Origin: Pseudomonas sp. MAG733B
Lineage (GTDB): Bacteria > Pseudomonadota > Gammaproteobacteria > Pseudomonadales > Pseudomonadaceae
Length of the DNA: 64,000 bases
Assembly: GCF_036884845.1 (NCBI RefSeq)
Contig: NZ_CP145732.1
Location: 5,642,001-5,706,000 of the forward strand
Reading direction: 5' to 3'
The notes beneath the pieces are model-generated. The model searched no databases and was not told where the DNA came from. It saw only the letters and a list, made by a program, of their open reading frames with translations. Both the position numbers and the translations under genes were made by a program. Shown piece after piece: positions 1 through 64,000 of this stretch (positions within the stretch are counted from its first letter, which is position 1; each line of letters opens with the position of its first letter).

Positions 1-1107
1 ACCCCGCAACTGCCGCACCTGCTCAGTGAAGGCCAGATCGACCTGACCGCCGCCGGCCTGATTGCCGCCGCCAACTACCTCGGTTACTTCCTCGGTGCCG
101 TGGACGCGATGTTTTCCCGGCGTCCGGCGCAAGTTCGCCGCCGTCTGCTGGGTGGCTTGTGGCTGTGTGTGCTGCTGACCCTCGCCTCGTTCTGGGCACA
201 CGGCTTCTGGCCGCATCTGATCCTGCGCTTCGGTACTGGCGTGGCCAGCGCCTGGGTACTGGTGATGATCACCGCGCTGAGCCAGCCGTTGGCCGCCGCC
301 GCCGGACGCCCGCGACTCGGCGCCTTGGTATTTGCCGGACCGGGTTTGGGGATTTTTCTCACAGGGTTGCTGGCCTTGGGCTCGAACCTCTTGGGTCAGA
401 CGTCCGCTACGTTATGGCTGGTGTACGCCGCCGTCGGTTTGGTGATGTTGCTGGGGATTGTGCGAATCCTGCCGCAACCGCCGGCAACCGTGGCCGCTGT
501 CGCCAACGTCGCGACTTCGGACAGTCGTGGTATCGGCCGGTTAGGCCTGGTCTATGCGTTGTACGGCGTGGGCTACATCATCCCGGCGACGTTCCTGTCG
601 CAAATGGCTAGCGCGCAGTTCCATGGCCAATGGCAGGCCGATCTGTTCTGGCCGTGCTTCGGCCTGGCGGCGGCGATCGGCGTGGTGTTGGTGAGTGTGC
701 GTCGGCCTACTTGGGGGACGACACGTCACTGGCTGATGGCGACACTGTGGCTGCAAGCGGCGGGGGTGTTCGCTTGCCTGCTGGGCAATGGTCCCGGCCT
801 CGCGCTCGGGGTGATTCTGTGTGGCACGCCGTTCCTGGCCTGCATGCAACTGGTGATTCAACGCTCGCGGGAATTGGCGCCCCACGCGACGCAACGCAAT
901 GCAGGCCTGCTGACCGCATGTTTTGCCGTGGGCCAGCTCAGCGGGCCGTTGCTGGCGGCATTGAGTAGCCACTTCAGCGGTGGCTTGCAGCCCGCGCTGG
1001 TGGTCGCGGGCATTGGGCTGGTGATCGCCGGGAGTCTGCTGTTCAGTCCACTCAGGACTGCCCAAGCGCTCTGCGCAAACGGCGGCGAACCCACTGCTCA
1101 GCGCTGA
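1..1107 (+). CDS. YbfB/YjiJ-type MFS transporter, 5' partial
   Basis: The reading frame is open from the first base, so the N-terminus lies outside the window; the visible 368 residues end at TGA 1105-1107. The opening segment (TPQLPHLL, then a polar stretch and AANYLGYFLGAVDA) is the end of TM1 and start of TM2 of the YbfB/YjiJ branch of the major facilitator superfamily. About ten further hydrophobic segments follow, with a Pro/Val-rich stretch near the middle that suits the cytoplasmic loop between the two halves. It is probably an inner-membrane proton-coupled exporter; the substrate is unknown. The last 56 bp overlap the end of the convergent EamA gene, so the two stop regions are antisense to each other. 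Confidence 0.85.
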   Translation, partial: TPQLPHLLSEGQIDLTAAGLIAAANYLGYFLGAVDAMFSRRPAQVRRRLLGGLWLCVLLTLASFWAHGFWPHLILRFGTGVASAWVLVMITALSQPLAAAAGRPRLGALVFAGPGLGIFLTGLLALGSNLLGQTSATLWLVYAAVGLVMLLGIVRILPQPPATVAAVANVATSDSRGIGRLGLVYALYGVGYIIPATFLSQMASAQFHGQWQADLFWPCFGLAAAIGVVLVSVRRPTWGTTRHWLMATLWLQAAGVFACLLGNGPGLALGVILCGTPFLACMQLVIQRSRELAPHATQRNAGLLTACFAVGQLSGPLLAALSSHFSGGLQPALVVAGIGLVIAGSLLFSPLRTAQALCANGGEPTAQR

Positions 1108-1984
1108 CAAAGGTGATGCCCAACAACACCAGCACCGCGCCGATTACAAAGTTGAGGCTCAGCTCTTCACCCAGCAACACCACACCGAACGTGACGCCGA
1201 ACAGCGGCGTCATGAACGAAAATACCGCCAGGTTCGCCGCGAGATAACGGCGCAACAGCCAGAACCAGATCAAGTAACTGAAAAACGACACGACCACGCC
1301 TTGGAACAGCACACTGGCCACCGCCACGGTGGTCAGGCTGACGTGGGTGATCTGGCCGCTGAGCAGCGCGATCAACAGCAAACCGACGAAACCGATGATC
1401 AATTGATAGAACAAGGTCAGGGTCACCGGCGCCTCCGACAACTTCGAAGCCCGAACCACCACGGTGGTCGCACCCCATGCGGCACCCGCCAGTACGCCCA
1501 AAGCATCGCCCAGCAACATGCGGCGATCGAGATTATCCCACGACACCCCGCCGGCAAACGCGATGCCAATTCCGACAAAGGCCAGAATGATCCCCAACCA
1601 TTGCACCGGCCGCAACCGCTCACTGGGCAACAACCAGTGCACGCCCAACGCGGTAAAAATCGGCGCGGTATAGAGGAACACCGACATGTGCGCGGCCGTG
1701 GTCAGTTGCAGGCCTTCGGAAATGAAGAAAAACTCCAGTCCGAACAAGGCACCGGCCAACAACCCACCGCGCCATGTGGCACCGACCTGATCCCAGCCGC
1801 CCTTCCAGCAGATCAACAATCCCACGAGCAACGCGGACATGCCCGAGCGCCCGGCCGCCTGCATGACCGGCGCAATGTCGGGCGCCGCCCATTTGATCAT
1901 CACCTGCTGGACGCCCCAGACCAGGCACAAACCCAGCATCACTTGCAGGGCAAAACCATCGGCGCTACGCCGGGTGGCGCTCAC
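1052..1984 (-). CDS. EamA/DMT-family transporter
   Basis: This is a drug/metabolite transporter superfamily permease of about 310 residues with ten predicted membrane helices arranged as two EamA repeats. The first repeat begins at LGLCLVWGVQQVMIKWAAP and the second at DALGVLAGAAWGATTVVVRAS. It likely exports small metabolites or amino acids across the inner membrane; the substrate cannot be read from sequence. I place the start at GTG 1984-1982 (VSATRRSADG). The frame extends to 2038, but the extra N-terminus is Cys/Pro-rich and atypical. Upstream to the right lies a REP pair and then cvfB. The 3' end overlaps the convergent MFS gene by 56 bp. Confidence 0.83.
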   Translation of the reverse strand: MSATRRSADGFALQVMLGLCLVWGVQQVMIKWAAPDIAPVMQAAGRSGMSALLVGLLICWKGGWDQVGATWRGGLLAGALFGLEFFFISEGLQLTTAAHMSVFLYTAPIFTALGVHWLLPSERLRPVQWLGIILAFVGIGIAFAGGVSWDNLDRRMLLGDALGVLAGAAWGATTVVVRASKLSEAPVTLTLFYQLIIGFVGLLLIALLSGQITHVSLTTVAVASVLFQGVVVSFFSYLIWFWLLRRYLAANLAVFSFMTPLFGVTFGVVLLGEELSLNFVIGAVLVLLGITFVSAEQWVRRRLRRALGQS

Positions 1985-2049
1985 TGGAGAACCTTGACTA
2001 CGACATGGAACATGGCAACAACTCGGCAGTGGAAGCAAAACTCTGCCCC

Positions 2050-2127
2050 TGTAGGAGCTGCCGCAGGCTGCGATCTTTGTTTTTGAAGATCCAGATCAAA
2101 AGATCGCAGCCTGCGGCAGCTCCTACA
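2050..2127. repeat. REP pair, GCCGCAGGCTGCGATC family
   Basis: Two 28-29 nt arms (2050-2078 and 2099-2127) form a near-perfect inverted repeat around a 20-nt spacer. Each arm has the terminal GTAGGAGCTGCC typical of Pseudomonas REP sequences. It lies between two leftward genes (cvfB and the EamA gene), where a long hairpin could stabilise the upstream message or attenuate read-through. Confidence 0.9.
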
Positions 2128-2142
2128 GAGGTGTTTCGAGTA

Positions 2143-2979
2143 TCAGCTCAGTTCAATGCGATCGGCATGAATGACAATCTGGCCATTTTTGTACAACGCA
2201 CCGATGGCCTTTTTAAAGTTGCCTTTGCTGACGCCGAACATGCTGCTAATCACAGTCGGGTCGCTCTTGTCGCTGACCGGCAGGCTGCCATTGTTCTCGC
2301 GCAACTTGGCGAGGATCTTCGAGTTCAGGCTGGTGGCCGCTTCCTGGCCGACCGGTTGCAGGCTCAGGCTGATCTTGCCGTCGGCACGAACTTCCTTGAT
2401 GAAGCCCTTCTCTTCTTTACCGGCGCGCATGAACTTGAAGATTTCGTTCTTGTGAATCAGGCCCCAGTGCTTGTTATTGATGATTGCCTTGAAACCCATA
2501 TCGGTGGCTTCGGCAACCAGCAAGTCAACTTCCTGGCCCGGCGTGTAGTTGGCCGGCGTCTTGTCGAGATAGCGATCCAGACGCGCCGTCGCGGTAATGC
2601 GGCGGGTGTGCTTGTCGAGGTAGACATGCACCACGGTGTACTCGCCGGCTGTCATCTGACGTTTTTCTTCGGAATACGGCAGCAACAGATCCTTCGGCAG
2701 CCCCCAGTCCAGGAACACGCCGATACTGTTGACTTCAACAACTTTCAAACTGGCGAATTCACCTACCTGAACTTTTGGCTTTTCAGTAGTTGCGATTAGT
2801 TTGTCATCGCTATCCAGATAAACAAAAACGTTTAACCAGTCTTCATCTTCGCTGGGAATATCTTTTGGAATATAACGATTGGGCAAAAGGATTTCGCCAT
2901 CCGCGCCGCCGTCCAGATATAAACCGAAGTTAGTGTGTTTAACCACTTGCAAACTGTTGTAACGCCCGACTAAAGCCAT
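2143..2979 (-). CDS. CvfB-family S1 RNA-binding protein
   Basis: The 278-residue protein has the CvfB/YitL layout. N-terminal S1-like OB folds include NFGLYLDGG and a second repeat with SIGVFLDWGLPKDLLLP; a third is at MGFKAIINNKHWGLIHKNEIF. A winged-helix tail follows (DPTVISSMFGVSKGNFKKA). Such proteins bind RNA in the cytosol; the family founder affects virulence-factor expression in Staphylococcus, and the role in Pseudomonas is not defined. The start at 2979 (MALVGRYNS) has GAGGG about 8 nt upstream and gives the usual family length; the longer frame to 3150 adds non-conserved residues. It appears monocistronic and is followed by a REP pair. Confidence 0.88.
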   Translation of the reverse strand: MALVGRYNSLQVVKHTNFGLYLDGGADGEILLPNRYIPKDIPSEDEDWLNVFVYLDSDDKLIATTEKPKVQVGEFASLKVVEVNSIGVFLDWGLPKDLLLPYSEEKRQMTAGEYTVVHVYLDKHTRRITATARLDRYLDKTPANYTPGQEVDLLVAEATDMGFKAIINNKHWGLIHKNEIFKFMRAGKEEKGFIKEVRADGKISLSLQPVGQEAATSLNSKILAKLRENNGSLPVSDKSDPTVISSMFGVSKGNFKKAIGALYKNGQIVIHADRIELS

Positions 2980-3328
2980 GTCCAATACCCTCATTACGTG
3001 GCGGCATTCTACCCGGTTTTGCAGGCCGCGTTCGGTAGCCGGCCCGGTGGCGCAAGAAAATCCTGCGAAGGCCTTAATTTTCCTGGCTTTTGCCATGGGT
3101 AGCTGGCCGCTCGTCTGACCATTCCGACGACTTTCGTCACTGCCCGGCAAGGGTAAAAAGAGATTTTCCGAGTCATGTTTTTAGTTAAAACAGCGACTTA
3201 GGGAAAATAGACCAACAACAATTCGCGGCTTGTTTCGCCCTTCACCTGAAACGTCCAAGGGATATTTGCCAAGCAAATTGCAGGTAATTCCTGTACGATG
3301 CCTGGCCAAGTTAATTTTCTACAGGTTA

Positions 3329-3517
3329 ATGGCCGCCATGCGTGTAAAAGCATCCACCAGCAAAGCAAAGCCAGCTCCAGCCGTTGAAACCAGCGAATCG
3401 ATCAACAACCAGATCGCTGCATTCCTCAAATCCGGCGGTGAAATCCAGCAAATTGCCAAAGGCGTCAGCGGCCAGACGTTCGGCCCGTCCAAGCAGATCA
3501 CCTTGGGCAAGAAGTAA
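3329..3517 (+). CDS. small conserved protein with FLKSGGEIQQI motif
   Basis: This is a 59-62 residue basic protein starting at ATG 3329 or 3338; the frame is open further upstream, but RBS-like AGG lies just before 3329. The N-terminal half is Lys/Ser/Ala/Pro-rich and probably disordered. The C-terminal half has a short helix (ESINNQIAAFLKSGG), then EIQQI and a GPSKQITLGKK tail. The FLxxGGxxQxI pattern resembles the C-terminal motif I remember from the RNA-polymerase-binding regulator SutA of P. aeruginosa, but the rest differs. It stands alone, preceded by an AT-rich 160-bp leader. Function unknown; expression is plausible given good codon usage. Confidence 0.65.
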   Translation: MAAMRVKASTSKAKPAPAVETSESINNQIAAFLKSGGEIQQIAKGVSGQTFGPSKQITLGKK

Positions 3518-3725
3518 CACCCTTCGCTTCACCTGGTCCCTGGGCGCTTTGAGCTTCGAAGCGCCTGGACTGGAACCCTCGCAACAACTCCCTCGCAAAC
3601 AATCAATCTTGTAAAAATCGACGAACGGCCCTCGATGCCCGTCATTCGCCGGTATCCTTGCACGCGTCTAGATCAAGCGTTTCAGCAGGCCTCTCCGCCC
3701 GCCCCCGCTGTTCATGGAGCGACGC

Positions 3726-4448
3726 ATGTTCAAACCCTCCTGCTTACCCATCCTGCTAGTCAGCCTTATGGCGTGTTCGATCGCCCATGGGCAAATCTTT
3801 CAACGCGAGCTGGGGGATTTCGATCTCAAACTCGGCACCAGTCCCAGCCGTAGCATGGCCCAAGGCTTGGTCAAACCCTCGGCCGCCGGCTCATTTCATG
3901 GCGGTCTGGACCTGACGCACAACAGCGGCTTCTACTTTGGCCAATGGTCGCCCAGCATGGGCATCAGCCCGGGGAAAAATCTCGAGATCGATTCCTACGC
4001 AGGCTTTAAACAACCCTTCGACCAAACCTTCGGCTACGAAGTGGGCATGATCCATTACAGCTACCCCGAAGTGGAAACGCTCGACAGCCAGGAGCTGTTC
4101 GGTGGCCTGACCTTGCTCGGCAGTCGTTTCGGCATCGCTTTGAGCAACGACCCGGACAAACAGAACAACACGCTGTTCGCCGACCTCAGTGGCAATCAGC
4201 CGTTCGGCATCGGGATCAGCATGAAATACACCACCCACCAGCTGAACACGCCCGTCGCGGTGGACGGTGGTTACGTAGGAAGTTTCACCGATTGGTCGGT
4301 GAAACTGTCTCGACCGTTCATGGGCATCGACCTCAACCTGATCTACAGCGACTCCAGCCTCAGCGGCAGCTATTGTTCAGCCTATTCCGGGCACAACAGT
4401 CAGTGTGACGGGCTCGTTACCCTCAAGGCTGAACGCGCCTTCTATTGA
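3726..4448 (+). CDS. TorF-family putative outer-membrane porin
   Basis: This 240-residue exported protein has a signal peptide (MFKPSCLPILLVSLMACSIAHG) and a beta-rich mature part. Alternating Gly/aromatic strands (GGLDLTHNSGFYFGQW, YEVGMIHYSYP, FGIGISMKYTTH) end in an aromatic residue (ERAFY), as expected for a small outer-membrane barrel. It matches the TorF/TIGR02001-type putative porins. The C-terminal Cys pair (SYCSAYSGHNSQC) could form a disulfide. The start at 3726 is chosen because GGAG lies 6 nt upstream and the signal peptide begins there. It is followed after about 75 bp by a lipoprotein gene in the same direction. Substrate unknown. Confidence 0.75.
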   Translation: MFKPSCLPILLVSLMACSIAHGQIFQRELGDFDLKLGTSPSRSMAQGLVKPSAAGSFHGGLDLTHNSGFYFGQWSPSMGISPGKNLEIDSYAGFKQPFDQTFGYEVGMIHYSYPEVETLDSQELFGGLTLLGSRFGIALSNDPDKQNNTLFADLSGNQPFGIGISMKYTTHQLNTPVAVDGGYVGSFTDWSVKLSRPFMGIDLNLIYSDSSLSGSYCSAYSGHNSQCDGLVTLKAERAFY

Positions 4449-4525
4449 TTGGCTGAACTGCCGGGCTGATCTTGCGTTCACATGAGAATCAGTCCCCGAA
4501 GCCAGGCTTTCGCAAGGATTCGCCC

Positions 4526-5395
4526 ATGTCTCGCTGGTTAAAACAGATCGCCTTCGTGCTCATGTTCACCCTCGCCCTCGGCGCGTGCAGCCGCATGGGC
4601 CTGGCCTACCGCAACCTCGACGTGATCATTCCCTGGACGCTCGGCGACTACCTGGACATGAACGGTGAGCAAAAAGGCTGGCTCAACGAGCGCCTCAAGG
4701 AACACTTGAGCTGGCATTGCACCACGCAAATGCCGGGCTACCTCGACTGGCTGGATCGACTGCAAACCATGGTCGCCACGAACCAGGTCACCGATGCCGC
4801 ATTGCAAGCCCGCGCGCTGGAAGCCAAACAGGCGATCGCCGAAACGGCCCGGGAAATCACCCCCTCCGCGGTCGAATTGCTGCAAGGGCTGGACGACACG
4901 CAGGTCGCCGAAATGAACGAGGCCTTCGCCAAAGACCAGCGCAAACGCCAGGCGCAATACCTCAAACCCTCCCTCGATCAGCAGATCAAGGAACGCGGCG
5001 AGCGCATGGAAAAACGCCTGGGTGACTGGCTTGGCCCATTGAACGCCACTCAGCATCAGCGCGTCGTGGCATGGTCGAATGCCTTGGGCGACCAGAACAC
5101 GCAGTGGATCGCCAATCGCGTCCACTGGCAGAAGCAGTTCAGTGCGGCAGTGGCGCAACGCCACAGCCCTGAATTCCCACAACAAATCGAGACGCTTCTG
5201 GTCGAACGGGAGCGTTTATGGACGCCTGCTTATCGTCAGGCCTTCGCTGCCACGGAAGCGCAGGCACGCTCGCTGTTCGTCGATTTGATGGCTGAAAGCA
5301 CGCCGGAGCAGCGTCAGCGGTTGCTGACGAAAATCGAGGGGGTGAAGAAGGACTTTAGTGATTTGAAATGTCTGAAGGCTGCAAAACAAAGCTGA
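4526..5395 (+). CDS. DUF6279-type lipoprotein
   Basis: The 289-residue precursor starts at ATG 4526, with AAGGA 8 nt upstream. Its type II signal peptide ends in the lipobox LALGAC (lipidated Cys21). The mature part is strongly helical and charged, with an early YRNLDVIIPWTLGDYLDM segment followed by repeated amphipathic helices rich in Glu, Gln and Arg. This layout matches the DUF6279 lipoproteins common in Pseudomonas. Position +2 after Cys is Ser, not Asp, so outer-membrane sorting is likely. No enzymatic motif is visible. It is followed directly by a REP pair that separates it from the convergent gene at 5519. Confidence 0.75.
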   Translation: MSRWLKQIAFVLMFTLALGACSRMGLAYRNLDVIIPWTLGDYLDMNGEQKGWLNERLKEHLSWHCTTQMPGYLDWLDRLQTMVATNQVTDAALQARALEAKQAIAETAREITPSAVELLQGLDDTQVAEMNEAFAKDQRKRQAQYLKPSLDQQIKERGERMEKRLGDWLGPLNATQHQRVVAWSNALGDQNTQWIANRVHWQKQFSAAVAQRHSPEFPQQIETLLVERERLWTPAYRQAFAATEAQARSLFVDLMAESTPEQRQRLLTKIEGVKKDFSDLKCLKAAKQS

Positions 5396-5414
5396 ACATG
5401 TATACCCCCTTTAT

Positions 5415-5498
5415 GGGAGCGGGCTTGCTCGCGAAAGCGGTGTGTCAGACGACATCAATCCTGACTGTTACACCGCTTTCGCGAGCAAGCCCGCTCCC
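5415..5498. repeat. REP pair, GCGGGCTTGCTCGCGAA family
   Basis: The arms 5415-5443 and 5470-5498 are perfect 29-nt inverted repeats (GGGAGCGGGCTTGCTCGCGA and complement) around a 26-nt spacer. The pair sits between convergent genes (lipoprotein at left, 5519-5908 at right), so it may serve as a bidirectional 3'-end structure. Confidence 0.92.
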
Positions 5499-5518
5499 AC
5501 AGGTGTTTTGTGTGATCC

Positions 5519-5908
5519 TCAGGCAATCTGCGCCTTCGACGCCACCTCTTCAAATGTCACTTCATCCAGCGCATCTTCCTGCTCATCAAGCACCTGCCGT
5601 GGATGATCATTGCCCGGAATGCTGCTGTCGATCAGGCTCAGCAAACTGGAACCCCGAGGCGTCAAAATGTAATTGGACCCGGTGCCTCCCTGCTCCTCCG
5701 GCCGAGGCTCGATGTAACCGCGCTCCAGCAGTAATTTTTCGTACTCACCCGCCACCGCTTTCAGATGGTCAAGGTTCTCAGTCTGCTCACCTTCCGACGC
5801 TTTTTCCGCTGCGTACTGTTCGGCGTAAGGCCTTGGCGTGAAGCTGGCTTCGCCGTGCTGTACTTCATGCAGCAGGCGCTCGATCAAATCCCAGTTATAA
5901 GTCGTCAT
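5519..5908 (-). CDS. hypothetical winged-helix-like protein
   Basis: This acidic 129-residue protein begins MTTYNWDLIERLLHEVQ, continues with a helix (EYEKLLLERGYIEPRPEE) and then NYILTPRGSSLLSLI. The order 'helix - helix - ERGYI...LT.RG..LL' resembles the DUF2513-type winged-helix fold, so a small DNA- or protein-binding regulator is possible, but this is only a pattern impression. The C-terminal 30 residues are acidic (DEQEDALDEVTFEE) and probably disordered. GGAGG lies 8 nt before the ATG. It is monocistronic, convergent with the lipoprotein gene across a REP pair and divergent from the DUF899 gene. Confidence 0.65.
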   Translation of the reverse strand: MTTYNWDLIERLLHEVQHGEASFTPRPYAEQYAAEKASEGEQTENLDHLKAVAGEYEKLLLERGYIEPRPEEQGGTGSNYILTPRGSSLLSLIDSSIPGNDHPRQVLDEQEDALDEVTFEEVASKAQIA

Positions 5909-6081
5909 CCTGCAACCTCCGGTGCCCGTGAGTGAGGGGCTACATAGGTTGTGACCGGCATGGACTACAGCCGTTCAGCCCGGTTTTTTGCCACTACCGA
6001 CCGGCGGTATGTCGAATTCCCGGCAAGCCAAACGACTAGGCTGTGTAAGTCACCTCCCAGCCCCACGCAGGAGAAATCACT

Positions 6082-6816
6082 ATGAACATTCAGAATCATC
6101 CCGTCGTGTCCCGGGAAGAATGGCTCGCCGCCCGTAAACAACACCTGGCGCACGAAAAAGCCTTCACCAAGGAACGGGACAAACTCAGCGCCGAACGCCG
6201 CGCCTTGCCTTGGGTGAAAATCGACAAGGACTACCACTTCCAGGGCCCCAACGGTGAACTGAAGCTCGCCGACCTGTTCGGCGGGCGCAGCCAACTGGCC
6301 ATCTACCACTTTATGTTTGCCGACGGCTGGGACGAAGGCTGCCCCGGTTGCTCGTTTCTCTCCGATCACATCGACGGCGCCAACCAGCACCTGGCCCACC
6401 ATGACGTGGCCGTGGTGGCGGTGTCCCACGCACCGTTCGCCGAATTCCAGGCGTTCAAGCGGCGTATGGGCTGGAAATTTGATTGGGTATCGTCAGAAGG
6501 TTGCGATTTCAACTACGACTTTGGCGTCTCGGCCCGAGCCGAAGATGTCGCCGCCGGCAAGGCTACCTACAACTACGAAAAAACCGACGGCTCCGAGGAA
6601 GAACTTCCCGGCCTGAGCGTGTTTTATCGCAACGAGGGTGGCGAAATTTTTCACACCTATTCGACTTATGCCCGGGGCCTGGACATGTTGGTCGGAGCCT
6701 ACAACTACCTCGACTTGACGCCTAAGGGCAGGAATGAAGAGGAAATCATGGAGTGGGTGAAACACCACGACAAGTACGATGACAAGACCTCGGCAAGTTG
6801 CTGTCACGGTGGGTAA
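6082..6816 (+). CDS. DUF899 thioredoxin-like protein
   Basis: The 244-residue cytosolic protein belongs to the DUF899 branch of the thioredoxin/AhpC-like superfamily. Its core carries a CPGCSF motif (Cys87, Cys90) after the strand LAIYHFMFADGWDEG. Downstream are GWKFDWVSS, LPGLSVFYRNEGGEIFHTYS and YARGLDMLVGAYNYLDLTP, which are hallmarks of the family. The C-terminal helix EWVKHHDKYD is followed by a CC pair. The role is probably thiol redox chemistry on an unknown partner; no substrate is established that I can name. AGGAG lies 9 nt before the start. It appears monocistronic and divergent from 5519-5908. Confidence 0.82.
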   Translation: MNIQNHPVVSREEWLAARKQHLAHEKAFTKERDKLSAERRALPWVKIDKDYHFQGPNGELKLADLFGGRSQLAIYHFMFADGWDEGCPGCSFLSDHIDGANQHLAHHDVAVVAVSHAPFAEFQAFKRRMGWKFDWVSSEGCDFNYDFGVSARAEDVAAGKATYNYEKTDGSEEELPGLSVFYRNEGGEIFHTYSTYARGLDMLVGAYNYLDLTPKGRNEEEIMEWVKHHDKYDDKTSASCCHGG

Positions 6817-6918
6817 ACCCAGGGCTCCTCCACAGGTACTGACGGCCAGAGCTGAACTTTTTCCTACCTCCAGGCCTCAACCGGTTAACCCGCCTTAACC
6901 GGAACTGAGGCCTGACAC

Positions 6919-7194
6919 ATGAAAACCCTGCTCAAGCTCACCCTCGCCGCCACGCTCGCCTGCGCCCTGCCCGCCTGGGCCTGCACCCCCGAGGAAGCCA
7001 CTCAAAAACGCGAACAACTGGCCAAGGAAGTCACAAAACTCACCGAGCAAAATCCGACCAAGGCCAAGGAGATCAACGATGAGTTGCAGAAAATGGACCT
7101 GGGGACTGCCGCGAAAGATCTTCCAGACAAGTGCCAGTTGATCGATCAGCGCTTGAAAGAGTTGGGAACAGCAGAGAAGAAAGCCGAGAGTTGA
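6919..7194 (+). CDS. small periplasmic coiled-coil protein
   Basis: The 91-residue precursor has a clear Sec signal peptide (MKTLLKLTLAATLACALPAWA) followed by CTPEEAT. The mature part is about 70 residues of charged helices (KREQLAKEVTKLTEQNP, AKEINDELQKMDL) with a second Cys at DKCQLIDQRLKEL, so one intramolecular disulfide is likely in the periplasm. I recognise similar conserved Pseudomonas proteins of unknown function. It ends 12 nt before a strong hairpin that also terminates the convergent DEAD-box gene. Confidence 0.7.
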   Translation: MKTLLKLTLAATLACALPAWACTPEEATQKREQLAKEVTKLTEQNPTKAKEINDELQKMDLGTAAKDLPDKCQLIDQRLKELGTAEKKAES

Positions 7195-7208
7195 AGAACG
7201 CCGCCCAT

Positions 7209-7237
7209 AAAAAACCGGACATCTGTCCGGTTTTTTA
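7209..7237. terminator. bidirectional rho-independent terminator
   Basis: CCGGACA (7215-7221) and TGTCCGG (7224-7230) form a stem with six A on the left and six T on the right. It can therefore end transcription of both the 6919-7194 gene (rightward) and the helicase gene (leftward). Confidence 0.9.
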
Positions 7238-7256
7238 TGTCCACTGCCTAAAGCAT

Positions 7257-8597
7257 TTACTCAGCAGCCGGTGCTTCCGGCTTGCGACGCTTCAGCGGGG
7301 CCATGCCGTCCTTGCTCACCAGAGAATCGCTTTTCGGGCGATTGATGCTCTTGCGCTTGGTCGGGGTCTTGGCGGCGGTTTTTTTCTTGTCGCCCTTGGC
7401 GTCGGTCTTTTTCTTCTTCACACCGACAGCCTTGCCCGAGGCCTTGACCTTTTTCGGTCCGCCGTAGACGCCTTTGACTTCCTTGATGGTGCGGCGCTCG
7501 AAGCTTTGCTTGAGGTAGCGTTCGATGCTCGACATCAGGTTCCAGTCGCCGTGGCAGATCAGCGAGATGGCCAGGCCATCGTTGCCGGCGCGGCCGGTAC
7601 GACCGATGCGGTGCACGTACTCGTCGCCGCTGCGCGGCATGTCGAAGTTGATCACCAGGTCCAGGCCGTCCACGTCCAGGCCGCGAGCGGCGACGTCGGT
7701 CGCAACGAGGATTTTCACCCCGCCCTGCTTCAGACGGTCGATCGCCAGTTTGCGATCCTTCTGGTCCTTGTCGCCGTGCAGCACGAACGCCTTGTATTCC
7801 TGCGCCACCAGACGACCGTAGATGCGGTCAGCCATGGCCCGGGTGTTGGTGAAGACGATGGCCTTCTGGTAGGTCTCGTTGGCCAGCAGCCAGTTCACGA
7901 TCTGTTCTTTGTGCTGGTTGTGGTCAGCGGTGATGATTTGCTGACGGGTGGTTTCGTTCAGTTGGCTGACCGCGTTGAGCTGCAGGTGCTCAGGGTTGTT
8001 CAACACCTTGGCGACCATCTCGCGCAGGCCCGAACCACCGGTGGTAGCGGAGAACAGCATGGTCTGCTGGCGGTTGGTGCACTCGTCCACCAGACGCTGT
8101 ACGTCCTCGGCAAACCCCATGTCGAGCATGCGGTCGGCTTCATCGAGCACCAGCACTTCGACTTCTTTCAGGTCGAGGTTGCCGGCGTTCAGTTGCTCGA
8201 TCATCCGGCCCGGCGTACCGATCAGGATGTCCGGCACCTTGCGCAGCATGGCGGCCTGGACCTTGAAGTCTTCGCCGCCAGTGATCAGGCCGGACTTGAT
8301 GAAGGTGAACTGCGAAAAGCGTTCAACTTCTTTCAGCGTCTGCTGAGCCAACTCACGGGTCGGCAGCAGGATCAGGGTCTTGATGCTGACCCGGATCTTG
8401 GCCGGGCCGATCAGGCGATTGAGGATCGGCAAAACGAATGCAGCGGTCTTGCCGCTACCGGTTTGCGCTGTCACCCGCAGGTCACGCCCTTGGAGCGCCA
8501 GCGGAATTGCCGCTGCTTGCACAGGCGTTGGCTCGACAAATTTCAGCTCGGCCACGGCTTTGAGCAGGCGTTCGTGCAGGGCGAATTGGGAAAACAC
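7257..8597 (-). CDS. DEAD-box RNA helicase, RhlE1-like
   Basis: This is a 446-residue ATP-dependent RNA helicase. The motifs are in order: Q-motif region FVEPTPVQAAAIP, motif I AQTGSGKT (44-51), Ia PTRELAQQ, Ib TPGR, II DEAD (152-155), III SAT, then ATDVAARGLD and HRIGRTGRAG in the RecA2 domain. A Lys-rich tail (VKKKKTDAKGDKKK) of about 65 residues probably binds RNA nonspecifically. The short tail and FSQFALHERLL start fit the shorter RhlE paralogue of pseudomonads rather than the long RhlE2. I place the start at GTG 8597-8595 with GAGG 8 nt upstream; the longer frame to 8678 adds a non-conserved segment. It shares a bidirectional terminator with the convergent small gene. Confidence 0.9.
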   Translation of the reverse strand: MFSQFALHERLLKAVAELKFVEPTPVQAAAIPLALQGRDLRVTAQTGSGKTAAFVLPILNRLIGPAKIRVSIKTLILLPTRELAQQTLKEVERFSQFTFIKSGLITGGEDFKVQAAMLRKVPDILIGTPGRMIEQLNAGNLDLKEVEVLVLDEADRMLDMGFAEDVQRLVDECTNRQQTMLFSATTGGSGLREMVAKVLNNPEHLQLNAVSQLNETTRQQIITADHNQHKEQIVNWLLANETYQKAIVFTNTRAMADRIYGRLVAQEYKAFVLHGDKDQKDRKLAIDRLKQGGVKILVATDVAARGLDVDGLDLVINFDMPRSGDEYVHRIGRTGRAGNDGLAISLICHGDWNLMSSIERYLKQSFERRTIKEVKGVYGGPKKVKASGKAVGVKKKKTDAKGDKKKTAAKTPTKRKSINRPKSDSLVSKDGMAPLKRRKPEAPAAE

Positions 8598-8789
8598 GGG
8601 TGCTACCTCGAAGAAATGCAAAAAAACAGCTGCATAGGGTACCGGTTTCGAGCGCCGAGGCCGAGTTTCTTTATGCAAACGACAGTAAACAGTGGCTTTT
8701 TTGTTGCCTGATTTGTCATCGAACGTAATACAAAGCGTCTTAAATGCTCTAATCGCCTGTCGCGTCTTACAGAAGAATCGTTTTTACCC

Positions 8790-10088
8790 ATGGATATCAA
8801 ACAGCTCTGGATCAACATCCTGGACCTTTGGGGTGCCCTCGATCAGCATCCGCTCGTGCACTCCAGCCTGTCGCTGTTGCTGCTGTTGGCGATTGCGCTG
8901 GTCCTCGGACGGGTGGCGCGCTACCTCATACTGCATGCGGCCAAGATGCTCGGTCGCCAGCCGGCGCTGCACTGGATCAATGACTTTCTGCAGAACAAGG
9001 TGTTTCATCGCCTGGCGCAGATAACCCCCTCGCTGGTGATCCAGTTCGGCCTCAACCTGGTGCCGGACCTGAGCAAAACCAGCCTGAATTTTCTCGGCAA
9101 TGTGGCGCTGGCCTTCACCTTCCTGTTTCTGCTGCTGGCGGTCAGCGCCCTGCTCAATGCGTTGCTGGACATCTACGCCCGCACCGAACACGCCCGCACC
9201 CGCTCGATCAAAGGCTACGTGCAGCTGACGAAAATGGTGTTGTACGTGTTTGGCGCGATCATCATCGTCGCCACGCTGATCGACCGTTCGCCGCTGTTGC
9301 TACTGTCGGGTCTGGGCGCCATGTCGGCGGTGATTCTGTTGGTCTACAAGGACACCCTGCTGTCGTTCGTCGCCAGCGTGCAGTTGACCAGCAACGACAT
9401 GCTGCGGGTCGGCGACTGGATCGAGATGCCGCAAGTCGGTGCTGATGGCGATGTGGTGGACATCACGCTGCACACGGTCAAGGTGCAGAATTTTGATAAA
9501 ACGATCGTGTCGATCCCGACCTGGCGCCTGATGTCCGAGTCATTCAAGAACTGGCGCGGCATGCAGGCTTCCGGTGGCCGCCGAATCAAACGCAGCCTGT
9601 TCATCGACGCCAGCGGCGTGCGTTTTCTGCGCGATGAAGAAGAGCTGAAGTTGTCGCAGGTTCATTTGCTGACCGACTACATATCCCGCAAACAGGCCGA
9701 ACTCAAGGCATGGAACGAGGCCCAGGGCAACGTCGCGGCCATGTCGGCCAACCGCCGACGCATGACCAACCTCGGTACTTTCCGCGCCTATGCGCTGGCG
9801 TACTTGAAGAGCCACCCGGAGATCCAGCCGAACATGACGTGCATGGTTCGGCAGATGCAGACCACCGCGCAGGGTATTCCGCTGGAAATCTATTGCTTCA
9901 CCCGCACCACGGCGTGGGCTGATTACGAACGGATTCAGGGGGATATTTTCGATTACTTGCTGGCAGTGCTGCCGGAGTTTGGCTTGAGCCTGTACCAGCA
10001 GCCGAGTGGTACGGATTTGCGGGCCGGATTGCTGCCGGCGGTGCTGGGCGCGAGCCATATTCCTGCGCCCGAAAAACATGTGATGTAA
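8790..10088 (+). CDS. MscS-family mechanosensitive channel, YbdG-like
   Basis: The 432-residue inner-membrane protein has about five hydrophobic segments (for example LSLLLLLAIALVLGRVARYL and VALAFTFLFLLLAVSALLNA). It then has the MscS pore-helix/beta-domain signature LSGLGAMSAVILLVYKDTLLSFVASVQL and RVGDWIEMPQVGADGDVVDI. The segment NFDKTIVSIPTWRLMSESFKNWRGMQ and the long C-terminal domain are typical of the YbdG/MscM subfamily rather than the 286-residue MscS. Its role is gated ion and solute release on hypo-osmotic shock. It is divergent from the helicase gene, and a REP pair and an insertion sequence follow at its 3' end. Confidence 0.88.
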   Translation: MDIKQLWINILDLWGALDQHPLVHSSLSLLLLLAIALVLGRVARYLILHAAKMLGRQPALHWINDFLQNKVFHRLAQITPSLVIQFGLNLVPDLSKTSLNFLGNVALAFTFLFLLLAVSALLNALLDIYARTEHARTRSIKGYVQLTKMVLYVFGAIIIVATLIDRSPLLLLSGLGAMSAVILLVYKDTLLSFVASVQLTSNDMLRVGDWIEMPQVGADGDVVDITLHTVKVQNFDKTIVSIPTWRLMSESFKNWRGMQASGGRRIKRSLFIDASGVRFLRDEEELKLSQVHLLTDYISRKQAELKAWNEAQGNVAAMSANRRRMTNLGTFRAYALAYLKSHPEIQPNMTCMVRQMQTTAQGIPLEIYCFTRTTAWADYERIQGDIFDYLLAVLPEFGLSLYQQPSGTDLRAGLLPAVLGASHIPAPEKHVM

Positions 10089-10102
10089 CCCCGTAATTCA
10101 TG

Positions 10103-10191
10103 TGTAGGAGCTAGCCTGCTAGCGATTGCGGTGTATCAGTCACATCTGTATCGACTGACACTCCGCTATCGCCAGCAGGCTGGCTCCCACA
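10103..10191. repeat. REP pair abutting the insertion sequence
   Basis: The arms 10103-10126 (TGTAGGAGCTAGCCTGCTAG...) and 10168-10191 (ATCGCCAGCAGGCTGGCTCC...) are inverted repeats with three mismatches. The right arm ends at 10191, three bases before the left subterminal inverted repeat of the IS110/IS1111 element. The insertion therefore lies exactly at the outer edge of this REP. Confidence 0.9.
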
Positions 10192-10194
10192 TCT

Positions 10195-10206
10195 ATGGAT
10201 ACCCCC
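10195..10206 (+). repeat. left subterminal inverted repeat of the IS
   Basis: ATGGATACCCCC pairs with the inverse of 11517-11528 with one mismatch. It lies on the side of the recombinase 3' end, next to the structured non-coding region. Confidence 0.65.
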
Positions 10207-10433
10207 ATTTCTGCAATACTGTTTTTGATGTGTGTTTGGCTTGCTTTCATCTATCCGGCGTCTGGGGGACGACCCTGCGCCTCGATGAGAATCGCGCCTG
10301 ACGGCCCTTCATAGGGAGAAGGCTTTTTCAGCCTTGTGGGAGCCCAGGGTAGTCGTCAGGCCGGTTGGCCGTTCACGTCATCTGTTATCCAGCATCGCAA
10401 AACCAGGTGGGTGGTGCTCGGGTGGCAGCGGGG
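10207..10433 (-). ncRNA. putative bridge/seeker guide RNA of the IS
   Basis: This non-coding segment follows the recombinase stop on the same strand, where IS1111-type elements are reported to encode their target-selecting RNA. The sequence shows a nested fold. An outer stem GCCTGACG/CGTCAGGC (10354-10361 with 10296-10303) is extended by CCCT/AGGG and encloses a small hairpin AAGGCT-loop-AGCCTT (10319-10324 with 10330-10335). A second stem CGAT/ATCG lies at 10283-10294. The loop on the 5' side carries GGCTCCCACA (10335-10344, minus strand), identical to the REP sequence at 10182-10191 that abuts the insertion. RNA ends and expression are inferred, not seen. It could instead be a mere structural end of the IS. 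Confidence 0.5.
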
Positions 10434-11459
10434 TCAAGCGTTCATCGCGCTTGACCCCGCCTTGAATTCATCATGGTGAGCGGCGATCGACCAGGCGATT
10501 CTTGCCAGTTTGTTGGCCAGGGCGCAGACCACACGGTTGGAATGATGGCGAGCCAGTAGCTGGCGAACCCAATCGGCTAGCGCTCCTGTCTGTCGTTCCA
10601 GCCCCATCAGATACACACGGGCGCATTGAATGAGCAGTCGCCTTTGATTTCGGTCACCGCGTTTGCTGATACCCAAAAGTACGGTCTTGCCACCGGTGGA
10701 ATGTTGTTTGGGCACCAGCCCAATCGAGGCTGAATAGTCTCGACCGCACTTGAACTGCTGGCCGTTGCCCAACTCCGCAGCCAGGACGCTGGAGGTGATC
10801 GGGCCTACGCAAGGTATCGTCATCAGGCGAGAAGCCAGATCATCTTCAGCGGCTTGGCGTTCAACCTGCTTGTCCAGCGCCTTGACCTGCCCGTCCAGGT
10901 AGTTGAAGTGCGCATGCAGTCCCAGCAGGATTTGTTTGATCAGCGCAGAAAATGAGCATTCCTCCAGCAGCGCTGGCAGTTCTTTGATGGAGTGAAAGCC
11001 TGGGGACAGGCTGATACCGACCTCCAACAGGCCGGCGTGAATCCGATTGACCGTAGCGGTGCGCTCCTTGATGTAGGACTCGCGCACTGAGTTGAGCATG
11101 GCCAGCGCTTGTTGCGCTTCGGTTTTCGGGGACACAAAACGCATGGTCGGGCGGCTCGCCGCCTCGCAAATCGCCATGGCATCGGCGAAGTCGTTCTTGT
11201 TGCTTTTTACATAAGGACGCACGAGATGAGGCGCTATGAGCCTGGGCATATGCCCCCATTTTGCTGCTTCTCGCGCCATATAGTGGGCGCCGCCACAGGC
11301 TTCCATCACCACCGTGCACGGTTCAAGGTTGGCCAAGTGCCTGGCCAGTCCCGCGCGATTGAATTTCTTGTGGTAGAGCTCATGACCGCGATCATCTTGA
11401 GCATGCAGATGGAAGGTATGTTTCCCTAGATCGATAGCGACAATAGTTACGTTGTTCAT
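10434..11459 (-). CDS. IS110/IS1111-family DEDD recombinase (transposase)
   Basis: The 341-residue protein has the two-domain IS110 architecture. An N-terminal RuvC-like domain carries the acidic tetrad D10 (IVAIDLGKHT), E53 (VVMEACGGAHY), D90 and D93 (KSNKNDFADAM). After a coiled-coil stretch there is a C-terminal transposase domain with IPCVGPITSSVLAAELG and the catalytic serine S254 in KQHSTGGKTVLLGISKRG. It catalyses cut-and-paste-like site-selective insertion through a circular intermediate. All key residues are present and there is no frameshift, so the copy looks intact. The start has GGAGG 8 nt upstream. Codon use is close to its neighbours, suggesting an element adapted to Pseudomonas. 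Confidence 0.93.
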   Translation of the reverse strand: MNNVTIVAIDLGKHTFHLHAQDDRGHELYHKKFNRAGLARHLANLEPCTVVMEACGGAHYMAREAAKWGHMPRLIAPHLVRPYVKSNKNDFADAMAICEAASRPTMRFVSPKTEAQQALAMLNSVRESYIKERTATVNRIHAGLLEVGISLSPGFHSIKELPALLEECSFSALIKQILLGLHAHFNYLDGQVKALDKQVERQAAEDDLASRLMTIPCVGPITSSVLAAELGNGQQFKCGRDYSASIGLVPKQHSTGGKTVLLGISKRGDRNQRRLLIQCARVYLMGLERQTGALADWVRQLLARHHSNRVVCALANKLARIAWSIAAHHDEFKAGSSAMNA

Positions 11460-11478
11460 GGCAATGGCCTCCGAAAGA

Positions 11479-11514
11479 CACCCTGTGAAAGCTTAGAGAG
11501 CAATCACAGGGTGT
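11479..11514. repeat. stem-loop upstream of the recombinase
   Basis: ACACCCTGTG (11479-11488) and CACAGGGTGT (11505-11514) are perfect 10-nt inverted repeats in the short upstream end of the IS. This hairpin would lie in the 5' leader of the recombinase message and could limit read-through translation from outside, or mark the circle junction promoter region. Confidence 0.6.
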
Positions 11515-11516
11515 GA

Positions 11517-11528
11517 GGGGGTAGCCAT
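11517..11528 (-). repeat. right subterminal inverted repeat of the IS
   Basis: GGGGGTAGCCAT is the inverse of 10195-10206 except for one base. It lies 11 bp from the stop codon of the adjacent EamA gene. Confidence 0.65.
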
Positions 11529-11539
11529 TTCATTAGGGG

Positions 11540-12406
11540 TTATGCGGTGGCTGGAGATTTGCGTATGCCCAGTCGACTGATCCACACCGCCGCCAGAATC
11601 ACACTCCCGCCAAGGAATAACCGCCCCAGCTCCTCATGCTGATTCCAGATCAACAAATTGATCAGCAATCCCACCGGCACATGCAGGTTGTTCATCACCG
11701 CCAGTGTCCCGCCATTGACCAGGCACGCGCCTTTGTTCCACCAGTACAGCCCCAGCGCGGTCGAGACCAGGCCGAGGAACAGCAGAACGCCCCATTGCAG
11801 CGGCGCTTCGGGCAAAAAATTCTGTTTGCCGAACAGCAGGAACGCCGGCAACGCCACTGCCAATGCGCCCAGATAGAAATAGCCGAAGCGCCGGTAATGC
11901 GGCAGGTCGCTCGGATGTCGCGCGACCAGATGCTTGTAGAGGACCTGCCCGGCGGCATAGGTGAAGTTGGCCAGTTGCAGCAACAGGAAGCCCATGAAAA
12001 AGTCGGGATTGATCCGGTCAAAGCGAATCACTGCCGCGCCTGCCACCGCCACCAATGCCGCGATCAAGGCCCAGGGATTGAAGCGGCGGTTCAGCGCATC
12101 TTCGATCAGGGTCACGTGCAGCGGCGTCAGGATGGTGAACAACAGCACTTCCGGCACCGTCAGCACGCGAAAGCTCAGGTACAGGCAGACATAGGTCACG
12201 CCAAACTGCAACGCGCCGATGAGCAACATGCCACGCATGAACGCCGGCTCGACCGAACGCCAGCGTGTCAGCGGAATAAACACCAGCCCCGCCAACAGCA
12301 CACGCACCAGCACCGCGAAGTAACTGTCGACATGACCGGCCAGGTATTCGCCAATCAAACTGAAGGAAAACGCCTGGATCAGCGTGACAAAAAGTAGATA
12401 GCCCAT
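11540..12406 (-). CDS. EamA-family transporter (carboxylate/amino-acid type)
   Basis: The 288-residue permease has ten hydrophobic segments in two EamA halves. Examples are YFAVLVRVLLAGLVFIPLTRW in the first half and LLQLANFTYAAGQVLYKHLV at the start of the second half. The helix end LYWWNKGACLVNGGTLAVMNN is typical of the carboxylate/amino-acid/amine exporter group. The protein is complete, but only 11 bp separate its stop codon from the subterminal repeat of the insertion sequence. The element has therefore replaced or displaced the native 3' flank and possibly the terminator. The start has GAGG 6 nt upstream. Substrate unknown. Confidence 0.83.
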   Translation of the reverse strand: MGYLLFVTLIQAFSFSLIGEYLAGHVDSYFAVLVRVLLAGLVFIPLTRWRSVEPAFMRGMLLIGALQFGVTYVCLYLSFRVLTVPEVLLFTILTPLHVTLIEDALNRRFNPWALIAALVAVAGAAVIRFDRINPDFFMGFLLLQLANFTYAAGQVLYKHLVARHPSDLPHYRRFGYFYLGALAVALPAFLLFGKQNFLPEAPLQWGVLLFLGLVSTALGLYWWNKGACLVNGGTLAVMNNLHVPVGLLINLLIWNQHEELGRLFLGGSVILAAVWISRLGIRKSPATA

Positions 12407-12482
12407 GCTCGCCTCATTTTGAATGGCGGCGACGATAGCGGGTTTTGCCCCTAATCGCTAACCATCGACCAACACAAAACCT

Positions 12483-12573
12483 TGTAGGAGCTGAGCTTGC
12501 TCGCGATGACGGAGTGTCAGCCAACATCAAGGAAACTGATCCAGCGCCATCGCGAGCAAGCTCGGCTCCTACA
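12483..12573. repeat. REP pair, GAGCTTGCTCGCGATG variant
   Basis: The arms 12483-12508 and 12548-12573 are 26-nt inverted repeats with one mismatch, sharing the TGTAGGAGC end with other REPs here. It lies upstream of the EamA gene and downstream of azoR. Confidence 0.88.
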
Positions 12574-12602
12574 GGTTCTGCGTTGTTCACAAAATCGCAG
12601 GC

Positions 12603-12640
12603 AAAAAAAAGCCCGATCTCGCTAAAGCGTTCAATCGGGC
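12603..12640 (-). terminator. rho-independent terminator, probably of azoR
   Basis: Read leftward, GCCCGAT (12634-12640 complement) pairs with ATCGGGC (12611-12617 complement) around a loop with its own AGCG pairing, followed by a run of eight T. It is about 110 bp past the azoR stop, the nearest gene in that direction. Confidence 0.85.
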
Positions 12641-12748
12641 GGCAGCACTCAGGAGCAATAAGTGCAAAGGGAGGTTCGATGCGCGTACAGGCTTGAAGGG
12701 TTGCGCCAGGTCACTAGACCATCCGGTGATTATCTGGCGATTAACGGG

Positions 12749-13348
12749 TCAGGCCACTTGGGAAAGCTTGGCGTTCGCCTGGTTCAGGCCCTTCTCCTGG
12801 AAGTCGCCACCCAGGTTCATGCCTTCGGCGTGAATGAACGTTACGTCGTGGATACCGATGAAGCCCATGACCTGACGCAGGTACGGTTCCTGGTGATCCG
12901 CGGTGCTACCGGCGTAGATCCCGCCGCGAGCCGTCAGCACGTAGGCGCGCTTGCCGCTGAGCAGACCTTGAGGACCGGTTTCGGTGTACTTGAAGGTCAC
13001 ACCGGCACGCAGCACATGGTCGAGCCAGGCTTTGAGCGTGCTTGGAATCGCGAAGTTGTACATCGGCGCGGCCATCACCAGTACGTCGGCGGCCAGCAAT
13101 TCGTCGGTCAACTGATTGGAGCGCTCCAGGGAAAGCTGTTCGATATCGCTGCGCTGCTCGGCAGGTTTCATCCAGCCGCCCAGCAGGTTGATGTCCAGGT
13201 GCGGCACCGGGTTGACGGCCAGGTCACGAACGCTGATCTCGTCTTTCGGGTGTGCGGCTTTCCACTGGCTGATGAAGGTCTGGGTCAGTTGACGGGAAAC
13301 CGAGTCTTGCTGACGGGCACTGCTTTCGATGATCAGAACGCGGGACAT
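12749..13348 (-). CDS. azoR: FMN-dependent NADH-azoreductase
   Basis: The 199-residue flavodoxin-fold enzyme is a close match to AzoR. It opens SRVLIIESSARQQDSVSRQL (the phosphate-binding loop for FMN), then has APMYNFAIPSTLKAWLDHVLRAG and LTARGGIYAG, which line the flavin. It reduces azo bonds and quinones with two electrons from NADH as a cytosolic homodimer. Length is normal. The gene is transcribed leftward after a small secreted-protein gene and is followed by a terminator. A LysR regulator begins about 530 bp upstream, facing away; whether it controls azoR is not shown by the sequence. Confidence 0.93.
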   Translation of the reverse strand: MSRVLIIESSARQQDSVSRQLTQTFISQWKAAHPKDEISVRDLAVNPVPHLDINLLGGWMKPAEQRSDIEQLSLERSNQLTDELLAADVLVMAAPMYNFAIPSTLKAWLDHVLRAGVTFKYTETGPQGLLSGKRAYVLTARGGIYAGSTADHQEPYLRQVMGFIGIHDVTFIHAEGMNLGGDFQEKGLNQANAKLSQVA

Positions 13349-13498
13349 TGGATGTAGCCTCCATCTGAGAATGCTGTAGGTCGATGGAGTGAAGGTTAAA
13401 CAGTGCCATATCGATGAAAAAGCGCAAATAACTGCTATAACCGATCAAGAATTTCGTTTATAAGCGGAGCATGGTCAGTTGGCCTGCTCCGCTGGATG

Positions 13499-13828
13499 TC
13501 ATTTCGGCTTGCAGGTCATGCTGATGTACAGCTTGATGATTTTGCGGTTGAACTTGGCTGAAAGATCCGCACTTTTACCGGCATCGAGGTTGATCCTGCG
13601 GGTCTTCGGCGATTCAGGACCATTGCGAAACACCACCGAGCATTCGGCAGCGGTGTCGCCGTAGTTGTTAACGGTGATGGAACCCATGTCGTAATCGGAA
13701 GCGTAGGTCGTGTAGTCGATCTTCAGGCCATTGAGTTCTTTTTGTACGTCGATCGGATAAGCAAACGCAGTTAGCGGCAACATCGCCAGCAGTACAAACC
13801 CCGATCTTGAATAAAACAGATTTTTCAT
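13499..13828 (-). CDS. small secreted conserved protein
   Basis: The 109-residue precursor has a signal peptide ending near LTAFAYP. The mature domain is about 85 residues and beta-rich: IDVQKELNGLKIDYTTYASDYDMGSITVNNYGDTAAECSVVF in pieces, then RNGPESPKTRRINLDAGKS and a terminal SMTCKPK. Two Cys suggest one disulfide. I recall near-identical Pseudomonas proteins sometimes mislabelled '3-phosphoglycerate kinase'; nothing here supports kinase activity, and no nucleotide-binding motif is present. The fold resembles a small Ig-like domain. It is divergent from the LysR gene (50 bp apart) and upstream of azoR with a gap of 150 bp. Confidence 0.75.
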   Translation of the reverse strand: MKNLFYSRSGFVLLAMLPLTAFAYPIDVQKELNGLKIDYTTYASDYDMGSITVNNYGDTAAECSVVFRNGPESPKTRRINLDAGKSADLSAKFNRKIIKLYISMTCKPK

Positions 13829-13878
13829 TCAGCAGTCTCCAATAAGAACTGCGCAGCTTAGGACAACAGGAGCTCATC

Positions 13879-14802
13879 ATGAAAGCGCCCCGCGTGACCC
13901 TTGATCAATGGCGAACGCTTCAAGCCGTGGTCGACCACGGTGGTTTCGCCCAGGCCGCCGAGGCGCTGCACCGCTCGCAATCGTCGGTCAGCTACACCGT
14001 GGCGCGCATGCAGGATCAACTCGGCGTGCCGTTGCTGCGCATCGACGGCCGCAAAGCGGTGCTCACCGAAGCCGGTGGCGTGCTGCTGCGTCGGTCCCGG
14101 CAATTGGTGAAACAGGCCAGTCAGCTGGAAGACCTGGCCCACCACATGGAACAAGGCTGGGAAGCCGAAGTGCGCCTGGTGGTCGACGCCGCTTACCCGA
14201 ACGCCCGCCTCGTCCGCGCCCTGACCGCGTTCATGCCGCAAAGCCGTGGCTGTCGGGTGCGTCTGCGCGAAGAGGTGTTGTCGGGGGTGGAAGAAGTTCT
14301 GCTCGAAGGCGTGGCCGATTTGGCCATCACCGGGTTCAGCATTCCCGGTTATCTCGGCGCGGAGCTGAGCGATGTCGAATTCGTCGCGGTCGCCCACCCC
14401 GAACATCCCCTGCATCGTCTCAACCGCGAACTGAATTTCCAGGATCTGGAAAGCCACATGCAAGTGGTCATCCGCGACTCCGGTCGCCAGCAACCACGGG
14501 ACGTCGGCTGGCTCGGTGCCGAACAGCGCTGGACCGTCGGCAGCCTGGCCACCGCCGCGACTTTCGTCGGCAGCGGCCTGGGGTTCGCCTGGCTGCCAAG
14601 GCACATGATCGAACGGGAACTCAAGGAAGGCACGCTCAAGCTGCTACCTTTGGATCAGGGCGGCAGCCGTAACCCGAGTTTTTACCTGTATTCAAACAAG
14701 GACAAACCGCTCGGCCCGGCGACGCAGATTCTCGTCGAGTTGCTGCGCACCTTCGACACCGCACCGCTGGACGCACCGTTCGCCGCCCCTGAACAAGCCT
14801 GA
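13879..14802 (+). CDS. LysR-family transcriptional regulator
   Basis: The 307-residue protein has an N-terminal winged helix-turn-helix (LDQWRTLQAVVDHGGFAQAAEALHRS, with recognition helix QSSVSYTVARMQDQLGVPLL) and a substrate-binding-like effector domain (VRLVVDAAYPNARLVRALTAF through SGLGFAWLPRHMIERELKEG). It binds DNA as a tetramer and responds to an unknown small molecule. AGGAG lies 7 nt before the start. It is divergent from the small secreted-protein gene, and only 14 bp separate its stop from the downstream alpha/beta hydrolase, so the two are probably co-transcribed. Confidence 0.9.
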   Translation: MKAPRVTLDQWRTLQAVVDHGGFAQAAEALHRSQSSVSYTVARMQDQLGVPLLRIDGRKAVLTEAGGVLLRRSRQLVKQASQLEDLAHHMEQGWEAEVRLVVDAAYPNARLVRALTAFMPQSRGCRVRLREEVLSGVEEVLLEGVADLAITGFSIPGYLGAELSDVEFVAVAHPEHPLHRLNRELNFQDLESHMQVVIRDSGRQQPRDVGWLGAEQRWTVGSLATAATFVGSGLGFAWLPRHMIERELKEGTLKLLPLDQGGSRNPSFYLYSNKDKPLGPATQILVELLRTFDTAPLDAPFAAPEQA

Positions 14803-14816
14803 CACGGAGTGTATGC

Positions 14817-15632
14817 ATGGCCTATTTCGAACACGAAGGTTGCAACCTGCACTATGAGGAATATGGCCACGGCGCGCCGTTGCTGCTGGTCCACGGGCTG
14901 GGTTCCAGCACCCTGGACTGGGAAAAACAGATCCCCGCGCTGGCTGCCCACTACCGGGTGATCGTCCCGGATGTGCGCGGTCACGGGCGCTCCGACAAGC
15001 CCCGCGAGCGTTACAGCATCGCCGGGTTCAGCGCCGATCTGGTGGCGCTGATCGAGCATCTGGACCTCGGCCCGACACATTATGTGGGGCTGTCCATGGG
15101 CGGCATGATCGGTTTTCAACTCGGCGTGAATCAGCCGCAACTGCTTAAAAGCCTGTGCATCGTCAACAGCGCGCCCGAGGTCAAACTGCGCAGCCGCGAC
15201 GACTATTGGCAGTGGTTCAAACGCTGGAGCCTGATGCGCGCGCTCAGCCTTCGCACCATCGGCAAAGCCCTGGGCGGCAAATTGTTTCCCAAACCCGAAC
15301 AGGCAGAATTGCGACAAAAGATGGCTGAACGCTGGGCAAAAAACGACAAACATGCTTATCTCGCCAGCTTCGATGCCATTGTCGGTTGGGGTGTCCAGGA
15401 ACGACTTTCAAAGGTCACCTGTCCAACCCTCATCGTCAGCGCCGACCGTGACTACACACCGGTTTCGCTGAAGGAAAACTACGTAAGACTGCTGCCGAAC
15501 GCGCGGCTGGAAGTGATCGCCGATTCGCGTCACGCCACTCCGCTGGACCAGCCCGATCAATTCAACCAGACACTGCTCGAGTTTCTCACCGCAGTCGACA
15601 CCAACACACTCAGGATCACTGACCCATGCTGA
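14817..15632 (+). CDS. alpha/beta-fold hydrolase
   Basis: The 271-residue cytosolic hydrolase has the full catalytic set: oxyanion HGLGS (26-30), nucleophile elbow GLSMGG (Ser93), acid in SADRDYT (about Asp213) and [10 protein letters not shown] (His239). The segment [15 protein letters not shown] is the classic esterase/epoxide-hydrolase/dehalogenase-family strand. A cap domain covers roughly residues 120-190. The substrate cannot be told; 3-oxoadipate-enol-lactonase-like enzymes are the closest shape. It begins 14 bp after the LysR gene and its last 7 bp overlap ppiA, so the three may form one transcript. Confidence 0.87.
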
Positions 15633-16183
15633 AAAAAATCGCCCTCGCCGCTGGCTCCGTACTGTTTGCCGCCAACCTGATGGCGGCAACGCCTGCCAAG
15701 GCGCCGCATGTTCTGCTGGAAACCACCAATGGCCAGATCGAAATCGAACTGGACCCGGTCAAGGCCCCGATCAGCACCAAGAACTTCCTTGAGTACGTGG
15801 ACGCCGGTTTCTACAACAACACGATTTTCCACCGCGTGATTCCGGGCTTCATGGTCCAGGGTGGCGGTTTCACTCAACAAATGCAGCAAAAAGAAACCAA
15901 GGCACCGATCAAGAACGAGCACAAGAACGGTCTGGTCAACGTCCGTGGCACCTTGTCCATGGCCCGTACCTCGGTGCCAGACTCGGCCACCAGCCAGTTC
16001 TTCATCAACGTCAAGGACAACGATTTCCTCGACCAGGGTGACGGCTACGCAGTGTTCGGCAAAGTGGTCAAAGGCATGGATGTGGTGGACGTCATCGTCA
16101 ATTCGCAAACCACCACCCGTGGCGGCATGAAGGATGTACCGGCCGACCCGGTGTTCATCAAGTCGGCCAAGCGCATCGACTGA
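15626..16183 (+). CDS. ppiA: periplasmic peptidyl-prolyl isomerase (cyclophilin)
   Basis: The 185-residue cyclophilin has a Sec signal peptide ([21 protein letters not shown]). The isomerase domain is marked by [18 protein letters not shown] (active-site Arg and Phe), [20 protein letters not shown] and [13 protein letters not shown]. It speeds cis-trans isomerisation of prolyl bonds in secreted proteins. The ATG lies inside the end of the preceding hydrolase gene (7-bp overlap in a different frame), implying translational coupling. A perfect 8-bp hairpin follows at 16212-16232 without a T run. Confidence 0.93.
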
Positions 16184-16211
16184 AACTAAGCTGGACAAGG
16201 ATGTCCGAGCG

Positions 16212-16232
16212 GTTGCCGGTGCTGCCGGCAAC
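16212..16232 (+). other. hairpin between ppiA and the ABC exporter gene
   Basis: GTTGCCGG and CCGGCAAC form a perfect stem around TGCTG. No T tract follows, so it is more likely an mRNA-stability or pause structure than a terminator. Confidence 0.5.
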
Positions 16233-16276
16233 GCTCAAACCGTTAAAAGGAGAGCCCGTGCGCGGGCGAGAAACCG

Positions 16277-18109
16277 ATGCTTTATCGCCGTTTTGAAAAA
16301 CTGATCGACATCTTCCGCGACGCCCCGACAGCCGCTCCACCGGACCGCGTCCTGCCCTTCTACACCTATTACCTCAAGCAGGTCTGGCCGAGTTTCGTCG
16401 CCCTGCTGATCGTTGGCCTGTTCGGCGCATTGATCGAAGTGGCGCTGTTCAGCTACCTGAGCCGCATCATCGACCTGGCCCAAGGCACGCCCAACGCCGA
16501 TTTCTTCAAGGAACACGGGATCGAACTGGCCTGGATGGTGGTGGTCGCGCTGATCCTGCGTCCGGTGTTCGTCGGCCTGCATGACCTACTGGTACACCAG
16601 ACCCTGAGCCCGAGCATGACCAGCCTGATCCGCTGGCAAAACCACAGCTACGTGCTCAAGCAGAGCCTGAATTTTTTCCAGAACGACTTCGCCGGGCGCA
16701 TCGCCCAACGCATCATGCAAACCGGCAACTCCCTGCGCGATTCCGCCGTGCAAGCGGTGGATGCGTTGTGGCATGTGCTGATCTACGCGATCAGTTCGCT
16801 GGTGCTGTTCGCCGAAGCCGACTGGCGCCTGATGATTCCGCTGCTGACCTGGATCGTCGCCTTCATCAGCGCCCTCTATTACTTCGTACCACGGGTCAAG
16901 GATCGTTCGGTGGTCGCTTCCGATGCGCGCTCAAAACTCATGGGGCGGATCGTCGATGGCTACACCAACATCACCACCCTGAAGCTGTTCGCCCACACCA
17001 ATTTCGAGCAGCAATACGCCCGCGAAGCGATCAAGGAACAAACCGAAAAAGCCCAGTTGGCCGGCCGTGTCGTGACCAGCATGGACGTGGTCATCACCAG
17101 CATGAACGGCTTGCTGATCGTCGGCACCACCGGCCTGGCCCTGTGGCTTTGGACGCAATCGCTGATCAGCGTGGGCGCCATTGCGCTGGCCACCGGGCTG
17201 GTGATCCGCATCGTCAACATGTCCGGCTGGATCATGTGGGTGGTCACCGGCATCTTCGAAAACATCGGCATGGTGCAGGACGGTTTGCAGAGCATCTCGC
17301 AGCCGGTCAGCGTGACCGACCGCGACCAGGCCAAACCGTTGACCGTGGCCCGTGGCGAAGTGCGTTTCGAGAACGTGGACTTCCACTACGGCAAGCGCAG
17401 CGGGATCATCGGCGGGCTCAACCTGACGATCAAACCGGGTGAGAAGATCGGCCTGATCGGCCCGTCCGGCGCCGGCAAATCAACCTTGGTCAATTTGCTG
17501 CTGCGCCTCTACGACGTGGAGGGCGGGAAGATTCTCATCGACGGCCAGAACATCGCCGACGTCGGCCAGGAAAGCCTGCGCGAACGCATCGGCATGATCA
17601 CTCAGGATACGTCCCTGCTGCATCGTTCGATCCGCGACAACCTGCTTTACGGCAAACCCGATGCCACCGATACCGAACTCTGGGAGGCCGTGCATAAGGC
17701 TCGGGCCGACGGATTCATTCCAACGCTTTCGGATGCTGAAGGTCGCATCGGTTTCGATGCCCATGTCGGTGAACGCGGGGTGAAACTTTCCGGCGGCCAG
17801 CGTCAGCGGATCGCCATCGCTCGCGTGTTGCTCAAGGACGCACCGATCCTGATCATGGATGAAGCCACGTCGGCACTGGATTCGGAAGTCGAAGCGGCGA
17901 TTCAGGAAAGCCTGGAAACCCTGATGCAGGGCAAAACCGTGATCGCCATCGCCCACCGACTCTCGACCATCGCCCGGATGGACCGGCTGGTGGTGCTGGA
18001 GAACGGCAAGATCGCCGAAACAGGTAGTCATGCCGAACTGTTGGCCCACGGCGGCTTGTACGCACGGCTGTGGCAGCATCAGACGGGTGGGTTTGTCGGG
18101 ATCGATTGA
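16277..18109 (+). CDS. ABC exporter, fused permease-ATPase
   Basis: The 610-residue half-transporter has about six helices in the first 320 residues (VALLIVGLFGALIEVALFSYL, ISSLVLFAEADWRLMIPLL and others). An ATPase domain follows with Walker A GPSGAGKST (about 395-403), signature LSGGQRQRIAIAR (about 504), Walker B PILIMDEATSALD and the switch His in AIAHRLSTIARMD. It works as a homodimeric exporter of the MsbA/multidrug type; substrate unknown. The start is ATG 16277. A good AAGGAG lies about 23 nt upstream, separated from the ATG by a small GCCCG/CGGGC hairpin (16254-16267), an unusual arrangement. Confidence 0.9.
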   Translation: MLYRRFEKLIDIFRDAPTAAPPDRVLPFYTYYLKQVWPSFVALLIVGLFGALIEVALFSYLSRIIDLAQGTPNADFFKEHGIELAWMVVVALILRPVFVGLHDLLVHQTLSPSMTSLIRWQNHSYVLKQSLNFFQNDFAGRIAQRIMQTGNSLRDSAVQAVDALWHVLIYAISSLVLFAEADWRLMIPLLTWIVAFISALYYFVPRVKDRSVVASDARSKLMGRIVDGYTNITTLKLFAHTNFEQQYAREAIKEQTEKAQLAGRVVTSMDVVITSMNGLLIVGTTGLALWLWTQSLISVGAIALATGLVIRIVNMSGWIMWVVTGIFENIGMVQDGLQSISQPVSVTDRDQAKPLTVARGEVRFENVDFHYGKRSGIIGGLNLTIKPGEKIGLIGPSGAGKSTLVNLLLRLYDVEGGKILIDGQNIADVGQESLRERIGMITQDTSLLHRSIRDNLLYGKPDATDTELWEAVHKARADGFIPTLSDAEGRIGFDAHVGERGVKLSGGQRQRIAIARVLLKDAPILIMDEATSALDSEVEAAIQESLETLMQGKTVIAIAHRLSTIARMDRLVVLENGKIAETGSHAELLAHGGLYARLWQHQTGGFVGID

Positions 18110-18122
18110 ACCGCGAAAATCA

Positions 18123-18191
18123 AAAGATCGCAGCCTTCGGCAGCTCCTACAGAGGTAACACCTGTAGGAGCTGCCGAAGGCTGCGATCTTT
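18123..18191. repeat. REP pair, GCCGAAGGCTGCGATC family
   Basis: The perfect 29-nt arms 18123-18151 and 18163-18191 have an 11-nt spacer and lie between the convergent ABC exporter and GNAT-like genes. Confidence 0.93.
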
Positions 18192-18194
18192 GCT

Positions 18195-19319
18195 TTATTG
18201 CTGGCGGTATGGCAACACCGTCCGCGCTTCCTCGGCATACGCCAGCACACCCAGCCGTTCCTGCTGAAGGAAGTCTTTGACCGCCGCCTTCAACCCCGGA
18301 TGACGCAGGTAATGCCAGGAATGGGTGATCACCGGTTCGAACCCGCGAATCAACTTGTGCTCACCCTGGGCACCGGCATCGAAACGCTGAAAGCCATTGG
18401 CAATCGCATAGTCCATACCCTGGTAGAAACAGGTCTCGAAATGCAGGCGATCGAACTCCGCCAGGCAGCCCCAGTAACGCCCGTAGAAGCTGTCGCCCCC
18501 CACCAGACTGAAGGCCATCGCCACCGGCCGTGAGCCTTGTTTGGCCAAGACCACGCGAATCGATTGCGGCATGCGCTCGGCCAGCAGGCTGAAAAATTCG
18601 CGCGTCAGATAAGGCGTTTGCCTACGCACGGCGTACGTATTGGCGTAGCAGGCATAGACAAAATCCCACTGCGCCTGGGTCAGCTCCCGCCCTTCCAGCC
18701 ACTCGAACTCGAAGCCCTGTCCCACCACCTGTTCGCGCTCCTTGCGCATCTGTTTGCGCTTGCGCGAACTCAGCACATCGAGGAAATCCTGAAAGTCGCG
18801 ATAGCCGCGATTTTGCCAGTGATACTGGCAACCGATGCGCTGCAACCAGCCCGGTTGCTCGGCCAATGCGGCATCGGTAAACGGGTCGGTGAAGTTGATG
18901 TGGGCACTGGAGAGTTGTTCGATTTCCAGATAGCCCGGCAGACTTTTCAGTAGCTCGAAACCATCCTCGACACTGGCTGCCAGCAATCGCGGACCGCTGA
19001 CCGGACTGAACGGTACGGCGGTCAACAGCTTGGGGTAGTAATCGATTCCGGCACGCTCGCAGGCATCGGCCCAGGCGTGGTCGAACACGTATTCGCCGTA
19101 GGAATGCCACTTGCGATAGCTGGGCAATGCGGCAATCAACCGATCCCCTTCGACGTGCAGCAAATGCTCGGGTTGCCAGCCGGAATGTGGCCCGACACTG
19201 CCGCTGTCTTCCAGTGCGCTCAGAAATGCGTGGCTCAGAAACGGCTGATTTTCAGGCACCAGCGCGTCCCACGTTTGCGGAGCGATTTCAGACAGACTTT
19301 GCAGGCGTTGCAACGGCAT
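18195..19319 (-). CDS. GNAT-like peptidoglycan-related acyltransferase (DUF482/COG3146)
   Basis: The 374-residue protein matches the COG3146 family of predicted N-acyltransferases with a FemAB-like double GNAT fold. Typical stretches are FLSHAFLSALEDSGSV, SAHINFTDPFTDAAL, LSSRKRKQMRKEREQV and FYGRYWGCLAEFDRLHFETC. The role in the cell is not established; cell-wall peptide or aminoacyl transfer is the usual guess. The start at 19319 (MPLQRLQSL) has GAGG 7 nt upstream; the frame continues to 19382, but those residues are not family-like. It is monocistronic and convergent with the ABC exporter across a REP pair. Confidence 0.85.
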   Translation of the reverse strand: MPLQRLQSLSEIAPQTWDALVPENQPFLSHAFLSALEDSGSVGPHSGWQPEHLLHVEGDRLIAALPSYRKWHSYGEYVFDHAWADACERAGIDYYPKLLTAVPFSPVSGPRLLAASVEDGFELLKSLPGYLEIEQLSSAHINFTDPFTDAALAEQPGWLQRIGCQYHWQNRGYRDFQDFLDVLSSRKRKQMRKEREQVVGQGFEFEWLEGRELTQAQWDFVYACYANTYAVRRQTPYLTREFFSLLAERMPQSIRVVLAKQGSRPVAMAFSLVGGDSFYGRYWGCLAEFDRLHFETCFYQGMDYAIANGFQRFDAGAQGEHKLIRGFEPVITHSWHYLRHPGLKAAVKDFLQQERLGVLAYAEEARTVLPYRQQ

Positions 19320-19467
19320 TACCGTCCTCACTCTTCTTGGCGTGAAAGCCCCGCAAGTATCGCCGATCGCTCCCGGATGCACACGATCAATTCGACGACA
19401 GCGCTCTAACTCAACAGTTCGCGACGACTTTGTATCGTCACCGACATGCCATCACATTGCCACTGCA

Positions 19468-19474
19468 CTGTCAT
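19468..19474 (+). promoter_or_regulatory. Pho-box-like half site upstream of the porin gene
   Basis: CTGTCAT is a perfect PhoB half site. The following bases (AAACCGTCGC) match a second half site only 4 of 7 at a spacing of 10 instead of 11. This is weak support for phosphate control. Confidence 0.2.
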
Positions 19475-19601
19475 AAACCGTCGCGATACTGGCGCCTGTT
19501 TTTAGAGCGTCGGGTTCTAACCCGGCCACTGTTTTCCGTCCATCACTGGTCGGTTGTGCCCTGGATGGCTCAGCCATCCACTCTCATCTTCGGAGATTGA
19601 T

Positions 19602-20918
19602 ATGCGTCTTGCTTCCACGAAAACTGCGGCGGCCCTGTGTGGTGGCCTGCTGCTGGCCATGAGTGTTCCAGCCAGCGCCGCAGTCGACGCCAAACTGCTC
19701 GACATGCTCAAAGCTAACGGCTCGATTACCAACGCGCAGTACAGCGAACTGCAAGCCGAGCTGGCCAGGGATCAGAAAGACCAGCAAATTGCCCGTCAGG
19801 CTCAACAAGAGACCAACGAGCAAATCGCCGCAACTGCGAAGAAAACCAACGAACTGAGCACCTTCGACCAGAAACTGGCGTGGGCTGCCAAGACCCAGTT
19901 CAAGGGCGACGTGCGCTTCCGTCAGGAAAACGTCCACAACGATGGCGTGTCGAACAACAAAGACCAGGATCGTCAGCGCATTCGTGCCCGCCTGGGTGCC
20001 TATACCGAAATCAACCCGCAGGTCGACACCGGTATCCGTATCGCCACCGGCAACAACGATGACCCGCGTTCCACCAACCAGAGCCTGGACAACTACTTCG
20101 ACAAGAAGCAGATCTGGCTTGACCAGGGTTACGTCGATTACCACCCCGACGCCATCAAGAACCTGCACATCGTTGGCGGCAAGATGCCACAGCAATGGGT
20201 GAGCATGGGCGACGTGATCTGGGATAGCGACATCAGCCCTGAAGGTCTGTCCCTGTCGTACAAGTACCCGCTGAGCGGCAGCACCGAGCTGTTCGGTAGC
20301 GCCGGTCACTACACCCTCAAGGACAACGTCGATGGCGATGGCGTGCAGTTCAAGCACGACCTGCGTCTGTACGCTGGCCAGTTGGGCGCGCGCTTTGGCA
20401 TCACCGACAACCTGAAACTGACTCTGGGCGGCAGCGTCTACGGTTACGACAACGACGACGACATCACCCCGGGCGGTACTTCCATCCCGGCCGCGCTGGC
20501 AATCAACGGCAACAGCCCGAACGAACAGTTCAAGCTGTTCGAAGGTTTTGGTCAGCTCGACATCGGTGGCCTGCCATTGCCACTCTCGCTGTACGGTCAA
20601 TACGTCAACAACGACGATGCCAGCAACGACCAGGACACTGCCTGGCTGGCCGGTGTGAAGACCAAGGTCTACGGTTTTGCCATCGACTACAACTACCGCG
20701 ACGTGCAGCGTAACTCCGTGGTTGGCGCTTTCACCGACTCCGACTTCGCCAACGGTTTCACCGGTTCGCGCGGCAGCAAGTTGAAAGTGAGCTACGAGCT
20801 GGACAAGAACTTCAACCTCGGCGCGACGTACTTCATGGCTAACTCTGACTACACCAACGCCACCCTCAAGGACTCCGACATCAACACCCTGCAACTGGAT
20901 GCTGAAGCGAAGTTCTGA
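19602..20918 (+). CDS. outer-membrane putative porin with N-terminal coiled coil
   Basis: The 438-residue precursor starts at ATG 19602 (GGAG 9 nt upstream). The signal peptide ends near SVPASA. It then has a helical segment LKANGSITNAQYSELQAEL...AQQETNEQIAATAKK typical of trimeric porins of the Porin_5 type. The barrel opens with TFDQKLAWAAKTQFKGDVRF and has regular beta strands with IRARLGAYTEINPQV, RIATGNNDDPRSTNQS and a C-terminal DAEAKF ending in Phe. It allows diffusion of small solutes; the substrate is unknown. It stands alone, and a GC-rich hairpin follows the stop. Confidence 0.88.
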   Translation: MRLASTKTAAALCGGLLLAMSVPASAAVDAKLLDMLKANGSITNAQYSELQAELARDQKDQQIARQAQQETNEQIAATAKKTNELSTFDQKLAWAAKTQFKGDVRFRQENVHNDGVSNNKDQDRQRIRARLGAYTEINPQVDTGIRIATGNNDDPRSTNQSLDNYFDKKQIWLDQGYVDYHPDAIKNLHIVGGKMPQQWVSMGDVIWDSDISPEGLSLSYKYPLSGSTELFGSAGHYTLKDNVDGDGVQFKHDLRLYAGQLGARFGITDNLKLTLGGSVYGYDNDDDITPGGTSIPAALAINGNSPNEQFKLFEGFGQLDIGGLPLPLSLYGQYVNNDDASNDQDTAWLAGVKTKVYGFAIDYNYRDVQRNSVVGAFTDSDFANGFTGSRGSKLKVSYELDKNFNLGATYFMANSDYTNATLKDSDINTLQLDAEAKF

Positions 20919-20937
20919 TTCACCCCGCTACACGACC

Positions 20938-20966
20938 CGGGCAGGGAAGCCCGGGGCGCTTTTACA
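20938..20966 (+). terminator. probable porin terminator
   Basis: CCCGGGC, then AGGGAA, then GCCCGGG, followed by GCGCTTTTA. The stem is strong but the T tract is short, so intrinsic termination is only likely. Confidence 0.5.
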
Positions 20967-21055
20967 GCCTGGCGTTGGTCCGACGGTCCCCATCATCCGT
21001 CCGCCGGATCAACGCGAGTCTGTTTTCCAGTGTTACCGCATGATCCCCTCTGCAT

Positions 21056-22108
21056 TCAGCGACGGTCTTCGACCCGCGCCTGACTCTTGCTCCAGTCCGT
21101 CAACAGGCTGTACGCCACCGCCAGTAACGTCGGACCGATGAACAGGCCGATGAAGCCGAACGCAATCAACCCGCCAAACACCCCCAGCAACACGATGACC
21201 AACGGCAAGTTGCCGCCGCGACTGATCAGGTACGGCTTGAGCACGTTGTCCACGCCGCTGATGATGAAGGTGCCCCAGATGCCGAGGAATATCGCCATCC
21301 CGTACTCGCCTTTCCAGGCCAGCCAGGCCGTGGCCGGAATCCATACCAGCGGCGGTCCCATGGGGATAAGACTGAGCAGGAACGTCACGATGCCAAGTAC
21401 CAGCGCCCCCGGCACACCGGCGATCAGGAAGCCGATCAGCGCCAGCACGGCCTGAGCCGCCGCCGTGCCGATCACCCCGTTCACCACTCGCTGCACCGTG
21501 CCCGCCACCAGTTCGATGTAGTAGCCGGCACGCTTGCCGATCAGGCGCTCGAGCAAGCCATGGACAAACGCCGCCAGCCGTGGCCCGTCACGATAGAAAA
21601 AGAATACGAAGACGATGCTCAACGTCAGCTCGAGAATGCCGCCGCCGATCTGCGCACTGCGCGCCAGCAGCCAGTTGCCGACCTGGCCGAAATAAGGCTT
21701 GAGCGACACCATCATCGCCGCGCCCTGCTGATCGATGCTGTTCCAGATCCCCACCAGACGACCGCCCACCAATGGAATGCCACCCAGCCAGGCCGGTGCT
21801 TCCGGCAGGCCATCGACCTGCACATCCTTGATGAACGCCGTGGCATCACGTACATGGTCCGCCAGGTTGAAGCCCAGCCACACGAGCGGCGCCGCCACCA
21901 ACACCATCCAGCCCATGGTCAACAGGGCTGCCGCCAGCGATTCGCGGCCATTGAGCCAACGGGTCAGCAGGCGCATCAACGGCCAACTGGCGAACGCCAG
22001 CACCGCGCCCCAGAACAACGCCGACCAGAACGGCGCCATCACCCAAAAGCTCGCGCCAAACAGCACCAGGAGCAGGATCTGCACCAACAGCCGATCGTTA
22101 TTGATCAT
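21056..22108 (-). CDS. AI-2E/YdiK-family membrane transporter
   Basis: The 350-residue protein has about eight helices and the AI-2E family hallmarks: APFWSALFWGAVLAFASWPLMR at the N-terminus, LELTLSIVFVFFFYRDG in the centre and SLIPMGPPLVWIPATAWL plus FIGLFIGPTLLAVAYSLL near the end. Family members have been linked to autoinducer-2 export (TqsA) and Na+/H+ antiport; this YdiK-like branch has no firm substrate. It is the last gene of the leftward cluster that starts at 27602, 69 bp after the DUF4892 gene, and may be co-transcribed. Confidence 0.88.
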   Translation of the reverse strand: MINNDRLLVQILLLVLFGASFWVMAPFWSALFWGAVLAFASWPLMRLLTRWLNGRESLAAALLTMGWMVLVAAPLVWLGFNLADHVRDATAFIKDVQVDGLPEAPAWLGGIPLVGGRLVGIWNSIDQQGAAMMVSLKPYFGQVGNWLLARSAQIGGGILELTLSIVFVFFFYRDGPRLAAFVHGLLERLIGKRAGYYIELVAGTVQRVVNGVIGTAAAQAVLALIGFLIAGVPGALVLGIVTFLLSLIPMGPPLVWIPATAWLAWKGEYGMAIFLGIWGTFIISGVDNVLKPYLISRGGNLPLVIVLLGVFGGLIAFGFIGLFIGPTLLAVAYSLLTDWSKSQARVEDRR

Positions 22109-22177
22109 CCAAGGTCTCGAAAAAATCAGTCGTCAAAAGAATAGGCGAACGCGCCACGCGCGTTCGCCAGATACAGC

Positions 22178-22996
22178 CTAGCGCAACAGCTCGATGTGCA
22201 GGCCAGAGCCTTCGACGCTACCGGTTTCCATCCGCGCCGCACGCACGCCCTGGTCGATCAACGCCTGACGCCAGGCTTCGGCATTCGGCCCGGAAACACT
22301 GACCCGCAACGTGGTGTCCAGGTTCAGCCCACGGGAGATCAAGCGCAGCCAGGTGTCGCCCGGCGTCTCAGTCAGTTTGGGAAAGTCGAGCTCGCCGGTG
22401 CTTTTGAGTTCGCGCAACAAGGTTGCGGAGGTCGGCAGCAAATCGCCCAGCGGTGCGGCCGCCTCAAACTGTTCGACGTGCAGGTAGGCTTTGCGATTGC
22501 CGCGGGTGATGCTGTAAAGCGCCACCAGCGTGTTGTCTTTCGGAGCCGCCAGGCGCAACAGCAGGTACGCCTGCTCATTGTCGGAGCCATAGAGTTTGGC
22601 GTTGCCGAACACTTCGTTGGCCCACAGGCTGCTTTCGCCACAATCGCGGGCCTGGCACCAGAACAGCAATTGCGCGTCCTGCTTTTGCAAGGCTTCGCGG
22701 GCAGCGGTGAAGGCTTGGGTCGCCGAATGCTCCGGCGGCAGCTCGTACGTCACCGACGTCGCAGTGCCACGGGCGCTGACCTGGCCATCGAAGCGCAACT
22801 GGCCGCTGATCTTGCGGATCGAACCGAGCGGATAAATCCGCTCAAGATCGACCGCCGGGCGATAGTCGACGATCTGCGCATCGACCATGCGCGGCACGAT
22901 CGGCAGGTCCTGGCTGCCTGGAATATCAGCGGCGAACAACAAGGGACTGAAACTGCACAGCGCCAGCAGACTGAGGGATCGCATCGATAGACTCAT
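22178..22996 (-). CDS. DUF4892 periplasmic protein
   Basis: The 272-residue precursor has a signal peptide ([21 protein letters not shown]). Its mature region begins with the DUF4892 pattern [20 protein letters not shown], then [38 protein letters not shown] and YLLLRLAAP. The C-terminal part ([20 protein letters not shown]) resembles an OmpA-like or ferredoxin-like half domain. Two Cys (WCQARDC) may pair. Function is unknown. ATG 22996 overlaps the TGA of the GST gene (ATGA), so translation is coupled; a second in-frame ATG at 22984 is possible. Confidence 0.85.
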
Positions 22997-23652
22997 CGGA
23001 TCAGCATGGCCTGGGCACCCTTGATGACACTGGCTTCATCGGCGCGTTGCGGCACCAGTAAGCCACGCTGCACAGCGGGCCGGGCCTCCATGGTCGCCAT
23101 CCAGCGTTGCAACGCCGTCAAGCCGTCCACCGAGACGCCGGACCACTCATAACCACGTACCCACGGGAAGGTCGCGATGTCGGCGATGCTGTACTCGCCG
23201 GCAAGAAACTCGACGGTTTGCAGACGCGTGTCGAGCACTTCGTAGAGGCGGCGGGTTTCATGCTGATAGCGGTCGATGGCGCCCTGGAGTTTTTCCGGAA
23301 AATAACGGAAAAACACGTTGGCCTGGCCCTGCATCGGGCCTATTCCGCCCATCTGGAACATCAGCCACTGCAAGACCACCGAACGCCCCTTGGGGTCGGT
23401 TGGCATCAACTTGCCGGTCATTTCAGCGAGATAAATCAGGATGGCGCCGGACTCGAACACGGCAAAATCGCCGTTGGCGCGATCGACAATCGCCGGAATC
23501 CGGCCATTGGGGTTGATCTTGAGGAAGTCCTCGGACTTCTGTTCCTTATTGTCGAAACTCAAGGCATGCACCGTGTACGGCAGGCCGAGTTCCTCGAGCA
23601 CGATAGAGACCTTGTGGCCATTCGGGGTCGCAGCGGTGTACAGATCTATCAT
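22993..23652 (-). CDS. glutathione S-transferase, YfcG-like
   Basis: The 219-residue cytosolic protein opens [20 protein letters not shown], the YfcG/Nu-class N-terminus in which Thr/Asn replace the catalytic Tyr/Ser. It also has [11 protein letters not shown] and [12 protein letters not shown] for glutathione binding, and [14 protein letters not shown] in the helical C-domain. It probably has disulfide-bond oxidoreductase or peroxidase activity with glutathione. The start at 23652 has GGGAG 9 nt upstream. It lies 50 bp after a hydrolase gene and overlaps DUF4892 by four bases. Confidence 0.9.
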
Positions 23653-23702
23653 GGTTGTCTCCCATTTCAACCCGCCCAGCCTCGACAGTTGCCCGGTGCA
23701 AG

Positions 23703-24557
23703 TCAAGGAATGGCGAAAAACCGATTGAAACAGTCTGCGACAAGGTCGGCACCGGACTCGTCATTCAAGTGCAAATGATGGCCGCCTGGCAGCTGTTCAC
23801 GGCTAAAGGGTAGACGTTCCAGCAATTCAGGATGTTTGGCGAGCATGCCGTCGGCGGCAACCACCAGTTTTGCCGGACAACTGATGCGCTGGACGAAGGC
23901 CATCGCCTGTTCGGTGGTAAGACGCAGCGGCGATGGCAGTGTCAGGCGATTGTCGGTGCGCCAGGTGTAACCGCCCGGCACCGGCATCAAGCCACGTTGG
24001 GCCAGCAGTTCGGCGGCTTCGCGACTGACTGCCACCAAGCCTTTCATGCGCGCTTCAATGGCTCGGTCGAGGTTGTCGTAGACCGGTTTGCGTTTTTCCC
24101 GCAGATCCAGCTGCGCCTGAAGGGCCATGCCCATTCGCTCGGCAGCATTTTCGCCTTTGTCTGTAGGAGGAATCACACCATCGATCAACGCCAGATGGGT
24201 GACACGCTCCGGCAGCGAGCCGGCAATGATCAGCGAAGCGATCGCGCCCATGGAGTGCCCCAACAGCGCAAATCGATGCAAGCCAAGCTGTTCGGCGACT
24301 TGCAGCACATCGTGGGCATAGTCCCACATGGCGTAGCCCGCGCCGGGCGGGCGATGCCCGGAATGACCGTGCCCGGCCATGTCCAGCGCGATGATACGCA
24401 GGCCTTTGAGCTTTGGCGCCAGCCGGGCGAAGCTGTTGGCGTTGTCGAGCCAGCCATGCAGCGCAATCACCGGCAAACCGTCTTCGGGACCGAACAGATG
24501 CGCCGCCAACTCGATGTGCGGCAGGCTCAGGCGGACTTCTTCGACGACGTTGCTCAT
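23703..24557 (-). CDS. alpha/beta hydrolase (MhpC-like)
   Basis: The 284-residue hydrolase has [10 protein letters not shown] (oxyanion region, 34-43), [16 protein letters not shown], nucleophile elbow GHSMGA (Ser102) and a C-terminal [10 protein letters not shown] carrying the catalytic His. The lid spans roughly residues 130-200. It resembles serine-hydrolase-like/MhpC esterases; the substrate is unknown. Its ATG overlaps the TGA of the upstream hydrolase (ATGA). Together with acyl-CoA synthetase and thioesterase upstream, this suggests work on acyl esters or thioesters. Confidence 0.88.
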
Positions 24558-25357
24558 GCGCAATCCTGTTGACGACCGTCCCAGCGGCTGAACAGGTTTT
24601 TCAGCATCGCGGCAGTGTCCTGCGGACGTTCGAGCGGAAACATGTGGCCACCGGGCATGGTCAGGACTTCACCCTGCGGCAGGCGTCCGACCGAACTGAC
24701 GTGATGGCGCATCACCACCCGGCTTTTGTGCCCGCGCACCACCGCCAGCGGCACTTTCAATTGCCGTGTGCTGCCTGGGCTGGTGTGTGGCACTCCACGG
24801 AAGATGCTGATTTCCGTCGCAGGGTCGAAACGCAGGCGCAGTTTGTTTCCAACCTTGTGCAAACCGTGCTGCAGATAGGCGTCAAAACATTCGGCATCGA
24901 AACCGCGAAACAGGGTTTTGCCGGCGAAATAGTGGCGGGCGCTTTCGAGATCGGCGAACTCTTCCCGCCGTCCCAAGGTCCGGCCAGCAGGCGTCAACTT
25001 ATCGATGAAACCGAAACGCTTGGCCGCGCGGATCACCCATTGATCGGTACGAGTCAGCACCGGCGAATCGAGCATGACCACCCCGCGATATAGCTCGGGG
25101 CAACGCAACGCTGCGTGCAGGTGCAAGACCCCGCCGAAGGAATGGCCGACGCCCCACACCGGTTCTGGTTGCTGCCGGAGATGATGAATCAGCTCGTCCA
25201 CCAGGTTGTACCAGTTGTCGTCCGCCGGAAAACGCGGGTCATGAGCGTGCTGCTCCAGATGCGTCACCTGATACTCGGGCGCCAGCGCCGCGAACAATTT
25301 GCCGTAGGTGCCCGAAGGGAAACCATTGGCGTGGGCGAAAAATATCTGTTGCGACAT
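24554..25357 (-). CDS. alpha/beta hydrolase
   Basis: The 267-residue enzyme begins MSQQIFFAHANGFPSGTY, where HANGF replaces the usual HG oxyanion motif. The nucleophile elbow is GHSFGG (Ser73), and MPGGHMFPLERP carries the catalytic His. The segment VVMLDSPVLTRTDQWVIRAAKRFG forms the start of the cap. It is distinct in sequence from the next gene's hydrolase, so they are not a recent duplication. The start at 25357 lacks a strong Shine-Dalgarno; the frame extends to 25474, but the extra residues are unlike the family. It follows the thioesterase gene with a gap of 113 bp. Confidence 0.85.
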   Translation of the reverse strand: MSQQIFFAHANGFPSGTYGKLFAALAPEYQVTHLEQHAHDPRFPADDNWYNLVDELIHHLRQQPEPVWGVGHSFGGVLHLHAALRCPELYRGVVMLDSPVLTRTDQWVIRAAKRFGFIDKLTPAGRTLGRREEFADLESARHYFAGKTLFRGFDAECFDAYLQHGLHKVGNKLRLRFDPATEISIFRGVPHTSPGSTRQLKVPLAVVRGHKSRVVMRHHVSSVGRLPQGEVLTMPGGHMFPLERPQDTAAMLKNLFSRWDGRQQDCA

Positions 25358-25470
25358 ACCGGCAAATCCATGAGCGAGAACAGGTGTTGATTGTCCGTAA
25401 GACCGCGTCCTACAGCAATGACCGTAACTGACAGGAATGATGACAGTCCGGTCAAAGCTATGGATCGCCG

Positions 25471-25914
25471 TCAACGTGCCGGCGGCTTCTCACCCAGCGG
25501 CACTACTGCCATGGTCAGCCGCGATACGCAACTGGCCTTACCTTCATCGCTGGTCAGGCGGATGTCCCAGACATGGGTCGTGCGCCCGATGTGAATCGGC
25601 TTGGCAACAGCCGTCACCCGACCGCTGCGCAGGCCGCGCAAGTGGTTGGCGTTAATTTCCAGCCCCACGCAATAAAACTTGCTGGCATCGATGCACAGGT
25701 AACTGGCCATGGAGCCGACGCTTTCGGCCAACACCACCGACGCACCGCCATGCAGCAAGCCGTAAGGCTGGTGGGTGCGGTGGTCGATGACCATGCTCGC
25801 GGTCAGGGATTCTTCATCGAAGGCTTCAAAGCGGATGTCCAGCACTTCGCCGATGGTGTTTTTCTGGATTGCGTTCAACTGTTCGATGTTGGGAGTGGTG
25901 CGCCACAGACTCAT
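25471..25914 (-). CDS. hotdog-fold acyl-CoA thioesterase, YdiI-like
   Basis: The 147-residue protein has the YdiI/EntH signature YGLLHGGASVVLAESVGSMAS, with His55, the Gly pair and catalytic Glu64 in the places known for YdiI. GLEINANHLRGLRSGRVTA and GRTTHVWDIRL follow. It hydrolyses acyl- or aroyl-CoA thioesters as a tetramer in the cytosol. It lies 32 bp after the acyl-CoA synthetase gene and is surely co-transcribed; together they could make and unload an acyl-CoA. The P. aeruginosa homologue next to an AMP-binding enzyme (PA1617-PA1618, from memory) has the same layout. Confidence 0.9.
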   Translation of the reverse strand: MSLWRTTPNIEQLNAIQKNTIGEVLDIRFEAFDEESLTASMVIDHRTHQPYGLLHGGASVVLAESVGSMASYLCIDASKFYCVGLEINANHLRGLRSGRVTAVAKPIHIGRTTHVWDIRLTSDEGKASCVSRLTMAVVPLGEKPPAR

Positions 25915-25946
25915 CGCAGATTTTCCTTGTTGGTTTTATTCGTGCC

Positions 25947-27602
25947 TCAATCCTGCCACAGCACCGCTTCGTTGCGCTCGCTCCATTCTTCGAAGCGGGC
26001 ACCGTAGGCCGCTTCGATCACGTTGCGCTTGATCTTCAGGGTTGGCGTGAGGAAGCCGTTTTCAACGGCCCAGCTGTCCTTGACCACCACCAGCCGCCGC
26101 AAACGCTCGTGTTTGTCGAGGGCGTTGTTGACCTCCTCCAGCAGCTTTTCCAGGCTGGAATGCAACCCCGCCCGCGCCTCTTGTTTCCCGACGGCAGACA
26201 GTACGCACAAGCCCAGCGGCGCACTCAAGCCATCGCCGACCACGCACACCTGTTCGATGCGCGAATGCACCGCCAGGCGATTTTCAATCGGCGCCGGCGC
26301 CACGTATTTTCCTTTGCTGGTCTTGAAGATTTCCTTCAGGCGCCCGGTCAGGCGCAGGTTACCTTCGGCATCTTCTTCGCCCTTGTCGCCGGTACGCAGG
26401 AAGCCGTCCTCGGTGATGGTGTCAGCGGTTTTCTGCGGTTCCTTGAAATAGCCGAGCATGGTCGCGCCGCTGCGCACCATCACCTCGCCCGACTCATCGA
26501 TGCGGACCTCGACTTCCGGGCAAGGCTTGCCGATCCAGCCGGGTTTGTTCTGCCCCGGCAGGCAAATGTGCGAATAACCGCAGCTTTCGGTCATGCCATA
26601 GACCTCCAGCACGTCCAGCCCGAGCTTGCGATACCACAACAGCAAGCTCAGCGGCACCGGCGCGGCACCGGACAGCGCCACGCGCAAGGCATCGAGCCCC
26701 AGCCCGGCGAGGACTTTATGCCCGACCCGCTTACCGATGATTGGCAGGCCCAGCAGGAAGTCGAGGCGTTTTGCCGGGATCTTGCCGTACACGCCCATCT
26801 GGAACTTGGTCCAGATACGCGGCACGCCAAACAGCGCGGTCGGCCGGGCTCGTCGCAGATCGGCCAGGAAGGTGTCGAGGCTTTCGGCAAAGAACACGGT
26901 TTGCCCGGTATAGATCGACGCCAGTTCAACGAACATCCGTTCCGCCACATGACACAGCGGCAGATACGACAGCAGTCGATCCGACTCATTGAGACCAAAC
27001 AGCTGCGTACCACGTGTGGTGGCGAAACCCAGATTGCCGAAGCTGTGCATCACGCCTTTGGGCATGCCGGTAGTGCCGGAGGTGTAGATGATGGTCGCCA
27101 GTTGATCGGCGCCGGGTTTGGGGTCGTCCTGGATCGGCGAACTGCGTTGCAGATCGTCCCAGCTGAAATTGAAGGAGCCCGGTGGGTGCAGTGGCAGGCT
27201 GATGGTCGGCAGATCGGGATTGACCCCGCGAGACATGCCGGGCCAATCGTCGAGCTTGCCGATAAACGCCAGCGCCGCTTCCGAGTGTTCCAGCACCTGG
27301 GCCACGGATTCGGCCGTGAGATTGGGGTACAGCGGCACCGAAACATGCCCGGCCATCCAGATCGCCAGGTCGGCGATGATCCAGTGCGCGCAGTTTTTCG
27401 AGATGAGAGCGATGTGACTGCCTTGGGGCAACTCCCGCGCCCGCAACCAATGCGCGGCGCAGCGAGCCTGATGACCGACGTCGGCCCAAGTCAGGGTCTC
27501 GACTTGCCCACCGCCGATGGGCTGAACCAAAAAGCGCTGACGCGGATGGCGGGCCTCACGCTCGTAGAAAACGTCCAGCGGCAAACGAAAAGCGGCAGAC
27601 AT
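25947..27602 (-). CDS. AMP-dependent acyl-CoA synthetase
   Basis: The 551-residue adenylate-forming enzyme resembles long-chain FadD15-type ligases. The motifs are P-loop-like YTSGTTGMPKGVMHS (about residue 175), SYLPLCHVAERM, VYGMTESCG (A5), DGFLRTGDKG (A7) and LTGRLKEIFKTSKGKYVAPAPIE (A8 and the start of the C-domain). It activates a carboxylate with ATP, then transfers it to CoA. The start at 27602 has AAAGGAG 8 nt upstream. It heads a leftward cluster of thioesterase, two hydrolases, GST, DUF4892 and AI-2E genes. A perfect 20-bp palindrome lies 42 bp before the start and is a likely repressor operator. Confidence 0.9.
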   Translation of the reverse strand: MSAAFRLPLDVFYEREARHPRQRFLVQPIGGGQVETLTWADVGHQARCAAHWLRARELPQGSHIALISKNCAHWIIADLAIWMAGHVSVPLYPNLTAESVAQVLEHSEAALAFIGKLDDWPGMSRGVNPDLPTISLPLHPPGSFNFSWDDLQRSSPIQDDPKPGADQLATIIYTSGTTGMPKGVMHSFGNLGFATTRGTQLFGLNESDRLLSYLPLCHVAERMFVELASIYTGQTVFFAESLDTFLADLRRARPTALFGVPRIWTKFQMGVYGKIPAKRLDFLLGLPIIGKRVGHKVLAGLGLDALRVALSGAAPVPLSLLLWYRKLGLDVLEVYGMTESCGYSHICLPGQNKPGWIGKPCPEVEVRIDESGEVMVRSGATMLGYFKEPQKTADTITEDGFLRTGDKGEEDAEGNLRLTGRLKEIFKTSKGKYVAPAPIENRLAVHSRIEQVCVVGDGLSAPLGLCVLSAVGKQEARAGLHSSLEKLLEEVNNALDKHERLRRLVVVKDSWAVENGFLTPTLKIKRNVIEAAYGARFEEWSERNEAVLWQD

Positions 27603-27643
27603 GCGACTCGCTCCTTTGGTTTTGGTCTGGAGCAAGCGTAGCT

Positions 27644-27663
27644 AACCAAGCAAGTGCTTGGTT
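27644..27663. promoter_or_regulatory. perfect palindromic operator before the acyl-CoA synthetase gene
   Basis: AACCAAGCA (27644-27652), AG, TGCTTGGTT (27655-27663) is a perfect inverted repeat with a 2-bp centre. Size and position suit a TetR-family repressor that senses acyl-CoA or fatty acids; which regulator binds is not visible here, as no TetR gene is in the window. Confidence 0.7.
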
Positions 27664-27690
27664 GAAATTTTGTAAGAAAAAAATAGATCA

Positions 27691-27766
27691 AAAGATCGCA
27701 GCCTTCGGCAGCTCCTACAGGGTGCACACCATCCCGATGTAGGAGCTGCCGAAGGCTGCGATCTTT
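27691..27766. repeat. REP pair, GCCGAAGGCTGCGATC family
   Basis: The arms 27691-27719 and 27738-27766 are perfect 29-nt inverted repeats and end 5 bp before the sixA stop codon. Confidence 0.93.
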
Positions 27767-27770
27767 GCTT

Positions 27771-28226
27771 TTATGGGTGCTTGATGCTGTCGAGTTTCAT
27801 GGAGCCGACCAACAGTTCATCACCCTTGAGCTCCGCCAGCCCGGCCGTGCTGACCCTCTCCGGTGGATGCCCGGCGCCATGTTGCAGGTAGCTCAGCAGA
27901 TTCCCCACCAGCGGGTTGTGGCTGACCAGCAACACGTTGCTGACCGCAACCATCTGTTCGGCCACCTTGTCCGGCTCGGTGTCCGGTGTCAGCCATTCGA
28001 CGGTGCGGATTTCCGGTTTGAAACCCAATGCCTCGTGCACCAGCTGTGCGGTCTGCTGCGCTCGCAGGTACGGACTTGCATAAATCGCCGTCAGCGGCTG
28101 GCCAATCAAGTACGCAGCGCTGCGCAGCACTTCTTCACGACCGTGGTCCGTCAGTTCCCGCTCCGAATCGCTGGAGCGGGAGCCGTGTGGCACCGCTTCA
28201 CCATGACGCAATACCCAGATTTTCAT
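27771..28226 (-). CDS. sixA: phosphohistidine phosphatase
   Basis: The 151-residue protein has the histidine-phosphatase-superfamily core. It begins MKIWVLRHGEA (catalytic His8 in RHG), then SPYLRAQQTAQLV and VLLVSHNPLVGNLLSYL with the second His. SixA removes phosphate from histidine-containing phosphotransfer domains (ArcB in E. coli; NPr of the nitrogen PTS). Length is normal. Its ATG overlaps the stop of the DUF4389 gene (ATGA), so the two are translated together. The gene ends 5 bp from a REP pair. Confidence 0.92.
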   Translation of the reverse strand: MKIWVLRHGEAVPHGSRSSDSERELTDHGREEVLRSAAYLIGQPLTAIYASPYLRAQQTAQLVHEALGFKPEIRTVEWLTPDTEPDKVAEQMVAVSNVLLVSHNPLVGNLLSYLQHGAGHPPERVSTAGLAELKGDELLVGSMKLDSIKHP

Positions 28227-28570
28227 AGCTTGGGTTCCTCATCTCGGGCCGGGTGTGGCGCTGGCGCCACGACGTGCGGCGCTTCACCTTCCGGCGTACG
28301 CGGCGTTGGCCAATCGGCAAACGGCCAAGGCTTCTGGTCGCTGTGAAAACTGCCGAAACGACCGATCTGCGCCAGGAACTGGCTCAGACTGTCGCCGAAG
28401 TTCATCAGGCTGGCGCTCGGAGCGCCATAAATCAAACGATAGATCAACTGCACCAGCACCACGGCACCCAGGATGAATTGCGCCACTTGCCAGACCAGCA
28501 CAAAGACGATCATCCACAGCACTCGCAGCAAAATGGATTCGTACTTGGCTTCTACTTTCTGATCGTTCAT
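28223..28570 (-). CDS. DUF4389 membrane protein
   Basis: The 115-residue protein has two close hydrophobic segments (LLRVLWMIVFVLVWQVAQFIL and GAVVLVQLIYRLIYG) followed by SLMNFGDSLSQFLAQIGRF, the DUF4389 signature, and a Pro-rich polar tail. It is probably an inner-membrane protein of unknown function. It sits between gpsA (30 bp upstream) and sixA (4-bp overlap), a conserved Pseudomonas order as I remember it. Confidence 0.87.
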   Translation of the reverse strand: MNDQKVEAKYESILLRVLWMIVFVLVWQVAQFILGAVVLVQLIYRLIYGAPSASLMNFGDSLSQFLAQIGRFGSFHSDQKPWPFADWPTPRTPEGEAPHVVAPAPHPARDEEPKL

Positions 28571-28600
28571 GTCTCGCTCCGTTCCGGTTAAGTAGTGGGC

Positions 28601-29626
28601 TCAGTTGAAACCGCTGGTGGAAATAAAGTCGACGTCGGTCTTCGGCTCGCCGCGCATCAGCAGGCCGATCACCTGCTCAAGCGTGCGCCCTTCAAACAGG
28701 ATCGCATGCAGCCCGGCGACCAGCGGCATGTACACGCCGACCTCTTGGGATTTGGCTTTGAGTACCTTGAGAGTGTTCACACCTTCGGCCACTTCGCCCA
28801 GACGGTTGACCGCCTCGTCCAGGCTCAAGCCCTGGCCGAGGGCAAACCCGACCTGATAGTTGCGGCTTTTCGGCGAAGAGCAGGTCACGATCAAATCGCC
28901 CACGCCCGCCAGCCCCAGGAAGGTCATCGGGTTGGCGCCCTGATTCACCGCGAACCGGGTCATTTCTGCCAGCGCCCGGGTGATCAGCATGCTCTTGGTG
29001 TTTTCGCCCATGTCCAGCGCCACCGCCATGCCGGCAATAATCGCGTAGACGTTTTTCAATGCACCGCCCAGCTCCACGCCGAAACGGTCGGCGCTGGCAT
29101 AAACGCGAAAAGTGCGGCCATGCAGAACGGCCTGGACACGCTCGCAGAGTTCTTCGTCTTCACTGGCGACCACCGTGGCGGTCAGCGCGTGTTCGGCGAT
29201 CTCACGGGCCAGGTTCGGCCCGGACAGCACGCCGATGCGCGCTTGCGGGGCGATCTCTTCGAGGATCTGGCTCATCAGTTTGAAGGTCTGGGCTTCGATG
29301 CCCTTGGTCAGGCTCACCAGCATTTTGCCGCGCAGCAATTCGGCGTGCGGGGCCAACACTGAACGCAACGCGCTGGACGGCAGTGCGACGAAACTAAGGT
29401 CGCAGGCTTCCAGGGTCGCTTGCAGGTCGGTGACCGGGGTTACGCCGGGCAGAATCTTGATGCCTTTGAGGTAACGCGGGTTTTCGCGATTGACCCGAAT
29501 GGCCTCGGCCTGGTCGGGATCACGCATCCACTGCAGGACCTGATGGCCGTTCTCGGCCAGCAGATTTGCCACGGCGGTACCAAAACTTCCGCCTCCCAGG
29601 ACCGCAATCGGGCGCTGTTCAGTCAT
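28601..29626 (-). CDS. gpsA: glycerol-3-phosphate dehydrogenase [NAD(P)+]
   Basis: The 341-residue enzyme begins [28 protein letters not shown] (Rossmann loop GGGSFG). It then has [30 protein letters not shown] (catalytic Lys) and [25 protein letters not shown]. It reduces dihydroxyacetone phosphate to sn-glycerol-3-phosphate for phospholipid synthesis. The start at 29626 is the conserved one; the open frame to 29704 carries nothing family-like. It heads the gpsA-DUF4389-sixA operon, divergent from the TonB-receptor gene, and lies 5 kb from fabAB, so lipid precursor genes are loosely grouped. Confidence 0.95.
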
Positions 29627-29821
29627 ATGCAATCCGTTAATCCATACCAGTGGCGATGTCGGCATTATACGGAGCGCCCCAGTCGCGGCCAGCCCCCGCG
29701 TCAATTACCCGCGCAGATGGAAAGAAGTCCGATAAAACCGCGGAAAATGCTGACATCGTGACTGGAAAAGTCATCGGGCTCGGTTAACATGCGCGCCAAC
29801 AATAATTAACAAGGATGTGTT

Positions 29822-31945
29822 GTGTCGCTGGGCTCTCCATCTCCCCACTCGCCGTTGGTGCTGGCGCTGGTTTTCAGCTCGCCATTGCTGGCTGACGATT
29901 TGTTCCTCGACAGCGATCCGCTGCCGCAAGTGCTCACGGCCACGCGCCTGAAGCAGTCGCCGGCCGCCGTGCCGGGGAGCATGACGGTGATCGACAATGC
30001 GCTGATCACCGCCAGCGGCGCGCGGGACATCAGTGAGGTGCTGCGGCTGGTGCCGGGCATGATGGTCGGCAACATCAGCGGCAATCAGGCCACCGTGAAC
30101 TACCACGGCACCAGCGCCGGCGAAGCGCGACGCATGCAGGTATTGATCGACGGCCGTTCGGTGTACCGCGCGGGCCTGGCCACGGTGGACTGGAGCGACA
30201 TCCCGGTGGCCATGGAAGACATCGAGCGCATCGAAGTTTTTCGTGGACCCAACACCGTCAGCTACGGCGCCAACGCGCTGATGGCGGTGGTCAACATCAT
30301 CACCCGCAACCCGGCGGACAGCCACGGCACGCGGATGAAAGTTACCCGCGGCCAGCGTGGTATCAACGACTTTTATGCCAGCCAGGGCGTTGGCTGGGAG
30401 GATGGCGACTTGCGTTTGTCCCTGTCCGGCCAGCAGGACGATGGCTTCGACAGCGACCGTCGAGGCGCCGATTATCACGACAGTCGCCGCCTGAATCGCT
30501 TTAACCTGGCGGTCAGCCAGACGCTCAACGAGCAACAAAGCATCGATTGGCAATTGAACGCCAAAGAAGGCAGCAACCAACGCCCCTATACCTACCGCCC
30601 GGTGTTCTCGGGGATTACCCGCGCCGGGGACGATTCCGACGTCAAGGCCAAGGACTACGCCGGCTCGCTGCGCTGGAATCTCGACATCAATCCGGATCAC
30701 AGCCTGTATATCCAGGGTTCGGCCCAACACTGGGATCGCCAGCAAACCTGGCGCGCCTGTGATGCCGAGGTGTCGTTCAGCCCGCAACTGACCGAACTCT
30801 GGCAACTCAACCCGAACTACACCGAGCGCCTGGCCCGCAACATCACGCGCTTCACCGGTCCCGGTGCGCCGGCGGGTACGCCAGCCGAGCAGGCGCTGGC
30901 CAATCAGGTCCTCGATCAATGGCGCAACGGCGCCAGCCAGACCGTCTGCGGCGACATCGACCAAAGCGCACGGGAAACGCGCTACGATCTTGAATTGCAG
31001 GACACCCTGAGCCTGTCCGATAGCCTGCGACTGGTTAGCGGCGTGAACTATCGTTACGACCGGGCAGATTCCGAGACCTACTTCAATGGCACCCTCGATG
31101 ACACGACGTGGCGGGCCTTCGGCCAACTTGAGTGGCGCGCCAGTGAACACTGGTTGTTGCAGGGCGGCGCGATGTTCGAAGACACGCGGTTGATCGGCAG
31201 TTCGCTGACCCCGCGGGTGGCGGTCAATTACCTGATCAACCCGCGCCATGGGTTGCGTGCGGTGTATTCCGAAGCCATTCGCTCACCGGACATGTTCGAG
31301 AACAGTGTCAACTGGAGTTACCGCGTCACCAACATCCAGCCCGGGGCCTACGGCCAGTCCAGCGCCCGTTACTTCGTCAAGACACGCGGCCCCGGCGACC
31401 TCGATCAGGAACACATGCGTTCCCGGGAACTGGGCTACAACGGCTACTTTGCCGAGTGGGGGCTGGCGGTCGATGTGAAGCTGTTCTACGACGAAATCAC
31501 CGGCATGATCAGCGAGCCGCTGCGCAACAACCAATACATTGCCAGCAACTCCAACACGGCACGTTTTTCGGGAACCGAAACCCAACTCGACTGGAGAGTC
31601 GGCACTGCCGACCGACTGCGCCTGACCTACGCCTACGTCGATTCCGATGCGAGCAACCCGCAGGATGCGCTACAGACCGCACGCAACAGCGGCTCCGTCG
31701 GCTGGCTGCGCGATTGGGGTCAGGGCTGGAACAGCGCTCTCTTCTATTATGGCGACGATGCGCTAAACGGTTACCGCTTCGAGCGGGTCGACACGCGCAT
31801 CGCCAAGCAGATTCGCCTCGGCAAGGCCAATCTGGAACTGGCCGGCGTGCTCCAGCAACGCCTCGACAATCAACCCACCACTTTTGTCGACAACAACTAC
31901 GACGAACGCCGAGTGCTGTATTTCAGTGCGGAGCTGGCGTTTTAA
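29822..31945 (+). CDS. TonB-dependent outer-membrane receptor
   Basis: The 707-residue precursor uses a GTG start with AAGGA 9 nt upstream. A short signal peptide ends near SSPLLA, followed by a plug domain: PQVLTATRLKQSPAAVPGSM, RDISEVLRLVPGM, MQVLIDGRSVYRAG and IERIEVFRGPNTVSYGANA. The 22-strand barrel follows and ends in FSAELAF. The plug resembles BtuB/FepA-type receptors; an evident TonB box between signal and plug is hard to see (DLFLDSDPLPQVLTATR is the best region). Ligand unknown. The next two genes, a binding protein and a hybrid kinase, start 2 bp after and with a 4-bp overlap, so the three form one operon. Confidence 0.88.
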   Translation: MSLGSPSPHSPLVLALVFSSPLLADDLFLDSDPLPQVLTATRLKQSPAAVPGSMTVIDNALITASGARDISEVLRLVPGMMVGNISGNQATVNYHGTSAGEARRMQVLIDGRSVYRAGLATVDWSDIPVAMEDIERIEVFRGPNTVSYGANALMAVVNIITRNPADSHGTRMKVTRGQRGINDFYASQGVGWEDGDLRLSLSGQQDDGFDSDRRGADYHDSRRLNRFNLAVSQTLNEQQSIDWQLNAKEGSNQRPYTYRPVFSGITRAGDDSDVKAKDYAGSLRWNLDINPDHSLYIQGSAQHWDRQQTWRACDAEVSFSPQLTELWQLNPNYTERLARNITRFTGPGAPAGTPAEQALANQVLDQWRNGASQTVCGDIDQSARETRYDLELQDTLSLSDSLRLVSGVNYRYDRADSETYFNGTLDDTTWRAFGQLEWRASEHWLLQGGAMFEDTRLIGSSLTPRVAVNYLINPRHGLRAVYSEAIRSPDMFENSVNWSYRVTNIQPGAYGQSSARYFVKTRGPGDLDQEHMRSRELGYNGYFAEWGLAVDVKLFYDEITGMISEPLRNNQYIASNSNTARFSGTETQLDWRVGTADRLRLTYAYVDSDASNPQDALQTARNSGSVGWLRDWGQGWNSALFYYGDDALNGYRFERVDTRIAKQIRLGKANLELAGVLQQRLDNQPTTFVDNNYDERRVLYFSAELAF

Positions 31946-31946
31946 G

Positions 31947-32879
31947 ATGGCGCATTGTCCGCCACGCAAGTCGCCAGGTGTGGGGCACCTGTTGGCCATG
32001 CTGTGCCTGGTGATCGGTGGCTGGCTGAGCAGCCTGTCGACCAACGCTGCGGACATTCTGTTGACCGGCGCCGAGGACAGCCCCGGCGTGCAATCTTTCA
32101 TTCAGGCCCTGCGTGAATTGCGCCCTGGCGATCAGGTGCGCTTCCAGCCGCTGGTCGATCTGCCTGCGCCAGAAAAACTGGACGACGACACGCGTTTGAT
32201 TCTGCTAGACCTGCCGAGCCTCGACTGGCGCCTGCAGGATCCGGAAGGCCCGGCGACGCTGGTAATGCGCATCAGCCGACTGCAAGCGCGCCAACACTTG
32301 GGTGACAGCCTGCCGCCGTACCTCAGCCTGCTCTGGAGCGATCCGCCGCTGGACCGCCAATTGCGCCTGACCCGACTCTTGCTGCCCCAGGTCAAACGGG
32401 TCGGCGTGCTGTATGACGATCACAGCGAGTTTCTGTTGAAGGAACTGCGCCGGGCCGCTTACACCCTTGGGCTTGAGGTGGTCACCGAACGCTGGGACAA
32501 CACCCACGACAGTCGTCCATTGCAGACCTTGCTCAACAACAGCGATGTGCTGCTGGGCCTCGATGACCCCGATCTGTTCAACCAGAAAACCGCGAAAAAC
32601 CTGCTGCTCAGCAGTTACTCGCGACAACTGGCGCTGATCGGCCCCAACGCAGGATTCGTCAGGGCCGGAAGCCTTGCCAGCACTTACACCGATCAGGGTG
32701 ACTGGCTGGTGATACTCGATCAATTGCTGGATCAGCCACCCGCGACGTGGCCGCGCACGCTCTACCCGCTTCGCTTCAAAGTCTCAAGCAACCCGCAGGT
32801 GGCTCGTTCATTAGGTATGGAACAGATAAACGAAGCGTCTGTCGCAACACTGTTGGCCGAAAGAGAACGCCGCCCATGA
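31947..32879 (+). CDS. periplasmic ABC-type substrate-binding-like protein
   Basis: The 310-residue precursor has an uncleaved-looking or signal helix (HLLAMLCLVIGGWLSSLSTNA), then ADILLTGAEDSPGVQSFIQAL. The middle LLLPQVKRVGVLYDDHSEFLLKELRRAAYTLGLEVVTERW matches the ABC_sub_bind/type-1 periplasmic-binding fold. A second lobe has LLGLDDPDLFNQKTAKNLLLSSY. No permease or ATPase gene is nearby, so it likely works as a sensor subunit rather than in uptake. It starts 2 bp after the receptor stop and ends overlapping the hybrid kinase ATG (ATGA). This suits delivery of a ligand signal from receptor to kinase. Confidence 0.8.
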   Translation: MAHCPPRKSPGVGHLLAMLCLVIGGWLSSLSTNAADILLTGAEDSPGVQSFIQALRELRPGDQVRFQPLVDLPAPEKLDDDTRLILLDLPSLDWRLQDPEGPATLVMRISRLQARQHLGDSLPPYLSLLWSDPPLDRQLRLTRLLLPQVKRVGVLYDDHSEFLLKELRRAAYTLGLEVVTERWDNTHDSRPLQTLLNNSDVLLGLDDPDLFNQKTAKNLLLSSYSRQLALIGPNAGFVRAGSLASTYTDQGDWLVILDQLLDQPPATWPRTLYPLRFKVSSNPQVARSLGMEQINEASVATLLAERERRP

Positions 32880-34777
32880 CCTTCCGTCGACGTTGGGACA
32901 TCAACACCCGAACCCAGCTCATCAGCCTCGGCCCTGCCCTGTTGCTGACTTTGTTGTTGATCAGTTTCTTTACCTTCGTGCGGATCCAGGACCTGCGCCA
33001 GGAGCTCAACCACACCGGCCAACTGATCGCCAACCAATTGGCCCCGGCCACTGAATACGGGGTGATTTCCGGCAACAACGAGGTGCTAGAGAGCCTGCTC
33101 AAGGCCACGCTGGCCACGCCCAACGTGCGTTTCCTGGAAGTGCAGGACAGCGCCAACCGGATTCTGGTGTATGTCGAGCAACCGTCGGCCGACCACACCC
33201 GCCCGCATCAGGTCGAAGTGTTCCAGGCGCCGGTGCGCCTGCAACGGGTGCCGCTGCACAATGATTTTTTCCAGAACAACAAAGTCGCCAGCAATGCGCC
33301 CGCCGAAGACTATCTGGGCCGGGTGATCGTCGGTCTGTCCAACGATGCATTCAGTCAACGCCAGCAGGAGATCCTGCTCAAGGCTGCGATTCTGGCGCTG
33401 TTCGCCCTGCTGTTTACCTTCGTTCTCGCCCGCCGCCTGGCGGGGAGCCTGTCGCAACCGATCCGCGACATCGGCAATGCGGTCAAGGCAATCCAGGACG
33501 GCGACTACAAAACGCCGCTGCCCATCGTCGACGACACCGAGCTCGGCGCCCTGTCGCAACACATCAACAACCTGGCCAGCGGTCTCGAACAGGCCAGCCG
33601 TGAACAGCATCAAGCCATGGCGCAGTTGATCCAGACCCGTGAAGAAGCGGAAAAGGCCAACAACGCCAAGTCCGATTTCCTCGCGATGATGAGCCACGAA
33701 CTGCGCACGCCGATGAATGGCGTGCTGGGTATGCTGCAGTTGCTGGAAACCACGCAGATGACCGACGAACAGGTGGAATACGCGGCGCTGGCTTCGGAAT
33801 CCACCGAACACCTGCTCAAGGTCATCAACGACATTCTGGATTTCTCGCGCATTGAACGCTCGGAACTGGAGCTGGAACACATTCCGTTCAACCTCGCCGA
33901 CCTGATCGGCACCTGCGCCCAGGCGTTCCAGCACAGCGCCGCACAACGAGGGCTCGATCTGCAATTGCAGGTTCCAGAGGACATGCGGGCGCTTCAGGTT
34001 CAGGGTGATCCGACGCGAATCCGGCAGATTCTGGTGAACCTGATCGGCAATGCGCTGAAGTTCACCGAGCAGGGTCGCGTGTCCATCGAACCGCAGTGGC
34101 AGTCACTGGATCACGAATTGCTGTGGTTCACCTGCACGGTGCGCGACAGCGGGATCGGCATCGCAGCCGAGAGCCTGGAACTGATGTTCAACGCGTTCCA
34201 GCAGGCCGACAGTTCTATTTCAAGACGTTACGGCGGCACCGGCCTGGGCCTGCCGATTGCGCGCACGCTCGCCGAACGCATGGGCGGCACCTTGCGCGCC
34301 CAGAGCGAAGAAGGTCGCGGCTCGGTGTTCACCCTGGAAATCCCGCTGGCGTTGTATCAACAGCCTTTGCCGGTACTGGCACCGCGGGCGCCCACAGGCA
34401 AAGGCGACGGTGAAGGGCGCAATGTGTTGCTGGTCGAGGACAATCCGGTCAACCAGACGGTCATCGAAGCCATGTTGCGCAGTCTCGGCTTTACAGTCAG
34501 CGTCGCCGCCGATGGCATGCAGGCGGTGCGCAGTGCCGAGAGCCTGATTTTCGAAGCGATCCTGATGGACTGCCGATTACCGATCCTCGACGGCTATGAA
34601 GCCACCCGACAGATTCGCCAACTGCCCGGTTGCACCGACTTGCCGATCATCGCCCTCACCGCCAATGCCTTGCAGGGTGATCGCGAAGCCTGTTTGTCGG
34701 CGGGGATGAACGATTATCTGGCCAAGCCCTTCAAACGTACTGATCTTCAGCAAATTCTGCAGCGCTGGGTGCAGTAG
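32876..34777 (+). CDS. hybrid sensor histidine kinase, PA1611-like
   Basis: The 633-residue inner-membrane kinase has TM1 (about 16-36), a periplasmic domain (37-165), TM2 (168-185) and HAMP (190-245). HisKA follows with His274 in MMSHELRTPMNG, then an ATPase with N-box NLIGNALKF (388-396) and G-boxes DSGIGI and GGTGLGL, and a receiver with acidic pair E521/D522 and phospho-Asp565 (ILMDCRLPILDG). It lacks an Hpt domain, so phosphotransfer must go to a separate Hpt protein. Domain order and location before fabA match PA1611, known to interact with RetS and to affect Gac/Rsm output. It is coupled by ATGA overlap to the binding-protein gene. Confidence 0.9.
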   Translation: MTFRRRWDINTRTQLISLGPALLLTLLLISFFTFVRIQDLRQELNHTGQLIANQLAPATEYGVISGNNEVLESLLKATLATPNVRFLEVQDSANRILVYVEQPSADHTRPHQVEVFQAPVRLQRVPLHNDFFQNNKVASNAPAEDYLGRVIVGLSNDAFSQRQQEILLKAAILALFALLFTFVLARRLAGSLSQPIRDIGNAVKAIQDGDYKTPLPIVDDTELGALSQHINNLASGLEQASREQHQAMAQLIQTREEAEKANNAKSDFLAMMSHELRTPMNGVLGMLQLLETTQMTDEQVEYAALASESTEHLLKVINDILDFSRIERSELELEHIPFNLADLIGTCAQAFQHSAAQRGLDLQLQVPEDMRALQVQGDPTRIRQILVNLIGNALKFTEQGRVSIEPQWQSLDHELLWFTCTVRDSGIGIAAESLELMFNAFQQADSSISRRYGGTGLGLPIARTLAERMGGTLRAQSEEGRGSVFTLEIPLALYQQPLPVLAPRAPTGKGDGEGRNVLLVEDNPVNQTVIEAMLRSLGFTVSVAADGMQAVRSAESLIFEAILMDCRLPILDGYEATRQIRQLPGCTDLPIIALTANALQGDREACLSAGMNDYLAKPFKRTDLQQILQRWVQ

Positions 34778-34875
34778 TACAGGCCTTTCGAGCATCTGCG
34801 ACTGGCGTGAAAGGCGAAAGTGCGGCAGTCTTAGGCACCCGAACAGGCCCGAAAAGGGGCTTGAATAAAAATTTC

Positions 34876-34893
34876 AGTGCACAAGTGTACATT
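34876..34893. promoter_or_regulatory. FabR/DesT-like operator in the fabA promoter region
   Basis: AGTGCACAAGTGTACATT is an imperfect 18-bp palindrome 132 bp before fabA. By eye it matches 12 of 18 positions of the E. coli FabR site (AGCGTACACGTGTTCGCT, from memory). DesT, the FabR-like TetR repressor of pseudomonads, controls fabAB, so this is a plausible site for it. Confidence 0.5.
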
Positions 34894-35024
34894 CATGTCC
34901 TTGGTGCTGTGACTTTCACCACAACGCAATAGTCTATGAGTAGGCTGCCGGTTCGAGGCATGAACGCTTCGATCGGCCGGGAAGATTTGCCCCACCTGCC
35001 GCATGGGACTATTGAGGAGCTCGC

Positions 35025-35540
35025 ATGACCAAACAAAACGCCTTTACCCGGGAAGACCTGCTGCGCTGCAGTCGCGGTGAGCTGTTCGGCCCAGGTAACG
35101 CGCAACTGCCCGCCCCGAACATGCTGATGGTTGATCGCATCACCCTGATCAGCGAAGAAGGTGGCAAGTACGGCAAAGGTGAATTGGTCGCCGAGCTGGA
35201 TATCAATCCGGACCTCTGGTTCTTCGCCTGCCACTTCGAAGGCGATCCGGTGATGCCGGGCTGCCTGGGCCTCGACGCCATGTGGCAACTGGTCGGATTC
35301 TTCCTCGGCTGGCAAGGCCTGCCGGGCCGCGGTCGCGCCCTGGGTTCGGGCGAAGTGAAATTCTTCGGCCAGGTCCTGCCGACCGCCAAGAAAGTCACCT
35401 ATAACATTCATATCAAGCGCGTCCTCAAGGGCAAGCTGAACCTGGCCATCGCCGACGGTTCGGTCACTGTCGACGGTCGCGAAATCTACACCGCCGAAGG
35501 CCTCCGGGTCGGCGTGTTCACCTCCACTGACAACTTCTAA
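35025..35540 (+). CDS. fabA: 3-hydroxydecanoyl-ACP dehydratase/isomerase
   Basis: The 171-residue enzyme has His70 and Asp84 of the active site in [20 protein letters not shown]. It dehydrates 3-hydroxydecanoyl-ACP and isomerises trans-2- to cis-3-decenoyl-ACP, the committed step of anaerobic unsaturated fatty acid synthesis. GAGG lies upstream in AGGAGCTCGC before the ATG. fabB follows 11 bp later in the same operon. The 247-bp upstream region holds a FabR/DesT-like palindrome. Confidence 0.97.
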
Positions 35541-35551
35541 GGGTTATCCGC

Positions 35552-36772
35552 ATGCGCCGCGTCGTTATCACTGGTCTGGGCATTGTTTCGTGCCTGGGCA
35601 ATGACAAAGAGACCGTCTCCGCTAACCTGCGTGCAAGCCGCCCTGGCATCCGGTTCAACCCGGAATATGCCGAAATGGGTCTGCGTAGCCAGGTTTCCGG
35701 CTCCATCGACCTCAACCTTGAAGAGCTGATCGATCGCAAGATCTATCGCTTCGTCGGCCACGCGGCGGCTTACGCCTACCTGGCCATGAAAGACGCCATC
35801 ACCGACTCCGGCCTGACCGAAGAGCAGGTGTCCAACCCGCGTACCGGCCTGATCGCCGGTTCCGGTGGCGCATCGACCCTGAACCAGATGGAAGCGCTGG
35901 ACATCCTGCGCGAGAAAGGCGTCAAGCGCGTCGGCCCATACCGTGTAACGCGGACCATGAGCAGCACCGTTTCCGCTTGCCTGGCCACTCCGTTCAAGAT
36001 CAAGGGCCTGAACTACTCCATCGCTTCTGCCTGCGCCACCAGTGCTCACTGCATCGGTACCGCCATGGAACAGATCCAGATGGGCAAGCAGGACATCGTG
36101 TTCGCCGGCGGCGGTGAAGAAGAGCACTGGAGCCAGTCGTTCCTGTTCGACGCCATGGGCGCCCTGTCCAGCAAACGCAACGACACCCCGGAACAAGCCT
36201 CCCGTGCCTACGATGCGGACCGTGACGGTTTCGTCATCGCCGGCGGTGGCGGCATGGTCGTGGTAGAAGAGCTGGAACACGCTCTGGCCCGCGGCGCGAA
36301 GATCTACGCGGAAATCGTTGGCTACGGCGCGACTTCCGACGGCTACGACATGGTTGCCCCGAGCGGCGAAGGCGCGATCCGCTGCATGCAGCAGGCGCTG
36401 TCCACCGTCGACACCCCGATCGACTACCTGAACACCCACGGCACTTCGACTCCGGTCGGCGACGTCGCGGAAATGAAAGGTGTGCGTGAAGTGTTCGGTG
36501 ACAAGGCTCCAGCCATCAGCTCCACCAAGAGCCTGTCGGGTCACTCCCTGGGCGCCGCCGGCGTTCACGAAGCGATCTACTGCATGCTGATGATGGAAGG
36601 CAACTTCATTGCCGGCTCCGCCAACATCGACGAACTGGACCCTGCAGTAGCCGATCTGCCGGTGCTGACCAAGACCCGCGAAAACGCCACCATCAACACT
36701 GTGATGAGCAACAGCTTCGGTTTCGGCGGCACCAACGCCACGCTGGTGCTGAAGCGCTGGGAAGGCAAGTAA
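35552..36772 (+). CDS. fabB: beta-ketoacyl-ACP synthase I
   Basis: The 406-residue thiolase-fold enzyme has nucleophile Cys161 in [12 protein letters not shown] and the two catalytic His in [11 protein letters not shown] and [12 protein letters not shown]. It elongates cis-3-decenoyl-ACP made by FabA and is needed for unsaturated fatty acids. It is co-transcribed with fabA (11-bp gap). A strong intrinsic terminator follows within 30 bp of the stop. Confidence 0.97.
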
Positions 36773-36798
36773 TTCCCCGCCGCTGAGCCGCACATGAA

Positions 36799-36829
36799 AA
36801 CGCCCCGACTGGTTCGGGGCGTTTTTTTT
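36799..36829 (+). terminator. fabAB rho-independent terminator
   Basis: CGCCCCGA (36801-36808), CTGGT, TCGGGGCG (36814-36821), then eight T. This is a classic intrinsic terminator with A residues on the left, so it might also act leftward. Confidence 0.95.
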
Positions 36830-36865
36830 GCCTTTAGAAAAAACCTCAAGACATATACAAATCCC

Positions 36866-36939
36866 GTAGGAGCTGCCGAAGGCTGCGATCTTTTGACTTC
36901 AAGGCAGATCAAAAAATCGCAGCCTTCGGCAGCTCCTAC
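36866..36939. repeat. REP pair, GCCGAAGGCTGCGATC family
   Basis: The arms 36866-36894 and 36911-36939 are inverted repeats with one or two mismatches at the inner end. Between the fabB terminator and the 62-aa gene (36830-37148) nothing else is recognisable apart from this repeat and an AT-rich leader. Confidence 0.9.
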
Positions 36940-37148
36940 AGGGGCATTTGCCGTTTCTGAACATGAAGCATTTGTCATGAAACTCAAGGCCCTGCGATTG
37001 AATGTCGCGTATTTCAAGGCCTGCGGGATTTTCTCCGATTCTGCAACAGTCCCTTTCCAAACTCAGTCGTTTACTTAGCAAGCTACCAAACCCTATAACA
37101 GAGTCCTGCACACGCCTTGCTGCAGATAACAGAGATTGGAGCTAGCAG

Positions 37149-37337
37149 ATGACTGTAAAAGTGACTGAACGCGACGATTCACATAAATCCCACGAAGGCG
37201 TAGCCGCCGGTATCCGCATCTGGGATGTGCATCAACAAGGTTTGCTGGTCGGGATGTTCCACAACGAGATCGACGCCCACAACTACAAGGCTGAACTGGA
37301 AACGCTGGAGCATAAACGCGAACTGGCGACCGGTTGA
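37149..37337 (+). CDS. small conserved hypothetical protein, 62 aa
   Basis: The protein reads MTVKVTERDDSHKSHEG, then a compact beta-hairpin-like core (VAAGIRIWDVHQQGLLVGMF) and a C-terminal amphipathic helix (DAHNYKAELETLEHKRELAT). GGAG lies 8 nt before the ATG. It has good codon usage and I recall similar short proteins in other Pseudomonas, but no function. It is alone, convergent with the nitrilase-like gene 60 bp away. Confidence 0.65.
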   Translation: MTVKVTERDDSHKSHEGVAAGIRIWDVHQQGLLVGMFHNEIDAHNYKAELETLEHKRELATG

Positions 37338-37396
37338 AAAACGCTTTTATCACGATGCAGCCTGCCCCTTCCCTCCCGGGCAGGCTGCAATCTCTT

Positions 37397-38344
37397 TCAG
37401 ACAACCTCGAGCAACGTCAAATACAGATCGCCCTCGATCGACACCGACGGGACTCGATCAACAATCCGACCCGCTTCAAGCCTGACCACTTCGACTTCGC
37501 CATCGCCCATTCCGTCATTGCGAATCGAAAACTGCAGCGATGACGGGTGACGCTTGGCGTAATCGAAATCCATACCGCAGGCGATCAGGAAATCGATTTT
37601 TGCCTCGGTGAGCTCAACCTGGCTGTCGCGCTCGCCCTCCTCCAAGTTGTAGTAATCCAGGCACAGATTGATACCGAAGGGGCAGCCATTGACGAGGCTA
37701 TTGATAAACTTACCGTCATATCCATCAACGTAACTATGCTCGGCCCGCACGCTACTGAGTTTCTTCACCCTGACGACGATTTCTTCGGAAAGCCTGAATA
37801 GCCAAAAGTCCCCATCCATACTCAAGTGTTTGCCAAAGTCGATACCTGATACATGGCGTTTCGGCCACATCGACATCAATGGCCTGTCAACTTCATATTC
37901 TTTATTGGAAATGGCCAGCAGGTAATTAATAACATCGTAATAACTCGATTCACCTTCTCCAACTTTGATGAGCGTCGCACAACTCCCCGCCAGCAATACA
38001 ATCTTGCCGTACCGTTCAATTGGAAGTTCTGTCATCAATGAAGCTACACCTTCGGGCACCTTCTCCAGATAGGCAGAGTTCAGTTCATGGAGCTCCGCTT
38101 CGCTGCGGACCTCATGCCAGGGGATGTTCCAGAAGAACTCAGGCAGTGTGAAGAAAAGGCAGGCGGCCCCGTCATGGTCCTCTCGGGCAGCCTTCGCGGC
38201 CATTTTCATCTTCCAGAGCACATGGTCAACCCGTGCATCCAACTCACTCGCCAGGTACTCGCTGATGGTTTGATAGGAGGACCGTTGCTTTGAAAACTGC
38301 GATTTGAAAGTGGGCTGACGTAACGAAGCGATACTTACAAGCAT
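37397..38344 (-). CDS. orphan nitrilase-like (carbon-nitrogen hydrolase) protein
   Basis: This 315-residue protein is not one I recognise by name, but it shows a plausible nitrilase-superfamily Glu-Lys-Cys triad. Glu69 is in ACLFFTLPEFFW, Lys162 in MSMWPKRHVSG and Cys228 in FGINLCLDYYNLEEG, followed by a helix and the strand KIDFLIACGMDF where amidases have their sixth strand. Spacing between Glu and Cys is longer than in standard amidases, so it is a divergent member. Its base composition is lower in GC than the flanking genes. AAGGA precedes the ATG by 8 nt. It has no operon partner. Amide or nitrile hydrolysis is inferred only; a catalytically altered fold is possible. Confidence 0.55.
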   Translation of the reverse strand: MLVSIASLRQPTFKSQFSKQRSSYQTISEYLASELDARVDHVLWKMKMAAKAAREDHDGAACLFFTLPEFFWNIPWHEVRSEAELHELNSAYLEKVPEGVASLMTELPIERYGKIVLLAGSCATLIKVGEGESSYYDVINYLLAISNKEYEVDRPLMSMWPKRHVSGIDFGKHLSMDGDFWLFRLSEEIVVRVKKLSSVRAEHSYVDGYDGKFINSLVNGCPFGINLCLDYYNLEEGERDSQVELTEAKIDFLIACGMDFDYAKRHPSSLQFSIRNDGMGDGEVEVVRLEAGRIVDRVPSVSIEGDLYLTLLEVV

Positions 38345-38423
38345 TGTTTTAATCCTTATTGATTGAAGTTCATTCCATTTGTTTTCTCCAGATCATTAAA
38401 ACTATATTTTTTTGATAAAAGAA

Positions 38424-38459
38424 AACCCGAAAGATCGTATCGATACAACCTTTCGGGTT
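38424..38459 (-). terminator. terminator of the DUF2058 gene
   Basis: AACCCGAAAG (38424-38433) pairs with CTTTCGGGTT (38450-38459). Leftward, the stem is followed by TTTCTTTTATC, so it ends transcription coming from 39063; the region between it and 38345 is AT-rich and probably holds the nitrilase-like gene promoter. Confidence 0.8.
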
Positions 38460-38520
38460 CAATGTGCAAAAACTCGTGAAGTGCTAGCAAACATGTAAGC
38501 CCGCTAGAACAACGATTTGA

Positions 38521-39063
38521 TTACCACATCAGATCATCAGGAATCTGATAGGCCGCGTACGGATCTTCCTCAACGCTGACTTCTTCAGTCTTGACGTTCA
38601 TCTGCACGATGCGCTGCGGATCGCGCTCCTGGATCTTCAGCGCCGCTTCACGCGGGATCACTTCGTAACCACCAACGTGATGGACGATGGCCAGCGAGCC
38701 GTTGCTGAGCTTGTTGCGCATCAGCGCGTTGACCGAGAGGCGCTTGACCTTCTTGTCGTCGACGAAGTTGTAGTAATCCTCGGTCGTCAACTTCGGCAGG
38801 CGCGTGGCTTCGATCAATTGCTTGATCTGCGCAACACGGGCCTTGGCCTCGGCTTTTTCCTTCTGCTGACGATTGAGCTCCTGATCGCGCTTGACCTTCT
38901 CGGCCATGGCTTCCTGAGCCGCGCGCTGCTGGGAATCATCGAGTTCGACCTGGCCTTTGTGGGCCAGACGCTGTTGCTTCTGCTTGTCTTTGCTGACCTG
39001 TTTGGCCTGCTTCTGGTTGACCAGCCCTGCTTTGAGCAACTGGTCGCGAAGGGAAATGCTCAT
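38521..39063 (-). CDS. DUF2058 protein, YaiL-like
   Basis: The 180-residue protein begins MSISLRDQLLKAGLVNQKQAKQV and continues as a long charged coiled coil (QQRAAQEAMAEKVKRDQELNRQQ...AEAKARVAQI). It ends in a compact domain LTTEDYYNFVDDKKVKRLSVN and SLAIVHHVGGYEVIPREAALK. This is the DUF2058/YaiL architecture, seen as a nucleoprotein/polynucleotide-associated enzyme in annotation, with no proven activity. It lies 28 bp after mazG and is probably in its operon; a terminator follows 60 bp after its stop. Confidence 0.88.
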   Translation of the reverse strand: MSISLRDQLLKAGLVNQKQAKQVSKDKQKQQRLAHKGQVELDDSQQRAAQEAMAEKVKRDQELNRQQKEKAEAKARVAQIKQLIEATRLPKLTTEDYYNFVDDKKVKRLSVNALMRNKLSNGSLAIVHHVGGYEVIPREAALKIQERDPQRIVQMNVKTEEVSVEEDPYAAYQIPDDLMW

Positions 39064-39091
39064 GGTGCTTATTACTCACTTAGGCAACTGC

Positions 39092-39925
39092 TCAACCGCA
39101 GCTGGGCAAATTCTTTTCCTGACGTTTGGCTTCGCCCCATAAGGCGTCCAACTCTTCGAGGGTGCAATCTTCCATGGGACGGTGGGTGTCGCGCAATGCC
39201 TGTTCGATAAAACGGAAGCGTCGTTCGAACTTTCTGTTGGCGCCACGCAGCGCGGTTTCCGGATCAACCTTGAGGTGTCGCGCCAGATTGACCACGGAAA
39301 ACAGCAGGTCGCCGATCTCCTCGGCTACGGCCGCCGGATCGTTTTCCGACATGGCTTCGAGCACTTCATCAAGCTCTTCACGGACTTTATCGAGCACCGG
39401 CAAGGCGTCCGGCCAGTCGAAACCGACCTGACCTGCACGCTTCTGCAATTTCGCCGAACGTGACAATGCCGGCAATGCAGCGGGCACGTCATCGAGCAAC
39501 GACAACTGCTCCGGTGCCGCGGATTTCTCTGCGCGCTCTTCAGCCTTGATCTCTTCCCAGCGTTGCTTGACCTGGTCTTCATTCAGGCGCGGCACGTCCA
39601 GCGGCGCGTACAAGTCGCCGGTAGGGAACACGTGAGGATGACGACGGATCAGCTTGCGAGTGATGCTATCGACCACGCCGGCAAACTCGAAGCGCCCTTC
39701 TTCCCGGGCCAGCTGACTGTAATAAACCACCTGAAACAGCAAATCGCCCAACTCACCCTGCAAGTGATCGAAGTCCCCGCGCTCGATGGCATCGGCGACT
39801 TCGTAAGCTTCTTCAAGGGTGTGCGGGACGATGGTGGCGTAGGTTTGCTTGATGTCCCATGGGCAACCGAACTGCGGATCGCGCAGGCGGTTCATGAGGT
39901 GAAGCAGGTCTTCGAGTGAATACAT
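39092..39925 (-). CDS. mazG: nucleoside triphosphate pyrophosphohydrolase
   Basis: The 277-residue enzyme has two MazG domains. The N-terminal one has FGCPWDIKQTYATIVPHTLEEAYEVADAIERGD and ELGDLLFQVVYYSQLAREEG. The C-terminal one has KVREELDEVLEAMSENDPAAVAEEIGDLLFSVVNLARHL; both carry the EExxE...ExxD metal motifs. It hydrolyses NTPs to NMP and pyrophosphate and is linked to ppGpp levels in E. coli. It lies downstream of relA in the same direction, across a REP pair, the classic relA-mazG order, but no mazEF toxin genes are present. Confidence 0.95.
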   Translation of the reverse strand: MYSLEDLLHLMNRLRDPQFGCPWDIKQTYATIVPHTLEEAYEVADAIERGDFDHLQGELGDLLFQVVYYSQLAREEGRFEFAGVVDSITRKLIRRHPHVFPTGDLYAPLDVPRLNEDQVKQRWEEIKAEERAEKSAAPEQLSLLDDVPAALPALSRSAKLQKRAGQVGFDWPDALPVLDKVREELDEVLEAMSENDPAAVAEEIGDLLFSVVNLARHLKVDPETALRGANRKFERRFRFIEQALRDTHRPMEDCTLEELDALWGEAKRQEKNLPSCG

Positions 39926-39946
39926 TTATCTAACTCTGCAAGAACC

Positions 39947-40033
39947 TGTGGGAGCTGGCCTGCCAGCGATGGCATCACCTCGATTCCACTGAAGGACCGA
40001 GTTGTCTGCATCGCTGGCAGGCCAGCTCCCACA
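39947..40033. repeat. REP pair, GGCCTGCCAGCGATG family
   Basis: The perfect 25-nt arms 39947-39971 and 40009-40033 are separated by a 37-nt spacer, between relA and mazG. Confidence 0.92.
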
Positions 40034-40050
40034 TTGGATCGAGGTCACCA

Positions 40051-42294
40051 TCAAGGCGTGCGGTTACGCCGCGTTTCGATGATGTTCGGCAACTGCGAAA
40101 TCCGCCCGAGCAACCGTCCCAACGCGTCCAGCCCCGGAATCTCGATGGTCAGGGACATCAGCGCGGTGTTGTCCTCCTTGTTCGAGCGGGTATTGACCGC
40201 CAGCACGTTGATGCGCTCGTTGAGCAGCACTTGCGAGACATCACGCAGCAGACCGGAACGGTCGTAGGCGCGAATGACGATGTCCACCGGATAGGTAAGC
40301 ACCGGCACCGGCCCCCAACTGACCTGGATGATCCGCTCCGGCTCGCGCCCGCCCAGTTGCAGCACCGAGGCGCAGTCCTGGCGGTGAATGCTCACGCCGC
40401 GGCCCTGGGTGATGTAACCGACGATTGCATCTCCCGGCAACGGCTGGCAACAGCCGGCCATCTGGGTCATCAGGTTGCCCACGCCCTGGATCTGGATGTC
40501 GCCACGCTTACCCGGTTTGTAGCCGGTGGCTTTGCGTGGAATCAGCTCAAGTTGCTCGTTGCCCCGCTCCGGCTCGACCAGTTGCTGCGCCAGGTTGACC
40601 AGTTGCGCCAGGCGCAAATCGCCGGCACCGAGGGCGGCGAACAGGTCTTCGGCGGTTTTCATGTTGGCCTTGTCAGCCAGCTTGTCGAAATCCACCGCCG
40701 GCAAACCGAGGCGATTGAGCTCGCGCTCAAGCAGCGTTTTACCGGCCGCGACGTTCTGGTCACGGGCCTGCAACTTGAACCAGTGAACGATCTTCGCCCG
40801 CGCCCGCGAGGTGGTGACGTAACCCAGGTTCGGGTTCAGCCAGTCGCGGCTCGGGGTGCCGTGCTTGCTGGTGATGATCTCGACCTGCTCACCGGTTTGC
40901 AGGCTGTAGTTGAGCGGAACGATGCGCCCATTGATCTTGGCGCCGCGGCAGTTGTGACCGATTTCGGTGTGCACGCGATAAGCGAAGTCCAGCGGCGTCG
41001 CGCCCTTCGGCAGGTCGATGGCGTGACCGTCCGGGGTGAAGATGTAGACGCGATCAGGTTCGATATCGACCCGCAGCTGTTCCGCCAGACCACCGATATC
41101 ACCCAGCTCTTCGTGCCACTCGAGCACCTGACGCAGCCAGGAGATTTTCTCTTCATAGTGATTGGAGCCGGATTTGACGTCGGTGCCTTTGTACTTCCAG
41201 TGTGCGCAAACCCCAAGCTCTGCCTCTTCGTGCATGGCGTGGGTGCGGATCTGCACTTCCAGCACCTTGCCCTCGGGCCCGATTACCGCCGTGTGCAGCG
41301 AGCGGTAGCCGTTCTCTTTCGGGTTGGCGATGTAGTCGTCGAACTCTTTCGGAATGTGCCGCCACAGGGTGTGGACGATGCCGAGCGCGGTGTAGCAATC
41401 GCGCATTTCCGGCACCAGCACGCGAACGGCGCGCACGTCGTAGATCTGGCTGAATTCCAGACCCTTGCGCTGCATTTTGCGCCAGATAGAATAGATGTGT
41501 TTGGCCCGGCCGCTGATGTCGGCATCGACGCCGGTGGCCTGCAATTCGTTTTTCAGCTGGCTCATCACGTCGCTGATGAAACGCTCGCGATCCAGTCGCC
41601 GCTCATGGAGCAACTTGGCGATCTGCTTGTACTGATCGGGCTCAAGGTAACGGAAGGACAAGTCCTCCAGTTCCCACTTGATATGACCGATACCCAGGCG
41701 ATGGGCAAGCGGTGCGTAGATGTCGAAGACTTCACGGGCGACGCGGTTGCGCTTTTCGTCGTCGGCGGTTTTTACCGCACGGATCGCGCAGGTGCGCTCG
41801 GCCAGTTTGATCAGGGCGACGCGAACGTCGTCGACCATGGCCACCAGCATCTTGCGCAGGTTTTCAACCTGGCCCTGAGTGCCGAGCACCAGGGATTTAC
41901 GCGGGCTCAAGCTGTCGCTGATCGCCGCCATGCGCTGCACGCCGTCGATTAGCTTGGCCACTACAGGACCGAAGCGCTGGCTGATCGCCGGAAGCTGGAT
42001 CTGGCCTTCGCGCACGCCACGGTACAGGACCGCGGCGACCAGCGAATCCTGATCGAGTTTGAGGTCGGCGAGAATCTCGGCGATCTCAAGGCCGGTGCGG
42101 AAACTCGAGTTTCCTTCCGACCACAGATTCTTGGCCGCATTGGCCTGTTGCTCAGACTCGCGAGCGAACTCGCAAGCCTCTTTCAAGGCTTCGCGATCCA
42201 GTGCCAGATCGACACTGACCGCATGATCGAGCCAAGCCTCGAGATTGATACTGCCGTCGGTGTTGATCGGCTGGTGTGCTCTCACCTGTACCAT
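40051..42294 (-). CDS. relA: GTP pyrophosphokinase
   Basis: The 747-residue protein has the RelA order. An inactive HD-like region (for example FDIYAPLAHRLGIGHIKWELEDLSF) is followed by the synthetase domain (DVRAVRVLVPEMRDCYTALG, YIANPKENGYRSLHTAVIGPEG), a TGS domain (VYIFTPDGHAIDLPKGATPLDFAY), a zinc-finger/helical part and a C-terminal ACT domain (VLTYPVDIVIRAYDRSGLLRDVSQVL). The lack of the HDxxED hydrolase motif marks it as RelA rather than SpoT. On amino-acid starvation it makes (p)ppGpp on ribosomes carrying uncharged tRNA. It is downstream of rlmD and cysM. Confidence 0.96.
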   Translation of the reverse strand: MVQVRAHQPINTDGSINLEAWLDHAVSVDLALDREALKEACEFARESEQQANAAKNLWSEGNSSFRTGLEIAEILADLKLDQDSLVAAVLYRGVREGQIQLPAISQRFGPVVAKLIDGVQRMAAISDSLSPRKSLVLGTQGQVENLRKMLVAMVDDVRVALIKLAERTCAIRAVKTADDEKRNRVAREVFDIYAPLAHRLGIGHIKWELEDLSFRYLEPDQYKQIAKLLHERRLDRERFISDVMSQLKNELQATGVDADISGRAKHIYSIWRKMQRKGLEFSQIYDVRAVRVLVPEMRDCYTALGIVHTLWRHIPKEFDDYIANPKENGYRSLHTAVIGPEGKVLEVQIRTHAMHEEAELGVCAHWKYKGTDVKSGSNHYEEKISWLRQVLEWHEELGDIGGLAEQLRVDIEPDRVYIFTPDGHAIDLPKGATPLDFAYRVHTEIGHNCRGAKINGRIVPLNYSLQTGEQVEIITSKHGTPSRDWLNPNLGYVTTSRARAKIVHWFKLQARDQNVAAGKTLLERELNRLGLPAVDFDKLADKANMKTAEDLFAALGAGDLRLAQLVNLAQQLVEPERGNEQLELIPRKATGYKPGKRGDIQIQGVGNLMTQMAGCCQPLPGDAIVGYITQGRGVSIHRQDCASVLQLGGREPERIIQVSWGPVPVLTYPVDIVIRAYDRSGLLRDVSQVLLNERINVLAVNTRSNKEDNTALMSLTIEIPGLDALGRLLGRISQLPNIIETRRNRTP

Positions 42295-42415
42295 CTTGCT
42301 TACCTTCCCTACGACGCAGATTCAATGCGTCAAATCGCTGACCTTCGTTGCCGGTGCGCCCACGTCGGGCTGATGCGCGGCTGCACGGGCGGGCCAGTCG
42401 GACCAGACGAGCATC

Positions 42416-43768
42416 CTAGCTCGCTTCAAATAACGCCATGGCCTCGACATGTGCCGTCTGAGGAAACATATCGAGAATCCCGGCACGTTTTAACCGGTAG
42501 CCCTGCTTGATCAATTCGACCGTGTCGCGCGCCAGAGTTGCAGGGTTGCACGACACATACACCAACCGTTCGGCACCCAAGGTCTTGAGCTTGCGCACGA
42601 CCTCGAAAGCACCGTCACGCGGTGGGTCCAAGAGTACCGCACAAAAGCCTTCGCGCGCCCATTCGGCGTCGGTCAAAGGCTGGGATAAATCGGCCTGAAA
42701 AAACTTCGCGTTATGCAGATTATTGCTAGCGGCATTCGCGGCTGCCCGCTCGACCATCACCTGCACACCTTCCACCGCCACCACTTCGCGAACGGTCTGG
42801 GCCAGCGGCAAGGCAAAGTTGCCCAAGCCACAGAACAGATCGAGCACGCGCTCATCCGCGGTCGGTTTCAACCAGTCCAGCGCCTGGGCAACCATTGCTT
42901 CGTTGACCGCGGCGTTGACCTGCACGAAATCTCCGGGCCGGTAAGCCAGTTCCAGATTCCACTGTTCCAGACGATAGCCCAACGACTGATCGGCCTCGAC
43001 TGGTTGTGGTTCGCCCTCGCCATGCAGCCACAACTGGGCTTCATGGAACGCGCAAAAATCCTTGAGGATCGTCAGATCGGCGTCAGACAACGGCGCCATG
43101 TGACGCAGCAAAACTGCCAGCGATGAACCACTGAACAATTCCACATGCCCGAGCGCCTGAGGCTTGCTCAAGCGACGGAGCATCTCCGGCAAACGGGTCA
43201 TGATTGGTTGCAAGGGCTGTACCAGCACCGGACATTCATTGATACCGACAATGTCCTGGCTGCCGGCGGCGCGGAAACCGACTTCGAGTTTCTTTGCCTT
43301 CATGTCCCAGCGCACGGCGACACGGGCGCGGCGGCGGTAGCCGAATTCCGGACCGCTCAAAGGCGCCGCCCATTCTTCAGGCTCGACACCGGCGACCTTG
43401 GACAATTGCTCGGCGAGCATGCGCTGTTTCAGGGCGAGCTGTTCGTTATGAGGCAGATGCTGCACGCTGCAACCGCCGCAACGGCCGGCATGGGCGCACG
43501 GCGCCGGACGACGCAATTCGCTGGCCTTGAATACCCGTTCGGTGCGCGCCTCGACCACTTTGCCGTGTGCGCCAAGCACACGCGCCTCGATCTCTTCACC
43601 GGCCAAAGCGCCGATGACGAACCAGGTGCGGCCTTCGAAAAACGCGATACCGCGACCGTCATTGGCCAGGCGCTCGATGGTCAGGCGCTGCTTTTTGCCG
43701 GTCGGAATTTGTGGGGCCTTGCTGCCGCCGGTGGGCTGGAAGCGCAGGCCTCTCTCATGCTTGGCCAT
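42416..43768 (-). CDS. rlmD: 23S rRNA (uracil-1939-C5) methyltransferase
   Basis: The 450-residue enzyme has an N-terminal TRAM domain ([27 protein letters not shown]), a 4Fe-4S cysteine cluster ([18 protein letters not shown]) and a SAM-dependent domain with [16 protein letters not shown]. The catalytic Cys is in [12 protein letters not shown]. It methylates U1939 of 23S rRNA. Its ATG shares one base with the TGA of cysM (TGATG), so translation is coupled. It leads to relA after a 121-bp gap. Confidence 0.95.
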
Positions 43769-44670
43769 CAGTTGGGCGCGTCGAAAATGCCGGTCGACAG
43801 GTAACGGTCGCCACGGTCGCAGATGATCGCGACGATCACCGCGTTTTCAACTTCTTTGGACAGGCGCAGCATTGCCGCCACGGCACCGCCCGAGGACACG
43901 CCGCAGAAGATGCCTTCTTCGCGGGCCAGTCGACGGGTCACGTCTTCGGCTTCGCTTTGCGCCATGTCGACGATCCGGTCCACGCGATCGGCCTGGTAAA
44001 TCTTCGGCAGATATTCCTGGGGCCAGCGACGGATACCCGGGATCGCCGAACCTTCCATCGGTTGCAGACCGATGATCTCGACGTTTTCGTTCTGCTCTTT
44101 CAAGTAGCGCGAAACGCCCATGATGGTACCGGTGGTGCCCATCGAGCTGACGAAATGGGTGATAGAACCTTCGGTCTGGCGCCAGATTTCCGGGCCGGTG
44201 GTGGTGTAGTGCGCTTCCGGGTTGTCGCCGTTGGCGAACTGATCCAGCACCTTGCCACGGCCTTCGGCTTCCATCTTCTGCGCGAGGTCGCGGGCGCCTT
44301 CCATGCCTTGCTCCTGGCTGACCAGAATCAGCTCGGCGCCATAAGCGGTCATGGCGGCCTTGCGCTCTGCGCTGGAGTTATCCGGCATGATGAGGATCAT
44401 CCTGTAACCCTTGATCGCGGCGGCCATGGCCAACGCGATGCCGGTATTACCCGAGGTCGCTTCGATCAGCGTATCGCCGGCGTGGATCTGCCCGCGCAAC
44501 TCGGCGCGGGTGATCATCGACAGCGCCGGACGGTCCTTGACCGAACCCGCCGGGTTGTTCCCTTCGAGCTTGAGCAAAAGGGTATTGCTGGTGGCGCCGG
44601 GCAGGCGCTGCAAACGAACCAGCGGAGTGTTGCCGACGCAATCGGCGATGGTTGGGTACTGCAAGGTCAT
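43768..44670 (-). CDS. cysM: cysteine synthase B (O-acetylserine sulfhydrylase)
   Basis: The 300-residue PLP enzyme has Lys45 in [15 protein letters not shown] (Schiff base), the substrate loop [20 protein letters not shown], the phosphate loop [16 protein letters not shown] and [14 protein letters not shown]. It makes cysteine from O-acetylserine and sulfide, or thiosulfate. The start at 44670 ([10 protein letters not shown]) is the family start; the frame runs on to 44736 without conserved residues. It is first in the cysM-rlmD(-relA) transcript. Confidence 0.95.
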
Positions 44671-44778
44671 GGCGTATTCGCAATCCAGACTGCGGGGGCG
44701 CCTATCATACCGGCAAACCTCGGAAGGCCATATCACGCAAAGTGTGGTGCTTATGGCTTATGGGAATAAGGCGCTGGA

Positions 44779-45801
44779 TCAGTCTTCATCTGCGTGCGCA
44801 ACATTCAGCGCATAGAACTCATGCAGCTTGGCTTGCAACAAGTATTTGTCGGGAAGCTGAACCTGATACTCGGCGATCAGCGCTGGCGACAGACTGCGGT
44901 TAAGGGCGTACTCGACAACCTCGTCATCCTTGCTGGCACAGAGCAACACACCAATGGCGGGGTTTTCGTGAGGCTTGCGCTCGTCGCGATCGAGCGCTTC
45001 AAGATAAAAGTCGAGTTTGCCCAAATATTCCGGTTCAAAACGGCCGACCTTGAGTTCAATGGCCACCAGACAATTAAGCCCACGATGAAAGAACAGCAAG
45101 TCCAGCGCAAAATCACGCCCGCCGACCTGGATCGGATGTTCGGACCCGACGAAACAGAAGTCACGGCCCAGCTCATTCAGGAAGTCCTTGAGGCGTGCCA
45201 ACAATCCTTTATGCAAATCCGTTTCGGCATGACTGCCAGGGAGGCCGAGAAATTCGACCATGTAGGCGTCGCGGAATATCTCCAGCGCTGCAGGGTGAGT
45301 TTGTTTCAGAGCGGCCGAGACTTTTGCCGGCTGAGTCACGCTGCGCTCGAACAGCGCAGCTTTGAACTGGCGCTCCAGTTCACGCTTCGACCACCTCTCC
45401 TGAACCGCCATACGCAAGTAAAACTCCCGTTCTTCCGGACGTTTGCTCTGGCCAAGGATGATCAGGTTATGCGACCACGATAATTGTCGCGCCAGTGGTG
45501 CGACTTTTTCTTCGACGCAGTAGATCTCATAAAACTGACGCATGCGGAACAAATTTGACCTTGTAAAACCGCGCAACCCAGGTTGAGTTTGAGCCAGATG
45601 CTCGGCCAACTGCCCGACTACGGCATCACCCCATTCGGAATTTTCCAGCTTTCGACTGATGTGAGCGCCGACCTGCCAGTACAACTCGATCAGTTGGGTA
45701 TTGACTGCTTGAATGGCCTTTTGTCTGGAACTGTGAATCAGCGCGAGGACTTCATCGAAACGGTGATCACTTGTGCTAGTGGGAACGCTGGGTGCATTCA
45801 T
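44779..45801 (-). CDS. DUF1016/YhcG-like PDDEXK nuclease
   Basis: The 340-residue protein has an N-terminal DUF1016_N region (LIELYWQVGAHISRKLENSEWGDAVV and SNLFRMRQFYEIY). The C-terminal DUF1016 domain has the PD-(D/E)XK core: Asp234 in RDFALDLLFFHRGLN, then Glu249 and Lys251 in LVAIELKVGRFEP. GGAG lies 6 nt before the ATG. YhcG-type proteins are scattered accessory nucleases, often near mobile DNA, toxins or restriction genes; here no partner gene is adjacent. It is complete. Biological role unknown; a defence or DNA-processing role is inference. Confidence 0.88.
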   Translation of the reverse strand: MNAPSVPTSTSDHRFDEVLALIHSSRQKAIQAVNTQLIELYWQVGAHISRKLENSEWGDAVVGQLAEHLAQTQPGLRGFTRSNLFRMRQFYEIYCVEEKVAPLARQLSWSHNLIILGQSKRPEEREFYLRMAVQERWSKRELERQFKAALFERSVTQPAKVSAALKQTHPAALEIFRDAYMVEFLGLPGSHAETDLHKGLLARLKDFLNELGRDFCFVGSEHPIQVGGRDFALDLLFFHRGLNCLVAIELKVGRFEPEYLGKLDFYLEALDRDERKPHENPAIGVLLCASKDDEVVEYALNRSLSPALIAEYQVQLPDKYLLQAKLHEFYALNVAHADED

Positions 45802-46214
45802 GCCCGACTCCTTGAGGATGAGTAAAAGCCAGAGCTTAAACGGTCAAGGAAGCCTCAAAATGCCGGTGATACCCTTTCGGAAACTTCGTACAACATCTCA
45901 GGAACGCTCCGCCATGATCAGCCTGATGGTGGTTCGGTCAGATTTCCATTCCGTCCTGAAAAACAAGGGGTAACAAATCGCTGTCAGCAAATGCACTTTT
46001 CTGTAAGAAAAAAGAATGTGCTCATCGGAAATTTCCTGCACCTCGCAACGGCATGCATGAACTAGTTGGCATCAGAACTTACAGATAATCTTTTTCAATG
46101 TTCAGTCAAACACGACGTCTGACTGCTCATAGGGTGCGGGACAAGCGATAACTCGCTGGTGATGCTCACACCTTAAACTTAGCCAAACTGAATTCATCTC
46201 AAGGAAGAAAACCA
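45802..46214. other. 413-bp gene-free accessory gap
   Basis: No gene with convincing codon bias is seen between the DUF1016 start and the 126-aa secreted-protein gene. The sequence becomes AT-richer to the right, with T-rich and A-rich runs (for example around 46000-46015). The part near 46180-46210 is the likely promoter and leader of the next gene (AAGGAAG at 46200-46206). No repeat or hairpin stands out. Confidence 0.5.
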
Positions 46215-46595
46215 ATGAAGATTTTACTCGCCCTACCCTTTGCCGCACTGATGATTGCGAGCGGCCAAGTCTCTGCTGCATGCGTTTATATTCAGAATAC
46301 CTATAGTGGAATCGTGCCTGCCAACTCATACGTAGTTGTGCAGGGGCCGTTCACTATCACTAGCGCTAATGGTTGTAGACAAGCGAATATCACTTCTACC
46401 ATTGCGGGCTTGGGGCTTGGTTCCCCACCCAATCTTGTAATTGAAAAACTGGATGGTTCTATTTGGAAGCACGTTGACGGTGGCAATCGCAGCACTGCTT
46501 CTACACTTGGAGCACTCGGCACCTATCGGGTTCGCCATGTAAACGAACATAACGTGGCAAGAGGTTACTCCGGCACTACACGTTATGGACGTTAA
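46215..46595 (+). CDS. orphan small secreted protein
   Basis: The 126-residue precursor starts at ATG 46215 with AAGGAAG 8 nt upstream. Its signal peptide MKILLALPFAALMIASGQVSA ends before ACVYIQN. The mature part is about 105 residues and Gly/Ser/Thr-rich with a Cys pair (CVYIQNTYS... and SANGCRQANIT) and beta-like patterns (YVVVQGPFTIT, TSTLGALGTYRVRHVNEHNVA). It is not one I recognise. Composition is poorer in GC and codon use is unlike neighbours, suggesting recent gain. It is convergent with the 46646-47146 gene. Confidence 0.6.
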   Translation: MKILLALPFAALMIASGQVSAACVYIQNTYSGIVPANSYVVVQGPFTITSANGCRQANITSTIAGLGLGSPPNLVIEKLDGSIWKHVDGGNRSTASTLGALGTYRVRHVNEHNVARGYSGTTRYGR

Positions 46596-46645
46596 ACTGT
46601 AAGGCTGCCGGTGCCCATCGTCTCCACTCCTGGGCACCGGTGATC

Positions 46646-47146
46646 TCAAGCTTGGATGCTGACGGATAGGTCGCTTTGAACTGAACTCGCGAAATAGGAA
46701 AGCGCGCCCAAGACATGATTTGCTCGAATCAGGCCTTTGGTGAATTCATGAAAGCCAGCGGCTTCAGTTGTTTTATGCGCCAGCCTGTCCTCAAGCATCT
46801 GATTGAGCATGGCTACTGCATTGAATTTAACGTCTGCTCCAGCTTGATGGCCATTTTCATCCGTTGCCATACTGCCTGACGTGAAGATGATCGATACATA
46901 ATTATCTATCAGACCATTCTCACGAAGCAAAGAGCCAACCATGGCAAGCTCATAGGTACTGACTGACGTAAAGTCATATCCCTTCAGCGAATCCTTCAAC
47001 TCTTCAATTGAAAGTTTTTCATCAAGCTTCAACACATCAACCGCATCGCCGGCATTGGTCTTCGTGTAACTATTAGTCATCTCAAGAGGATTCTTGACGA
47101 AATAGGCATCTGATTTCATCGACAAGGCTGGGTAATTAATATTCAA
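46646..47146 (-). CDS. uncharacterised Pseudomonas protein, TTG start
   Basis: The 166-residue protein starts at TTG 47146 with GGGAG 7 nt upstream; an internal ATG (MKSDAYFVKN) is the alternative. The core reads LDEKLSIEELKDSLKGYDFTS, then STYELAMVGSLLRENGLIDN and FNAVAMLNQMLEDRL. This resembles a family of small Pseudomonas proteins I remember in several copies per genome, with no known function. Residues 15-35 are polar and probably disordered. There is no signal peptide. GC is lower than in flanking genes. Whether it works with the convergent secreted-protein gene is unknown. Confidence 0.6.
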   Translation of the reverse strand: MNINYPALSMKSDAYFVKNPLEMTNSYTKTNAGDAVDVLKLDEKLSIEELKDSLKGYDFTSVSTYELAMVGSLLRENGLIDNYVSIIFTSGSMATDENGHQAGADVKFNAVAMLNQMLEDRLAHKTTEAAGFHEFTKGLIRANHVLGALSYFASSVQSDLSVSIQA

Positions 47147-47278
47147 AAGACATCTCCCTGATTTTTTATTCTCAAGCTAGATATCGCCACCCAACTTTAA
47201 ACCTTGAGAGTTTTGTCCAAGGAATGCCCTGTGAAGATGTTGCGAATTATCTCAAAACAACAATCTGATCATCGCTGA

Positions 47279-48637
47279 TTAAACCGGTGATGTGTGAACC
47301 AACAACCGCATATTCATCCGCAAACCCGCCGCGGTGTTCTGCGCCCAAAGTTGTCCACCCTGACGCTGCACGGCGTTCCTGGCGATGCTCAGCCCTAGGC
47401 CAAACCCGCCGTCTCCAGGTCGTGAACCGTCGAGACGCGTAAAAGGCAGGAAGATCCGTTCCAGATCGGTTTCCGCTACACCACCGCCCTGGTCTTCCAG
47501 CCACAGATGCCAGAACTTGCCCTCACGGCGACCACCGAGGGCGACGATGCCGCCGGCCGGAGAATGCCGGATAGCGTTGCGCAGCATGTTTTCCAGCGCC
47601 TGCGCCAGGGTGTTGAGGTTACCGCGCACCCAGCAGGAAGCATCGACCTCGCAGCGCAATTGGGCGGGCGACCAGCAGCTTTCATAGCAGGCGTTTTCGG
47701 TGAGCATTTCCCACAAGGCCTGGACCTGGATCGCTTCATCGGGCAATCGCGTGCGTTCGGTGTCGAGCCAAGCCAGTTGCAGCGTGTCTTCCACCAGCCG
47801 CTGCATGCCATCGACTTCGCGGCCAATACGCTCGCGCAGGGCTTCCAGCCCTTGCTCGCTTTCGCTGGCCACCCGCAGGCGACTCAGTGGCGTGCGCAGT
47901 TCGTGGGACAGGTCGCGCAGCAATTGCTGTTGCAGCGCCACGGTAGTTTGCAGGCGCTCAGACATGTGATCGAACGCCCTGCCCAGTTCACCCAACTCAT
48001 CGGAGCGATTGGTGGTCCGGCTCGACAACCGTACATTCAACTGATCGGCGCGCCAGGCATTGGCCTGTGCGCGAAGGTGATTGAGCGGCACCACCAGCAA
48101 GCGGTACAACCCGACGCACAGCAGCAAAGTGAACAGTCCCGGAATCACGCCGTTGGTGATCACGCGCCAGAACACCCGGTATTGCCCGGGCACGAAGCGT
48201 TGGGGCAGTTCGATCACCAGGCTGCCGGCGGAGGGATCGCCGGGAAACGGTACGCGCATCCATGGCCGACCTTTTTTGTGGATCGGCCAATCGAGGCCGC
48301 GCAGAAAGGTCAGGTGCTCGATGTCCTTGTCGGTCAACGGCTGGCTGCCCAAGGACTGCAAATCACCGCCGATGACACCCACCCAGCTCTTTTCCCGGCG
48401 TTGCATGCTTTGCAGCCAGCGGTCGACGCCCTGACGCTCGTCCTGACGCCACGCCTGCTCGGCTTCGGCGGAATAGCGCGTCAGGGTGCCTCGGGCCTCG
48501 TCCGAGAGGAACTGATTGCGCTCCTCCATGTAGCGGCCCCAGGACCAACTGAGCCAGATCATCAGCAGACAGAACGCCACCAGCAGACAGGCGAGTTTCC
48601 AGAACAGCGAGTGCCGCCCCGGCAAATTACATTTCAT
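47279..48637 (-). CDS. sensor histidine kinase (PA0930-like)
   Basis: The roughly 452-residue kinase has TM1 (KLACLLVAFCLLMIWLSW), a periplasmic domain of about 125 residues, TM2 (VIPGLFTLLLCVGLYRLLVV), HAMP and a HisKA domain with phospho-His in RDLSHELRTPLSRLRVASE. The ATPase has N-box LENMLRNAIRHS, EDQGGGVAE and GGFGLGLSIARNAVQ. It overlaps the response-regulator gene; ATG 48637 or GTG 48646 could be the start. It belongs to the EnvZ-like class and pairs with the downstream-encoded OmpR-type regulator. Signal unknown. In P. aeruginosa a similar pair also sits next to gacS (PA0929-PA0930, from memory). Confidence 0.88.
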   Translation of the reverse strand: MKCNLPGRHSLFWKLACLLVAFCLLMIWLSWSWGRYMEERNQFLSDEARGTLTRYSAEAEQAWRQDERQGVDRWLQSMQRREKSWVGVIGGDLQSLGSQPLTDKDIEHLTFLRGLDWPIHKKGRPWMRVPFPGDPSAGSLVIELPQRFVPGQYRVFWRVITNGVIPGLFTLLLCVGLYRLLVVPLNHLRAQANAWRADQLNVRLSSRTTNRSDELGELGRAFDHMSERLQTTVALQQQLLRDLSHELRTPLSRLRVASESEQGLEALRERIGREVDGMQRLVEDTLQLAWLDTERTRLPDEAIQVQALWEMLTENACYESCWSPAQLRCEVDASCWVRGNLNTLAQALENMLRNAIRHSPAGGIVALGGRREGKFWHLWLEDQGGGVAETDLERIFLPFTRLDGSRPGDGGFGLGLSIARNAVQRQGGQLWAQNTAAGLRMNMRLLVHTSPV

Positions 48638-49346
48638 CGCCGGCACTCAGGATATAACCCTTGCCCCAGACCGTGCGCACTTCACGCTCGGTATAACCGA
48701 TGGCCTTGAGTTTGCGGCGAATCTGGCTGATGTGCATGTCCAGGCTGCGGTCATGGGCCGCGTAACCACGCTGCAGCACATGTTGATAAAGGAAGGCTTT
48801 GCTCAACACTTCTTCGCCATTGCGGTTAAGGGTTTCCAGCAGCCGGTATTCGCTGCGGGTCAGGCCGGCCGCCTGCTCGCCGTAGAAAACCTCGAACAGA
48901 TCGTCGTCGAAACGCAGGTTGTCCGTCGCCGGGGCAATCGCCGCCATTGTAGGCCGGCGATCAAGCGCAACCCGGCGCAGGATCGCTTCGATGCGCACGC
49001 GTAACTCGGCCATGCTGAAGGGCTTTGGCAGGTAATCGTCGGCGCCCAGGCGGAAGCCGCTGATGCGATCCGCCTCGGCACCGAGCGCCGACATCAACAG
49101 AACCGGCGTGGAATGGCTCTGGCGCAATTGCGTCAGCACCGACAGCCCGTCCAGGCCCGGCAGCAGGATGTCCATCAGCACCACATCGAAGGCTTGATCG
49201 CGGGCAGCGTCCAGTCCTTCCTGGCCGTTCTGGCACCAGGTCACCTGAAAGCCGCTACGACCCAGATGCTCGTGGACATAGGCACCGAGCACGAGGTCGT
49301 CTTCGATGGAGAGGATACGGGGATGGCCGGCAGCAATGGGAGTCAT
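48627..49346 (-). CDS. OmpR-family response regulator (PA0929-like)
   Basis: The 239-residue protein has a receiver domain (ILSIEDDLVLGAYVHEHL with the acidic pair, phospho-Asp in VVLMDILLPGLDGL, conserved Lys in ADDYLPKPFSMAEL). A winged-helix DNA-binding domain follows (LTRSEYRLLETLNRNGEEVLSKAFLYQHV, DMHISQIRRKLKAIG). The start at 49346 is preferred over the frame start at 49376. The gene overlaps the kinase gene by 11-20 bp and is divergent from gacS, with 215 bp between the starts. Confidence 0.9.
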   Translation of the reverse strand: MTPIAAGHPRILSIEDDLVLGAYVHEHLGRSGFQVTWCQNGQEGLDAARDQAFDVVLMDILLPGLDGLSVLTQLRQSHSTPVLLMSALGAEADRISGFRLGADDYLPKPFSMAELRVRIEAILRRVALDRRPTMAAIAPATDNLRFDDDLFEVFYGEQAAGLTRSEYRLLETLNRNGEEVLSKAFLYQHVLQRGYAAHDRSLDMHISQIRRKLKAIGYTEREVRTVWGKGYILSAGDEM

Positions 49347-49561
49347 GAGTATCTGCAAATAATTCTCAGTTGACAATTATTCAAGATTGCATCGCACAGG
49401 GCAACCCAAGGGTTCTCCCAGCCTGTAAAAGTGTCGAGCCAACCGACGAATGACGACATCAATTTTACGAAGATTGCCCGCCTGCAAATCGCTACACTGC
49501 GCAGATGACGCGTGCCGGACGCATGCGCAGGTCTATCGATAGCTGGATGCAGGAGAGATGC

Positions 49562-52315
49562 GTGCTCAAGAAACTGGGAATTAAAGGCCGCGTGCTGTTG
49601 CTGACCCTGTTGCCGACCAGCCTGATGGCGTTGGTCCTGGGCGGCTATTTTACCTGGATGCAGCAATCGGACCTGCAAACCCAACTGATGCAGCGCGGTG
49701 AAATGATCGCCGAGCAACTGGCGCCATTGGTGGCGCCGGCCATGGGTCACCACAACAATGAGCTGCTGGAACGCATCGCCACGCAGTCCCTGGAACAACC
49801 GGACGTGCGTGCCGTGACCTTTCTCGCGCCGGACCGCACGCTCCTGGCCCACGCCGGGCCGACCATGCTCAATCAAGCCCCGCTGGGCGACGGCTCGCAG
49901 ATGCTGCGCCGCAGCGGCAATGACGCGACCCGTTATTTGCTGCCGGTGTTCGGCAAACACCGCAACCTCGCCGGCGACGTGATTCCCGATGAAGCCGACC
50001 GACTGCTGGGCTGGGTCGAACTCGAACTGTCCCACAACGGCATGCTGCTGCGCGGTTACCGCAGCCTGTTTGCCAGCCTGATGATGATCGCCGCCGGTCT
50101 TTGCGGGGCGGCGCTGCTGGCATTGCGCATGGGGCGCACGATCAATGGCCCGTTAAGCCAGATCAAGCAAGCCGTGGCCCAACTCAAGGACGGTCATCTG
50201 GAAACCCGCCTGCCGCCCCTCGGTAGCCAGGAGCTGGATGAACTGGCGTCCGGCATCAACCGCATGGCCGGCACCCTGCAAAATGCCCAGGAAGAATTGC
50301 AGCACAGCATCGACCAGGCCACCGAAGACGTGCGCCAGAATCTGGAAACCATCGAAATCCAGAACATCGAACTCGACCTGGCGCGCAAGGAAGCCCTGGA
50401 AGCGAGCCGGATCAAGTCCGAGTTCCTGGCCAACATGAGCCACGAAATCCGCACGCCGCTCAACGGCATTCTCGGTTTCACCCACTTGCTGCAAAAAAGC
50501 GAGCTGACCCCGCGCCAGCTCGACTACCTGGGCACCATCGAAAAATCCGCCGACAGCCTACTGGGGATCATCAACGAGATCCTCGACTTCTCGAAGATCG
50601 AGGCCGGCAAACTGGTGCTCGACCATATTCCGTTCAACCTGCGCGACTTGCTGCAGGACACCCTGACCATTCTCGCCCCGGCCGCCCACGCCAAGCAGCT
50701 GGAACTGGTGAGCCTGGTTTACCGCGACACGCCGTTGTCGCTGGTGGGTGATCCGCTGCGGCTCAAGCAGATCCTCACCAACCTGGTCAGCAACGCGATC
50801 AAGTTCACCCGCGAAGGCACCATCGTTGCCCGCGCCATGCTTGAAGAAGAACACGAAGACAGCGTGCAACTGCGCATCAGCATCCAGGACACCGGCATCG
50901 GCCTGTCGAACCAGGATGTGCGCGCGCTGTTCCAGGCGTTCAGTCAGGCCGACAACTCGCTGTCGCGACAACCCGGCGGCACCGGGTTGGGACTGGTGAT
51001 TTCCAAACGCCTGATCGAACAGATGGGCGGCGAGATCGGCGTCGACAGCACGCCGGGCGAAGGTTCGGAGTTCTGGATCAGCCTGAGCCTGCCGAAAACC
51101 CGCGACGACGCCGAAGACTTGCCCGGCCCGCCGCTATCCGGCCGGCGTGTGGCGGTACTGGAAAACCATGAACTGGCCCGTCAGGCCTTGCAGCACCAAC
51201 TGGAGGATTGCGGCCTCGCCGTCACCCCGTTCAATACCCTGGAAAGCCTGACCAATGGCGTAACCGGCGCGCATCAGACTGATCAGGCAATTGACCTGGC
51301 GGTGCTGGGTGTCACTAGTAACGACATGCCGCCCGAGCGCCTCAACCAGCACATCTGGGACCTCGAACACCTGGGTTGCAAAGTGCTGGTGCTGTGCCCG
51401 ACCACGGAACAGACGCTGTTCCACCTCTCGGTGCCCAACCCTCACAGCCAGCTCCAGGCCAAACCGGCCTGTACCCGCAAACTGCGGCGTGCGCTGTCCG
51501 ATCTGGTCAACCCGCGCCTGCCCCGCAGCGAACCCGGCGAACCGGTCTCCAGCCGCGCGCCGAAAGTGCTTTGTGTCGACGACAACCCGGCGAACCTGTT
51601 GTTGGTGCAAACCCTGCTCGAGGACATGGGCGCCAAAGTGCTGGCCGTGGAGAGTGGTTACGCCGCCATCAAAGCGGTGCAGAGCGAGACCTTCGATCTG
51701 GTCCTGATGGACGTGCAGATGCCGGGCATGGACGGACGCCAGAGCACCGAAGCGATCCGCCAGTGGGAAAGCGAACGGCATTGCACGCCGCTGCCGATCG
51801 TCGCCCTCACCGCCCACGCCATGGCCAACGAAAAACGTGCATTGCTGCAAAGCGGCATGGACGACTACCTGACCAAACCGATCAGCGAACGGCAACTGGC
51901 ACAAGTGGTATTGAAGTGGAGTGGCCTGGCGCTGCGCAATCAGGTCCCGGAGCGTTCCGGCGACAGCCATGGCAGCGCCTATGAATTGCTGGTGTTGGAT
52001 CACGAAGAAGGTTTGCGTCTGGCCGCCGGCAAGGCCGATCTGGCGGCAGACATGCTGGCAATGCTGCTGGCCTCGCTGGAAGCCGACCGCGAAGCGATTC
52101 GCCAGGCCCAGGCAAGCCACGATCACAACGCCCTGATCGAACGGGTCCATCGCCTGCACGGCGCCACTCGTTATTGCGGCGTACCGCAATTGCGCGCCGC
52201 CTGCCAACGCAGTGAAACCCTTCTCAAGCAACAAGACCCGAAAGCCTTCGGCGCGCTCGAAGAACTCGACCGGGCGATCAATCGCCTGGCCGCCCAGGCA
52301 CGGATCAATGCTTGA
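49562..52315 (+). CDS. gacS: hybrid sensor kinase GacS
   Basis: The 917-residue GTG-start protein (AGGAG 8 nt upstream) has TM1 (about 11-30), a periplasmic loop, TM2 (168-188) and HAMP (189-245). HisKA has His294 in [12 protein letters not shown], the ATPase has NLVSNAIKF and [13 protein letters not shown], and a receiver has [15 protein letters not shown]-terminal Hpt domain has His863 in [14 protein letters not shown]. It phosphorylates GacA, which turns on small RNAs that titrate RsmA/CsrA, controlling secondary metabolism and lifestyle. All phosphorelay residues are present, so the allele looks functional. It is followed 60 bp later by ldhA. Confidence 0.96.
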
Positions 52316-52375
52316 TGCACAGCAAGGTTGTTGGCAGCCACACGGATTAACGTAGCAAAATTCCCGGGAGGATTT

Positions 52376-53365
52376 ATGCGCACGATTCTTTTCAGCAGCC
52401 AGACCTACGACCGCGACAGCTTTCTTGCCGCCGACTTGCCATCCGGCATCGAGTTGCACTTTCAAGCGGCACGACTGAGCCTCGATACGGCAGCGTTGGC
52501 CGAGCATCACGAAGTGGTCTGCGCCTTCATTAACGATGACCTCAGCGCCCCGGTGCTCGAACGTCTGGCCGCCGGCGGCACACGCTTGATCGCCCTGCGC
52601 TCGGCCGGTTACAACCATGTCGACCTGGCAGCGGCCAAACGCCTGGGCTTGGCGATTGTGCGCGTTCCGGCCTACTCGCCCCATGCCGTGGCCGAACACG
52701 CGGTGGCGCTGATCCTGGCACTCAACCGCCGTTTGCACCGCGCCTACAACCGCACCCGCGAAGGTGATTTCAGCCTGCATGGGCTGACCGGATTCGACCT
52801 CGTAGGCAAGACCGTCGGCGTGGTCGGCACCGGGCAGATCGGCGCGACCTTCGCCAAAATCATGAACGGCTTCGGTTGCCAGTTGCTGGCTTATGACCCA
52901 TACCCCAACCCTCAGGTCGAAGCGCTGGGCGCCCGTTATCTGAGCCTGCCGCAACTGCTGGCCGAATCGCAGATCATCAGCCTGCACTGCCCGCTCAATG
53001 AACAGAGCAAACATTTGATCAACCGCGAATCACTGGCGCACATGCAACCGGGCGCGATGTTGATCAACACCGGTCGCGGCGGTCTGGTGGACACACCGGC
53101 GCTGATCGAGGCGTTGAAGAACGGTCAGTTGGGTTATCTGGGGCTGGACGTCTATGAAGAGGAGGCGCAGCTGTTTTTCGAGGACCGCTCAGACCTGCCC
53201 TTGCAGGACGATGTCCTGGCGCGACTGCTGACGTTCCCCAACGTGATCATCACGGCGCACCAAGCCTTCCTGACCCGCGAAGCCCTGGGCGCGATTGCCG
53301 CAACCACCTTGCAGAACATCTCGGCGTGGGCGGCCGGTACGCTACAGAATCAGGTCGAGGGCTGA
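52376..53365 (+). CDS. ldhA: D-lactate dehydrogenase (2-hydroxyacid dehydrogenase family)
   Basis: The 329-residue enzyme starts at ATG 52376 with GGGAGG 5 nt upstream. Its features are the substrate-binding RSAGYNHVDLAAAKRLG, the Rossmann loop GKTVGVVGTGQIGATFAKI, the catalytic Arg in NTGRGGLVDTPALIEAL, Glu in GLDVYEEEAQLFFED and His in ITAHQAFLTREAL. It reduces pyruvate to D-lactate with NADH, useful under low oxygen. The gacS-ldhA order is the same as remembered in P. aeruginosa (PA0928-PA0927). Confidence 0.92.
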   Translation: MRTILFSSQTYDRDSFLAADLPSGIELHFQAARLSLDTAALAEHHEVVCAFINDDLSAPVLERLAAGGTRLIALRSAGYNHVDLAAAKRLGLAIVRVPAYSPHAVAEHAVALILALNRRLHRAYNRTREGDFSLHGLTGFDLVGKTVGVVGTGQIGATFAKIMNGFGCQLLAYDPYPNPQVEALGARYLSLPQLLAESQIISLHCPLNEQSKHLINRESLAHMQPGAMLINTGRGGLVDTPALIEALKNGQLGYLGLDVYEEEAQLFFEDRSDLPLQDDVLARLLTFPNVIITAHQAFLTREALGAIAATTLQNISAWAAGTLQNQVEG

Positions 53366-53370
53366 TCGGT

Positions 53371-53775
53371 TCAGGCTTTCGACAAAAGAATCATCAGCCC
53401 CAGCCAACCGAAGCCGAGCAAACGCGCCAGCCAGCTATGCCCGGGGCGCAGCAGGAACCAGACAAAAAACGGCGGCAGCAAAAACACCATGATCTTCAGC
53501 CAGAGTTCTACCGGGCGCGGTCCTGCGGGCGCTGGAACCGGGGCCTGGATTTGAAGTTCAGGTTCAGGTTCAGCTTCGGGTTTGCGTCGACGCCCAAACG
53601 CCGCAGGCGTCACTCGGGGCACACTTTCATTGGTGGGTAACCGCCCGAACGAAATCACCGCTTCCTGTGGCGAGGTTGCCGCTTGCCCCGCCTGTGCTGG
53701 CGCACCGCAATGAATACAAGCAGGCGCCGTTGAACTGATGCGTTGCTTGCATTCAAAACACTCGATTAACGCCAT
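53371..53775 (-). CDS. zinc-ribbon membrane protein
   Basis: The 134-residue protein starts with a CxxC...CxxC zinc ribbon (LIECFECKQRISSTAPACIHCGAP). A disordered Pro/Glu-rich linker (EAEPEPELQIQAPVPAPAGP) leads to two C-terminal hydrophobic segments (LKIMVFLLPPFFVWFLL and LLGFGWLGLMILLS). The start at 53775 is chosen over 53781 because AAGGA sits 7 nt upstream. Its stop lies 5 bp from the ldhA stop (convergent). Function unknown. Confidence 0.72.
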   Translation of the reverse strand: MALIECFECKQRISSTAPACIHCGAPAQAGQAATSPQEAVISFGRLPTNESVPRVTPAAFGRRRKPEAEPEPELQIQAPVPAPAGPRPVELWLKIMVFLLPPFFVWFLLRPGHSWLARLLGFGWLGLMILLSKA

Positions 53776-53909
53776 GTCCATTCCTTAGAGATGCAAAAGC
53801 GGCAGTGTGCCATGACTCGACCGGCAAATTGAACCTGATCGAAGGTCATATGCCCACGCCATGCTGCGCGCAAGCCCGTGCTAGCATATCGCGCATATTT
53901 GGAGGACCC

Positions 53910-54344
53910 ATGGTCGAACACGATTTCCGCTACAGCCTGATGAACCCGCAACACACCCTCACCGAATGCCGCGCCCTTGTGCCGGGGCGTTATCAAGTCA
54001 CCGGCAACGGCGGCTCGATTCGTAATAACGACGTGTTGGTAGTGACCCTCAAAGGTGCCAAGGACTTGTCCATGCGCCTGACCGTCGAAACGGTTCGCCA
54101 CTTGATCAACCCGCCCGGTCAATGGGTCGCGGTGGCCAGCGGTCCGGTGTTCGGCGAATTGGCGATCCACACCTGGCAAGTGAACTGCGACAGCTGCGCC
54201 AAAGAACTGAGCTTCGAGTTCGCGGTCGACGCCAAGCTGGGCAACAAGGCCGAAAAGCCTGCCGCCACCGCGCGGATTGCCGAGCTGGGCTGGACCACCG
54301 TCGGCGAAAAACACCTGTGCCCGAAATGTCAGGAGCCCGCGTGA
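53910..54344 (+). CDS. hypothetical protein with C-terminal CxxC pairs
   Basis: The 144-residue cytosolic protein has GGAGG 6 nt before the ATG. It reads VEHDFRYSLMNPQHTLTECR, then TVETVRHLINPPGQWVAVA and IHTWQVNCDSCAKELSFEF, and ends KHLCPKCQEPA. The NCDSCAKEL and LCPKCQ pairs could bind one zinc. I recognise it as conserved in Pseudomonas but without function. Its TGA overlaps the ATG of the META-domain lipoprotein gene by one base, so they form an operon. Confidence 0.7.
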   Translation: MVEHDFRYSLMNPQHTLTECRALVPGRYQVTGNGGSIRNNDVLVVTLKGAKDLSMRLTVETVRHLINPPGQWVAVASGPVFGELAIHTWQVNCDSCAKELSFEFAVDAKLGNKAEKPAATARIAELGWTTVGEKHLCPKCQEPA

Positions 54345-54748
54345 TGAAACGCCTCGCCCTGGCCGGTATGGTCGGTGCAAGCCTGCTGGGTTGTGCCGCC
54401 GAGCCTGTGCAATTGCAACAAAACCGCAGCTACATTCTGGAATGGATCGGCGAACGGCCGTTGATGGATTACAGCCACCTGACCATCACCCTCGGTGAAG
54501 ACGGTCGCGCCTACGGTAACGGCGGCTGCAACCACTGGTTCGCGCCGTACACCCTGGAAGGCAACAAGCTGAGCTTCGGCAAGATCGGCAGCACCCGCAA
54601 ACTTTGCGCACCAGCACTGATGGAGCAGGAAAAACGCTTCCTTCAGGCGCTGGAAGGCGTGCAACGCTGGGACGTCTCGTCGATCGAGCAGATGCGCTTC
54701 TGGCCGGCCGAAGGCAAGCCGCTACGCTGGTGGCTTGAAGAGGGTTGA
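54344..54748 (+). CDS. META-domain lipoprotein (HslJ-like)
   Basis: The 134-residue precursor has a lipobox LLGC (Cys17) after MKRLALAGMVGAS. A META domain follows: SYILEWIGERPLMDYSHLTIT, AYGNGGCNHWFAPYTLEGNKLSF and STRKLCAPALMEQEKRFLQAL, the family's NGxxGCNxxxG-like core. Such proteins are periplasm-facing lipoproteins related to heat-shock protein HslJ, of unclear function. It is coupled to the preceding gene (one-base overlap), and a long REP-like pair follows. Confidence 0.85.
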   Translation: MKRLALAGMVGASLLGCAAEPVQLQQNRSYILEWIGERPLMDYSHLTITLGEDGRAYGNGGCNHWFAPYTLEGNKLSFGKIGSTRKLCAPALMEQEKRFLQALEGVQRWDVSSIEQMRFWPAEGKPLRWWLEEG

Positions 54749-54777
54749 TCAACCTTCTTCAAACTCAAGTGAAAGAC

Positions 54778-54909
54778 TGTGGCGAGGGAGCTTGCTCCCG
54801 CTGGGCTGCGAAGCAGCCCTAAAACCAGTCACCTCGTTTCGTCAGGCTCATTGTGCAAAACGGTTTACGACTGCTGCGCAGTCGAACGGGAGCAAGCTCC
54901 CTCGCCACA
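54778..54909. repeat. REP pair, GGCGAGGGAGCTTGCTCCCG family
   Basis: The perfect 23-nt arms 54778-54800 and 54887-54909 are separated by an 86-nt spacer that has its own GGGCTGC..GCAGCCC hairpin (54802-54818). It sits between convergent genes. Confidence 0.9.
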
Positions 54910-54918
54910 AATACCTCG

Positions 54919-55386
54919 TCAGTTTTTAGCCTGCAACGCCTCCAGCTTCGCCATCACCCCCGCCGCCGTCTGCTCGCCCATCAACTGTTCGCGCACCTTG
55001 CCCTTGTTATCGATGATGTAGGTCACCGGCAGCGCCTCACTGCGCGGCAACTCGAATACCTCGGAAGGGTCCTGCGCCAGCACAGTGAATTTGATACCAA
55101 GTTTTTCACTGGCGCCTTTCAGCTCTTCGCCCTGCACATTGTCGAAGTTGACGCCGAACACACCGATCTTCTTGTCCTTGAGCTGCTCGGCCAAGGTGTT
55201 CAACTCCGGAATCTCGGTACGGCACGGGCCGCACCATTCAGCCCAGTAATTGAGCACCAGCCATTTACCGTCCAGACGCTCGGCGGCGACCTTCTGCCCG
55301 TTCTGATCGATCCCGTAGTCGTTACCGCAGCCCCCCAGCATCAACGCCCCGATGATCGTCAATGCCGCTGCCAGTCGCCTTGTCAT
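54919..55386 (-). CDS. TlpA-like thioredoxin lipoprotein
   Basis: The 155-residue precursor has lipobox LGGC (Cys20). The thioredoxin fold carries active site AEWCGPCR (Cys52, Cys55) after LDGKWLVLNYW and ends with LPVTYIIDNKGKVREQ (cis-Pro). The order is that of TlpA/ResA-type periplasmic disulfide reductases anchored in a membrane. Partners are unknown; cytochrome c maturation or general redox roles are possible. The start at 55386 has AAGGA 7 nt upstream. It is divergent from arsC with 114 bp between the starts. Confidence 0.9.
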   Translation of the reverse strand: MTRRLAAALTIIGALMLGGCGNDYGIDQNGQKVAAERLDGKWLVLNYWAEWCGPCRTEIPELNTLAEQLKDKKIGVFGVNFDNVQGEELKGASEKLGIKFTVLAQDPSEVFELPRSEALPVTYIIDNKGKVREQLMGEQTAAGVMAKLEALQAKN

Positions 55387-55500
55387 GTCGTGTTCCTTGT
55401 CAAAAATTGAATGCGCCTGCGACCCATCGCCTCTCACGGTTCTGGAATGCGCGCTGCACGGTTAGAATAGCCGCCACCTTACGCAAGATGCGACCCGCAC

Positions 55501-56447
<947 letters not shown>

Positions 56448-56449
56448 GG

Positions 56450-56875
56450 GTGGCCAAGAAGCCGAAAATCCTGCCCGCCATCGATTGGCTCGAACCTCGC
56501 GTCCGGGCCATGCGCGTGATCAGTCTGATGTGCTTTTTCGGCCTGGTGGGGTTGCTTTGCGTTTACTACCTGCTGGTCGCCGATCTGCACGGCGCGCGGC
56601 CATGGGTGATTTTGCTGATCGAACTGGTGCCGCTGCTGATACTGGCGCCGGGGATGATTATCGGCAGCCCGCGCGGGCATTCATGGATGTGCTTTGTGGT
56701 GAATCTGTATTTCATCAAGGGCGCGTTGGCCGCGTATGACCCGAACCGGCAGGTTTTCGGTTTGCTGGAGATGGGTGCGAGCCTGGCGGTGTTCTGTTCG
56801 GCGCTGTTGTATGTGCGGTGGCGGTATCAGTTGAACCGCAAATTGGCTGGCGAGGGCGAAATCTCCGTCGCCTGA
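56450..56875 (+). CDS. DUF2069 membrane protein
   Basis: The 141-residue protein starts at GTG 56450 (VAKKPKILPAIDWLEP), with GGAGG 7 nt upstream at the end of wrbA. It has about four hydrophobic segments (VISLMCFFGLVGLLCVYYLLV, PWVILLIELVPLLILAPGM, MCFVVNLYFIKGALAAY, EMGASLAVFCSALLYVRW), the DUF2069 layout. Role unknown. arsC-wrbA-DUF2069 is a tight operon. A REP pair follows 10 bp after the stop. Confidence 0.88.
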   Translation: MAKKPKILPAIDWLEPRVRAMRVISLMCFFGLVGLLCVYYLLVADLHGARPWVILLIELVPLLILAPGMIIGSPRGHSWMCFVVNLYFIKGALAAYDPNRQVFGLLEMGASLAVFCSALLYVRWRYQLNRKLAGEGEISVA

Positions 56876-56884
56876 TCCGACGTC

Positions 56885-56949
56885 TTCGCGAGCAAGCCCG
56901 CTCCCACATTTGATCGCATTTCAAATGTGGGAGCGGGCTTGCTCGCGAA
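56885..56949. repeat. REP pair, GCGGGCTTGCTCGCGAA family
   Basis: The perfect 27-nt arms 56885-56911 and 56923-56949 have an 11-nt spacer, between convergent genes. Confidence 0.93.
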
Positions 56950-56964
56950 CGGGACACCGCGGTG

Positions 56965-57639
56965 TCAATGATTGACGGTATAAGCCAGCATCATCGAAAT
57001 CTGGCTCATCGGCCGCCCGCCACTTTCTTCGTACCACTGGTTGAACACATCCTGCACCAACGCGAGGTCACGCAGGCTGCTCGGCACTTTGTCGATGATG
57101 TTCTGTGCGTTCAACGCCGCCACCACGTCGTAGCTCGGCACAAAGGTGTCCTTGCCGACCATGCGCAGGAAACGCGGCGCCGACAAACCGCCCAACTGAT
57201 GGCCACGCTTTTTCAGGAAGGTCCAGAGGCCGACGATGTCGGTCACCGGCCATTCGGCGATCATCGCCCCGAAGCTGCCCTTCTCGTGGGCGACATCCAG
57301 CACAAACTGCGCATTGCGTGGCACGCTCTTGAGCTTGCCCAAGTGGCGGATGATCCGCGCGTCCTGCATCAGGCGTTCGAGATGTTCGGCGCTCATCAGC
57401 ACGACTTTTTCCGGGTCGAACTTGAAGAACACTTCTTCGAAGGCCGGCCACTTGGCATCCACCAGGCTGTGCTTGAGCCCGGCGCGGAACACCCGCAACG
57501 CCATGGTCGAGAGGTAACGATCGTCGGTGATGTCGCGCAGTTGCGCCGGGGTTTTGGGAACGGGCAGATGGGCTTCCAGTTCAGCTGCCGAACCGAATCG
57601 GTTCAAGCAGTATTCGTTCAGCCACTTGTAGTCGCGCAT
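56965..57639 (-). CDS. DNA-3-methyladenine glycosylase I-like protein
   Basis: The 224-residue helical protein has RYLSTMALRVFRAGLKHSLVDAKWPAF, VLMSAEHLERLMQDARIIRHLGKL and LSAPRFLRMVGKDTFVPSYD, which fit the HhH-glycosylase-like fold assigned to this Pseudomonas family. The zinc-binding Cys/His set and CxWx N-terminus of E. coli Tag are absent, so base-excision activity is unproven. AGGAG lies about 8 nt before the ATG. It is flanked by REP pairs on both sides, standing alone. Confidence 0.72.
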   Translation of the reverse strand: MRDYKWLNEYCLNRFGSAAELEAHLPVPKTPAQLRDITDDRYLSTMALRVFRAGLKHSLVDAKWPAFEEVFFKFDPEKVVLMSAEHLERLMQDARIIRHLGKLKSVPRNAQFVLDVAHEKGSFGAMIAEWPVTDIVGLWTFLKKRGHQLGGLSAPRFLRMVGKDTFVPSYDVVAALNAQNIIDKVPSSLRDLALVQDVFNQWYEESGGRPMSQISMMLAYTVNH

Positions 57640-57669
57640 GCCCTCTCCTGAGGATAGAAACGAAAAACC

Positions 57670-57758
57670 TGTGGGAGCCAGCCTGCTGGCGATGAAGGGG
57701 TGTCAGTCAACAATGATGTGTCTGACACACCGCCATCGCCAGCAGGCTGGCTCCCACA
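57670..57758. repeat. REP pair, CAGCCTGCTGGCGATG family
   Basis: The perfect 25-nt arms 57670-57694 and 57734-57758 lie between ttcA and the glycosylase-like gene. This is the same family as the REP that abuts the IS at 10168-10191. Confidence 0.92.
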
Positions 57759-57768
57759 GTAATCGTGT

Positions 57769-58593
57769 TTAGAGGTTGACCACATTGACGAAGCGCGAAG
57801 CCGCCGTCTCGTCGATCTTGAGGTTGGTGAAGTCGAACAGGTTGCGGTCCGCCAGTTGCGACGGGATCACGTTCTGCAGGCTGCGGAAAATGCTCTCGGT
57901 GCGCCCCGGCGTCTTGCGGTCCCACTCCTGGAGCATGTCCTTGACCACCTGACGCTGCAGGTTTTCCTGGGAACCGCAGAGGTTGCACGGGATGATCGGG
58001 AATTGCTTGAGGTCCGAGTAGGCCTGGATGTCTTTTTCGTTGCAGTAGGCCAACGGGCGGATCACCACGTTGCGACCGTCATCGGCCCGCAGTTTAGGCG
58101 GCATGGCCTTGAGCGAACCGTTGAAGAACATGTTCAGGAAGAACGTCTCGACGATGTCGTCGCGATGATGACCGAGGGCCATTTTGGTCGCGCCGATTTC
58201 GTCGGCAAAGGTATACAGCGTGCCGCGACGCAGGCGCGAACACAGCGAGCACGTGGTCTTGCCTTCCGGAATCAGTTCCTTGACCACCGAGTAAGTGTCT
58301 TTCTCGACGATGTGGTACTCGATGCCCAACTCTTTGAGGTAGGCCGGCAGCACGTGCTCCGGGAATCCCGGCTGCTTCTGGTCCATGTTCACGGCCACGA
58401 TCTCGAACTTGATCGGCGCGACCTTCTGCAAGTGCATCAGCACATCGAGCATGGTGTAGCTGTCCTTGCCACCGGACAGGCAGACCATGACCTTGTCGCC
58501 GTCTTCAATCATGTTGAAGTCGGCAACCGCCTCACCGGCCTGACGGCGAAGGCGCTTTTGCAGTTTGTTCTGGTTGACCGTAAGAGTGCCCAT
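57769..58593 (-). CDS. ttcA: tRNA 2-thiocytidine synthetase
   Basis: The 274-residue enzyme has the PP-loop [13 protein letters not shown] and the iron-sulfur cysteines in [13 protein letters not shown] and [32 protein letters not shown] is the ATP-site helix. It adds sulfur to C32 of some tRNAs using ATP and a 4Fe-4S cluster. Length is normal. It stands alone; 268 bp upstream separate it from the divergent Yip1 gene, where no strong motif is evident except a TATACT-like box near 58753. Confidence 0.96.
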
Positions 58594-58861
58594 GACGCGA
58601 AATCCGTGAGGTGTGACGAAAGGCGGGCATTTTACGCAAAAACATTCAAAGGGCGAAGAGTCTATGGTCTACAGACCCTTCAGCGATTACCCGGCTGTTT
58701 TACAGCGCAATTTGCTCTAAGCCCCTGCTGCTTGTGCGGTTAAGACCTTCCTATACTGCGACATAAGGTCGCATTCGAATTCCAGACCTATTACTTACTT
58801 GGCCATTGGCCCGTAGGCGCTCCACTGGGGGGCGACGGTAAATACAAGAGGAGTGACTGGC

Positions 58862-59464
58862 ATGATCCATCACGTAGTGGGGCTCTTCACCCACCCTGAC
58901 CAAGAATGGAAAGAAATCCGTGGCGACCAGGAGGAAAGCATCAGCCACATGTACCTGACCCACACGCTGATTCTGGCGGCGATCCCTGCTGTGTCGGCGT
59001 TCATCGGCACCACGCAGGTCGGTTGGGTCATCGGCAATCGCGCGCCGGTGATGCTGACGATGGAAAGTGCGCTATGGATGTCGGTCATGTCGTACCTGGC
59101 GATGCTCGGCGGCGTTGCAGTGATGGGGGCGTTCATTCACTGGATGGCCCGCACCTATGACGCCAACCCGAGCCTGGCCCGTTGCGTGGCATTTGCAACC
59201 TACACCGCGACTCCGCTGTTCATTGGCGGTGTGGCGGCACTGTATCCACACTTGTGGCTGGGGATGATCATCGGCACTGCGGCGATCTGCTACACCGTCT
59301 ACCTGCTGTATGTCGGGCTGCCGACCTTCATGAACATTCCATCTGACGAGGGATTCCTGTTTTCCAGCTCGGTGCTCGCCGTAGGCCTGGTGGTGCTGGT
59401 GGCCATCATGGCGTTCACCGTGATTGTCTGGGGACTCGGCGTGGGGCCGGTCTATACGAACTGA
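58862..59464 (+). CDS. Yip1-family membrane protein
   Basis: The 200-residue protein begins MIHHVVGLFTHPDQEWKEIRGDQEES, the bacterial Yip1 opening. Five hydrophobic segments follow (LTHTLILAAIPAVSAFIG, SYLAMLGGVAVMGAFI, FIGGVAALYPHLWLGMI, AAICYTVYLLYVGL, VLAVGLVVLVAIMAFTVI). GAGGAG lies 8 nt before ATG 58862; the GTG at 58853 is less likely. Function unknown. A strong terminator follows 30 bp after the stop. Confidence 0.85.
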   Translation: MIHHVVGLFTHPDQEWKEIRGDQEESISHMYLTHTLILAAIPAVSAFIGTTQVGWVIGNRAPVMLTMESALWMSVMSYLAMLGGVAVMGAFIHWMARTYDANPSLARCVAFATYTATPLFIGGVAALYPHLWLGMIIGTAAICYTVYLLYVGLPTFMNIPSDEGFLFSSSVLAVGLVVLVAIMAFTVIVWGLGVGPVYTN

Positions 59465-59495
59465 CTGCACAGAATAACTAGAGTCTGCCGACACA

Positions 59496-59517
59496 GGCCG
59501 CCGCAAGGCGGCCTTTT
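59496..59517 (+). terminator. rho-independent terminator of the Yip1 gene
   Basis: GGCCGCC, GCAA, GGCGGCC and then TTTT: a 7-bp GC stem with a tetraloop and a short T tract. Confidence 0.85.
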
Positions 59518-59618
59518 ACTGCTTGAGCAACAGAAACGGTCGCGACCATTCGGCGCTTTGGCGATTCGCAAGGCCCCGGGGTTGCGGCATACTCGACGTC
59601 TCTGGAGATCCATCAAGC

Positions 59619-60113
59619 ATGCCCGAGCAACTCAATACCCGCGTCGAAGACTGTTTCCAACAAGCCGAATCCTTTTTCAAACGACCTTTCAAACGCCCCG
59701 TGGTGAGCCTCAAGCTGCGCGGGCAAAAAGCCGGTGTCGCGCATCTGCACGAGAACCTGCTGCGCTTCAACCCGCAGCTGTACCGGGAAAATACCGAAGA
59801 CTTCCTCAAGCAGACCGTGGCCCACGAAGTCGCACACCTGATCGCCCATCAACTGTTCGGCGACCGCATCCAGCCCCACGGTGAAGAGTGGCAGCTGATC
59901 ATGCGCGGCGTGTACGAACTGCCGCCCAATCGTTGCCACACCTACGACGTCAAACGCCGCAGCGTGACCCGCTACATCTATAAGTGCCCGTGCCCCGACA
60001 GTGATTTTCCGTTTTCGTCACAGCGTCATGGCCTGGTGCGGCAGGGGCGGCGGTATTTGTGTCGGCGCTGTCGCAGTACCTTGGTGTTTAGCGGGGAGAT
60101 GCGGGTTGAATAG
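59619..60113 (+). CDS. SprT-family zinc metalloprotease-like protein
   Basis: The 164-residue protein has the SprT motif QTVAHEVAHLIAHQLFG (His69, Glu70, His73) and the third ligand in IQPHGEEW. Its C-terminal zinc ribbon is CPCPDSDFPFSSQRHGL...YLCRRCRSTL. It resembles the protease domain of Spartan, which digests DNA-protein crosslinks; the bacterial role is undefined. The start at 59619 (MPEQLNTRVE) has GGAG 11 nt upstream; the open frame from 59523 is not conserved. Confidence 0.88.
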   Translation: MPEQLNTRVEDCFQQAESFFKRPFKRPVVSLKLRGQKAGVAHLHENLLRFNPQLYRENTEDFLKQTVAHEVAHLIAHQLFGDRIQPHGEEWQLIMRGVYELPPNRCHTYDVKRRSVTRYIYKCPCPDSDFPFSSQRHGLVRQGRRYLCRRCRSTLVFSGEMRVE

Positions 60114-60140
60114 CAAGATTTCCTGGGTTTGTACCGGCCT

Positions 60141-60225
60141 CTTCGCGAGCAAGCCCGCTCCCACATTTTGATCGCATTCCCCTGATTAACTCGATCAAAA
60201 TGTGGGAGCGGGCTTGCTCGCGAAG
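60141..60225. repeat. REP pair, GCGGGCTTGCTCGCGAA family
   Basis: The perfect 34-nt arms 60141-60174 and 60192-60225 are the longest in the window and lie between convergent sprT-like and CoA-transferase genes. Confidence 0.93.
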
Positions 60226-60240
60226 GCGTCCTCAAAAACG

Positions 60241-61422
60241 CTAGAGAACCACCTTGGCCCGACGCAGTTTTTCTATCCGCTGCGCACTAAACCCCAACTC
60301 CCCCAACACCTGATCCGTATGCTCCCCCAACGCCGCACCAATATGTCGAGGCTGCGGCAAGCCATCCGAAAACTTCAGCGGGCACGCCATCTGCGCCTGA
60401 CTCGAACCATCCCCACGCGGCACTTGCGTCACCAGCTCTCGCGCCTGCAACTGCGGATGCCGCACCGCTTCCCCCAGACTCAACACCGGCTCGACACAGG
60501 CATCCAGCTCTGCAAACAGCGCACTGAGTTCGGCAAAGTCATGCTTCTCGAATTCTACTTTCAGCGCATCCTTGAGCTTCTTCTGCTGCGCCGGTTGTGG
60601 CGACAGGCCCAGGCTCGCCAGTTCTTCCAGCCCCAACGCCACGCACAACTGCTTCATGAATGCCGGCTCCAGACTGCCTACCGACAACCAACGTCCATCC
60701 CTTGAACGGTAGTAATCGTAGAAGCTGCCGCCATTGAGTATCTGGTCCTCCCGGCCCGGCTCGACGCCACAGGCCAGATACCCGGCGCCGGCCATGGCGT
60801 TCAGGCTGAAGGCGCAGTCGGTCATGCTCACATCCAGATGCTGCCCCTGCCCGGTTTGCTGGCGGGCGATCACCGCCGCCAACAGGCCGATCACGCCGTG
60901 CAGCGAACCACCGGCAACATCCGCCACCTGCGCGCCCAAGGGCAACGGTCCGCTGTCGGCGCGGCCGGTGTAGCTCGCCAGCCCGGCCAACGCCAGGTAA
61001 TTGATGTCATGGCCGGCGCGGTCCTTGTAAGGACCGGTCTGGCCGTAACCGGTGATAGACACATATATCAGCTTCGGATTGATCGCCTTTAAGGCTTCAT
61101 AACCCAGGCCCAGACGCTCCATGACGCCGGGGCGGAACTGTTCCAGCACGATGTCGTAGTCCTGCAACAGCTGCTTGATCACCTCCAGCGCTTCGGGCTG
61201 CTTGAGGTCCAGCGCCAGGCTGCGTTTGTTGCGATTGAGGTAGGCGTGGCTGGCCGATACGCCCTGGTCGTGGGGCGGCAGTACACGCACAAGATCCATG
61301 CGCGTCGGTGATTCGATGCGCAGCACTTCGGCGCCCATGTCCGCCAGCAGTAACGAGGCGAATGGCCCCGGCAGCAGAGTCGAGAAATCCAGAACCTTGA
61401 GTGATGCCAGTGGACCGAGCAT
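60241..61422 (-). CDS. CaiB/BaiF CoA-transferase family protein (AMACR-like)
   Basis: The 393-residue protein has LASLKVLDFSTLLPGPFASLLLADMGAEVLRIE in pieces at the N-terminus, NKRSLALDLKQPEAL, and YGQTGPYKDRAGHDINYLALAGL. The Asp in GHDINY is the conserved family III residue found in alpha-methylacyl-CoA racemase. It either racemises 2-methylacyl-CoA or moves CoA between acids. It is monocistronic and convergent with the sprT-like gene across a REP pair. Confidence 0.9.
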   Translation of the reverse strand: MLGPLASLKVLDFSTLLPGPFASLLLADMGAEVLRIESPTRMDLVRVLPPHDQGVSASHAYLNRNKRSLALDLKQPEALEVIKQLLQDYDIVLEQFRPGVMERLGLGYEALKAINPKLIYVSITGYGQTGPYKDRAGHDINYLALAGLASYTGRADSGPLPLGAQVADVAGGSLHGVIGLLAAVIARQQTGQGQHLDVSMTDCAFSLNAMAGAGYLACGVEPGREDQILNGGSFYDYYRSRDGRWLSVGSLEPAFMKQLCVALGLEELASLGLSPQPAQQKKLKDALKVEFEKHDFAELSALFAELDACVEPVLSLGEAVRHPQLQARELVTQVPRGDGSSQAQMACPLKFSDGLPQPRHIGAALGEHTDQVLGELGFSAQRIEKLRRAKVVL

Positions 61423-61526
61423 GAATGTTCCCCCTGAATGATGCCTCCAGACTAGGCAGCCGGACGCTCAGGGGCAATCACCTTATGTGCCAGTGACGCT
61501 GACCGTTGTGCTCAGGTCGCAGGCAG

Positions 61527-61556
61527 AAAAAAACCCGCCGAAGCGGGTTTTTTCAT
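61527..61556 (-). terminator. dctA terminator
   Basis: AACCCGC, CGAA, GCGGGTT with seven A on the left and six T on the right. It ends dctA transcripts going left and could also act rightward. Confidence 0.92.
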
Positions 61557-61567
61557 CACGACAAGGC

Positions 61568-62902
61568 TTACTTGGCGTTAACCGGGGTTACCTCTTCGGC
61601 GTGGCCCAGTACATCGTCCTTGGGCTCGTCGGCAATGCCGCGACCGCCCGAGGCCAGCTCGGATTGCAGCACGTCGGTGTCCAGCTCCTTGACCCACTTG
61701 GCCACGACGATGGTCGCCACTGCGTTACCGACCAGATTGGTCAAGGCACGGGCTTCGGACATGAAGCGGTCGATACCGAGGATCAGCGCCAAACCGGCAA
61801 CCGGCAGGTGGCCAACGGCGGACAGGGTCGCAGCCAGCACGATGAAGCCCGAACCGGTCACACCGGCAGCGCCTTTGGAAGACAGCAGCAACACCACCAG
61901 CAGGGTGATCTGGTGCGTGATGTCCATGTGGGAGTCAGTTGCCTGGGCAATGAACACGGCCGCCATGGTCAGGTAGATCGCAGTACCGTCGAGGTTGAAC
62001 GAGTAACCGGTCGGGATCACCAGACCCACGACGGATTTCTGCGCACCCAGACGCTCCATCTTGATCAGCATGCGTGGCAGTACCGACTCCGAAGAAGAAG
62101 TACCCAGCACGATCAGCAGTTCTTCACGGATGTAGCGGATCATTTTCAGAACGCTGAAGCCGTGAGCGCGAGCGATACCGCCCAGCACGATCAGGATGAA
62201 CAGCAGGCAGGTGATGTAGAAGCAGATCATCAGTTGACCCAGCTGCACCAGCGAGCCGACACCGTAGGCACCGATGGTAAAGGCCATCGCACCGAAGGCA
62301 CCGATTGGCGCGAGCTTCATGATCATGTTGATGATGTTGAACATCACGTGGGCGAAGCGATCGATGAAGTCCAGCAGCGGCTTGCCGTAGGCACCCAGGC
62401 GATGCAGGGCAAAACCGAAGATCACCGAGAACATCAGCACTTGCAGGATGTCACCCGTGGCGAACGCGCCGACGATGGTGCTCGGGATCACGTTGAGCAG
62501 GAAGCCGATGACGCTTTGATCAGCACCGGCCGCAACATAAGTGGCGACTTTGGAAGCATCCAGGGTGCTGACGTCGATGTGCATGCCGGCGCCTGGCTGC
62601 ACGATGTTGACCACGACCAGGCCAACCAGCAAAGCGATGGTCGAAACGATCTCGAAGTACAGCAGCGCGTAGCCGCCGGTCTTGCCGACCGACTTCATGT
62701 CCTGCATGCCAGCGATACCGCTGACGACGGTGCAGAAGATGATCGGTGCGATGATCATTTTGATCAGCTTGATGAACCCGTCACCCAGTGGCTTAACGGC
62801 CACACCGATCTGGGGATAGAAATGACCGAGCAAAATACCGATGACAATTGCAACGATCACCTGGAAATACAGGGATTTGTACAGTGGCTGACGAGTCGTC
62901 AT
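61568..62902 (-). CDS. dctA: C4-dicarboxylate transporter
   Basis: The 444-residue sodium- or proton-dicarboxylate symporter has [59 protein letters not shown] and [19 protein letters not shown], the substrate-binding core of the DAACS family. It imports succinate, fumarate and malate. The start at 62902 (MTTRQPLYK) fits the family; the open frame to 63019 does not. A sigma-54 promoter with two palindromic upstream sites lies in the 339-bp gap before the AraC-type gene. Confidence 0.96.
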
Positions 62903-63032
62903 TGCAAAGTTCCTCAAGAGTGCGCGCTGCCAACATCCATCTATGGCCGGCGACACCTGAATTGCGAACCCTCCTGCACTGGAGGGATTTGTTTTTTCGA
63001 GCTGCGCGACGGCAAGCATCTACCGGTTGTAT

Positions 63033-63048
63033 CGCAAAGCCCGTGCCA
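63033..63048 (-). promoter_or_regulatory. sigma-54 promoter of dctA
   Basis: Read leftward, TGGCACGGGCTTTGCG has the -24 GG (TGGCAC) and -12 GC (TTGC) elements at the proper spacing and matches TGGCACG-N4-TTGC fully. It lies 130 bp before the dctA start. RpoN with the DctB/DctD two-component pair is known to control dctA in pseudomonads. Confidence 0.8.
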
Positions 63049-63061
63049 CCTTCCGGCAAAC

Positions 63062-63100
63062 CCCTGCAAGCCTTTTGATATCAAGGGCTGCAGGTTTTTC
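63062..63100 (+). other. hairpin with T-rich tail in the dctA upstream region
   Basis: CCTGCAAGCC and GGGCTGCAGG flank TGATATCA and form an imperfect stem followed by TTTTTCTTTG. It lies between the sigma-54 promoter and the upstream palindromes. It may block transcription going right toward the AraC-type gene, or the AT-rich centre may be a bending (IHF-like) site. Confidence 0.45.
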
Positions 63101-63127
63101 TTTGTCTCCTGACTGCCACGATGCAGT

Positions 63128-63141
63128 GGCGGATTTCCGCC
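63128..63141. promoter_or_regulatory. candidate activator site 1 (GGCGGATTTCCGCC)
   Basis: A near-perfect 14-bp palindrome 80 bp upstream of the -24 element. With its twin at 63169-63182 it suits paired enhancer sites for an NtrC-type activator such as DctD. Confidence 0.6.
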
Positions 63142-63168
63142 CTTCGGCCAAATCGCCTCCTGCAATTT

Positions 63169-63182
63169 GGCGGATATCCGCC
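63169..63182. promoter_or_regulatory. candidate activator site 2 (GGCGGATATCCGCC)
   Basis: A perfect 14-bp palindrome, identical to site 1 except for one base. The centres are 41 bp apart, about four helical turns, so both face the same side of the helix. Confidence 0.65.
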
Positions 63183-63241
63183 TTGTTCATCGATTGGAAC
63201 CGCGGCTACCATCCGTCGCTCAATGCACGGATTTGCCTGTT

Positions 63242-64000
63242 ATGCGCGAACGCACCATCGCCAGTCATTTCGCCCGCGCCGTGCTCGGTGGTGCGCAGCG
63301 GCGTGGCTTCGACTATTCCAGCCTGTTGCAGCAACTGGGGATCAGCCCCGAGTTGCTCGACGAGCCGCGGGCGCGCATCGCCCCGGAGCAGTTCACCCGG
63401 CTGATCCAGACACTGTGGCTGGCGCTGGACGACGAATACCTGGGTTTCGGGCACGGTCCCAGCAAGCCGGGCAGCTTCGCGATGATGTGCCATGCGGTCA
63501 TCCATTGCCGTAATCTGGATAAGGCGCTCAACCGGGGCTTATTGTTTTATAGCCTATTCCCCGACGCCCCGCGCCTGACCCTGACGCGTGAAGACGAAAT
63601 GATCCGCCTGAGCCTGGACGATTCGCAGCTCTGGGACCCGGACCATTTCCTCAGCGAAAGCCTGTTGGTGATCTGGCACCGTTTCGGCAGTTGGCTGATC
63701 GGCCAGCGGATTCGCCTGGAACAGGCCACGTTCAGTTATCCGCGGCCGGAACACGGTGCCGAGTACGACTTGCTGTTCTCTTGTCCTCTGACGTTTTCCA
63801 CATCCCAGAGCAGTCTGCTGTTTCACAGCCGCTACCTGAACATGCCGCTGTTGCAGGACGAACGCACCCTCAAGCATTTTCTCGAACACTCACCGGCCAA
63901 TCTGCTGTCGCGCCCGGATGACGGCAACACCCTGAGCAGTCAGTTACGGCGCTTGCTCAGCAGCGACAGTTCACGCTGGCCGGATCTGGAAGCCGTCGCC
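63242..64000 (+). CDS. AraC-family transcriptional regulator, 3' partial
   Basis: The frame runs from ATG 63242 (MRERTIASHFARAVLGGAQRRG) to the window edge without a stop; 253 residues are visible. It shows the N-terminal ligand domain of the AraC/OruR-like group (SLLQQLGISPELLDEPRARIAPEQFTRLI, GPSKPGSFAMMCHAVIHC). The end (LSSQLRRLLSSDSSRWPDLEAVA) is the linker and start of the DNA-binding domain, whose two helix-turn-helix units lie beyond the edge. It is divergent from dctA, 339 bp apart. Whether it controls dctA is unknown. Confidence 0.85.
   Translation, partial: MRERTIASHFARAVLGGAQRRGFDYSSLLQQLGISPELLDEPRARIAPEQFTRLIQTLWLALDDEYLGFGHGPSKPGSFAMMCHAVIHCRNLDKALNRGLLFYSLFPDAPRLTLTREDEMIRLSLDDSQLWDPDHFLSESLLVIWHRFGSWLIGQRIRLEQATFSYPRPEHGAEYDLLFSCPLTFSTSQSSLLFHSRYLNMPLLQDERTLKHFLEHSPANLLSRPDDGNTLSSQLRRLLSSDSSRWPDLEAVA

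Follow-up and report, generated by a model that had tools for sequence, protein, structure and literature searches.

An IS1111-group element inserted at a REP

The window analyzed here, 64,000 nucleotides of the genome of Pseudomonas sp. MAG733B, carries a whole insertion sequence of 1344 bp on the minus strand (10192..11535). It encodes a recombinase (transposase) of 341 aa (10434..11459, minus strand), in which both PF01548 (E 8.4e-19) and PF02371 (E 2.2e-18) are recognized. Read along the minus strand, the element starts with a 7-bp left terminal extension, TAATGAA (11529..11535), and a left sub-terminal repeat, ATGGCTACCCCC (11517..11528), and finishes with a right sub-terminal repeat, GGGGGTATCCAT (10195..10206), complementary to the left one at 11/12 positions, and a 3-bp right terminal extension, AGA (10192..10194). 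The earlier note had called the recombinase IS1111-type, and this is borne out by both domains, the length, the motif and the terminal layout. Members of the IS1111 group have a DEDD transposase of 330-350 aa with these two domains, sub-terminal inverted repeats of 11-13 bp, flanked by terminal extensions of 7 bp (left) and 3 bp (right), a long downstream non-coding region, the motif GL-P----S(t)G, a fixed target without duplication and a circular intermediate. In the window element, the repeats are 12 bp long with 11 matching, 242 bp separate the stop codon from the right end, the translation contains GLVPKQHSTGG (TG is a known variant of the motif; Siddiquee et al., 2024, PMC11187229), and the target is the same in six copies and unduplicated at an empty site. 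The C-terminal part of the recombinase, with its transposase domain, aligns with IS621 (8wt6, E 5.8e-9) and ISCro4 (9t56, E 1.3e-8), although both are distant and the threonine of HSTGG aligns with the serine of the IS621 ESG.

The 6.65-Mb, single-contig genome holds six copies of the element, with recombinases that are 100% identical in five and 99.7% in the other (L006). All six are 1,344 bp long, start with TAATGAA-ATGGCTACCCCC and finish with GGGGGTATCCAT-AGA. Their left flanks differ, yet every one ends in CCC, and their right flanks all open with TGTGGGAGC, the head of a REP, giving an insertion at CCC^TGTGGGAGC. In the window, the right target flank is a REP pair adjoining the element (10103..10191), with 39-nt arms that are 85% complementary and more copies in the genome. 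A search with the joined flanks returned twelve loci, and six were inspected for empty sites: L145 is an empty orthologous site reading GCATAACCCC|TGTGGGAGCGAG, L147 is also empty and carries a single change next to the junction, and the differences are larger in L148, L149, L151 and L152. Because the six copies agree and L145 is empty, no bases are duplicated, and the positions of both ends and of the target are known to the single base, apart from one T that the two borders have in common. The REP head TGTGGGAGC occurs 952 times in this genome and CCCTGTGGGAGC 210 times, and CCC is present at 6/6 used sites, which has a chance of ~1e-4 by simple arithmetic that assumes independent sites. The element prefers REP sites preceded by CCC. 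IS110-family elements at Pseudomonas REPs have been tabulated before (Tobes and Pareja, 2006, PMC1525189).

Among 398 genomes of this genus, 53 carry a recombinase match at E <= 1e-60, with copy numbers that are lower bounds (at most five candidates were scored per genome). We studied 95 loci; ends were recognized in 79, giving 50 distinct non-coding regions, and the 16 with unrecognizable ends were dropped. The end search assumed 7-bp left and 3-bp right extensions with the anchors ATGG/ATAG and CCAT/CTAT, and all 79 fit. By identity to the window protein, elements were assigned to clades A (at least 62%, 33 elements), B (52-61%, 26), C (~41-51%, 12) and D (38-40%, 8). Same ends and same printed flanks were seen for L026, from the same genus, and L106, from Pseudomonas sp. 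M47T1, which places the host in Pseudomonas, as the earlier note had it.

A structured segment downstream of the recombinase

Between the recombinase stop and the sub-terminal repeat at 10195-10206 lie 227 bp (10207-10433) that the earlier note had described as a gene-free, structured RNA-like segment 3' of the recombinase. The list of open reading frames has none of at least 80 aa inside it, and a repeat does bound it; that repeat had been called the left one, but it is the right end relative to the recombinase, the left being 11517-11528. The stems named in the note (GCCTGACG/CGTCAGGC, AAGGCT/AGCCTT, the CCCT/AGGG pairing and CGAT/ATCG) are all present on the minus strand, and the reading as a structured, RNA-like segment with loops that match the target is supported. 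Across the whole window, Rfam gave 0 matches at gathering score.

A match to our covariance model R1 delimits the predicted bridge/seek RNA core (10248..10373), which, like all parts that follow, is on the minus strand. Its outer stem (helix 2) consists of a 5' arm, GCCTGACG (10354..10361), and a 3' arm, CGTCAGGC (10296..10303). Between these lie the top-strand target guide, GGCTCCCACA (10335..10344), the inter-guide hairpin AAGGCT..AGCCTT (helix 4; 10319..10335, with 10335-10330 pairing with 10324-10319), and the bottom-strand target guide, TCTCCC|TATGA (10309..10319). Two candidate donor guides, ATTCTCATC (10284..10292) and ATAGAT (10249..10254), follow in the 3' domain.

Folding energy of the one sequence was rejected as evidence, as both z-scores are weak: -0.33 for 10240-10433 (194 nt), where 63/200 shuffles fold as well, and -1.89 for 10240-10374 (135 nt), where 6/200 are as good. 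A single consensus fold for all 50 regions was likewise uninformative. Since the clades differ too much, we restricted pair counts to the 34 of the 50 regions that belong to clades A and B, comprising 30 distinct sequences; L082 was omitted from alignment A2, and A2 and A3 fed no count. The 34-pair structure has 94.3% standard pairs in these clades, a figure favored by the structure having been defined after the alignment was seen, and sliding the partner columns by 1-3 lowers the paired cells to 18-44%. The earlier note had named a lack of compensatory base changes among homologous elements as one of two refuting outcomes, and such changes are present: both sides change in 13/34 pairs and 34 cells, where shuffling gives averages of 5.7 and 11.7 (0/500). 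Overall, shuffles gave 0/500 for four of five measures; the fifth, further pair types, is less striking at 29 versus 25.4 (13/500).

The best-supported helices are the outer stem, with 5/9 pairs changed on both sides and 96.7% of cells paired, and the inter-guide hairpin (4/6 pairs). In helix 5, 86.7% of cells are paired, and in helix 7, 83.7%. The inner CCT/AGG pairing is invariant and is therefore no proof of pairing. G-U pairs occur within helices (columns 16-79, UG in 9/30; 18-77, GU in 5/30; 40-57, UG in 8/30). Structure beyond chance is thus hardly visible by folding energy and is visible by comparison with relatives.

Target guides, REPs and terminator-like hairpins

CCTG precedes a ten-letter stretch that is complementary to the right flank, and the letters after the hairpin equal the left flank and core. 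In the window, the top guide GGCTCCCACA is complementary at 10/10 positions to the flank TGTGGGAGCC (10182-10191). The bottom guide TCTCCC|TATGA, set against AACCCC|TGTG, matches at CCC and the core T, the fourth base forming a U.G wobble and the fifth being mismatched. Relatives carry other sets: the target TGTAGCAGC with guide AGCTGCTACA, TGTAAGAGC with GGCTCTTACA, TTTTTATGC with guide GCATAAAAA, and CCAACG|TTTTT with CCAACGTTTT. The top-strand guide precedes the bottom-strand guide in the window family, as it does in purified IS1111 seekRNAs (PMC11187229).

We measured these matches on 42 distinct guide pairs, each represented by a single flank and drawn from 78 of the 79 elements (L105, which has no right flank, was left out), allowing three registers in observed and shuffled sets alike. 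Top-strand guides match their own flanks at 7.31/9, compared to 4.11 with flanks exchanged and 5.92 with exchange within clades, and bottom-strand guides at 4.50/5, compared to 2.19 and 2.81 (0/5000 each), in statistics where related elements are not independent. Allowing G-U left the outcome unchanged. Some guides fit poorly: top-strand matches fall below 7/9 even with wobble in 6/42 pairs (L041, L048, L082, L079, L090, L095), and bottom-strand matches are at most 3/5 without wobble in 5/42. A check set from 29 model-search loci provided 14 top-strand guides outside the pattern-finding set, each new by at least one letter and with a right flank present; these match at 6.07/9 versus 3.97 shuffled (0/5000). 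This set keeps L120 and L132 despite wrongly picked ends, and omits repeated guides and L128, L129 and L140, which have no right end or no guide.

One genome (G129) contains TGTAGCAGC 182 times, against 17-44 times in seven other genomes, and elements there carry the matching guide. Two distantly related elements in it (L023, L053-L056, L159) both have guides for the TAGCAGCT target. Simple tracking of the host by guides was rejected on repeat counts: TGTGGGAGC is still commoner in G129 (806 times), and L029 has a target, TGTAAGAGCG, that is present just 3 times in the genome of that element, so the choice of guide is not simply dictated by whichever repeat is commonest.

Several relatives are inserted beside hairpins that resemble terminators. 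By a strict criterion (a perfect stem of at least 6 bp, G-U allowed, ending at the insertion point), a stem is flush with the insertion in 10/26 elements of clade B and 2/12 of clade C, and in 0/33 of A and 0/8 of D; such a stem is found at 7.3% of random positions, even with slack of up to 3 bases. T-rich sequence follows in all twelve hairpin-flush copies (L032, L031, L085, L041, L066-L069, L073, L081, L047, L072), which represent fewer than 12 independent cases because a single element accounts for L066-L069. All twelve are inserted where the stem of an intrinsic-terminator-like hairpin meets its T-tract, and the guides of these twelve match the flanks, poorly so in L041. By eye, L068 and L081 resemble textbook terminators, as do L116, L117 and L131 of five check-set elements. 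A looser fold criterion gave 26/32, against 918/3000 random positions and 319/934 positions before TTTT, and because of this high background we draw on the strict criterion. It appears that a shared RNA frame is used for REPs in one lineage and for terminators by some members of another. Terminators as targets of RNA-guided transposition were not found in the titles, abstracts and passages of the literature covered.

Searching with the model, we found matches at E <= 1e-5 in 60 of 398 genomes. Within the window genome it matches the six element copies (a seventh match, E 4.1, was ignored), with no RNA lacking a recombinase. Among the 29 further loci picked, a set that leaves out one place in G270 and four partial matches in G075, 15 have no recombinase match. 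Five of these end at a contig edge (L133, L139, L141, L142, L143); of the other ten, nine have no nearby left end and L129 has one weak match. A guide RNA and right end with an absent or partial recombinase were seen at L119, L122, L124, L125, L132, L135, L137, L138 and L140. The recombinase-less loci are probably element remnants, and we make no claim of independent RNAs.

Candidate donor guides and a proposed model for the RNA

Two short segments of the 3' domain resemble the element's own ends. Candidate donor guide 2 has the same letters as the junction of the circle, which is ATAGA|T in the window; the guide reads ATAGAT in clades A and B, ATACAT in C and ATATAC in D, where the ends give ATAGA|T, ATACA|T and ATATA|C, and it equals the junction in 50/50 regions and in 12/12 of a further clade, E. 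Candidate donor guide 1 (ATTCTCATC) faces the left end AATGAAAT and covaries with it in relatives: ATGGA/TTCCAT in L030, ATGGG/CCCAT in most of clade D, and CGATGAGAT/ATCTCATCG in L108. Over 26 distinct combinations, with clade E entries read by eye and equal five-letter words merged, 122/130 letters match and 19 combinations are exact, compared to 0/10000 shuffles overall and, within clades, 11/10000 (letters) and 45/10000 (exact matches). The window copy has one mismatch, which 8/13 clade A regions share; there is one each in L043, L075, L083, L164 and L166, and two in L161. Matches are exact in L030, L090, L093, L108 and L167, whose left ends are unusual. As end states are few and common to related elements, we regard the donor part as probable, not proven: the 3' domain probably pairs with the element's own ends, changing with them between clades.

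Clade E includes another IS1111-type element from the window genome, present in five copies (L007-L011) at ~32% protein identity, with ends TAATTGG-ATGGACTCGCCC and ACA and a right flank, TAGGAGCTG, that is another REP. The clade A and B model finds its RNA weakly (E 0.023). By eye, this element and its clade E relatives (14/30 loci examined, ends found in 12) repeat the guide plan, with AATTGGA/TCCAATT, and ATCGG/CCGAT in L167.

The anatomy, target site, structural covariation and guide-target matching are direct observations, and the guide-end matching is one made less firmly. Together with the published systems, they lead us to regard the segment, with high confidence, as the guide RNA (seekRNA or bridge RNA) of an IS1111-group element, a kind of RNA described in 2024. 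SeekRNAs, which in the IS1111 group are 70-100 nt long and co-purify with the transposase, have been demonstrated for four IS1111 elements, including ISPa11 at REPs, along with natural redirection (PMC11187229). ISPa11 shares with the window element its group, a REP target, a downstream non-coding region and the top-before-bottom guide order; its RNA was purified with the transposase, whereas ours is predicted, and the two are likened by description, not by sequence. Bridge RNAs were predicted in 93.0% of IS1111 elements, with donor-binding letters placed in a multiloop in six drawn cases, ISPa11 among them (Durrant et al., 2024, PMC11208160). Those RNAs combine a target loop with a donor loop, and ours shares the former and probably the latter, but there the IS1111 case was made by inspecting drawings and the experiments in the passages covered used IS621, whereas here it comes from covariation across a family. 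A family-wide covariation test of the IS1111 donor loop was not found in the passages covered.

In the model we propose, excision would join both ends into a circle, and transcription from a promoter spanning the junction would run through the recombinase gene and on into the RNA. A possible -35, TTGCAG (10211..10216, minus strand), can be read from the sequence 17 bp from a GATAAT that spans the junction, as in a predicted circle-only promoter; by eye, this layout is alike in clades A and B, with variants in C and D. A perfect 13-bp inverted repeat spans the recombinase stop codon (10428..10460, minus strand), with similar imperfect repeats in clade A and B relatives by eye; it may signal processing that separates the mRNA from the guide RNA. 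The outer stem would enclose the two target guides and the small hairpin between them, the first guide pairing with the top strand of the target (the REP head TGTGGGAGC) and the second with the bottom strand (CCC and core T). The 3' domain, through its segments matching left end and junction, would probably hold the donor ends, and the RNA-bound recombinase would join circle and REP in one orientation and without duplication. The transcription, binding and chemistry in this model are inferred.

An RNA that regulates the transposase and plays no part in target choice has a precedent in Ssr9, a ~180-nt sense RNA 3' of tnp in the REP-dwelling IS110-family element ISPpu9, described as an antisense-RNA sponge (Gomez-Garcia et al., 2021, PMC8450116). 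ISPpu9 and ISPpu10 of P. putida resemble the window family, by description, in lying at REPs, but Ssr9 was interpreted as a regulator of expression. Regulation alone does not predict loop letters that track flanking DNA element by element, within clades too; the two roles are compatible, and we consider a solely regulatory RNA very improbable. We think it just as improbable that the conserved pairing works as DNA, in a hairpin or recombination site: at the DNA level the stem is likewise an inverted repeat, and the RNA is so far predicted, yet the guides match both target strands in the order of purified IS1111 RNAs (PMC11187229), and G-U pairs occur in the helices. The leader upstream of the recombinase start contains another inverted repeat (11463-11529, 31-nt arms, 71%), which recalls the structured 5'-UTR of ISPpu9 (PMC8450116). 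Least probable of all is that the match to REPs is a by-product of a REP fragment in the region, with the protein recognizing the REP; the very frequent REP heads of this genome would favor it, but where the flanks are not REPs, relatives from clades B to D keep this RNA frame and carry guides matching those flanks.

More weight, though still well short of an even chance, goes to the possibility that only the target guides are genuine, with no donor loop in the 3' domain, and that the protein recognizes the ends via the sub-terminal repeats. The end-binding domain of the IS1111 system was stated as not known, and an 82-nt ISEc11 seekRNA alone supported movement (PMC11187229); since so short an RNA sufficed, a donor loop may not be needed. 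The mismatches of donor guide 1, including that in the window copy, and the small number of independent end variants fit this explanation, whereas the agreement of guide 2 with the junction in three states and the exact guide 1 matches at unusual left ends argue for a donor loop. We lean, with modest confidence, toward a guide RNA that would read both the target and the ends of its own element, whose loops would evolve separately, the donor letters with the termini and the target letters rewritten to other dispersed, structured host sequences, which would be REPs in one lineage and intrinsic terminators, cut between stem and U-tract, in another.

If this is true, terminators would be a class of landing site for RNA-guided transposition that we did not find in the literature covered. 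The natural variants supply pairs of guide and target, and of guide and end, for a small recombinase whose insertion sites are REPs or resemble terminators. They support an IS1111 donor loop, which the two 2024 papers treat differently in the parts covered here, and they make the donor-loop question in this group directly testable.
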